A DNA stretch of 38,889 nucleotides, taken from positions 1 to 38,889 of the forward strand of contig JAPHEE010000016.1 in assembly GCA_029259545.1 (NCBI GenBank). The letters are read 5' to 3'. The notes under the pieces were generated by a model. The model did no database searches and was not told the DNA's origin. It saw only the letters and a program-made list of their open reading frames with translations. This document shows positions 1 to 38,889 of the stretch, piece after piece; position 1 is the stretch's first letter, and each line of letters opens with the position of its first letter. This DNA is from Candidatus Alkanophaga volatiphilum (GTDB lineage Archaea > Halobacteriota > Syntropharchaeia > Alkanophagales > B39-G2). The translations under genes and the position numbers were made by a program.

Positions 1-231
1 AAATATAATCGAGATCACACGGATCGCTGCCTTCTTCGGATTGTTCACCCCGAACTTCGCAATCGCGCACGCAAGCTCGCAGAGCCTGCAGCCGGAACAG
101 CGTTCCGGGATGACGGTCAACTTCTTACTGACTCCTCGCCTCGGCTCCGGCTTCGGCTCCGGCTCTGGCTTCGGCTTTGATGCCCCTTCCGCCTTGGCAG
201 CCCCGCCGTGGACGCTTAGACCTTCCTCCAT
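1..231 (-). CDS. 4Fe-4S ferredoxin-domain protein, 3' end truncated by window edge
   Basis: Reverse strand from ATG at 231 translates MEEGLSVHGGAAKAEGASKPKPEPEPKPEPRRGVSKKLTVIPERCSGCRLCELACAIAKFGVNNPKKAAIRVISIIF and stays open to base 1; CxxCxxC cluster motif; GAGGG upstream of the start. Resembles the N-terminus of the 7657 ferredoxin. Not in the ORF track because it is partial. Confidence 0.8.
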   Translation of the reverse strand, partial: MEEGLSVHGGAAKAEGASKPKPEPEPKPEPRRGVSKKLTVIPERCSGCRLCELACAIAKFGVNNPKKAAIRVISIIF

Positions 232-322
232 CCTTTTGCCCTCCTCGCAATATACTACCGAATTCCTTGAGAACTTAAAAATACCGCGAACATTCTAAGT
301 CTCGAAAGTGGTGGTGTATTAA

Positions 323-907
323 ATGTACGAGACCGTGGAGCTGCTGGTGAAGTCGTTCATCATGCTCTTCGTGATCATGGATCCGCCGGGAAACGTCCCG
401 GTGTTCTTAGCAATCACGAAGGATATGAGCGAAGAGCGACGCAAAAAGGAGTTCAGAGAAGCTATAATAGTGGCGGCGGTACTGCTGTTCGTCTTTGCGT
501 TCTTGGGACGCCTCATTTTGGAGGCGCTCGGCATCAGCATCGAGAGCTTCATGGTCGCCGGCGGCATTCTCCTGCTCTTCACCGCCCTCGACCTGATGCG
601 GGGTGAGAAGCGGTACGTCCGAGGCGGGGACGTCGGCGCCGTTCCTATGGGGACGCCGCTGCTCGCCGGCCCCGGCGCCATAACCACGGTCATGATCATC
701 CAGTCGTGGGGCTTTTCCATCGTGCTCTTCGCAATAGTGAGCGCCATCGTGGCGACGAAGATCATCCTCGACTTCTCCCTCCAGATATATAACATCCTCG
801 GAGAGGAGGGCTCTGAGGTTCTTAGCCGTGTCATGGGCATCATCGTCGCGGCGATCGCCATAGAGTTCATAAGAAAAGGTGTGACCGGCATGGTCACCAT
901 GACGTAG
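323..907 (+). CDS. MarC family integral membrane protein
   Basis: Multi-TM protein with IMDPPGNVPVFLAIT and GAVPMGTPLLAGPGAITTVMI motifs typical of MarC/UPF0056. Confidence 0.9.
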   Translation: MYETVELLVKSFIMLFVIMDPPGNVPVFLAITKDMSEERRKKEFREAIIVAAVLLFVFAFLGRLILEALGISIESFMVAGGILLLFTALDLMRGEKRYVRGGDVGAVPMGTPLLAGPGAITTVMIIQSWGFSIVLFAIVSAIVATKIILDFSLQIYNILGEEGSEVLSRVMGIIVAAIAIEFIRKGVTGMVTMT

Positions 908-967
908 CTCGCAAGATGACGCATCCGACGAAAGCCTATTTAAAATTGGAGACTAACTTGGAAACGG

Positions 968-1474
968 GTGATGGGAATGAGGAGGAGGAGACCTTGGGAC
1001 ATCTTCGACGAGTTCTTCGACGACATCGACAGGATGATAGAAAGGATGTTCCGCACGTTCAGGGAGATGGAAATCGAGCCCGGAAAGCCGCTGATCTACG
1101 GCTTCTCCATGGAAATAGGACCCGACGGCGTTCCGAGAATCCAGCACTTCGGGAACGTGCGTCCCGGGAAGCCGGGGCTTGTCGAGGAGGAGGTGCGTGA
1201 GCCTTACGTCTCAATAATGGTGGACGAGGACAAGAACGTCCTCAGGATCACGGCGGACATGCCGGGCATCGAGAAGGAGAAGATCAGTATCAACGCCACG
1301 GAGGACACCGTCGTGATCCGGGGGGAGAACTCGCGGAAGTACTACAAGGAGTGCAAGCTCGACGCCCCGGTCGACCCCGACTCCGCAAAAGCCACGTACA
1401 GGAACGGAGTCCTCGAAATCACGTTCCAGCTGAAGGAGAAGAAGCCCAGAGGCAAGGAAATTAAGGTCGAGTGA
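968..1474 (+). CDS. Hsp20/alpha-crystallin family small heat shock protein
   Basis: C-terminal ACD with DMPGIEKEKISINATEDTVVIRGE and YRNGVLEITF motifs. Confidence 0.9.
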   Translation: MMGMRRRRPWDIFDEFFDDIDRMIERMFRTFREMEIEPGKPLIYGFSMEIGPDGVPRIQHFGNVRPGKPGLVEEEVREPYVSIMVDEDKNVLRITADMPGIEKEKISINATEDTVVIRGENSRKYYKECKLDAPVDPDSAKATYRNGVLEITFQLKEKKPRGKEIKVE

Positions 1475-1705
1475 CTCTTTCCCATCTTTTTATAGCTTCT
1501 TTCAACGGTTTGACCGATCGTGAGCAGCCGGCACACGTCGTGAAGTTGTGGAGTGCTTCATCCGCTAATGGAAGCATGCTCATTTTGATTCGGTGAAGTG
1601 CAAGTGTTGGACGCTGTATTACACCGCTCCGCCCAAAAGAGTATCTTGCACACCCAATAAGGCTTCTGTGAAGCTAAAAAGAGGAGGCGAGAGTGGAGTG
1701 GTGGC

Positions 1706-2452
1706 ATGAACGAGCGTGAGCTTGCCGATAGGATAGTTGATTGGATAAGGGAGAGGGTCAGGGAGGCTGGCGCCGAGGGCGTAGTCGTCGGGATGAGCGG
1801 GGGTTTGGACTCTTCGGTCACCGCCGTCCTCTGCAAGCGGGCGTTTCCGGATGCGACGCTGGGCTTGATCATGCCGTGCTTCAGCGACCCGAAGGACGTG
1901 GCGCATGCGAGGCTCGTCGCCGAGAAGTTCGACATCGAGACCCGGACGATCGACCTCTCACCGGTCTTCGCAATGCTGTTCAGGACGTTAGAGTCCCGTG
2001 AGTACGGCGGCGAAGCCGACGTTGCGGCGGCGAACCTGAAGCCACGGCTCCGGATGGTCGTCCTCTACTACTTCGCAAACAAGCTGAACCGCATCGTCGT
2101 CGGCACCGGGAACAAGAGCGAGCTTATGATCGGGTACTTCACGAAGTACGGCGACGGCGGCGTGGACATCCTGCCGCTGGGCGGGCTCCTGAAGACAGAG
2201 GTGCGGCGGCTCGCACGGGCGCTCGGAATCCCGCAGGAAATCATCGAGAAGCCGCCGTCCGCAGGTCTCTGGGCGGGGCAGACCGACGAGGGCGAGATCG
2301 GGATGAGCTATGAGACGCTCGACAGAATATTGGCGGCGTTGGAAAGCGGCGACCTCTCAGGATGTGACGAAGACGAGGTGCGACGAGTACAAAAAATGAT
2401 CGAGCGAGCGAGGCACAAAAGGGAAAGCCCGCCGGTGTTTGAGGTCAGGTGA
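1706..2452 (+). CDS. nadE: NAD+ synthetase
   Basis: SGGLDSS P-loop (GMSGGLDSSVTAVL), GTGNKSELMIGYFTKYGDGGVDILPLGGLLKTEVR, PSAGLWAGQTDEGEIG. Confidence 0.95.
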   Translation: MNERELADRIVDWIRERVREAGAEGVVVGMSGGLDSSVTAVLCKRAFPDATLGLIMPCFSDPKDVAHARLVAEKFDIETRTIDLSPVFAMLFRTLESREYGGEADVAAANLKPRLRMVVLYYFANKLNRIVVGTGNKSELMIGYFTKYGDGGVDILPLGGLLKTEVRRLARALGIPQEIIEKPPSAGLWAGQTDEGEIGMSYETLDRILAALESGDLSGCDEDEVRRVQKMIERARHKRESPPVFEVR

Positions 2453-2485
2453 TAGCATTAAATCGCTGTAATCGGATTAATCGGC

Positions 2486-3739
2486 TTACAGCCCATGAGC
2501 GATTAGCAATTTCCTGACGGCGTCGGCGTCCGCCTCAACCTCGACGGGCGGCTCGCACGCCTTCAGCACCGCTTCGGGGTCCTTCAGCAGGTGTCCGGTC
2601 GTGACGCACACTACGGTTTCATCCTTTTCGACAACGCCCAGCTCCAAAAGCTTCTTCAAGCCGGCAAGCGACGCTGCGCTCGCAGGCTCCACGCCGATGC
2701 CTTCGAGCCGTGCTAGTTCTTTCTGCGCCTCTATGATCTCGGCGTCGGTCACCGCCTCGGCGACGCCGCCCGACTCTCTTATGGCACGCAACGCCTTCGG
2801 CGCATTCACCGGGTTCCCGATCCTTATCGCCGACGCTATCGTCTCGGGCTGCGGCTCCGGCGTTATCTCGGCACGCCCCTCCTTTATTGCGTCAACTATC
2901 GGTCTGGCTCCGTCCGCCTGAATTCCGGTCATCTTCGGCACCTCCCCCAAAATTCCGAGCTCTCGAAGCTCGCAGAAGCCCTTGTAGATTGCGCTGATGT
3001 TCCCGGCGTTGCCCACCGGTAGGACGACCCTGTCGGGCGCACGCCAGCCCAACTGCTCGGCAATCTCGAAAGCTATGGTCTTTTGCCCCTCTAAGCGATA
3101 GGGATTGACGGAGTTGAGCAGGTAGATGCGAAGCTCCTCGCAGAGCTCCCTGACGATGCGGAGGGCGTCGTCGAAATTCCCGTCGATCGCAACGACCCTC
3201 GCACCGTGCATCACGGCTTGTGCGACCTTGCCCAGCGCCACCTTCCCCTTAGGAAGGAGCACGAAGCAAGGAATTCCCGCACGAGCCGCATAGATGGCGA
3301 GCGATGCCGACGTGTTTCCCGTGGAGGCGCACGCCACCCTCGTCATCTTCAACTCCAGCGCCTTCGTTACGCCGACGGTCATGCCCCGGTCCTTGAACGA
3401 GCCTGTGGGGTTGAGCCCCTCATGCTTCACGTAAAGCTCCCTCATCCCAAGCTTTTCCGCAAGCCGCTCGCATTTGTAAAGCGGCGTGTTCCCTTCCCTC
3501 GTGGTCACCGGCGCAAGCGTGCCGCCCTCGCCTTTAAGCTTGAGAATCCCGTCCTCGAAGGGCAGCAACGCCCTGTATTTCCAGACGCCGAGTTCGCCGC
3601 CCCTCGTTATGCTCGCAGCGTCCACGGTCGAGTACTCGTACTTAACGTCGAGAAGCCCGCCGCACTCGCAGGTATAGACGACATCGTCACGCTCGTAGCG
3701 GGCGCCGCACCTCATGCACTCGACGTGATATTCGGGCAT
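2486..3739 (-). CDS. thrC: Threonine synthase
   Basis: N-terminal zinc ribbon (CMRCGARY...CECGG), PLP motif HEGLNPTGSFKDRGMTVGV, ACASTGNTSASLA. Confidence 0.95.
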   Translation of the reverse strand: MPEYHVECMRCGARYERDDVVYTCECGGLLDVKYEYSTVDAASITRGGELGVWKYRALLPFEDGILKLKGEGGTLAPVTTREGNTPLYKCERLAEKLGMRELYVKHEGLNPTGSFKDRGMTVGVTKALELKMTRVACASTGNTSASLAIYAARAGIPCFVLLPKGKVALGKVAQAVMHGARVVAIDGNFDDALRIVRELCEELRIYLLNSVNPYRLEGQKTIAFEIAEQLGWRAPDRVVLPVGNAGNISAIYKGFCELRELGILGEVPKMTGIQADGARPIVDAIKEGRAEITPEPQPETIASAIRIGNPVNAPKALRAIRESGGVAEAVTDAEIIEAQKELARLEGIGVEPASAASLAGLKKLLELGVVEKDETVVCVTTGHLLKDPEAVLKACEPPVEVEADADAVRKLLIAHGL

Positions 3740-3788
3740 CGCTTCAAGTTAGGTCGGGCTTTTTAAGGACACTTTCCAACCGATACCC

Positions 3789-4334
3789 ATGGCAGGAAAG
3801 ATAAACCTTTCAGAACTGCCGAGGGAAACCCTGATCTCACTCATTGAGATGTATTCGGGGCTGTCCCTGACGCTGGACGGCTTGTGGTTCACCGCCGTAG
3901 AAGATGAGTTCGGCTTGGAGGAGGCGGTGAAGACCGACGAAATAGTATGGGGAAGATACGGCGAGATAGAAGCACGACGCATAATAAAAACCCTTAACAT
4001 AAGCGAGAGCGGGCTGGACGCCTTAGCCAATGCTCTTAACTTCATGGTGTGGGTCCATGCGAGGGGCATGGACTGCGAGATCGAGCTTGAGCGCGAGGAC
4101 GCCGCCATCGTCTTCACGGTGACGGACTGCCGCCCGCAGAAGGCGAGGATCAGGAGCGGCAGGGGCGAATTCCCGTGCAAGCCGGTGGGCATCGCATACT
4201 TTTCGAAGTTTGCAAAGGCGATAGACCCGGAGATAGAAGTGGAGTGCGTCGTGTGCCCGCCGGACCCGCACCCTGAAAACGTCTGGTGCCGATGGAAGTT
4301 CAGAAAGAGAGAATCCAAACGATCGGAGACGTGA
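3789..4334 (+). CDS. Uncharacterised conserved protein (DUF6125-like)
   Basis: Complete 181-aa ORF with coherent codon usage; LPRETLISLIEMYSGLSLTLDGLWFTAVEDEFG resembles DUF6125-type archaeal proteins (family assignment from memory). Confidence 0.7.
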   Translation: MAGKINLSELPRETLISLIEMYSGLSLTLDGLWFTAVEDEFGLEEAVKTDEIVWGRYGEIEARRIIKTLNISESGLDALANALNFMVWVHARGMDCEIELEREDAAIVFTVTDCRPQKARIRSGRGEFPCKPVGIAYFSKFAKAIDPEIEVECVVCPPDPHPENVWCRWKFRKRESKRSET

Positions 4335-4458
4335 CCTCCTCACCCTCCGACCTTCGGGAGGCACAGCTCACGCAGGCTTACCCGGCGGCGCTCAGCCTCA
4401 GCGGCGGGGCGTGCCGAGGCTCCACCTCGAACAGACCCGCCTGCTCGAATAGCAGCAA

Positions 4459-4782
4459 CTAAAACCCGTATTTTGCCTTTGAGGGCTTCTCGGGGAGCGT
4501 CACGCAAATCGTGAACCTGTAAACCCGCCTCCCACGCTCAAACCTCAAAAACTTCGTACTTTCCTTCTTCCTACCGCCAAGCACCTTCAGAATCTTCGAG
4601 GCGATGTGTCTCGCATCGTTGACGCTCGTCACGTAAAGGTCGATGCTGTTCTCGCTCTCGTGAAGCGTGACGCATTCGCTTCTCCCTTTATACCGCTCTA
4701 TTATGTTCTTTAGCGACCTTAATTCGTTTTCTGCGAGCGCCCTGCGTGCTTGCGTCCTTATCTGGAGGATCGCATCGTGCAT
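4459..4782 (-). CDS. NMD3-like C-terminal fragment lacking zinc-finger domain
   Basis: MHDAILQIRTQAR...DLYVTSVNDARHIASKILKVLGGRKKESTKFLRFERGRRVYRFTICVTLP resembles archaeal NMD3 after its Cys-rich N-terminus; in-frame TGA immediately precedes the ATG. Confidence 0.6.
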   Translation of the reverse strand: MHDAILQIRTQARRALAENELRSLKNIIERYKGRSECVTLHESENSIDLYVTSVNDARHIASKILKVLGGRKKESTKFLRFERGRRVYRFTICVTLPEKPSKAKYGF

Positions 4783-4970
4783 TCAATCCAATTTTATTCA
4801 GGGTACATCCGATATCCTGCGGAAGAGTTGCGATGACCCGCCCGAAGGGGAGCGGCTCATTTGGGAGCGGGCTCATTTGAATCACACTCCCCAACCCCCG
4901 CCGGTGGGAAGTCTTGCGATGGCGGGAGTCACTACCTTTTAGAGGCGGCGTCGCATGCTTACTGGTTTGG

Positions 4971-5771
4971 TCAGGGCATCTGGCTCGTCAGATGCCCGAC
5001 GAGCACCCACGCCACGAGCGTGCAAGCCCTTGCGATTTCGTTCGTAGCGCCCATGACGTCGCCGCTGACGCCGCCGAAGTTCTTCGCCGCCGCTCTTGCG
5101 ACGAGAGCTGCTACGGGAGCGCCAAGTAGCGTTAGGAAGGCTTTACCGCCGCATAACCGGAGTAAAAAAGCAGCAATTGCCACAGAAACGACGACTGCGA
5201 TTGCGTACTTCTGCGGCGTGAGTCTCGACGTGAAAAGGGCGCCCAGTCCCGCTGCCGCCGCCGGCGTCCTAACGAGTCTGCCCGCAAAGATGCAGGTGGT
5301 CATGCCGAGCTTCGCCGACGTCTCCGCAACAACCAAGGCTGCGAAGATGCTGAGAAACGCCGCCGTGTAGTTCGTGACGCCGTGAGCCGCCGCCCCTGCG
5401 CATACGTCCAAAAATGCGACGAACTCCGCAAGCAGCACGACAAAAACGGCGAAGACGCCGGCGGCGCCCACGGCTCCGTCCTTCATCGCCTTTACTTTCT
5501 GCTCGACGCCGCCGCTTGCGAAAAGCCCGTCGGAGAAGTCCGCAAGCCCGTCAAGATGCATCAAGCCCGTTGTTGCGTATAAAGCAAGCAGAGTCAGGAG
5601 CGCCGCAACCTCTGGACTCAAGAAGGACGCCAGAAAGCTGACTGCGGCGACGAACACGCTTATCAGAACCGCAAGCACGGGGTATAAAAAGCTCTGCTCC
5701 GCCGCCCTTTCGAGGTCGCCGCCCCTCACCCCCACCGGCAACCTCGTGGAAAACGCTATTAAATCTCGCAT
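4971..5771 (-). CDS. cobS: Adenosylcobinamide-GDP ribazoletransferase (cobalamin synthase)
   Basis: Multi-TM; FSTRLPVG, GLMHLDGLADFSDGLFASGG, MKDGAVGAAGVFA motifs. Confidence 0.92.
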   Translation of the reverse strand: MRDLIAFSTRLPVGVRGGDLERAAEQSFLYPVLAVLISVFVAAVSFLASFLSPEVAALLTLLALYATTGLMHLDGLADFSDGLFASGGVEQKVKAMKDGAVGAAGVFAVFVVLLAEFVAFLDVCAGAAAHGVTNYTAAFLSIFAALVVAETSAKLGMTTCIFAGRLVRTPAAAAGLGALFTSRLTPQKYAIAVVVSVAIAAFLLRLCGGKAFLTLLGAPVAALVARAAAKNFGGVSGDVMGATNEIARACTLVAWVLVGHLTSQMP

Positions 5772-5773
5772 CG

Positions 5774-6841
5774 CTACGTCCCATCCGACTCGAAGCCGCC
5801 TCTCAGCTCCAAAAGCTCGAAAAGCTTCGTCATGCAGCCCGCTATGAAGCCCCCGACCGCATCGTCGAGGAACGGCGGCAGCTCCTTCAGAATGCCGGGC
5901 TTCCTCGTGTCGTAATACACGAAGTTGAACAACGCCTTCTTCCCGCCTATGTATTCGGCAATATCAATCCCTATGAGCTCGTCAGCGAGTAGATCGACAG
6001 GGTCGCCCCTCAAGCCCCGCCGCTTCCGAGCCTCCTCCTCTAGGAAGAACGCCGACGACATGAGCAGAGCCACGTTTATATCCTCGCACTCCCTTTTCAT
6101 CAACCTCTCCAGCTCCTCCCTCACAAGCTCCCTCGGCAGCTCGCCAACGTAAAGCTCTAACGCCGCATCCAAAATCGCATCAAACGAAATCCCCCGCTCT
6201 TCAAGCCTTTTCAGAATTGAACGCTCCTTAGGAGCATTTCTTTCTTTAACAAAAGCCTTTTCGACCGCCTCCCGCACGCACTCGTAAATCTCACTGCCTA
6301 TCTCGGTGAGGACGCCTGCGTATTTGTGCGGTGTGCTCTTATCCACGTCGCCGCCGGGGCATGCGATGACGACGGCGTCCGTCGGCGTGCCCGTGATCAC
6401 GCTTCCATCCCTGCTCAGCTCGGAATAACGGACGTCGAGGTCTCTCAACGCCGCAGCCTTCGCCTCCGTCGCCACGATTATCGCATTCGCCATCGCCGCC
6501 GCCGTCATTCTCTCTGCGACAACGACGATGACGTTGATCGTGCAGCCCGCAGTTGCCACAACTAAAACCTTGTCCCGAGCCACGACCTCAGCGTTCTCCA
6601 TCGAGGCGGCGGTGAGCAGCCCGACCACGTCCGCAGGCTCGTAACCCTCCTCTTTGAGGAAGCGCAGGTAGAAAGTTTCAGCGTCCTCGTCGAAGTCGTG
6701 CGGCACGTGCACGTTGAGAATCCGCCTTGCACGCCGCAAACCGCCGTTGAACGGCGCCGAACTCAGAACTTCGAAGCCTGACCGTAGCGTGCTCCGCACC
6801 TCAATGTAGCGTCCCTTGTTCACCACCTCCACGCCCCGCAT
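5774..6841 (-). CDS. Adenosylcobinamide amidohydrolase (CbiZ) fused to CobZ/PgpA-like alpha-ribazole phosphatase
   Basis: N-term CbiZ-like (LSSAPFNGGLRRARRILNVHVP...VGLLTAASMENA); C-term CobZ/PgpA-like (DELIGIDIAEYIGGKKALFNFVYYDTRKPGILKELPPFLDDAVGGFIAGCMTK). Directly upstream of cobS on the same strand. Confidence 0.85.
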   Translation of the reverse strand: MRGVEVVNKGRYIEVRSTLRSGFEVLSSAPFNGGLRRARRILNVHVPHDFDEDAETFYLRFLKEEGYEPADVVGLLTAASMENAEVVARDKVLVVATAGCTINVIVVVAERMTAAAMANAIIVATEAKAAALRDLDVRYSELSRDGSVITGTPTDAVVIACPGGDVDKSTPHKYAGVLTEIGSEIYECVREAVEKAFVKERNAPKERSILKRLEERGISFDAILDAALELYVGELPRELVREELERLMKRECEDINVALLMSSAFFLEEEARKRRGLRGDPVDLLADELIGIDIAEYIGGKKALFNFVYYDTRKPGILKELPPFLDDAVGGFIAGCMTKLFELLELRGGFESDGT

Positions 6842-7656
6842 ACCGGAAGTTACGCCGCCGTCGTAAAAACGTTTTGTGCAGCATCCCCGCGTCTAGCTCA
6901 GCAATGCAGCTGAACGGCACTCCTTATCTTCCCGTTGCTTGCAAGACATGCGTAAGCGTGGGTAGCAGGGGAAGGAGAGTTGTTTAGGTTGACTATATCT
7001 AAGGACGGAACGTTTCCGATGGGAGGAGCTGAACAACGTAGCAGTCCGGTGGGAAAACTTGCAAAGCCCGACCGGAAGAAACTCACCGAAGGCGTAGAAT
7101 GGAAACCCAAGGTCAACCCCTGCTGGAGGCGGGCGGCTTACCGGCGGGCGTTCGCCTCGCTATGACCGTCGCTACGACCGCGTTCGCCGCTCCTCGCCCC
7201 AGCTCGTGCGTCGGCGAGCAGCACGCCGCATCGCCCCGCTCGGAACGCCACCGCCCACGAACCGAGCCGAGCTGAGACTGAGGCGTCGCCGTGCCCCACG
7301 TCGCAAGTCCTACAACTCCTTAGGCTCGCCGGAAAATCTTGCGGCAACATACGCTGCGCACTCCTTGCTACGATTCCCCCTCCAATCACCCTCACCCCCG
7401 AAAAGAAGTCGTGCGACGCTGCGATGAATCCCACGCCGTGTTGACAAATGCCGTCGTTTTGCCCACGCAGCGGCGTCGCTCCCGCTCAGGGAAGGCTCGG
7501 GATGCGCATCGGATCCTCACAGTAGGAAATGAGCTGCCGACTTTATATCGGAAAGCGTGAGTTAAACTTATATGTCACCAACTTCAAACGGCAAACAGTA
7601 TCCGACAATGGAGGCGCGCTGCGTCGCCTCGTGCCAACCCGGAATGAGGCGAGAAG

Positions 7657-8112
7657 ATGCGGAGAATAGTTGTAAAGCCTGAGGTCTGCATGAACTGCCA
7701 CCTCTGCGAGGTCTGGTGCGTGGTGGCGCACTCGAAATCCAAGGATATCATTAAAGCCTTCCTTTATGAGGAACGGAAGCCCCTGCCGAGGCTTATCGTC
7801 GAAGAAAGCCGCCCTGAAAGCTTTGCATTGCAGTGCAAGCATTGCGACGAGCCGGACTGCATATTCGCCTGCATCAGCGGCGCCCTTTACAAGGATGAGG
7901 AGGGTAGGGTGCTTCATGACGAGAGCAAGTGCGTTGCCTGCTACAGTTGCATCATGGCTTGCCCCTACGGCGCCATCAAGATCAACCCCCTCACCGGTAA
8001 GATCCTCAAATGCGACCTGTGCGTGGATCTAGGTTTCCCACCATGTGTAGAAAAATGCCCGAACAACGCTTTGGAATACGTAGAGGTTGAGATTGGGGCT
8101 GAGGAATCATGA
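7657..8112 (+). CDS. 4Fe-4S dicluster ferredoxin
   Basis: Multiple CxxCxxC(x)nC motifs (CMNCHLCEVWC, CKHCDEPDC, CVACYSCIMACPYGAI, CDLC). First gene of the glutamate synthase-like operon. Confidence 0.9.
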   Translation: MRRIVVKPEVCMNCHLCEVWCVVAHSKSKDIIKAFLYEERKPLPRLIVEESRPESFALQCKHCDEPDCIFACISGALYKDEEGRVLHDESKCVACYSCIMACPYGAIKINPLTGKILKCDLCVDLGFPPCVEKCPNNALEYVEVEIGAEES

Positions 8113-9461
8113 GATATGACTATGTCATTATAGGAAACTCTGCAGGAGGTATTGGCTGCATCGAGGCAATAAGGGAGCTAGATGAAGCTTCAAGTGTGGC
8201 GATAATCGCTGCTGAGAAGTACCACGCCTACTCCAGAGCATTGATTCCATACTATTTGGATGGTAAGATAGAGCTGGACAAAATCTATTATCGTCCTCCT
8301 GATTTTTACGAAAAAATGGACGTTGATGCGTATTTGGGCGTCAAAGCTGTGGGAATAGACGTGAGCTCGAGGGAGGTCCTGCTGGAGAACGGGGGGCGGA
8401 TAGGTTTTGGGAAGCTTCTGATTGCGACGGGCGGGAGACCTTTCATACCTCCTATCGAGGGACTTTCGGGTCAAAAGAACGTTTTCACCTTCCTGAAGCT
8501 CGACGACGCTATCGGCGTGAAAGAAGCCATAAGTGGGGCTGGAAGCGCCATCGTCCTCGGGGGCGGGATCATCGGGCTGATGGTCGCCGAAGTTTTGAGG
8601 AGAAAAAGTATTGAGGTCACAGTAGTGGAGCTTGCTGACAGAGTTCTTGCACCTGTCGTCGATGCAACGACCTCGAATCTCGTGCAGGAAAAGTTTGCGG
8701 AAAATGGAGTCAAGATCATTCTTCAGAACACGATTACGAAAGTTGTTGGGGAGGAGGAGGTCGAGAAAGTAATTTTGAAGGACGGGAGCGAGCTTCCCAC
8801 CGACTTGCTCATCCTAGCAGTCGGCGTGCGCCCCAACACCGAAGTTGCGAAAAACACACCGATCAAGGTGAACAGGGGCATCGTGGTGAACAAGCACATG
8901 GAGACGTCTGTTGAGGGTATTTACGCCTGCGGCGACTGCGCCGAGATCTACGACTTTGTCTTCGGGGCGAACAGGGTTCTTCCACTCTGGCCGACGGCTT
9001 ACGTTGGCGGGAGGGTCGCAGGTTTCAACATGTGCGGGCGTCGCCGGGAATACACGTATGCGACGAGCATGAACGCCATGCACTTTTTCGATCTCTACAT
9101 CGTGAGCGCCGGGCTTAACGTCCCGAACGACAGCGACGAGTTTGAAATCCTTTGCACGCTCGACGAGCGTCGTCGTATTTACAGGAAGTTCGCGCTCAAG
9201 GATGGACAGATCGCCGGATTCATACTCGCAGGGAGGGTTGACAGAGCCGGGATACTCCTGAAACTCATGAGGGAAGGCGTTAACGTCTCTGAGTTCAAGG
9301 ACAGGCTGTTGAAGGAGGATTTTGGATATGTTGACTTGCCTGAGGAAATCAGATGGGAATTGCTCGGAGACAAGGTGAAGCTGGGGGTGGTTTACGAGTA
9401 TGAGCATGGCGGGCATGGACGTGCGGCGTGTGAGGGGCGGTGCGAGGGGCATGAGGCGTGA
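8109..9461 (+). CDS. FAD-dependent pyridine nucleotide-disulfide oxidoreductase family protein
   Basis: N-term GNSAGGIGCIEAI, NAD-binding AIVLGGGIIGLMVAEVL, FAD motif GIYACGDCAE; overlaps the ferredoxin gene by 4 nt. Confidence 0.92.
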   Translation: MRYDYVIIGNSAGGIGCIEAIRELDEASSVAIIAAEKYHAYSRALIPYYLDGKIELDKIYYRPPDFYEKMDVDAYLGVKAVGIDVSSREVLLENGGRIGFGKLLIATGGRPFIPPIEGLSGQKNVFTFLKLDDAIGVKEAISGAGSAIVLGGGIIGLMVAEVLRRKSIEVTVVELADRVLAPVVDATTSNLVQEKFAENGVKIILQNTITKVVGEEEVEKVILKDGSELPTDLLILAVGVRPNTEVAKNTPIKVNRGIVVNKHMETSVEGIYACGDCAEIYDFVFGANRVLPLWPTAYVGGRVAGFNMCGRRREYTYATSMNAMHFFDLYIVSAGLNVPNDSDEFEILCTLDERRRIYRKFALKDGQIAGFILAGRVDRAGILLKLMREGVNVSEFKDRLLKEDFGYVDLPEEIRWELLGDKVKLGVVYEYEHGGHGRAACEGRCEGHEA

Positions 9462-10581
9462 GCGTTTGCCTGACAAGGAGCATCAAGCCTGTGGACTGTT
9501 CGGCGTGATAGATAGGAGCGGTCGTAGGTTTGGCGGCAGGGTCGCAATAGAGGCTGTGATGAACATGCGGGTCCGAGGGAATGGACTGGGAGCCGGTTTT
9601 GCCGCGTATGGAATCTATCCCGAGTATAAAGATTATTACGCACTGCACGTAATGTTTCAGGACTGGGACTTGGATGCGAAGCGTGAAGTCGACAAATTCC
9701 TCGAAGCGAACTTTGACATCGTATGCAGTGAGGAAATTCCTACGAACCCCGAGGCTCCCGTGATAGATCCTCCGCTCATTTGGCGTTACTTCGTGATGCC
9801 GCACAAGAAGGGCGAGGAGCGGAGGCTCAGCGACGACGACTACGTGGTGAAGAAAGTGATGCACATAAACACGAAAATAGAGAACGCCTACGTCTTCTCG
9901 TCGGGGAAGGATATGGGCGTATTCAAAGGCGTCGGCTTCCCTGAGGAGATAGCTGAATATTTCATGCTCGAAAAGGAGTACAGAGGGTACATTTGGGTGG
10001 CGCACAGCAGGTTCCCGACGAACACGCCCGGCTGGTGGGGCGGTGCTCATCCGTTCTGCATTTTAGACTGGACTGTTGTCCACAACGGTGAGATCTCGTC
10101 CTACGGCACAAATAAGAGATATCTTGAAATGTACGGTTATTACTGCACGTTGCTTACCGACACGGAGGTCATGGCTTACGCCATTGACCTGCTAATGCGA
10201 CGGCAGCGGCTCCCAATCGAAATAGTTGCGAAAATTCTTGCGCCGCCGATGTGGGACCACATCGATATCATGGACGAGAGACAGAAGCGGCTCTACACGA
10301 CGCTGAGGATGGTCTACGCACCGCTGCTGATAAACGGACCTTGGACGATAATAGTTGCGCACCATGGTGAGATGTTCGGCATAACTGATAGGATAAGGCT
10401 TCGCCCCATAACCGCAGGTGAGAAAGGTGATTTGCTCTTCGTCTCGTCGGAAGAAGCAGCGATTAGAGCAGTCTGCCCCGACCTCGATAGGGTCTTCACG
10501 CCGATGGGCGGCGAGCCTGTGGTGGGCAGGCTTAAGAGCAGAGAGAAGGAGCTGAGGAGGAGAGCGGAAGAGGTGGTTTAG
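9451..10581 (+). CDS. Glutamate synthase-like class II glutamine amidotransferase subunit
   Basis: ACGLFGVIDRSG with internal nucleophile Cys after a short propeptide; AHSRFPTNTPGWWGGAHPF, VVHNGEISSYGTNKRYLEMYG. Track ORF starts at 9400; ATG at 9451 with GCGAGGGGC upstream is preferred. Confidence 0.9.
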   Translation: MRRERLPDKEHQACGLFGVIDRSGRRFGGRVAIEAVMNMRVRGNGLGAGFAAYGIYPEYKDYYALHVMFQDWDLDAKREVDKFLEANFDIVCSEEIPTNPEAPVIDPPLIWRYFVMPHKKGEERRLSDDDYVVKKVMHINTKIENAYVFSSGKDMGVFKGVGFPEEIAEYFMLEKEYRGYIWVAHSRFPTNTPGWWGGAHPFCILDWTVVHNGEISSYGTNKRYLEMYGYYCTLLTDTEVMAYAIDLLMRRQRLPIEIVAKILAPPMWDHIDIMDERQKRLYTTLRMVYAPLLINGPWTIIVAHHGEMFGITDRIRLRPITAGEKGDLLFVSSEEAAIRAVCPDLDRVFTPMGGEPVVGRLKSREKELRRRAEEVV

Positions 10582-10585
10582 TGGG

Positions 10586-12106
10586 ATGTTCAGCCATCTG
10601 CTCCCGGAATTCATCGTGGAGCGCAGAGACGACCGATGTATAAGATGCAGGGCTTGTGAGCGGCAGTGCTCCTTCGAGGTTCATAGGTACGACGAGGAGC
10701 TGGACAGGATGTTCTCCGACGAGAAGAGGTGCGTCGGCTGCCAGAGGTGCGCCGTGTTGTGCCCGACGGGCGCTTTAATAGTAAGACCGCACCCCGGGGA
10801 GTACCGGCGGAACGCCAACTGGACGGGGGAGCGGATTCAGGACCTGAAGAAGCAGGCTGAGACCGGCGGCGTCGTCCTGACCGGGAGCGGCAACGACAAA
10901 CCCTACCGCATCTATTGGGACCACATCGTTCTGAACGCCTCGCAGGTCACGAATCCTTCGATCGACCCGCTGCGTGAGCCCATGGAGCTGAGGACGTTCC
11001 TTGGCAGGAAGCCCGATGTGTTGGAGCTCAGATTCAACGGCGGCGACTATGAAGACGTGGAAATAGCGACGGAGTTGCATCCAAACGTGATGATAGAAAC
11101 GCCGATAGTATTTTCGGCGATGTCCTACGGCGCACTAAGCTATCAGGCTTTCAAGGCGCTGGCGATGGCAGCGAGCGAGTACGGGACGCTGTTCAACACC
11201 GGTGAGGGCGGACTCCCGAGAGAATTGCGAAAATACGGTAAGAATGCGATCGTGCAGTGCGCGAGCGGGAGGTTCGGCGTTGATCCTGAGTATCTGAACT
11301 GCGCGGCGGTTATTGAAATCAAAATAGGGCAGGGTGCAAAGCCTGGAATCGGCGGACACCTGCCGGGCGAGAAAGTGACGCTGCCGATCTCGGTGACGAG
11401 GATGATCCCGGAGGGCACTGACGCGCTCTCGCCTGCGCCACAGCACGATATCTACTCCATCGAAGATCTAAGCATGCTCATCTACGCCTTAAAGGAGGCG
11501 ACGAACTACGAAAAGCCTGTAAGCGTGAAGATAGCGGCGGTGCACAACGTCGCGGCGATCGCAAGCGGGATGGTCAGAGCCGGCGCCGACATAATTGCGA
11601 TCGACGGCTTACGAGGCGGAACAGGGGCGGCGCCGAAGATCATCAGGGACAACGTCGGGATACCCATCGAGCTCGCACTGGCAGCCGTAGACAGAAGGCT
11701 ACGTGAGGAAGGCATAAGAAACAAGTGTTCGATTCTTGTCGCTGGCGGCTTCAGGTGCAGCGCCGACGTCGTTAAAGCCATAGCGCTAGGAGCGGATGCC
11801 GTTTACATCGGCACACCCGCTCTGGTTGCGATGGGCTGCACGCTATGTCAGAAGTGTTACACTGGGAAGTGCAACTGGGGCATCTGCACGCAAGATCCCT
11901 ATCTCTCAAGGCGACTGAACCCAGAAATCGGTGCAAAGCGTCTTGTGAACCTACTGCGGGCTTGGAGTCTTGAGATAAAGGAGATGCTCGGCGGGATGGG
12001 CATAAATGCCATCGAAAGCCTCAGGGGTAATAGGGACCACCTGCGGGGCGTGGGGCTCGAGGATTGGGAGCTTGAGGTTCTTGGCATAAAGGGGGCTGGA
12101 GAGTAA
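10586..12106 (+). CDS. Glutamate synthase-like FMN-binding subunit with N-terminal ferredoxin domain
   Basis: CIRCRACERQC and CVGCQRCAVLCP clusters; GEGGLPRELRKYG, GQGAKPGIGGHLPGEKV, DGLRGGTGAAPKI, CTLCQKCYTGKCNWGICTQDP. Confidence 0.95.
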   Translation: MFSHLLPEFIVERRDDRCIRCRACERQCSFEVHRYDEELDRMFSDEKRCVGCQRCAVLCPTGALIVRPHPGEYRRNANWTGERIQDLKKQAETGGVVLTGSGNDKPYRIYWDHIVLNASQVTNPSIDPLREPMELRTFLGRKPDVLELRFNGGDYEDVEIATELHPNVMIETPIVFSAMSYGALSYQAFKALAMAASEYGTLFNTGEGGLPRELRKYGKNAIVQCASGRFGVDPEYLNCAAVIEIKIGQGAKPGIGGHLPGEKVTLPISVTRMIPEGTDALSPAPQHDIYSIEDLSMLIYALKEATNYEKPVSVKIAAVHNVAAIASGMVRAGADIIAIDGLRGGTGAAPKIIRDNVGIPIELALAAVDRRLREEGIRNKCSILVAGGFRCSADVVKAIALGADAVYIGTPALVAMGCTLCQKCYTGKCNWGICTQDPYLSRRLNPEIGAKRLVNLLRAWSLEIKEMLGGMGINAIESLRGNRDHLRGVGLEDWELEVLGIKGAGE

Positions 12107-12951
12107 TGGTGGAGTACTCTATAGGTGGTCTTCGGGACATGTTCTTAGGGAATGTGCGCCGTCTCAAAGAGATTCTAAAATATGCAAAGATAAGCAGCGA
12201 TGTCGCCGAGATCGATGCCTCGAATCTCGTCCACAAGGAAGTAAACGACCTAATGCGGTATTGCGCCCTGCAAGGAGTCAGGAGGATCGTTTTGAAGGGC
12301 GTGCGCGGGCAACGCTACATCGGGACTCGCCTCTACTTTCCAGATCCAAGACCGAAGCTTGAAATAGAGATCCATGGGTTTCCGGGAAACGACCTCGGTG
12401 CCTTCCTCGACGGGCACCGCATCGTTGTCTATGGAAACGCTCAGGATGGTGTCGGGAACACGATGGATAGCGGCGAGATCGTCATCTATGGACAGGCAGG
12501 CGATGTCGTTGCAATGTCCATGCGTGGCGGCAGAATCTTCATCAGGGACGACGTTGGCTACAGGACTGCGATCCACATGAAGGAATACAGGGACAAAGTT
12601 CCTGTGCTCGTCGTGGGCGGTACTGCTCAAGACTTCTTTGGCGAGTACATGGCCGGCGGCAGGGTCGTGCTCCTCGGCCTGAACCTCGACGACAAGCCCC
12701 ACCGCGCGAGATACATAGACACGGGCATGCACGGCGGCATCATGTACATCAGGGGTAGGGTGGAGCCTTGGCAGCTCGGCAAGGAAGTGGGCATCGTGGA
12801 CATGGAGGCAGAGGACTGGAAGTTCATCGAAAAGCATGTTGGAGACTTCTGTGAAATTTTTGGAATCAAAGAGGACGAAGTGCTTGGCGGAAGCTTTCTC
12901 AAGCTGAAGCCCGTGACGAAAAGACCTTATGGCAAGGTTTATGCATACTGA
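12106..12951 (+). CDS. Glutamate synthase alpha-subunit C-terminal-like (GXGXG) protein
   Basis: Repeated beta-helix GXGXG segments (GFPGNDLGAFLDGHRIVVYGNAQDGVGNTMDSGEIVIYGQAGD); start overlaps the preceding stop. Confidence 0.92.
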   Translation: MVEYSIGGLRDMFLGNVRRLKEILKYAKISSDVAEIDASNLVHKEVNDLMRYCALQGVRRIVLKGVRGQRYIGTRLYFPDPRPKLEIEIHGFPGNDLGAFLDGHRIVVYGNAQDGVGNTMDSGEIVIYGQAGDVVAMSMRGGRIFIRDDVGYRTAIHMKEYRDKVPVLVVGGTAQDFFGEYMAGGRVVLLGLNLDDKPHRARYIDTGMHGGIMYIRGRVEPWQLGKEVGIVDMEAEDWKFIEKHVGDFCEIFGIKEDEVLGGSFLKLKPVTKRPYGKVYAY

Positions 12952-13556
12952 CTTACTGAAACTCAAGGGTTATCACTGTAACGGCTTCTGTTAAAGGAAA
13001 AAGAACGCCGAAGCTGGACCTGTGCAAGAGTAACACAATTTGTGGTAACCTGAATATGCGGCGGTGTAGCCTTAAGGACGCGAGCTCGCAGGTGGAATAT
13101 GTTAGATTTGCATCAAGGCTCCCGATCAGTATTCCGGCTCGGCTGCCGTCGCCTGTGGCAGTTGGCAAAGCTCGCAGCCGGCGTGCGTCATTCCCTCTTG
13201 CATCGTAATCAGAGAGAGGCGAAAATCACGAACTGAAGGATTTAACACTAGCCCCTTCGGTGATACTGGGACGGACAGGAGATTTTGGTCAGATAGAGCG
13301 ACAAGGCGGTAGGATCCGCTTTTCATCGCTTAAACGTTGCTTAAGCTCAAGCTGCGATTGTCTCATGCCCCCCTCTAAAAATGTGGTGCAAGAAGCCCTC
13401 AAAAGCGGGCTCGTTATGCGGAATAGAAGCAGCTTCCGAAGCAGAAGAGGTCTATGTGACGTTTGAGATAAGAAGCTACTGGCGCTCAGAGCAACTCCAG
13501 CGACGCTCACTCGTAAATGCGATTACCGATAGCTCGGCGTCGCTACTATCGCGGTC

Positions 13557-13586
13557 GTGAAGGCGCAGCTCCCCCATCGGGGAGCG
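13557..13586 (+). repeat. Possible IS605-type right-end-like hairpin in gene-poor region
   Basis: GTGAAGGCGCAGCTCCCCCATCGGGGAGCG: GCTCCCC/GGGGAGC stem preceded by GTGAAG, as in the 23190 and 32392 copies. Confidence 0.35.
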
Positions 13587-14005
13587 TATATAATAGGAAC
13601 ACATTTATCACGGGGTCACGGTCGACCGCCTCACATTTCTGGGTGCAGGCGGCGCTCCGAGGTGATGAGGGCGGTTCTGTGCTTCGCTCGGCGTGGGCGA
13701 CCGCACGGGCCTAACCAAGCCGAGGAGCGTGGGCGAGACGCCAAAACGCACAGCGACGCACGCCAGGGACTACAAGCCACCTGTTTCAACGGGGGGTAGT
13801 TGACGAAGCTATAGAATTCATTGGCATCGGGCTTATGCAGCTCATAACTGGATCGAATTTTCATACCTTATTTTGACGCGGCGGCAGAATTCAGGAGCTG
13901 TCAAGTTGGATACTGCCAAATGGAACGCCCTAGTTATACCAGAAAAGTCCCTTTTTGAATCCATCTATGCGCACTCTGCGCGCGTTCGCGCTGCCGACGA
14001 CACTG

Positions 14006-16192
14006 TTAGGAGATGAAATCTGAGGGCTGTGGCATTTCGAGCTTCAGCCCCTTTCTCTTCCTTATCTTCATGACAGTGTCATGGAACAACGCTTGTGGAA
14101 TCGGCTCGAAGCCTGCGAACTCTGTGCTCCAGAGCGCACGTCCTTCCGTCGCGGACCGTATGTCGCCGGCGAAGCCAAACATCTCCGCAACGGGCGCCTT
14201 AGCTTTTACAGTAACCATGTCGCCCTCCATATTGATGTCGAGGATCTGTCCTCGGCGTCCTTGCATCTCTCTTGTGACGTTGCCAAGGAGGCTCTGCGGC
14301 GCCGTTATGAATACTTCTTGCATGGGTTCCAGCAGTATGGGCTTTGCCATGAGGATCGCGGCGTTCAGCGCAGCCCTGACTGCCGGGATGACCTGAGCAG
14401 GGCCCCTGTGGATGGCGTCCTCGTGGAGTTTTGCGTCGACGAGCTTGACTTTTATACCTAAGCACCGCTCCCTCGCTAGTGGCCCCTTGCTCATCACGTC
14501 CCTGAAGCCCTCGATGATGAGCTCCATGGTCTCGTTCAGGAACTGAATACCTTTTGTCATATCGATGAGTACGTTACCCTCATAGATGTCAACGACGCCA
14601 CGCGCCTCATCCTTGTTCATGCCCGCTCCTTCGAGAAGCCGCCGCCGTACTTTATCGTCAAGGTCCATCGTAATGCTTCCTTCTTTTATTTTCTCCAAAA
14701 CCTCAGGCTCCAGCGGCTCGACCACGAAGTAGAACCTGTTGTGGCGGTTTGGAGATTTGCCTTCGACCGGCCCTGCGGTTCCTTGGACGGTTTCTCTGTA
14801 GACGACGATGGGCGGCGATACGATTATCGGTATGTTCTCGTCGACGTTGATGCGGTGCGTGACGATTTCGAGGTGCAGCTCGCCCATTCCCGAAATCAGG
14901 TGCTCGCCGGTTTCTTCGTTAAGCTCGATGCGGATCGTCGGATCCTCTTTCGCTATCTTTCGCAGCACTTCAATCAGACGGGGCAAGTCCTTCATGCTTT
15001 TTGCCTCGACCGCAACTGTCACTACGGGCTCGCTGTAGTGCCTTATGCTCTCGAAAGGCGTCATATCAACCGTGGAGAGCGTGTCGCCGACCGCCGCGTC
15101 TTTGATACCTGTGATCGCCACGATGTTTCCGGCACAAATTTCATTCACCTCAACACGGTGCTCGCCGATGTAAACGCTGACCTGCTGCACCCTGCCCTTC
15201 CGGTGCTTCCCGACGATGTTGAGCTCCATGCCTTTGCGGAGCGTGCCGCTGAAGAGGCGTCCTGTAACCACCTCGCCAGCGTGCGGATCGACAGTAATAC
15301 CGGTGACGATCATCGCAACCTCGCCGTCCCGGTCACACTTCGCCATACTCTGCCCGATATCGCTTTCGACGTCGCCGCGCCAGATCACTGGAATTCTTAT
15401 CTTTTGCGCATCCAAGGGGTTCGGCAAATGTTTGACGACCATGTCGAGCACGACTTCGTGCGCCGGGCTCTGTTCTGCGAGCTTGTCCATCTCGTTGCGG
15501 GTGCAGTAGTCATAGACCTCGTTGAAGCCGATACCCGTCTTCTGCATGCTCGGCACGCTGATCGCCCACTTGTAGAGGGCAGAGCCGAAAGCGACGCTGC
15601 CCTCGGCGACGTCAAGCCGCCACTCCTCGTATTTGTCGGGTTTCATGCTCTTTATCATCCTGTTCACGCCATCTATGATCCTTGCGAGCCGCGCCTGCAT
15701 CTCTTTCTTGTCCACCTTTAGCTCGTTGATCAGCCTGTCCACCTTATTGATGAAGAGGACGGGCTTGACGTTCTCCCTTAGAGCTTGACGGAGCACGGTT
15801 TCCGTCTGCGGCATTATGCCCTCGACGGCGTCCACGACGACTATTGCGCCGTCGACCGCCCTTAAAGCCCTAGTGACGCCGCCGCCGAAGTCCACGTGCC
15901 CGGGCGTGTCTATCAGGTTTATCAGATATTCGTTGCCCTCGAACTCGTGGACCATCGAGACGTTCGCCGAGAAGATCGTGATGCCGCGCTGTTGCTCCAA
16001 GTAGTAGAAATCGGTAAAGAGCTGCTCACCCGCAAGCTCCTTAGAGATTATGCCAGCACCTGCGAGGAGGTTATCCGTCAGCGTGGTCTTCCCGTGGTCG
16101 ATATGGGCGATTATCCCGATGTTCCTGATACGCTCTGGCTTGTCCATCAGCACCTTTATCCTTTCCACAACTTTCTTGCCCCTTGTTGCCAT
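14006..16192 (-). CDS. Translation elongation factor 2 (EF-2)
   Basis: GTPase motifs [50 protein letters not shown]; archaeal [16 protein letters not shown] (diphthamide loop); 728 aa. Confidence 0.98.
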
Positions 16193-16320
16193 TCTTTACT
16201 GCCTCCTTCTTGTCATCTTCTTATTGGGCACCCGTCTTGAAATCTCTTTCCGAGCCCTTCACCGAATCTGGGGCTCACCCTTTAATAATGTTTTGGAGCG
16301 CACCTGGCGTTGCTTTACAA

Positions 16321-16374
16321 AAAGTCGCTAAGAAAGCCCTAAGGGATGAATTGGGGAGGCGGGAGGGGGCTGGT
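16321..16374 (+). repeat. Copy 1 of a ~53-bp module (IS605-associated), inverted relative to 23311-23363
   Basis: AAAGTCGCTAAGAAAGCCCTAAGGGATGAATTGGGGAGGCGGGAGGGGGCTGGT matches the reverse complement of 23311-23363 with essentially one G indel. Confidence 0.9.
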
Positions 16375-16404
16375 AGTAGTTAATTTTTCTCAGTATAAAG
16401 AGCG

Positions 16405-16990
16405 GAGATAACAAAGACCATCAAGTGCAAGCTCATAGGTCTGACAAAGCGGAAGCGTGAGCTCGCTGGTTTGCTGTGTCGGGGCACGGCACCGCAGTAA
16501 ACCGAAGTTCTACGGAAGGCGAGTCAGAGAGGTTAGAGGAAAGTACTTCCGGCTCAGGAGAAAGCTCGGAAGGGCGAAGAAGCTGAGGGCGATAGAGAAG
16601 ATAGGCGTGAGGAGCGAGGCTCGTAACGACGAGCTTCACAGGTGGCGAGGGACATCGTCGAAGAAGCAGAAAAGCACGACGCTGTAATAGCGATAGGCGA
16701 CTCGGAAGGCGTCAGGAAGATAAAGGGAGGAAGGTAACAGGAAGGTCGATTCGATGTTTTCCATCGCTTGAAGGAGTACAGGTATAAGGCTGGAGCGGGG
16801 CATTCTGGTGATAGAGGTTCCCGAACACAACACATCAAAGCAGTGTTCTAGGTGCGGCTCGCTGCGGACGAAACCCTCTCAGGCGTCTTCATCTGCGAGG
16901 ATTGTGGATACCAGGTCAATGTGGACGTGAACGGCGCAAAGAACATGCTGAAGCGAGCCGTGGTCGCCAATCAACAAAAGTTTATATAAA
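16405..16990 (+). pseudogene. IS200/IS605 family tnpB relic, multiply frameshifted
   Basis: Fragments in different frames: ITKTIKCKLIGLTKRKREL (N-term), VREVRGKYFRLRRKLGRAKK...ARNDELH, ARDIVEEAEKHDAVIAIGDSEGVRKIKGG (RuvC-like region), EHNTSKQCSRCGS and SGVFICEDCGYQVNVDVNGAKNMLKRAV (zinc finger and last catalytic Asp region). Confidence 0.85.
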
Positions 16991-17022
16991 AGTTATGTTC
17001 TGTAAAAGAAGTTAATAGGAGG

Positions 17023-17265
17023 ATGTCTATGAGGGAAAAGGATAGGGAAAAGGAGAAAGCAGAGGAATTAATGACCAACGCTGATTTTGCGTTAGATCTG
17101 ATGTTAGGAATAGAAAAACTAGCAAGAGACTTGACGAACAAATACAAAGATATGTTTCCAGAAGACCCTACCGAGAAAGCAAAGATATTTTGTTACTGCT
17201 TAATAGAGGGGGCATCAGCCAATATATCTAACAATGTAAAATCTCTTGCGAGAAATCTAAAATGA
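17023..17265 (+). CDS. Small hypothetical protein in AT-rich island
   Basis: 80-aa ORF, charged/helical; 15 bp upstream of the next ORF; AT-rich composition matches the R-M genes. Confidence 0.6.
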   Translation: MSMREKDREKEKAEELMTNADFALDLMLGIEKLARDLTNKYKDMFPEDPTEKAKIFCYCLIEGASANISNNVKSLARNLK

Positions 17266-17280
17266 CAAAAGGAGAAGAAG

Positions 17281-17778
17281 ATGGAAACTGAAGAACACAG
17301 ATTAATGAAGGAGATAGTCATAGGTGAATTAAGGAGATTAGGTTATTCTGATATATCCACAGAAGAAATTATCAAAAATGCCTATCCTAGGCAATTTCTA
17401 AGCTCTTTATGGTTTAAAGAGCTATCAAGAGATTCAGAGTTGTCAAGAGTTCGAAAAATTCTGGGGGAGCCTGATAAATACGGCTCTAAATCGAGTAGAC
17501 CTAGAGTTGATATAGTAGTGAAAGAAAATAACAGATATCTGGCTTTTTTTGAAATAGAGCGGCAATTTTATCCGAAATTTTTTCATTTTGAGAAAAAACT
17601 AAAGGGTTTAGAAGTTGCAGCCATAAAAAATGATGCTCGGTTAGTTTTCGTTGTAAAAAGTAATAGAAGAAGTTTTTACAAACTTGCGGGAATAATCCTA
17701 GATGCAATTTGGAAAGTAGATTTAGAAGAAAAGAGGATAGCAGAGAAGATCGGTTGGGATGGTAGAAGAGAAATGTGA
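17281..17778 (+). CDS. Hypothetical protein, possible PD-(D/E)XK-like nuclease fold
   Basis: RPRVDIVVKENNRYLAFFEIERQ resembles a nuclease core (D...ExE); same strand and composition as the R-M genes. Confidence 0.6.
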   Translation: METEEHRLMKEIVIGELRRLGYSDISTEEIIKNAYPRQFLSSLWFKELSRDSELSRVRKILGEPDKYGSKSSRPRVDIVVKENNRYLAFFEIERQFYPKFFHFEKKLKGLEVAAIKNDARLVFVVKSNRRSFYKLAGIILDAIWKVDLEEKRIAEKIGWDGRREM

Positions 17779-18024
17779 GCGCCGAGGTCGCCTGAACCAC
17801 CATAACTCTCGGCACCGGCTCCACGCCCTCTTTTACCTCAGTAATCCCAATGGCGTTACGAGGGATGCTTACTGATGCTACGATGATAGAAAAGTGTGCG
17901 GCGATACGGCGTCGCTAAAAACCGCCACGCATAAAACATTCATTTTATTGCTACATGCTCAGGCAGGGGCTGTGTGCCAAGCCCGAGGGAGCGGCTCGTG
18001 CTGCACGCCTCTCAACCTCCCCCG

Positions 18025-18054
18025 GTGGACGCCCCTAGTCGGGGAGGAGGTCAC
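18025..18054 (+). repeat. IS605-type right-end-like hairpin
   Basis: GTGGACGCCCCTAGTCGGGGAGGAGGTCAC: CCCC/GGGG stem ending in GGTCAC, like the 23190-23223 hairpin. Confidence 0.5.
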
Positions 18055-18618
18055 TCAACGGATGCTACTGATTCCGTGAGATAAACGGCACGACGAAATG
18101 CGCCGGAGGCGGTAATATTCAACCTTGCTGAAGACGGTGACTTCTTTTTCACAGCGTGCTGATGACGTGGGCAACAGCTAATGCTAATATTGCGATCGCC
18201 GGAAACGTCTCGAAACCTGTCGCATCTCCTGCCACTCAAAGCGTCCGTAACCTCTCAGCCACGTTCGTCACAGAAACCGCCGTGTAGTAGCGGCGTGCCT
18301 CTCCGCCCCGCCCATCACCGCTTCGCACTCGTTGAAACCGGCTGTGGTGACTCCAAGCGGAGCACGCCGCCAGCCGGCGCCGGCACGCTACGGTGACGCC
18401 GCTGCGAGCCAAACTTGAGCTTAATGTCCGTGCTCGCACCCACCCCGCTGGGAAAACGTCATAAGCACTTCGATGGGTTTGCCCCTCAGCTCGGCTCGTG
18501 GCGTAAGCCTTTTAACATTCAACTCAAACTCTAAACAGAGGGTAACTCAAGTAAAAGCTCGCTTTAACCCTGCGAGTGAAAGTGCGTGAAATAGTGCATA
18601 GTTGAGCAACGTAGTTGC

Positions 18619-19989
18619 TTGGAAATGAGATGGAAAATGGGCAGTGGACAGAAACAACTAATAAATCAACAGCAAACATCGTGTACGGAACAGACTACAA
18701 TGGCGAAAATTTATCCGCCGAATTCTGTGAGGAGAAGACTTAAAGCCAAATTTGAAGATAAGATGCGTGAAGAACTAAGATTAAGTTCTTCTGTGTCCTA
18801 CGTTGGCAATAAGAGAGTTCCCTTCTTAAGGATTTATAGATATAAAGAGGCATTTGCCTTTAGTTTCGTTAAAGACTTTCTTAATAGATTTGACGCAGAT
18901 TTCAATGACTATGTGTTTGATCCATTCTCCGGCCTTGGTACAACTATGTTCGCTTCCATGCTTTCCGGCATTCCATCAATAGGTATTGACAAATTGCCAG
19001 TTGCTTACTTCATATCAAAGACACTTCCTTTATTCTTGTTTCTAAGAGAGAATGAAGTAAAAGAAACGTGGGAGTCGATTAAACCACGAATAGAAAAGAG
19101 CGAGCCAGCAGAGGTGGCAACGGATGTTCCCATCATGCAGGTTGCGTTTAGCGAGCAAAATCTTTTGCTCCTGAGAAAATTAAAATCTGCGATCGACGAG
19201 CTTCCTGAACCTTGTAGGGATATTTTCCTTTTCCTTTTCTTTTCAATTCTTGAAGAATGCAGTTTCACCTCAAAGGACGGTCAGTTTCTGAGACTTAAAC
19301 GAAATAAAAGAGTATCCAATCCTATTGAGGCGATGAGTAAGAAAGTATCACAGGTGGAGGAGGATGTACGTCGCATCAGGTTCCTTTATCCCGGTATATC
19401 AATTGATAAAGTTATGCCCGATGTCTATCTTGCTGACGCACGAGATTTGTCAAATATAAAATTCAGGCGAAAGCCCACAATTATAATCACATCCCCGCCT
19501 TATGCCAATAGATACGACTATACAAGGACTTACTCTTTGGAATTATGTTTCCATTTTGTGAAGAACTTTGAGGAGCTTAAGGCTATTCGTTTTGGAATTC
19601 TGAGATCCCACATAGAGTCGAAAATAAAAAAGGATGAAAAGCCACCGCACCCGGCGGTAGAAGAAGTAGTCGCCGCCCTTTCAAGAAAGAAATTAAATAA
19701 CCCCAAGATACCTGACATGATTACCGCCTATTTTATTGATATGCAGCAAGTCATAAAGGAATGGTATAAGGTTTTAGCCTCCGGTGCAAAAGTGGCTATG
19801 GTAGTCGATAATGTTAGATTTGAAGGGGAGATGATACCTGTTGATCTAATTCTTTCTGAAATGGCTGAAGAAATAGGGTTTGAGGTTAAAGAGATCATCA
19901 TAGCCCGCTATAAGGGGAACAGCTCTCAACAAATGAAAAAATATGGGAGAGTCCCCGTTAGAGAAAGCATCGTGGTATGGGAAAGGTGA
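18619..19989 (+). CDS. Site-specific DNA methyltransferase (probable N4-cytosine/beta-group-like)
   Basis: SAM-binding DPFSGLGTTMFAS and catalytic TSPPYANRYDYTRTYSLELCF motifs; 5 bp upstream of the putative REase start. Confidence 0.88.
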   Translation: MEMRWKMGSGQKQLINQQQTSCTEQTTMAKIYPPNSVRRRLKAKFEDKMREELRLSSSVSYVGNKRVPFLRIYRYKEAFAFSFVKDFLNRFDADFNDYVFDPFSGLGTTMFASMLSGIPSIGIDKLPVAYFISKTLPLFLFLRENEVKETWESIKPRIEKSEPAEVATDVPIMQVAFSEQNLLLLRKLKSAIDELPEPCRDIFLFLFFSILEECSFTSKDGQFLRLKRNKRVSNPIEAMSKKVSQVEEDVRRIRFLYPGISIDKVMPDVYLADARDLSNIKFRRKPTIIITSPPYANRYDYTRTYSLELCFHFVKNFEELKAIRFGILRSHIESKIKKDEKPPHPAVEEVVAALSRKKLNNPKIPDMITAYFIDMQQVIKEWYKVLASGAKVAMVVDNVRFEGEMIPVDLILSEMAEEIGFEVKEIIIARYKGNSSQQMKKYGRVPVRESIVVWER

Positions 19990-19994
19990 TCAAG

Positions 19995-20938
19995 ATGCCG
20001 TCTGATAGAGAAAAGGAAAGTTGGACGATCGATCAGATTACTAAGAGCGAGTTTTTCCACCAAAACTTCATGAATGGGGTCTATTAGAAATTGCTTACGA
20101 GCTTGAATCTATAAAAGGAGAAGAATTCAAATGGGACTTAAACGAATTAAATATAAGCCAAAAAGCTTGGGATAAGGTTATCCACAGAGGAATTAAGCCT
20201 GTGAGGGTATTTAGCCATCCCGAGGTTTTAAAGGGCAATCCAAAAAGAGTGAGCTACTACAGGATGCTTGCGATGGTCTCCCAAAAGTCGATGTCAAAAG
20301 TCGGCTTGCCTGTTCATGATTATGAAGATGGACGAAAAAGTTTTGATGACGATATGGCTGTAGAGATTTCAAAGCATCTGAACAGAATTATAAGCATTCT
20401 TATAGAGCATGATGAGGATATAGATGCAAGAGAATTTGATTTGTGGCGTGGGATGGCTGCTGGCTCTCAAGCCCAAGGCTCGTGGCAAAATACGAAAGGC
20501 GATCGAGCTGAAGTCGTCATCAAGGAGTTGATCGAAAGGAGAGTCAGAGAAAGAAGGTTGGTAATTAAAGAAACCACTCATGGAAGGAGCAAAAAGAAGC
20601 TGGAGTTAAAGGATGGGCGGATATTAGTAATGGGTAGTGAGCCGGACATTGGGATATACAAAAACAATGCGATTCAAATTGCCGTTGAAATAAAAGGCGG
20701 TATTGACCCAGCGGGGATACTTGAACGATTTGGGGCGGCGTTAAAGAGTTTAAGAAGAGCGAAGCAGGAAAACTCCAGATCAATCACTATATTGATTATG
20801 CAAGCTGTATCTCTAACCCCCAAAGCGAAAGAAGAAATTGACAGGAGTAAGGCAACCATAGACCACTTCTTTACGATAGAAGATGTAATAGGTAATGAAG
20901 ATTCAAGGAAGCAATTGTTTGAGGTGCTGAATATATGA
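19995..20938 (+). CDS. Putative type II restriction endonuclease (XcyI-family-like), apparent -1 frameshift at T-run 20052-20056
   Basis: ATG at 19995 gives MPSDREKESWTIDQITKSEFF; adding one T to the T5 run joins it to PPKLHEWGLLEIAYELESIKGEEFKWDLNELNISQKAWDKVIHRGIKPVRVFSHPEVLKG..., continuous with track ORF 20201-20938. C-term EPDIGIYKNNAIQIAVEIKGG is a PD-(D/E)XK-like core. XcyI assignment from memory. Confidence 0.7.
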
Positions 20939-21315
20939 TAAGGAAATACGGCTAAGTCACGTTGCCTAGAAGCGGACATATGGCTCCGCATTTCTCAGAT
21001 CTCCATCTGGGAACTTGTATGTCCACTAAACATTAAGATAACCGGACTTCGGCGGGGCGAGCATAAAAGCCGTGATGAGCATCACATCTTCGCACCGCAG
21101 CCTCCTTTCTGTGTGCTGTATGATTGGAAGTTAAAAGACAAGCGTATGTGGGTCATCAAGTTCGAGCCTTAGAGGCGTGCCAAGATATCGTTAAAGAGGC
21201 AAAAAGCCGCTAAAAAGCCTCTTGATGGGAGAGCATGCTCAGCCCGGCGGCGCAGCCCGTCCCCCGTCCCGGTCCCGTTCTGACGCTCCAATTCTCACTG
21301 GCATGGACATCGAAA

Positions 21316-21339
21316 CGACCGCCCTTCAGGGAGGGGTCG
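21316..21339 (+). repeat. IS605-type right-end-like hairpin
   Basis: CGACCGCCCTTCAGGGAGGGGTCG; preceded ~115 bp upstream by a diverged module copy (AAAAAGCCGCTAAAAAGCCTCTTGATGGG at 21201-21229). Confidence 0.6.
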
Positions 21340-21365
21340 CGCATCCAAAAGCGGGCGGGCGGAAT

Positions 21366-22205
21366 TCAGCCGCCGTGTCGTGATGCACCCACCTGCGGCT
21401 TTTCAACGCCGAGCGGGCGAGCTGCCGCCTCCGATTTCCGCTCCCTGAGGGGCAGCTTGAGTTGACGGGGGTCGCTGAGCGAGAGCACCGCACGGATCGC
21501 CCAATCTCGCTCGTTTTCGTCAGCCTCTAGGAGAAAATACACTCTCTCGCCGACGAGCTGCACGTCAGAAAGCACTTTGAAATCATGCCCGACGCAGACG
21601 CTCTGGTCGCAGTAAAACTCGCAACGCCCGTCGTAAAAGTGGAAGCAGCGGAACCTCGGCTTTATCACACCGAGCGTTTTCCCACCGAGCGCATCTCTGT
21701 GCAAGAACTCTCCGCTCTCGGCGACCCGCTCCATGATCCTCAGCCGCTTCCGGTCCTCTTCGACCCTGCCTGTCACCTTTATGCTCTTAACTCTCATGCT
21801 TTCCGGTCGCTTATCGTCCTTCGGGAAAAATTCTTCTATTTCCACTTCCAGCACGTCCCAGACGCTTAGCTCGCCGCTCACCGGGTAAATTCGCCTCAGC
21901 TCCCAGTCCTCTCCTATCACAATGGCGTTCTCGGCATTGGCGTCGAGCAGTATCATACTCATCCTTTCCGGTAAGAACTCCTCAAACCTGCCGCTCTCAA
22001 ACCACTCCCGCAACGCCCATAACCTCTTTCCGCTCTTCTTAATACGTACCAAGCCTATATCGCCCTGAAGCTTCCTCACGTAAACATGATAGGGGGCCTT
22101 CTGCCTCAGCAGGCTCGATGCCGCCTTTATTTCATTCCATGTCAATGGCTCATCCCGTTCTTTTAATACCTTGTAAACTTCGCTCTTGAACTCCTCATAC
22201 CTCAT
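21366..22205 (-). CDS. Uncharacterised protein with N-terminal winged-helix-like region
   Basis: MRYEEFKSEVYKVLKERDEPLTWNEIKAASSLLRQKAPYHVYVRKLQGDIGLVRIKKSGKRLWAL... resembles wHTH; track start 22277 is upstream, ATG at 22205 more likely. C-terminus runs up to the hairpin relic. Confidence 0.7.
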   Translation of the reverse strand: MRYEEFKSEVYKVLKERDEPLTWNEIKAASSLLRQKAPYHVYVRKLQGDIGLVRIKKSGKRLWALREWFESGRFEEFLPERMSMILLDANAENAIVIGEDWELRRIYPVSGELSVWDVLEVEIEEFFPKDDKRPESMRVKSIKVTGRVEEDRKRLRIMERVAESGEFLHRDALGGKTLGVIKPRFRCFHFYDGRCEFYCDQSVCVGHDFKVLSDVQLVGERVYFLLEADENERDWAIRAVLSLSDPRQLKLPLRERKSEAAARPLGVEKPQVGASRHGG

Positions 22206-22276
22206 GAGAATCGCCCAGACAGAACAAATTAAATGAGGGGCTTTTAAAAAGTTTAACGAATTAAACGTGTGTTGCA

Positions 22277-23167
22277 ATGTGGGATGAGGAGAGCATTGAG
22301 GGGGTTCTGGAGAAGTACAGGCGAGCGGGTAAAATAGTAGCGGAAGTGAGGAAGAGGGCTGCGAGCATGGTGAAGGAAGGCGCTCTCATTTTAGAAGTAG
22401 CGGAGTTCGTCGAGAATGCAATAAGGGAACGGGGTGCAGAGCCAGCATTCCCGTGCAACATCTCGCTTAACGAGGTCGCTGCGCATTCAACGCCTTCTCA
22501 CGACGATAAGCGAGTTTTCAGTAACGAGCTTGTCAAGCTGGACATCGGCGCTCATATTGAGGGCTATATTGCGGACGCCGCCGTAACTATAGACCTGAGC
22601 GGCGAGAACGCGCGTCTTGTGGAAGCTGCCGAGGAAGCTTTAAAGGCTGCAATATCGGTGATCCACGACGGCGTGAGCACGGCGGAGGTCGGAGCCACCA
22701 TCGAGAAGGTCATAAGAGAATACGGCTTCAGGCCAATAGTCAACCTTTCAGGGCATGGACTCGCGAGGTATATGGCGCACGCACCGCCCACGATCCCTAA
22801 CGTCGGGCAGCGGGGCGGCGCCATCCTCAGAGAAAACGATGTCGTCGCCATCGAGCCTTTTGTGACGAACGGCGCCGGCAAGGTTTCTGAAGGAGCTACC
22901 GTCGAAATCTACAGCTTGGTGCGGGAAAAGCCGGTCCGCCTCCCAGCGGCACGCAGACTCCTCGTAGAGATAAAAAAGTATAAAACGCTGCCATTTGCAA
23001 AGCGCTGGCTTCCGAGAGAGAGTCTCGACATTGCGCTCCGCAACTTGGAGGCGGCAGGCGTCATACGCTCGTACCCGGTTCTGAGGGAGGCGGCACGTGG
23101 CTTGATCTCGCAAGCCGAACACACCGTTATCGTAAAGAAAGACGGTTGTGAAGTCATAACAGCGTGA
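22277..23167 (+). CDS. map: Methionine aminopeptidase (type II, archaeal)
   Basis: FPCNISLNEVAAHSTPSHDDKRVF, VKLDIGAHIEGYIADAAVTIDLS, NLSGHGLARYMAHAPPTIPN. Confidence 0.95.
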   Translation: MWDEESIEGVLEKYRRAGKIVAEVRKRAASMVKEGALILEVAEFVENAIRERGAEPAFPCNISLNEVAAHSTPSHDDKRVFSNELVKLDIGAHIEGYIADAAVTIDLSGENARLVEAAEEALKAAISVIHDGVSTAEVGATIEKVIREYGFRPIVNLSGHGLARYMAHAPPTIPNVGQRGGAILRENDVVAIEPFVTNGAGKVSEGATVEIYSLVREKPVRLPAARRLLVEIKKYKTLPFAKRWLPRESLDIALRNLEAAGVIRSYPVLREAARGLISQAEHTVIVKKDGCEVITA

Positions 23168-23189
23168 GACGCAGTAAGTCGTTGTAGTG

Positions 23190-23223
23190 GTGAGCTACTC
23201 CGCACTGAAGTGCGGAGCTTCAC
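23190..23223 (-). repeat. IS605-type right-end (omegaRNA-like) hairpin
   Basis: Minus strand GTGAAGCTCCGCACTTCAGTGCGGAGTAGCTCAC: CTCCGCAC-TTCA-GTGCGGAG stem with outer GTGA/TCAC. Confidence 0.8.
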
Positions 23224-23310
23224 GACGTTTCGGGCGGCTCACCGCAGCCCTGCCCGCAGGATATACCCACGGCTCGTTCCGAACTTACATTATAAAAACT
23301 AACTACCTCT

Positions 23311-23363
23311 ACCAGCCCCTCCCGCCTCCCCAATTCATCCCTTAGGGCTTTCTTAGCGACTTC
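23311..23363 (-). repeat. Copy 2 of the ~53-bp module, inverted relative to 16321-16374
   Basis: Reverse complement AAGTCGCTAAGAAAGCCCTAAGGGATGAATTGGGGAGGCGGGAGGGGCTGGT nearly identical to the 16321 copy; lies ~90 bp 5' (minus strand) of the 23190-23223 hairpin. Confidence 0.9.
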
Positions 23364-23878
23364 CTGTAAGGAGCGTGCGCCTCTCTCAAGGTTTTTTCCT
23401 AAGTGTCACCTCTCTGACGGGAAGGGTTTTTGTACTTGATTTGTTAAGCGGCTTTTCGGACACAACGCTGCCAAACCGTCTAAGATCGAGATTTTCGGGT
23501 GCTAGAGGACGGCAAGTAGAGCGTGACTCAAAGTAGCGTCAGGTGTTCTGAATAGACCCATCTGGGCTTCGCCTTTGTTCCGTGGAGCTCTGTTGGGAGT
23601 CGTAAGAGACCATTTTAAGGCATTTCTTGATGAATGATAACATTCGGACTCTAAAGGGTCGCACGAGATAACGAAAGTTATTTTTATCGACGTTAAACAA
23701 GTCATTACTGCCTTAGGGGTCGGGCGGCTCGGAGTGGGCCTCTGACGCCAAAGCTGCTGCTTAAAGCCAAAGGAGCCGTCAGACAAACTACAATTGGGCG
23801 GACTGGAAGCCGATATCAGAGTAGCTCACTCCAAAGAGCCGTCCCATGTTTCATTGTTTTTAGATTGGAGGGATAGAA

Positions 23879-24832
23879 ATGAGCGTATCGGGTCCGATAA
23901 ACCTGATATGGCTTGAGGGGCAGGACTGCGCGGGCTGCACGATTTCAGCAAAGCAGGCGAGCAACCCCACACTGATTGACGTTCTCGTCGGCACGATCCC
24001 AGCTCTTGGAGATATCCGCCTCGTCTTTCACCCTACACTCATGCCCGACTGGGGCGAGGACGCCGCGAGGGTGCTTGTGGACGCCGTAGAGGGGAAATAC
24101 GACCCGTTTGTGATCGTCCTCGAAGGAGCCATCCCTGATGAGAGCAAGGCAGGCGAGGGAGTCTTCTGCGTTGTCGGAGAGATAGGTGAGAGGCTTCTAA
24201 AACTTGAGAATGTGATTCGAGACCTCTCGAAGCGGTGTGCCGCCGCAGTAGCGATCGGGAGCTGTGCATCTTACGGAGGGATCCCACATGGCTCGCCAAA
24301 TCCGACCGGCGCAAGAGGGCTTCTCGACTTCCTCGGTAAGGACTGGAGGAGCGGTCTTGGCCTCCCAGTGGTCTGCGTTCCGGGATGCCCACCAAAGCCC
24401 GATAACATCATTCAGGCGCTCGGCAGCTTAGTGCTCGTTGCGAGGGGCGTCATGAATGCGCCGGAGCTAGATGAGTGGCATCGTCCAAAGTTCCTTTACG
24501 GCTACACCGCTCATGAGCTCTGTCCGATTTGCGGCTTCTACGCAGAGGGTAAGGACGCTCACGCCTTCGGCGAGCTGGGCTGCCTTGGAGGTATTGGTTG
24601 CAAGGGGATAATAACGAACTGTAACGCCTCTTCCTCATGGGCGGACGGCTACGGCGGCTGCACGAGGACGGGCGTTCCTTGCTTCGGTTGCGCCGACCCA
24701 AACTTCCCGGACCCGCCAACTTCGCCGTTCTTCGCAAAGGCGCCTGCAATGGCGTTCGTCAAGGACACCCTCGCTGGCAACTGGGGTCACCTCAAAATGG
24801 GGCTTGCAAGGTTGAAGCGGAGGAAGATTTAA
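23879..24832 (+). CDS. [NiFe] hydrogenase small subunit (no obvious Tat signal)
   Basis: WLEGQDCAGCTIS proximal cluster motif, AIGSCASYGGIPHG, VPGCPPKPDNI, HELCPICGFYAEG, TGVPCFGCADPNFPD. Confidence 0.93.
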   Translation: MSVSGPINLIWLEGQDCAGCTISAKQASNPTLIDVLVGTIPALGDIRLVFHPTLMPDWGEDAARVLVDAVEGKYDPFVIVLEGAIPDESKAGEGVFCVVGEIGERLLKLENVIRDLSKRCAAAVAIGSCASYGGIPHGSPNPTGARGLLDFLGKDWRSGLGLPVVCVPGCPPKPDNIIQALGSLVLVARGVMNAPELDEWHRPKFLYGYTAHELCPICGFYAEGKDAHAFGELGCLGGIGCKGIITNCNASSSWADGYGGCTRTGVPCFGCADPNFPDPPTSPFFAKAPAMAFVKDTLAGNWGHLKMGLARLKRRKI

Positions 24833-24845
24833 GGAGGTGGTGCGA

Positions 24846-26570
24846 ATGGCGGTCCGCGAGCTAACAATCGAGCCTATCACGAGAATTGAAGGGCATCTTG
24901 GCGCTCACGTCAAAATTGACACCGACGCCAGAAAGATAACGGACGCTTATGTCTACAGTCCGATGTTCAGGGGCTTTGAAATAATTTTGCAGGGAAGAGA
25001 GCCGTCCGAAGCGATCATGATCACGCAGCGCTCCTGCGGAGTCTGTCCGGTGCCGCATGCATACTCGTCGGCAATGGCGGTCGACCAGACGTATAAGGTG
25101 TCGCCTCCACCTATGGCGGTCGCGCTCAGAACGCTCGTCCACGGCGCAGAGCAGCTTTATGATTCCGAAGTCGGCGTCGTGAACCTCGAAGGCTGCGACT
25201 ACAGCGAGACGCTCGTGAAGAAGTTCAATCCGGACTGGTGGGAGGAGGCTGAGAAGACAAAAGCTGAAAGGGCGGACATCCATGGCTACGAAAAGATTTC
25301 AGACATTATGAGAGCACTTAACCCGTTCACTGGCGAGCTTTACGTCCAGTCGCTGCTGATGCAGAAAAATGGACACAACATGGCGGCGATCTTCGGAGCG
25401 AAGCACCCGCACGTGCACTCTTTCGTGCCGGGTGGGATTTCAAAGGCGAACTTGTCACCGTCGGACTTCGAGGCTTACATCACGCTCCTGACGAGGCACG
25501 TAGCATTCTCGAAGAAGCTTGTGGCGGCGACCGATGACCTTCTCGACTTCGTGCTCGAGCAGGGTTATGAGGAGGTGGGTACAAGGGAGGCAAATCTCCT
25601 CTCCGTCGGCGCTTACGACGACCCCGAACAATACTCGGCGGAGTATTCTGACATCGGTAAGTTTGGGAAAGCCCGCCTCGTATCTCCCGGCGTGATTCTC
25701 AACGGGGAACTTGTGACGACCGACCTAATTGAGATCAATGTTGGCGTCAGGGAGTTCATCGGGCGCGGCTGGTATGAGGACGACTGGGAGCAAGAGTTCA
25801 GCACCGATCCGCTCGGGAACAAAATTGAGAGGGAACATCCATGGAACAAGCGGACGAAGCCTAAACCTGGGAAGTATGGAGATTGGGCTTCAGCCTATTC
25901 TTGGGTAACTGCTTCCCGCTGGCTCAAGGACGGGAAGAACCACGTCGTCGAACTTGGACCGCTTGCGAGGATGTGGGTCACGGCGAAGGCGAAGCTCGTG
26001 CCGGAGTCCACAGGAAACAGCTTGCGGTTCGAGCTTCCTGCATCGCCGGTCCCTGGACTCCCTGCTGAGAAGCTTGAGTTGGAGTGGAAGATCCCAAAGA
26101 AGCCCAACGCCGTCGAGAGGGTCAGGGCAAGAGCTTATTACAATGCCTACACTGCATACTGCATGCTGAAAACGGTGGAGAAAGGTCTGGAGCTGCTGAA
26201 AGCCGGGAAGGCGGAGGTCTGGACGGAATACAAGCGTCCGAAAGAGGGTATAGGCTTCGGCGCCATTGAGGCGATGCGAGGTGCTTGCATGCACTGGTGC
26301 GTCATGAAGAAGGGCAAAATCCACAATTACCAGTATCATGCACCGTCATCATGGAACCTCTCCTGCAGAGACCCTGAGGATCAACCGGGACCTGTAGAAG
26401 CTGCTCTGCTCCAGACGCCGATCACCGAAGTTGGCGACGCCGCCGCGTGGAAAGGCATCGACATCGTCCGTGTCATCAGAAGCTTCGACCCGTGCCTCGG
26501 GTGCGCCGTCCACATCCACGTCGGAAACAGGGTCGTGAAGCACGAGCTTCTACCTTATCCTTCCCCTTAA
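24846..26570 (+). CDS. [NiFe] hydrogenase large subunit
   Basis: L1 motif RSCGVCPVPH and L2 motif DPCLGCAVH with C-terminal extension IHVGNRVVKHELLPYPSP. Track start 24837; ATG at 24846 after AAGGAGGTGGT is preferred. Confidence 0.95.
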   Translation: MAVRELTIEPITRIEGHLGAHVKIDTDARKITDAYVYSPMFRGFEIILQGREPSEAIMITQRSCGVCPVPHAYSSAMAVDQTYKVSPPPMAVALRTLVHGAEQLYDSEVGVVNLEGCDYSETLVKKFNPDWWEEAEKTKAERADIHGYEKISDIMRALNPFTGELYVQSLLMQKNGHNMAAIFGAKHPHVHSFVPGGISKANLSPSDFEAYITLLTRHVAFSKKLVAATDDLLDFVLEQGYEEVGTREANLLSVGAYDDPEQYSAEYSDIGKFGKARLVSPGVILNGELVTTDLIEINVGVREFIGRGWYEDDWEQEFSTDPLGNKIEREHPWNKRTKPKPGKYGDWASAYSWVTASRWLKDGKNHVVELGPLARMWVTAKAKLVPESTGNSLRFELPASPVPGLPAEKLELEWKIPKKPNAVERVRARAYYNAYTAYCMLKTVEKGLELLKAGKAEVWTEYKRPKEGIGFGAIEAMRGACMHWCVMKKGKIHNYQYHAPSSWNLSCRDPEDQPGPVEAALLQTPITEVGDAAAWKGIDIVRVIRSFDPCLGCAVHIHVGNRVVKHELLPYPSP

Positions 26571-27049
26571 TTTTCCGCACTTTTATCTCCAGCAAGAAAT
26601 TCAAGAATGAGCTTTACTGCATTTCCGATGGCTTCTTCTACTTTTTTGCTCAATCCCTCCCCTAATTCCACCCTTTCAACTTCGCAACCAACTACGACGA
26701 CTTTTCTAGGGAGCGTGCCGATGGCTTTCGCCGTAATAATAATCTCTTCAACGCCCGTCTGATGGAGGCTTAGCTTTGCTGTTAAGTTTCCCACCCTTGT
26801 TTCCACGTCGCCGGCGGTAATTTCCAAAACGTAAAGCGTCCCTGGCTCCCCGCCAGTTTTAACGGCATCCACAAAAATAACAAGGTCGTAATCCGCGAGG
26901 TCCGGCGCCAAGGTCACGTCGCAGAGTCCTACGTCCCTCAGTTCGACGTTCTCAGGCAGCTTTAACTTCGTAAGCTCCTCGATGACTCTCGGACCAAAGC
27001 CATCGTCGCTCATGAACTTGTTGCCGAAACCCGCGATTAAAACTCTCAT
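26567..27049 (-). CDS. Hydrogenase maturation protease
   Basis: GFGNKFMSDDGFGPRVIEEL, YDLVIFVDAVKTGGEPGTLYVLE, SLHQTGVEEII; convergent with the large-subunit gene, stops overlapping by 4 bp. Confidence 0.92.
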   Translation of the reverse strand: MRVLIAGFGNKFMSDDGFGPRVIEELTKLKLPENVELRDVGLCDVTLAPDLADYDLVIFVDAVKTGGEPGTLYVLEITAGDVETRVGNLTAKLSLHQTGVEEIIITAKAIGTLPRKVVVVGCEVERVELGEGLSKKVEEAIGNAVKLILEFLAGDKSAEN

Positions 27050-27050
27050 C

Positions 27051-28076
27051 TCAACTCAAAATGCGCTCAGCTCGCCTTGCGACCGCATCTGCCATTTCAC
27101 TGAGCTTAGCGCTCCCGCCGAGGTCGTATGTAACCGTCTTGCTCTCAGCTATGACCTCTTCCACAGCCCTCCTTATGACCGTTGCCTTCTCACCCTCTCC
27201 CAGATATTCAAGGAGCCATGCGCTTGCAAGGATCATGGCTGTCGGGTTCACCTTATCAAGTCCGGCGTACTTCGGCGCAGACCCGTGAGCAGGCTCGAAC
27301 ATCGCGTAGTCGTCGCCGATGTTCGCCGAAGGTATGAGCCCGATGCTGCCGACGAGCGCCGAGCACTCCTCACTTATTATGTCCATAAATAGGTTCGTAG
27401 AAAGTAAGACGGTCTCATTGAAAATCTGTGGGTTTTTGATGAGCTGCTGCGCAATGTTGTCGACGTGATATTCCCAAAGTTCGATTTCAGGGTACTCCTC
27501 CGCAACTTTACGCGCCTCCTCGACGAAGGCGCCGCAGGTCCTCTTCAAGATGTTGCTTTTGTGAATGGCGACAACCGCCTTGAACTTGCGGCGGCGAGCC
27601 TCCTCGAAGGCAAATTTTGCGATGCGATGGCACTGTCGCCTCGTGATCTTACGGAGTGCGAGGATGACATCGTCGCTCACCGGTATTTCTACGCCGAAGT
27701 ACAGCCCCTCGGTCGCCTCACGCACGCACACGAAGTCTACGTCGCCGAGCGGTCTCCTCGTCCCCTCAAAGGTCTTTATAGGGCGGACGTTGGCGTAGAG
27801 GTCGAAGTGCTGCCTTATGGAAACGGCAACGCTCTTTGGCGAGCCCTCGCCGCCAGGCGTCGTTGTAGGACCCTTGAGGCACGCATCCGCCTCCTCCAAG
27901 ACGTCCCACGTCTCCTCGGGGATCAATGAGTCGCCACCATGCTCCTGCCACCAGTCGTAGCCGGCGTCGCAGAAAAGCCACTCCACGTCAGGCTCGACGA
28001 CCCCTAAAACCTTGAAGGCGGCATCCACCACCTCGGGACCGACGCCGTCGCCCCTGATCACGGCTACCTTCTTCAT
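27051..28076 (-). CDS. Isocitrate/isopropylmalate dehydrogenase family protein
   Basis: VIRGDGVGPEVVDAA, REATEGLYFGVE, KSNILKRTCGAF, VDNIAQQLI, GSIGLIPSANIGDDYAMFEPAHGSAPKYAGLDKVNPTAMILASAWLLEYLG. Substrate not resolvable by eye. Confidence 0.92.
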   Translation of the reverse strand: MKKVAVIRGDGVGPEVVDAAFKVLGVVEPDVEWLFCDAGYDWWQEHGGDSLIPEETWDVLEEADACLKGPTTTPGGEGSPKSVAVSIRQHFDLYANVRPIKTFEGTRRPLGDVDFVCVREATEGLYFGVEIPVSDDVILALRKITRRQCHRIAKFAFEEARRRKFKAVVAIHKSNILKRTCGAFVEEARKVAEEYPEIELWEYHVDNIAQQLIKNPQIFNETVLLSTNLFMDIISEECSALVGSIGLIPSANIGDDYAMFEPAHGSAPKYAGLDKVNPTAMILASAWLLEYLGEGEKATVIRRAVEEVIAESKTVTYDLGGSAKLSEMADAVARRAERILS

Positions 28077-28094
28077 GACGATATGGTTAGTTTT

Positions 28095-28553
28095 CTACTT
28101 TATTTCATCCCCGCACCTGAGAAACTTAGGATTGAGTCCTTGCAGCTCCCTCCTGACTCTTGACACAGCCGTGGAATCAGCGCCGTTGTGGTAAATGACG
28201 CTCCTTACCCTCTCGTCACACGCTTGGCTCAATCGCCTCAAGGACTCAAGGCACTTCTTCACCTGCTTCACTTTGTCGCGGGCGTCGTGGTTACTAAGCC
28301 TTCCGCTCGTGCATTCGACGATGCAAACCCTGTCCTCAAACACTAGAACAAGATCGCAACCTCCCCTCTCCCCGGAAAGACGCTCATCCGCGCAGCAGTC
28401 GAATTTAACCTTCATGACGCAGCTCGACGCTTTAACCTTACAACCGTCCACGTTCCAAGTCCGAACCCGTCCCGATCCTATTTCCTCGATGCACTCCTCG
28501 CCGCCTCTTTCCCGCAGGCGGTCCATCAGCTCACGTATCTCCTCGGCGACCAT
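28095..28553 (-). CDS. Hypothetical protein, PD-(D/E)XK-like candidate, partner of upstream ATPase
   Basis: GGCDLVLVFEDRVCIVECTSGRLSNHDARDKVKQVKKCLESLRR resembles a D-Xn-E-x-T nuclease-like core; start overlaps the 3' end of the ATPase gene by 23 bp. Confidence 0.7.
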   Translation of the reverse strand: MVAEEIRELMDRLRERGGEECIEEIGSGRVRTWNVDGCKVKASSCVMKVKFDCCADERLSGERGGCDLVLVFEDRVCIVECTSGRLSNHDARDKVKQVKKCLESLRRLSQACDERVRSVIYHNGADSTAVSRVRRELQGLNPKFLRCGDEIK

Positions 28554-29937
28554 GCAGCTTCCTCCACCTCGCCTCCTCTATGTCGGCGTACCTGTTCGAC
28601 AGCTCCACGATGACCGACGAGAACTCCTCCTCGTCTATCCCCTCCTCGGTAACCCTCATCTCCCCGACCGTCCCATCTAGATTGAAGCGGTAAAGCTTCA
28701 GGGACCGCCAATCCAAGCCCTCATCCTCCCTGTACCCCTGCTTCCTCTTTTCATCTGCGTCCAAGGCGTTCAGCCTCACTAGGTTGCTGAGCTCGTCGAG
28801 GATGAGCGGGCTGTGCGTGGTCATCAGAACTTGGACCCCGCACATGCTCAGCATCGCTAACGCCCTCGCAATCACGGTCTGCATGTACGGGTGGGCGTGC
28901 GCCTCCGGCTCCTCGATGATCAACGCCGCCTCCTCTTCTAAGACGTAGCGCAGGTAAGCTATCAGCGGTGTGACTTCCCTTATGACGGAGTGCGCCCTCA
29001 GCGCCGGAACCTCTCCCCCCTCGCTGCTGAAGAACACCTCGGGGAACATGAAGCCCGAGCTGCGGACGGCAACCCTGCCTCTCAGCTCCCCCTCTAAAAA
29101 GTCGGCAATCTTGTTTATCTTCCCGCTTGCAGGTCTTGAGGGAGAAACGCCAGCGAGCGTGCTCAGCATCTCGTGGTCCGGTCTGTTCAGAGGCAGCCCC
29201 CTCCCGACGGGCAGGCTCCTGAGAAGGCTAGGAGCGACCCGCAAAAAGCCCGCCCTGCTGTCCGTCAACATGTGCACGGGCTGGCATGGAAAATACTCAT
29301 CCAACACGGACTGGAAAATCGAAGGTATCATTATGCCGCAGAACATATGCAGTGAATGTTCGGGAGAATTTAAGTCCTCAACAGTTTCTTCGCACAATTC
29401 CTTGCCGTCGTGCAGCAACGCCAGCTTTCTCTTTTCCCTGTAGAACCTCATTTCAAAGCGTTCCCCTTCAAAGAAGTTATCAAGCCCCTCTTGGCGTATG
29501 GAGCCGTCCTCGCAGATTTCAAGCTCGAACCCTCGGGTTCCCTCGTCGTTGCTCACCCTCAGGACGCTCCTCTTCTCGCCCCACGTGACGAGCTCGCCCA
29601 CACCCTCCACGGAGAAAGTCTCTTTAAGCCATTCCGGAAGCATTTTGACAAAAGCATATGCGTGCACCCTCATGACGTGCTCTATCAGCTCGCCCACCGC
29701 CTCCTGCGAAATTATGGTTTTTCCTTTCTTCATCTCTTCGGCAATTCTCATGAAGGCTTCGGACATGGGTATTCCTGTTCCCAGAACCTCCCAGTCGGGC
29801 TCCATACGCCTGAGCGTCCATATGAGGTAAGCGAGGTAGGACTTTCCGGTCCCGCCCGGACCGACGAACGCCGTGAGGCTGCCGAGCGTCACGTCCGCCC
29901 GCCTTACCGGACCAAAATTCTCTACTACGAACCTCAT
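28531..29937 (-). CDS. AAA/ABC-type ATPase (OLD/AAA_15-like)
   Basis: Walker A GPGGTGKS, Walker B AALIIEEPEAHAHP, switch QVLMTTHSPLILDELSNLVRL; N-term MRFVVENFGPVRRADVTLGSLTAFVGPGGTGKS. Confidence 0.88.
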   Translation of the reverse strand: MRFVVENFGPVRRADVTLGSLTAFVGPGGTGKSYLAYLIWTLRRMEPDWEVLGTGIPMSEAFMRIAEEMKKGKTIISQEAVGELIEHVMRVHAYAFVKMLPEWLKETFSVEGVGELVTWGEKRSVLRVSNDEGTRGFELEICEDGSIRQEGLDNFFEGERFEMRFYREKRKLALLHDGKELCEETVEDLNSPEHSLHMFCGIMIPSIFQSVLDEYFPCQPVHMLTDSRAGFLRVAPSLLRSLPVGRGLPLNRPDHEMLSTLAGVSPSRPASGKINKIADFLEGELRGRVAVRSSGFMFPEVFFSSEGGEVPALRAHSVIREVTPLIAYLRYVLEEEAALIIEEPEAHAHPYMQTVIARALAMLSMCGVQVLMTTHSPLILDELSNLVRLNALDADEKRKQGYREDEGLDWRSLKLYRFNLDGTVGEMRVTEEGIDEEEFSSVIVELSNRYADIEEARWRKLHGRRGDT

Positions 29938-29984
29938 CCCTCTGCCACCTTAGCTCAAATATTTCAACCCTCCCGTGATAATAT

Positions 29985-30656
29985 TTGAGGGGCATGTTCT
30001 CCGACCTGCATATACATCTGGGAAACGAACATCCTGAGCGGTTGGTAAAGGTTGCTTTGAGGTATGGTTACTCATGCATCGCTGTGATCGAAGAGGACGA
30101 ATGCTTCACAGGAGGGGGGTTCGATGCGGAAGTGGGTAGCAGCGGGAAGCTTTCCTTATTGCATGGTGTGGAAATAAGAGCGGAGGATGTTGCAGAGCTG
30201 CACAGAAAAATACGGAAGTACAGGAGGAGCGTCGACGTTTTAGCGGTGCGAAGTGGCGACGACTCTGTGAACAGAGCTGCTTTAAAGGATAAAAGAGTGG
30301 ACTTCCTCGCACATCTCGAGCAAGGTGACGAGCTCAACCATGTGTGTATGAGGTACGCGGCTGAAAGCGGAGTCGCTATTGAGTTCAATATCGCAAGCAT
30401 CATCCACAGTAAAAGAGGCGCCCGTGCGAAAGTCTTGCAAAGGATGAGCGAGACGCTCAAGCTCGTAAGGAAATATGGAGCAAATGCCATTCTGACAAGC
30501 GGCGGCACACTATATGACATTAGGGCGCCGAGAGAGTTGATCGCTGTCGCCAAGCTTTTCGGGATGGAGCGGGAGGAGGCGTTGAAAGCCGTCGCCGAAA
30601 CGCCCTTGAAGGTCTTAAAAAGGAAGGAGGAAAAAGACGCACGCCTCGTGCGATGA
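29985..30656 (+). CDS. rnp3: Ribonuclease P protein component 3 (Rpp30 homologue)
   Basis: MFSDLHIHLGNEHPERLVKVALRYGYSCIAV..., VDFLAHLEQGDELNHVCMRYAAESGVAIEFNIASII, ANAILTSGGTLYDIRAPRELIAVAKLFGM. Confidence 0.92.
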   Translation: MRGMFSDLHIHLGNEHPERLVKVALRYGYSCIAVIEEDECFTGGGFDAEVGSSGKLSLLHGVEIRAEDVAELHRKIRKYRRSVDVLAVRSGDDSVNRAALKDKRVDFLAHLEQGDELNHVCMRYAAESGVAIEFNIASIIHSKRGARAKVLQRMSETLKLVRKYGANAILTSGGTLYDIRAPRELIAVAKLFGMEREEALKAVAETPLKVLKRKEEKDARLVR

Positions 30657-31051
30657 CAAGGTTGTTACCGTCCTTAAGAGGGAAGAAAAGATACATAGTG
30701 TTCGAGATTTTAAGCGAGGGTGAAGTGGAGAAAGGCGAATTCCTAAAAGAGCTTTGGAACTCTTTGTACTCACTTTTTGGTGAAACTGTAGCGAGTAGTT
30801 GTAAGCTTTGGCTCATCGATTTTGACAGGGAGAATGCTTTTGAGGGTTTTGAAGTTTACACGGGCATCGTGCGCTGTGCTCATAAAAAGACGGACGAGGT
30901 GAGGGCAGCGCTTGCATGTATACCCTCAGTTGGTGGGAAAAGGATAAGCATAAGAGTTAGGGGGATTTCCGGAACCATAAAGGCTGCGAGGAGGAAGTTT
31001 ATCAAGCATGGCGCCGTCGTTGCGACTAGGGTTGCCGACCGCGGAACATGA
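30653..31051 (+). CDS. rnp2: Ribonuclease P protein component 2 (Pop5 homologue)
   Basis: LPSLRGKKRYIVFEILSEG, GIVRCAHKKTDEVRAALACI, RVRGISGTIKAARRKFI; overlaps rnp3 stop by 4 nt. Confidence 0.9.
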   Translation: MTRLLPSLRGKKRYIVFEILSEGEVEKGEFLKELWNSLYSLFGETVASSCKLWLIDFDRENAFEGFEVYTGIVRCAHKKTDEVRAALACIPSVGGKRISIRVRGISGTIKAARRKFIKHGAVVATRVADRGT

Positions 31052-31096
31052 TCGATCTTTTTCCGTTTTACATGATAACCATGGATTGTACCCATA

Positions 31097-31855
31097 ATGG
31101 TGCTGAAGATGCTTGAGAACATAATAAGGGAGAAACACGGTATTGTAGAAAGACTGTGCGAGCGGCGCAGTCTCAGGAACAGCATCATAAATGCAAGAGC
31201 TGAGGGGCGGAGACCGATAATTGCAGAAGTCAAGAGACGCAGCCCTTCAGAGAAAATAAGAGATATTGACGTGGTAAAGGCTGCAAAACTGATGGAGGCT
31301 GGCGGCGCGTGCGCAATCTCGGTGCACACGAGCGCTGCTTTCGGTGGCGAGCCTGACGACATTCTAAGAGTGAAGCTTAATGTCAGCATTCCAGTTTTGA
31401 TGAAGGACTTTGTGATCAGCGAGTTTCAGGTTTATGAGGCTTACGTGCACGGCGCCGATGCGGTCCTCCTTATTGCGAGGCTTTTGAGCCCTGAGGAGCT
31501 GTTAAGACTCGCAGGGCTGATCCAGCATCTCGGAATGGAGCCCTTAGTGGAAATAGATGGGAGTTTTGCCGACGCTTCCAAGGTTGAGAGGTATAAACTG
31601 CTGCATTATGAGCTCGTGGGCGTGAACAACAGGGATCTAGCCACAATGCGTGTTGATATGCAGACGTTCAGCCGTGTTGTCTGCGCCGTGCCGCCGCTCA
31701 AGCAGAAGACGCTCGTGGCGATGAGTGGTATAAACACAGTTGAAGACGCGAGAAAGCTCTTTGAGCAGGGCGCAAAAGCTCTTCTAATAGGTACCTCGAT
31801 AATGCGCAGCGCCGACATAAAAGCTAAGGTTGAGGAGTTCGTCTCTAAACAGTGA
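31097..31855 (+). CDS. trpC: Indole-3-glycerol phosphate synthase
   Basis: PIIAEVKRRSPSEK, ISVHTSAAFGGEPDDI, PVLMKDFVISEFQVYEAYVHGADAVLLIARLL, VGVNNRDLATMRVD. Confidence 0.95.
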   Translation: MVLKMLENIIREKHGIVERLCERRSLRNSIINARAEGRRPIIAEVKRRSPSEKIRDIDVVKAAKLMEAGGACAISVHTSAAFGGEPDDILRVKLNVSIPVLMKDFVISEFQVYEAYVHGADAVLLIARLLSPEELLRLAGLIQHLGMEPLVEIDGSFADASKVERYKLLHYELVGVNNRDLATMRVDMQTFSRVVCAVPPLKQKTLVAMSGINTVEDARKLFEQGAKALLIGTSIMRSADIKAKVEEFVSKQ

Positions 31856-31979
31856 CAGGAGCTGCTGCTTCTAAACCACGTCATCTCAGCGTCTCTCAAG
31901 GTCGGCACTTCTCAGCTACATTGCATCGGGGAGGTTCGCAACAGTAACCAATAATTTATATAATCCCTCACACTCTGAT

Positions 31980-32235
31980 GCAAATGCCCTCTGAAGCCCG
32001 TTCGGATGAGGGCGATGGGAGCCTGAGGGCGAGGTGTAGGAGGGTAAGCGGGCTAACTGCCCCCGCTCAGGGCTGATGAGTGATGCGCTGGCGGCGATGA
32101 CCCCGAGAGGGCGAGGCTACCCGGCGATGCCTGGTAGCCGGGGCGTCCTCAGGACGTTTGAGCCCGCCTTCGCATACCCTGTGAGGGTATGTTAAGGTGC
32201 GGCGACCAGGCGAGGACTACATCCTTAAAAGCAAA
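31980..32235 (+). ncRNA. Candidate structured non-coding RNA (class unknown)
   Basis: TATA-like TTTATATAAT just upstream (~31952-31961), then serial hairpins: AGCGGG/CCCGCT (32047-32067), GGCTACCcGGCgatGCCtGGTAGCC (32115-32139), CGTCCtcaGGACG (32144-32156), CATACCCTgtgAGGGTATG (32173-32191). No convincing ORF. Confidence 0.55.
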
Positions 32236-32262
32236 ACGTCTCCTGCAGCTATGCCCGTTACA

Positions 32263-32424
32263 GAAAGTCGCTAAGAAAGCCCCTTGAGGGGATTAGGGGC
32301 TATACGCTCCGGCAGGCTGCGGCGAGCCGCCCAAACGTCGTGAGGCTCCGGCTCTGGGGCGGTGCTCTAGGGCGGAGCGGAGAGGCTTAAAGTGAAGCTC
32401 CGCCTCCAGTCGGGAGAGGCTCAC
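32263..32424 (+). repeat. Diverged IS605-associated module plus right-end hairpin(s)
   Basis: GAAAGTCGCTAAGAAAGCCC (32263-32282), GCAGGCTGCGGCGAGCCGCCCAAACGTCGTGAGGCTCC (similar to minus strand just upstream of the 23190-23223 hairpin), and GTGAAGCTCCGCCTCCAGTCGGGAGAGGCTCAC (32392-32424). Confidence 0.7.
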
Positions 32425-32489
32425 GCTCCTGCCGCCGGGAAGCCCCTGTCGGGGGGCGGAAGTTTTTATATGTGTTTGGTGTATGTTCT

Positions 32490-32580
32490 CGTGGGCTGGA
32501 GCGGCTTTAAGCCAGCTTTCCAGCCGTAGGGGTGCGGCAGCCGTCCTGATCGGCTGATGACCGGGATGGCGTCCCATGCG
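32490..32580 (+). ncRNA. Second candidate structured non-coding RNA
   Basis: TATA-like TTTTTATATG at ~32463, then GGCTGGA...TCCAGCC with inner GGCT/AGCC (32494-32525), CAGCCGtcctgatCGGCTG (32538-32556), GGGAtggcgTCCC (32563-32575). Confidence 0.45.
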
Positions 32581-32582
32581 AG

Positions 32583-32614
32583 GCAAGCTCCCTCTTCAGT
32601 CGGGAGAAGCTGAC
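32583..32614 (+). repeat. IS605-type right-end-like hairpin overlapping the deaminase 3' end
   Basis: GCAAGCTCCCTCTTCAGTCGGGAGAAGCTGAC, closely similar to the 32392-32424 hairpin. Confidence 0.6.
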
Positions 32615-33066
32615 TCCTCTTCCTTTGCATCTTTTAGGAACACAACTTCGACACCTGCATCTCTCAGCAGATCTAAGCCTTCAGTATCGCTATATTCGCC
32701 AGAAACGACGACACGCTTTATTCCCGCGTTTATTATTAGCTTCGCGCATATTTTGCAAGGATAAGCATTCACGTAGAGCGTCGCCCCCTCTGCGGAACGT
32801 CCTGCCTGTATGAGAGCATTTTGCTCCGCATGCACTCCGCGACATACTTCCTGCCGCTCGCCGCTTGCGATCCCAAGCTCGTCCCGGAGGCAGCCGATGT
32901 CAAGACAGTGCGGTAGCCCCCTCGGAGCGCCGTTATAGCCGGTTGAGACTATGATCTTATTCTTCACGATGACCGCCCCGATTTGACGACGGAGGCACGT
33001 CGAGCGTTTCGCCACGACCTTCGCTATTTCCATGAAATATTCGTCTACCGAGATTCTTTTTGCCAT
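32596..33066 (-). CDS. Cytidine/deoxycytidylate deaminase family protein (dCMP deaminase-like)
   Basis: [13 protein letters not shown] and [19 protein letters not shown] zinc-binding motifs. Confidence 0.93.
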
Positions 33067-33070
33067 TTCC

Positions 33071-34072
33071 TCACCCTACGATACGCACACCGCACACCCT
33101 AACTTCTTTGCCCTTGACAACCCGCCCTACAACTTTTCCACCCACAATTTTTCTAGCCCTCTGCTCCTCACTTTCCGGGACGACAACGGCGAAACCCATG
33201 CCCATGTTAAAAGTCTTATACATTTCCTCGTCACTGATCTCGCCCAGCTCTTGTAAGAAAGTAAAAATGGGCTGCGGCTCCAGCGGCTCGTCGAGCTCAA
33301 AGCCCAAATCCTTGCCCGTGAGTCTCGTAAGCCTTAAAAGTTTGAGCACCCCGCCGCCCGTAATATGGGCTAAGCCGTGCACTTCGCACTTGCTTAAAAG
33401 CTTCAAAATATCCTTAACGTAGATCCTCGTCGGCGTCAGAAGCTCCTCGCCTATCGTCTTGTTTCCGTATGGGAAGTCGTCCTCATAGGATAACCCAGCA
33501 CTCTCTATAACCTTTCTCGCGAGCGTCAAGCCGTTGCTGTGGATGCCGCTGCTCTCCAAGCCTATGACGACATCGCGCTCCTCTATTTTCTCGCCGCTGA
33601 CGATTCTGTCCTTGCGAACGTAGCCGACACACGCCCCTGAGAGGTCGATGCCGTTTATCAGTTCCGGAAGTGTCGCCGTCTCGCCGCCAAGTATGCGGAC
33701 GCCCGCAAGTTCCGCCCCCCTCTGCAAACCCTTGGCGATCTCCTTTGCAATTTCCTCGTCAAGCCGCTCCATGGCTAAATAGTCGACGAATGCGATCGGC
33801 TTAGCGCCTACGCAGATGATGTCGTTCACGTTCATCGCGATGCAATCTATGCCTATCGTGTCAAACTTCCCTAACTTCTGCGCAACCAGTATTTTCGAGC
33901 CGACGCCGTCGCAGGTGAGCGCAAGCAGGTAATCCTCGGCGAACGGGAGCTCGATGAGTCCTGCGAAGTGTCCCTCGCCCACACCGCCGACGCCGCGCAG
34001 CCCCTCACGTAACGCCTTTACGACCGCCGCTTCCTTCTCGATGTCAACGCCCGCCTTCGCATACGTCCACAT
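33071..34072 (-). CDS. purM: Phosphoribosylformylglycinamidine cyclo-ligase (AIR synthetase)
   Basis: [79 protein letters not shown]. Confidence 0.96.
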
Positions 34073-34115
34073 AGTTAAAGGTAAGACAAAGCTGTATTTG
34101 ACGCCGCCGCACGCC

Positions 34116-34259
34116 TCACCTGTATGTTATCGATCTTGGTGGGACATCTCCCCAGCCGCACTTTGGACAGTAAGGCACGGCGCCCGCACACGGCGCAAAC
34201 GGAAGAACCTTCTTCTTCAATTTGGAGCCGCAAACTGGGCACTTGTCAGAATTTTCCAT
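34116..34259 (-). CDS. Small zinc-ribbon protein (47 aa)
   Basis: Complete ORF below the track cutoff: MENSDKCPVCGSKLKKKVLPFAPCAGAVPYCPKCGWGDVPPRSITYR; paired CPxCG knuckles (CPVCG, CPKCG). Confidence 0.7.
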   Translation of the reverse strand: MENSDKCPVCGSKLKKKVLPFAPCAGAVPYCPKCGWGDVPPRSITYR

Positions 34260-34330
34260 CTTCTGGTGTTTTGCATCTTCTTATCATAAATCTTCTCGCT
34301 ACATGCCAGACCGAAGACGGGCTGCATCAC

Positions 34331-35146
34331 CTACACAAGCACCCGCAGTTCAGCTATGGACTCTAAAATCAAATCGGGCTTAATCTCAGCCTTCTCTAAA
34401 GCTTCCTCGCGGAACTTCCCGGTCTTCACGAGTATGCCCTTCATTCCCAGCTTTTTGCCGCCCGCAACGTCGCTTATCACATCGTCGCCTATCACGGCAG
34501 TCTCCTCTGGCTTCACGCCCATGTCCCTGAGCGCAAGCTCGAAGAAGTCCTTGGAGGGCTTCCCCATGACCTTGGCTTCCACGCCCGCCGCGTATTCGAC
34601 AGCGGCGACGAAAGGCCCCGCCCCGAGCATCAGACCCTCGGAGCCCATCCAGTACCTGTCCTTCTCCATGGCGACAAGCTCCGCACCGCTCAAAACGAGA
34701 CGGAACGCCTTATTAAGACTTGCATATGTGAAGTTGTCGCCAGCGTCGCCTAAAATTACGAATTTCGGATCATCATCGGTTATGATAACTCCAGCCTCCT
34801 CAAAATCCTTGTGAACGTCCCCTGTGGTGAGTAAGAAGCACCTGGGCTCACATCCCAGCTCTCTTGCCCTCTTTATCACGTAGCGGGCGGTCGCAAGTGG
34901 TGCACTGGATATTTCAGTCTCAGAAACCTCAAAGCCTAGACCCTTGAGCCTTTCGCATAGCGAGCGGCGGCTCCTTCTTGTTGCGTTCGTCACAAATCTG
35001 AACTTGTAACTCTTCTCTCTCAGGAAGGTGATGGTCTCGCTTGCGCCTTTTACCGGGCTTTTTCCGACATAGAGCGTGCCGTCCATGTCTATCAGGAATG
35101 CCTTAACGTTTTCAAGCACGCCGCCGTCCATGGCGTGCACCTCCAA
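34331..35146 (-). CDS. HAD-superfamily hydrolase, NagD/p-nitrophenylphosphatase-like
   Basis: AFLIDMDGTLYVGKSPVKGA, RFVTNATRRSR, GKPSKDFFELAL, AVIGDDVISDVAGGKKLGMKGILVKTGKF. Confidence 0.92.
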   Translation of the reverse strand: MEVHAMDGGVLENVKAFLIDMDGTLYVGKSPVKGASETITFLREKSYKFRFVTNATRRSRRSLCERLKGLGFEVSETEISSAPLATARYVIKRARELGCEPRCFLLTTGDVHKDFEEAGVIITDDDPKFVILGDAGDNFTYASLNKAFRLVLSGAELVAMEKDRYWMGSEGLMLGAGPFVAAVEYAAGVEAKVMGKPSKDFFELALRDMGVKPEETAVIGDDVISDVAGGKKLGMKGILVKTGKFREEALEKAEIKPDLILESIAELRVLV

Positions 35147-35416
35147 GAAATTATAAAAGCATATAGTTAAGCTTTCTGTAGGTTGGAAGGCGTGCTGCTA
35201 TTTCTCTCATAAACTCATCCGGGATGATGTCCTCGTCACTTAGCTCGTCCTCATAAACCCTCACCCACTCTCAAGCATATTCTCAGTTATGCTAAATAGG
35301 GTGCAATGTTGGGGAGGGAGCCCCGGATCGGGGGCGAAGTCCGCCGTTCAAGCTTGAACTGGCACCAAATTGCTCCGCAGATGCCCGTCTTACGCTACGC
35401 GTATATTTCCGCACGC

Positions 35417-36049
35417 ATGGATAAAAACAAAAACAAGAGGAACAATTTTAAACTGATGGCTTACTTGAGATACGTACGGGGGCTAAAGTTCCACATAGTA
35501 CTTTCGCTCATTACGTTTTTGCTCTCAGGAGTGCTCGGCTATTTTTACGCGATGATGCATCCCGAAGATGTCTCCATACTCATAGGAATCATAAGTGAGG
35601 CTTTCAGTCCGATTATGGAGATGAGCACGCCTCAAATCGCTCTTTATATATTCTTTCATAACACCTTGCTGTGTTTAGTCGCAGTGCTCTTAGGCGTAGC
35701 CCTTGGTATAATCCCAATACTGTTTGCAGCGTCCAACGGCGCGCTTTTGGGGGTATTGGCAGCGGTCGTCAGGGATAAGTTCGGCTGGACGGCTTTTGTC
35801 GTCGGCGTTCTGCCACATGGCGTCTTTGAGATCCCCGCTATGATTTTAAGCATTGCCGTGGGCATAAAATTTGGGCAGGAGACGCTGAACGCCGCTCTCC
35901 GCAGAAACGGCAAGAAGAAGCTCAGAGTGGAAATCATAAATGGTCTGAAGTTTTTTGCTGGCGTGGTCATGCCACTGCTCGCAGCCGCTGCTATCATCGA
36001 AGCGTTCATTACTTTCCCGCTCACCTTCCCCTATACGTTTAAATATTAA
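35417..36049 (+). CDS. SpoIIM/DUF95-like membrane protein
   Basis: FFHNTLLCLVAVLLGVALGIIPILFAASNGALLGV and GVLPHGVFEIPAMILSIAVGIKFG; ATG at 35417 preferred over track start 35306. Confidence 0.85.
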   Translation: MDKNKNKRNNFKLMAYLRYVRGLKFHIVLSLITFLLSGVLGYFYAMMHPEDVSILIGIISEAFSPIMEMSTPQIALYIFFHNTLLCLVAVLLGVALGIIPILFAASNGALLGVLAAVVRDKFGWTAFVVGVLPHGVFEIPAMILSIAVGIKFGQETLNAALRRNGKKKLRVEIINGLKFFAGVVMPLLAAAAIIEAFITFPLTFPYTFKY

Positions 36050-36073
36050 CGAGGGAACTGTTAGTGAAGGAAA

Positions 36074-36478
36074 ATGTTTGAGCCAAGGATCGTAGCATTT
36101 TGCTGTAACTGGTGCTCCTATGCTGGCGCTGATCTCGCAGGGGTCTCTCGCTTTCAGTATCCAACGAATGTCCGTATTATCAGAGTAATGTGCTCCGGTA
36201 GGGTCGAGCCTGTGTTCATTCTCGAAGCCTTTAAGAACGGAGCGGACGGCGTCCTCGTGACCGGCTGCCACATCGGCGACTGCCATTACCAGACCGGAAA
36301 CTTAAAGGCAGAGGAGCGGGTGAAGCGCACGAAGCGCGCTTTAGAGCTGCTGGGAATAGAGCCTGAGCGGTTGCGGCTGGAGTGGATTTCCGCATCTGAA
36401 GGTCAGAAATTTGCAAATGTCATGCGGGAGTTCACCGAAACTATAAGGAAGCTGGGACCGCTGAAATTAAAGCGGTGA
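36074..36478 (+). CDS. MvhD-like F420-non-reducing hydrogenase/heterodisulfide reductase-linked iron-sulfur subunit
   Basis: FCCNWCSYAGADLAG, VMCSGRVEPVFILEAFKNGADGVLVTGCHIGDCHYQTGN are signature MvhD motifs. Confidence 0.9.
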   Translation: MFEPRIVAFCCNWCSYAGADLAGVSRFQYPTNVRIIRVMCSGRVEPVFILEAFKNGADGVLVTGCHIGDCHYQTGNLKAEERVKRTKRALELLGIEPERLRLEWISASEGQKFANVMREFTETIRKLGPLKLKR

Positions 36479-36487
36479 GCGACAGGG

Positions 36488-37720
36488 ATGAGCGGCAGTA
36501 TACCCTCTACAGCTGCCCTTGTATTCTTGCTTTCGCTCTTAGCGATTCTTACCATAGCGCCATTAGCCGTAGCTGCTGGGACCTCTGAAGTATCTAAATT
36601 TTGTGTCTCCCAAGTCTCACCGAAGGAGTTGTCGCCGGCGGAGCAGAGGGAGGTGGAAATTTCAATACGCAACTTGGGCACCACTGAGGTCTACCATGTC
36701 GCCGTTGAGGTTTTAGCCATCGAATCACCAATAAAAATCTTGGGAGCTACCCGTAAGGAGATAGGTACAGTTGCCGGTGGCAAGGAAGCTTCCGTAACTT
36801 ACGAAGTTTACGTGGACAAGGGGGCTGATGTCGGCGTTTATTACATTCCGCTGAGGGTTTTTTGGAGGGATGAATGGGGGGAGGAGGGCGAGCTGTGCAG
36901 CGAAACCATTTATTTTTCGCTAAGGGTGACGGGCTCGCTTAAAAGGGCTGAGATCGAAGTTCTAAGCGTAGAAACCGTTCCTGAGGTGGTGAAGCCTGGG
37001 GACACGTTCTCCCTTAAGATAAGGCTGAAGAACGTAGGCATTTCGGATGCAAGGGCTTTACGTGCGAACATCTCGGTGTCGTCGCCGTTCATGCCCGTAG
37101 GTGGCGACGTCGAGGAGTACTTGGGCGTGCTTAAGAGCGGAGAGGAAACGCTTGTGACATTTAACCTCAGCGTCGCCGCCGACGCACACACCTCGCAGCA
37201 TATATTCGAGCTGACGCTCCGCTACGAGGACGAAACGAGCAGAAACAACGTCGAGCGGAAGGAGATCGGCGTTTTCGTGCGTGGCGAGCCTTCTGTTTAC
37301 ATCCAAGAGATAACGCTGGAGCCGAGTAACTTGCAGCAAGGGAGCGAGGGCATACTCATGCTGAAACTGACGAACGTGGGCACCGACGCCGCAGAGGACG
37401 TGAGGGTGGAGGTTTCGAGTGTCGGGTTGCTCTCAGAGTCCTATTATTTCATTGGCGAGATCCCACCCGACTCTTCAGAAACTGCGGCGTTCGGCGTCTA
37501 TGTTGATGATGATGCGAAGGTTGGCATGTATGCTCTCAAAATAAATGTGCATTACAACGACCGTTTCGGCAAGGAGTACTCGTACACGAGGATTTATGAG
37601 GTGAGGGTTTTAGAAAAAGCCCCGCTCATACCACTAAGCTACGTGGTCGCGTTTTCCGTGATTGCGATTGCGCTGCTCGCCGGCGTTTACTTCGTGCAAA
37701 GGAGGGAGGATGAAGGCTAA
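36488..37720 (+). CDS. Secreted/anchored CARDB-type repeat protein (S-layer-like)
   Basis: N-terminal signal-like hydrophobic segment, three CARDB-like beta-sandwich repeats, C-terminal TM then QRREDEG. Confidence 0.75.
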   Translation: MSGSIPSTAALVFLLSLLAILTIAPLAVAAGTSEVSKFCVSQVSPKELSPAEQREVEISIRNLGTTEVYHVAVEVLAIESPIKILGATRKEIGTVAGGKEASVTYEVYVDKGADVGVYYIPLRVFWRDEWGEEGELCSETIYFSLRVTGSLKRAEIEVLSVETVPEVVKPGDTFSLKIRLKNVGISDARALRANISVSSPFMPVGGDVEEYLGVLKSGEETLVTFNLSVAADAHTSQHIFELTLRYEDETSRNNVERKEIGVFVRGEPSVYIQEITLEPSNLQQGSEGILMLKLTNVGTDAAEDVRVEVSSVGLLSESYYFIGEIPPDSSETAAFGVYVDDDAKVGMYALKINVHYNDRFGKEYSYTRIYEVRVLEKAPLIPLSYVVAFSVIAIALLAGVYFVQRREDEG

Positions 37721-38465
37721 GTTTAAGTTTGTACTCACGGGTTTGTTGATCGCATACATCGTGTTGCTACTGCCCTACGCCGTTCATGAGGGGTTAGGAG
37801 ACGCTGGCGTCGTGATCGCCGTTGAGAAGCTCCAGCCGCACGAAGTTCCCGAAATACTGCCGACTGCTGAGGAAGGCGAATACGTGCTTTTACTGCTTGA
37901 GGACAGCGTCTCGGAAGAGAGGGCGCTCGTAGTAGTCGAGAACGCCGTCGATGTCTCTGAAGGAGACGTATTGCTCATCAGAGATAAGACTGCAGAATGG
38001 TATGTAAACTGGCATGATTACGACTATTTCGGCGGCGAGCCCTTCGAGACGCTGGTCGTAGCCGGACGCGTCGAGCATGTTTCCACCGTGGAAAATCGCA
38101 TCGAGAAATTTCTGGCTTCAGGCGTCGGTGATATAGTATTCGGGCTTTCACTGCTGGGTTTTTACCTAATGCCGCTGTTAATTCTTGCTGTTTGCATTTA
38201 TGCGGAGCGTCGCTTCTCGCTTTGGCACGTCTTAGTAATGATGAGCGCCTTTTCGCTTGGCATACTTATTTGCAACGTATTTGCAACATTGCACGACGTG
38301 GAAGTGAGCGGGACGAGAAAAACATTTGGCGCCGCCTTTTTCGTGCTTTTAATTGCGGCGCTATGGCTCTGGAAATACGAGAGCGATGAGGCGAGGCGGG
38401 AAAAAATCTGGCGTCCTCTAAAGGCGGCATGGCAGCGTGTTATTGAACTGCTGGGAATGGTGTGA
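37710..38465 (+). CDS. Membrane protein of unknown function
   Basis: MKAKFKFVLTGLLIAYIVLLLPYAVHEGLGDAGVVI...; several predicted TM segments; AGGGAGG upstream; overlaps preceding gene by 11 bp, so probably co-expressed with the CARDB protein. Confidence 0.7.
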   Translation: MKAKFKFVLTGLLIAYIVLLLPYAVHEGLGDAGVVIAVEKLQPHEVPEILPTAEEGEYVLLLLEDSVSEERALVVVENAVDVSEGDVLLIRDKTAEWYVNWHDYDYFGGEPFETLVVAGRVEHVSTVENRIEKFLASGVGDIVFGLSLLGFYLMPLLILAVCIYAERRFSLWHVLVMMSAFSLGILICNVFATLHDVEVSGTRKTFGAAFFVLLIAALWLWKYESDEARREKIWRPLKAAWQRVIELLGMV

Positions 38466-38889
38466 TCACTGGTTCTGACCTCACCAGCGGACGGCGCTAG
38501 CTTCCCGCCGATGTCGGGACGTTCAGGATCGAGAGTGGAAAAATTTCTGTTCCTTTGGAAGAAGGCATGCCACCCAGCGGCGCTGAGAATCAACCTCGAC
38601 GCTGATGTACTCGTCGCTGTTAAAAACAAGGGTCACGAAGTATTATGAGAAGTTCTCGACGCAGCGGATGATGAAATCGTCAAATCGGTGATGCTGAAGC
38701 TCGTTGCAAGCGTGAAGCCCTTTGTGTTTCGCAACTAAAGAATGGGAAATTAAGGAAGTTTTTAAAGCTCAAAATGGCTGAATAAGCTAAGTCTTTTGGC
38801 ATTAAGCCTTAAATCAAAGCGACGCCAATTTGAGCAAAAGGGCTCGCTGGTGATGTTATGGACCCATCTAGGAGCAAGAAGCAGGTGCG

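What the first reader, a model, noticed from the sequence alone, without database searches (positions are those of the whole stretch)
28095..29937. Two-gene ATPase + PD-(D/E)XK-like module, candidate defence system
Seen: an AAA/OLD-like ATPase (GPGGTGKS, IIEEPEAHAHP, TTHSPLI) is followed by a 152-aa protein whose start overlaps the ATPase 3' end by 23 bp, implying translational coupling. The small protein carries CDLVLVF...VCIVECTSG, reminiscent of PD-(D/E)XK-like cores. Established: OLD/AAA_15-type ATPases pair with small effectors in defence (Septu, Gabija, PARIS). Inference: this is a compact ATPase-effector pair whose effector does not match HNH (PtuB) or TOPRIM (AriB) motifs by eye.
Basis: partly seen in the sequence, partly recalled or inferred. 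Interest (0 to 1): 0.65.

Follow-up and report, generated by a model that had tools for sequence, protein, structure and literature searches.

The report
Archaeal ATPase-nuclease antiviral pair, rebuilt active site
An uncultured archaeon carries two overlapping genes, a sensor-type ATPase and a small nuclease-fold protein, that belong to a recently described bacterial anti-virus kind (WonAB/PD-T4-4); in this archaeal branch the usual catalytic lysine of the nuclease is missing, probably moved elsewhere, and the middle of the ATPase looks like an exchangeable recognition module.

Summary
A 468-aa OLD/ABC-type ATPase (29937-28531, minus) overlaps by 23 bp a 152-aa protein B (28553-28095, minus). 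B folds confidently (AlphaFold2 pLDDT 94) as a PD-(D/E)XK nuclease core; its nearest solved structures are nucleases of that superfamily (EndoMS/NucS first). The ATPase (pLDDT 91) resembles PtuA, Rad50 and OLD and has no TOPRIM domain. Homologues across archaea and bacteria keep the pair: 43 of 47 informative loci have an adjacent small ORF with the nuclease motif.

Three features I did not find described in the papers I could read: (1) archaeal members; (2) the window and Archaeoglobaceae proteins lack the canonical E-x-K lysine (E-C-T), and all eight proteins with a lysine three residues before a conserved glutamine in the next helix lack the normal one, suggesting relocation; (3) between two Archaeoglobaceae genomes at one locus, the ATPase middle has been replaced (50-70% DNA identity) while ends, nuclease and flanks stay about 90-99% identical: a swappable sensor cassette.

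Defence activity itself is inferred.

The parts
28531..29937 (-). A gene: OLD/ABC-type ATPase, 468 aa, without TOPRIM domain
   Evidence: AlphaFold2 pLDDT 90.7; Foldseek nearest PtuA, Rad50, OLD
28095..28553 (-). B gene: 152-aa PD-(D/E)XK-fold protein, predicted effector nuclease
   Evidence: pLDDT 94.4; EndoMS/NucS, BspD6I, BsoBI, Can2
28531..28553 (-). 23-bp overlap of A stop region and B start (translational coupling likely)
   Evidence: overlap or near-overlap kept in most homologous loci
29839..29862 (-). Walker A GPGGTGKS (A aa 26-33)
   Evidence: direct reading; G26, K32 invariant in 26 ATPases
28975..28992 (-). ABC-signature-like HSVIRE (A aa 316-321)
   Evidence: S317 and E321 conserved
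28897..28923 (-). Walker B LIIEEPEAH (A aa 339-347)
   Evidence: EEPE.H.HP invariant
28810..28821 (-). H-loop TTHS (A aa 373-376)
   Evidence: invariant
28948..29787 (-). variable middle of the ATPase (about aa 51-330), candidate sensor cassette
   Evidence: 16-58% identity between close relatives in aa 51-215, against 72-96% at the N and C ends
28543..28632 (-). C-terminal long helix of A (aa 436-465), candidate docking surface for B
   Evidence: aa 401-468 75-77% identical to Archaeoglobaceae; docking by analogy with WonA (PMC12137116)
28353..28358 (-). B C66-D67: conserved Cys and catalytic Asp
   Evidence: C66 26/27, D67 26/27
28308..28316 (-). B E80-C81-T82: catalytic Glu kept, canonical Lys replaced by Thr
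   Evidence: E80 27/27; position 82 K 17, T 7, L 2, S 1
28272..28274 (-). B K94: candidate relocated catalytic lysine in helix 88-108
   Evidence: K94 in 8 of 12 proteins lacking K82 and in 0 of 26 having it
28263..28265 (-). B Q97: conserved Gln in the same helix
   Evidence: 22/27

Best explanation
A two-gene antiviral (abortive-infection) system of the WonAB / PD-T4-4 kind in an archaeon. Likely working: the OLD/ABC ATPase dimerises on ATP and carries the small PD-(D/E)XK protein on its conserved C-terminal helices; the variable middle of the ATPase senses a viral molecule or activity; ATP binding or hydrolysis then lets B cut nucleic acid (for WonB probably tRNA or rRNA, since translation stops and chromosomal DNA stays intact), stopping growth before virus is made. 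Shown here: the two folds (as confident predictions), the gene overlap, the conserved pairing, intact ATPase motifs, a nuclease site lacking the usual lysine, and a swapped middle cassette. Inferred: sensing, complex formation, nuclease activity, target, defence.
For: ATPase best PADLOC match PD-T4-4_A 2e-32, PDC-M47A 6e-23; B relatives match PDC-M47B (8 of 27, best 1.6e-7 among its models 1.2e-7) and PD-T4-4_B (6 of 27, best 1.7e-5). B fold PD-(D/E)XK. ATPase fold near PtuA/Rad50/OLD, no TOPRIM. Pair kept in 43 of 47 loci from Archaea, Chloroflexota, Poribacteria, Acidobacteriota, Pseudomonadota and others. Patchy distribution with decayed copies: 4 of 5 genomes of one Archaeoglobaceae genus, 1 of 50 others in the family, remnants in G154, G016 and G019. 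Related pairs sit in phages, viral contigs and small plasmids. Cassette-like divergence of the ATPase middle. WonAB experiments: both genes, ATP motifs and WonB K71 needed; growth arrest with translation stop (PMC12137116).
Against: Canonical catalytic lysine absent, whereas WonB needs K71. The window B itself does not match the PD-T4-4_B or PDC-M47B profiles. Immediate neighbours are housekeeping genes; the nearest other defence-like genes (a type II restriction-modification pair) are about 8 kb away. An archaeal OLD protein (Cran1) was shown to act in the cell cycle, not defence (PMC12796447). No expression or infection data.
Confidence: 0.75

Rival explanations
1. The pair is a housekeeping or cell-cycle module of archaea, like the Sulfolobales OLD protein Cran1 (class 5), not a defence system.
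For: Cran1 is an archaeal OLD ATPase that is essential and cell-cycle regulated (PMC12796447); the window pair lies in a run of housekeeping genes, 18 bp from an isocitrate/isopropylmalate dehydrogenase gene on the same strand.
Against: Cran1 has its own nuclease domain and a membrane-protein operon partner; this ATPase has no TOPRIM and a PD-(D/E)XK partner. Distribution is patchy with decayed copies, so it is dispensable. The middle of the ATPase diversifies by apparent cassette exchange, unlike a housekeeping gene.
Confidence: 0.1
2. B is a catalytically dead PD-(D/E)XK relative that only regulates the ATPase or binds nucleic acid; the ATPase is the active part.
For: T replaces the catalytic K at position 82; on the tree the lysine changes at least four times, and four proteins without it have no replacement K94.
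Against: D52 (D/E), D67, E80 and Q97 all stay conserved in this clade; B is under purifying selection in Archaeoglobaceae (dN/dS 0.12-0.15 for the moderately diverged pairs); no protein has both K82 and K94.
Confidence: 0.15
3. It is a diverged Septu, Gabija or PARIS system.
For: ATPase fold closest to PtuA; AriA, GajA and PtuA profiles match the ATPase.
Against: B is PD-(D/E)XK, not HNH (PtuB), TOPRIM or helicase (GajB); ATPase has no TOPRIM; PD-T4-4_A outscores AriA, GajA and PtuA by more than 10 orders of magnitude.
Confidence: 0.03

Closest known systems
WonAB (Vibrio cholerae WASA-1 prophage; PMC12137116)
   Same: OLD-type ABC ATPase without TOPRIM, followed by a small (WonB 16.1 kDa) PD-(D/E)XK protein; C-terminal ATPase extension
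   Different: The window B lacks the E-x-K lysine (WonB K71 is essential); the host is an archaeon (WonAB reported from mainly Gram-negative bacteria). I had no WonA/WonB sequences to align directly, so residue equivalence is by motif
PD-T4-4 (E. coli ECOR collection; PADLOC PD-T4-4_A/B)
   Same: ATPase is the best profile match (2e-32); relatives of B match PD-T4-4_B
   Different: Window B does not match PD-T4-4_B at E<=1; PD-T4-4_B is larger (profile 190 aa)
'OLD-ABC ATPase + novel REase' operons (Krishnan et al. 2020, known here only through PMC12137116) and PADLOC PDC-M47
   Same: Operon layout; ATPase matches PDC-M47A (6e-23); eight relatives of B match PDC-M47B
   Different: In silico candidates only; window B not matched by the PDC-M47B profile
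Septu / retron PtuAB
   Same: ATPase fold (best Foldseek matches), ATPase-plus-small-nuclease logic
   Different: Nuclease is HNH in Septu, PD-(D/E)XK here
Cran1, archaeal class 5 OLD (PMC12796447)
   Same: Archaeal OLD-family ATPase
   Different: Own nuclease domain, membrane-protein partner, essential cell-cycle role

Membership tests
WonAB / OLD-ABC ATPase + novel REase | OLD-type ABC ATPase with Walker A, signature, Walker B, H-loop and no TOPRIM | tested here: met
WonAB / OLD-ABC ATPase + novel REase | Adjacent small protein with PD-(D/E)XK fold | tested here: met
WonAB / OLD-ABC ATPase + novel REase | Catalytic lysine of E-x-K (WonB K71) | tested here: not met
   T82 at that place; possible replacement K94. 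For this reason it is filed as a variant of the kind, not as a strict WonAB member
WonAB / OLD-ABC ATPase + novel REase | C-terminal ATPase extension that binds the nuclease | tested here: inconclusive
   Long conserved C-terminal helix present; complex could not be modelled here
WonAB / OLD-ABC ATPase + novel REase | Anti-phage growth arrest needing both genes | not testable with these tools
   needs experiment
PD-T4-4 | ATPase matches PD-T4-4_A | tested here: met
   2.2e-32, best of 132 PADLOC families
PD-T4-4 | Partner matches PD-T4-4_B | tested here: not met
   no match for the window B; 6 of 27 relatives match
Septu | HNH partner PtuB | tested here: not met
   PD-(D/E)XK fold
Gabija | TOPRIM in the ATPase protein and UvrD-like GajB partner | tested here: not met
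   no TOPRIM, partner is 152 aa
PARIS | AriB partner with TOPRIM-like fold | tested here: not met
   partner fold PD-(D/E)XK
PD-(D/E)XK superfamily | nuclease core fold with the D and E in place | tested here: met

The most novel reading that the evidence does not exclude
In this archaeal branch the effector uses a rebuilt PD-(D/E)XK site in which the catalytic lysine has moved from the E-x-K strand to the following helix (K94, one turn before conserved Q97), within a set of four conserved cysteines that may hold a metal; and the ATPase middle is a recognition cassette exchanged by recombination, so that one conserved ATPase-nuclease chassis is retargeted to different viruses.
Probability: 0.35. 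Interest if true: 0.65.

Novelty: new variant of a known kind. Interest (0 to 1): 0.48.

Why it matters
What WonAB-type ATPases sense is unknown. A natural pair of alleles that differ mainly in the ATPase middle (Archaeoglobaceae L008/L009) points to the sensing part and makes it testable by domain exchange. The archaeal members widen a system reported mainly from Gram-negative bacteria, and the lysine exchange would be a clear case of active-site relocation in a defence nuclease, one that motif-based annotation would score as dead.

Tried and rejected
Single-protein scans found almost nothing: B diverges too fast; ATPase profiles were needed. An empty site could not be shown: the only same-genus genome breaks its contig inside the neighbouring dehydrogenase gene. 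Septu, Gabija, PARIS and TOPRIM-OLD membership rejected. Card1/Can2-like identity (Pfam Card1_endonuc 0.012) rejected as membership: no CARF domain; it only reflects the shared nuclease core. Statistical proof of lysine exchange on the tree failed: only two independent contrasts show it. R85/K85 as replacement lysine rejected: not conserved in the other lineages without K82. No coordinates of the models are given out, so distances K94-E80 and between the cysteines could not be measured; cysteines as a zinc site stay a guess.

Full report
Observation. The two ORFs are exactly as described: ATPase 28531-29937 (-, 468 aa) and a 152-aa ORF 28095-28553 (-), overlapping by 23 bp. All quoted motifs are there. 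18 bp after B comes an isocitrate/isopropylmalate dehydrogenase gene (27051-28076) and 1 bp later a hydrogenase maturation protease (26567-27049), same strand; upstream, 47 bp away and divergent, is the RNase P p30 gene, then Rpp14/Pop5 and indole-3-glycerol phosphate synthase. The genome is an incomplete archaeal assembly (1.85 Mb, 88% complete). Order-level relatives include locus L004, whose B protein is identical to that of L030, a MAG labelled Methanosarcinales archaeon B64_G16.

The ATPase. Pfam AAA_15 (5e-16) and AAA_21; PADLOC best PD-T4-4_A (2e-32), then PDC-M47A (6e-23), AriA, NsnB, GajA and others lower. AlphaFold2 with 26 homologues gives pLDDT 90.7; Foldseek finds PtuA of Septu and of retrons, Rad50, SMC heads and OLD. 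Walker A, signature (S317, E321), Walker B (EEPE) and H-loop (TTHS) are intact. There is no TOPRIM domain; the protein ends in a long helix (436-465).

The partner. By sequence alone B is nearly invisible: Card1_endonuc 0.012, no PDB sequence match. With 27 homologues AlphaFold2 gives pLDDT 94.4, pTM 0.89, helix 4-17, strands 38-43, 45-50, helix 51-60, strands 68-72 and 76-81, helix 88-108, strand 116-122, which fits the PD-(D/E)XK core. Foldseek E-values are modest (best 1.4e-3) but the top ten are all PD-(D/E)XK nucleases: EndoMS/NucS and BspD6I; BsoBI and Can2 follow. ClpP matches lower in that list have TM about 0.28 and are ignored.

The pair is conserved. Profile searches found homologues in 11 of 295 genomes of the same phylum and in many archaeal and bacterial genomes. 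Of 47 informative loci (L020-L068, two excluded), 43 have a small ORF with the D...E motif starting -74 to +19 bp from the ATPase stop; 37 match the B profile at E<1e-3, about two thirds of them being training members. Related pairs occur in a Peduoviridae Vibrio phage next to its CI repressor, on small enterobacterial plasmids, and in viral contigs. Decayed copies are seen in G016, G019 and G154. In Archaeoglobaceae, B is present in 4 of 5 genomes of one genus and 1 of 50 others. Such patchiness fits defence genes.

The nuclease site. Across 27 B proteins: D/E at 52 in 27, D67 in 26, E80 in 27, Q97 in 22; cysteines C21 24, C38 26, C66 26, C147 23. The lysine of E-x-K is K in 17, T in 7, L in 2, S in 1. 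In a 38-protein set, 26 have K82 and no K94, 8 have K94 and no K82, 4 have neither, none has both. Position 94 is anchored without gaps three residues before Q97, so alignment error is unlikely. The eight belong to two lineages: window plus four Archaeoglobaceae, and L041/L047/L051 (Thermodesulfobacteriota, Bacteroidota). On the ATPase tree K82 changes at least 4 times and K94 twice; only two independent contrasts show the exchange, too few for significance. Relocation of the lysine to the helix is therefore a reasoned hypothesis, not a result. Purifying selection on B in Archaeoglobaceae (dN/dS 0.12-0.15) argues against a dead protein. That active-site residues of PD-(D/E)XK enzymes can migrate is general knowledge of mine, not checked here.

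The variable middle. L008 and L009 (two species of one Archaeoglobaceae genus, same locus) are 93-96% identical in DNA upstream and in the first ~120 nt of the ATPase, 50-70% over nt ~130-1000, then about 89-99% to the end of B and 91-97% beyond. At protein level aa 51-215 are 39% identical against 95-96% at both ends and 91% in B. The ORF stays open and homologous throughout, so this is replacement by a diverged allele; a strain mixture in a MAG could cause the junctions, but would still mean two alleles at one site. The same low-middle pattern appears in several, though not all, other pairs, and between window and Archaeoglobaceae (72-78% N end, 16-32% in aa 51-215, 75-77% C end). I read the middle as the sensor and the conserved C end as the docking place of B; both are inference.

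Known kind. WonAB of V. cholerae: OLD-ABC ATPase plus PD-(D/E)xK WonB; both genes, ATP motifs and WonB K71 needed; growth arrest with translation stop and intact genomic DNA, so tRNA or rRNA is the suspected target; predicted docking of WonB on WonA C-terminal extensions; related to PD-T4-4 and to the 'OLD-ABC ATPase + novel REase' class (PMC12137116; review PMC12409358). Homologues were reported mainly from Gram-negative bacteria. The archaeal OLD protein Cran1 is a caution (PMC12796447) but has a different build.

Verdict. A real, conserved, probably antiviral ATPase-nuclease pair; a new archaeal variant of a known kind. The altered nuclease site and the cassette-like sensor are the parts worth following.

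Noticed in passing
window 18619-20938 (+): A type II restriction-modification pair about 8 kb from the finding: N6/N4 DNA methyltransferase (18619-19989) and an XcyI-like restriction endonuclease (20201-20938), so the window holds a second defence system.
   Followed up: partly
B protein, window 28095-28553 (-): C21, C38, C66, C147: Four cysteines nearly invariant across archaeal and bacterial B proteins, one next to the catalytic Asp; possibly a zinc site. The word cysteine does not occur in the WonAB paper text.
   Followed up: partly
L008 versus L009, ATPase nt ~130-1000: Clean replacement of the ATPase middle between two closely related genomes at the same locus.
   Followed up: yes
L004/L006 (G016), L013 (G019), L014 (G154): Broken remnants of the ATPase: next to trpC in G016 and next to a prephenate-dehydrogenase-like gene in G019.
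   Followed up: partly
L102 (Vibrio phage 1.202.O), locus 2071-4102: Related ATPase plus 209-aa partner between CI repressor and a DNA breaking-rejoining enzyme gene of a P2-like phage, a typical cargo site.
   Followed up: no
L036 (Zestosphaera) 4977-6942: Archaeal ATPase with a 138-aa partner whose motif reads D...E-D-T: another variant without the E-x-K lysine, too diverged to align.
   Followed up: no
window 26567-29937 (-): A, B, dehydrogenase and hydrogenase maturation protease genes follow each other on one strand with gaps of 18 and 1 bp after B, so the pair may share a transcript with housekeeping genes.
   Followed up: no
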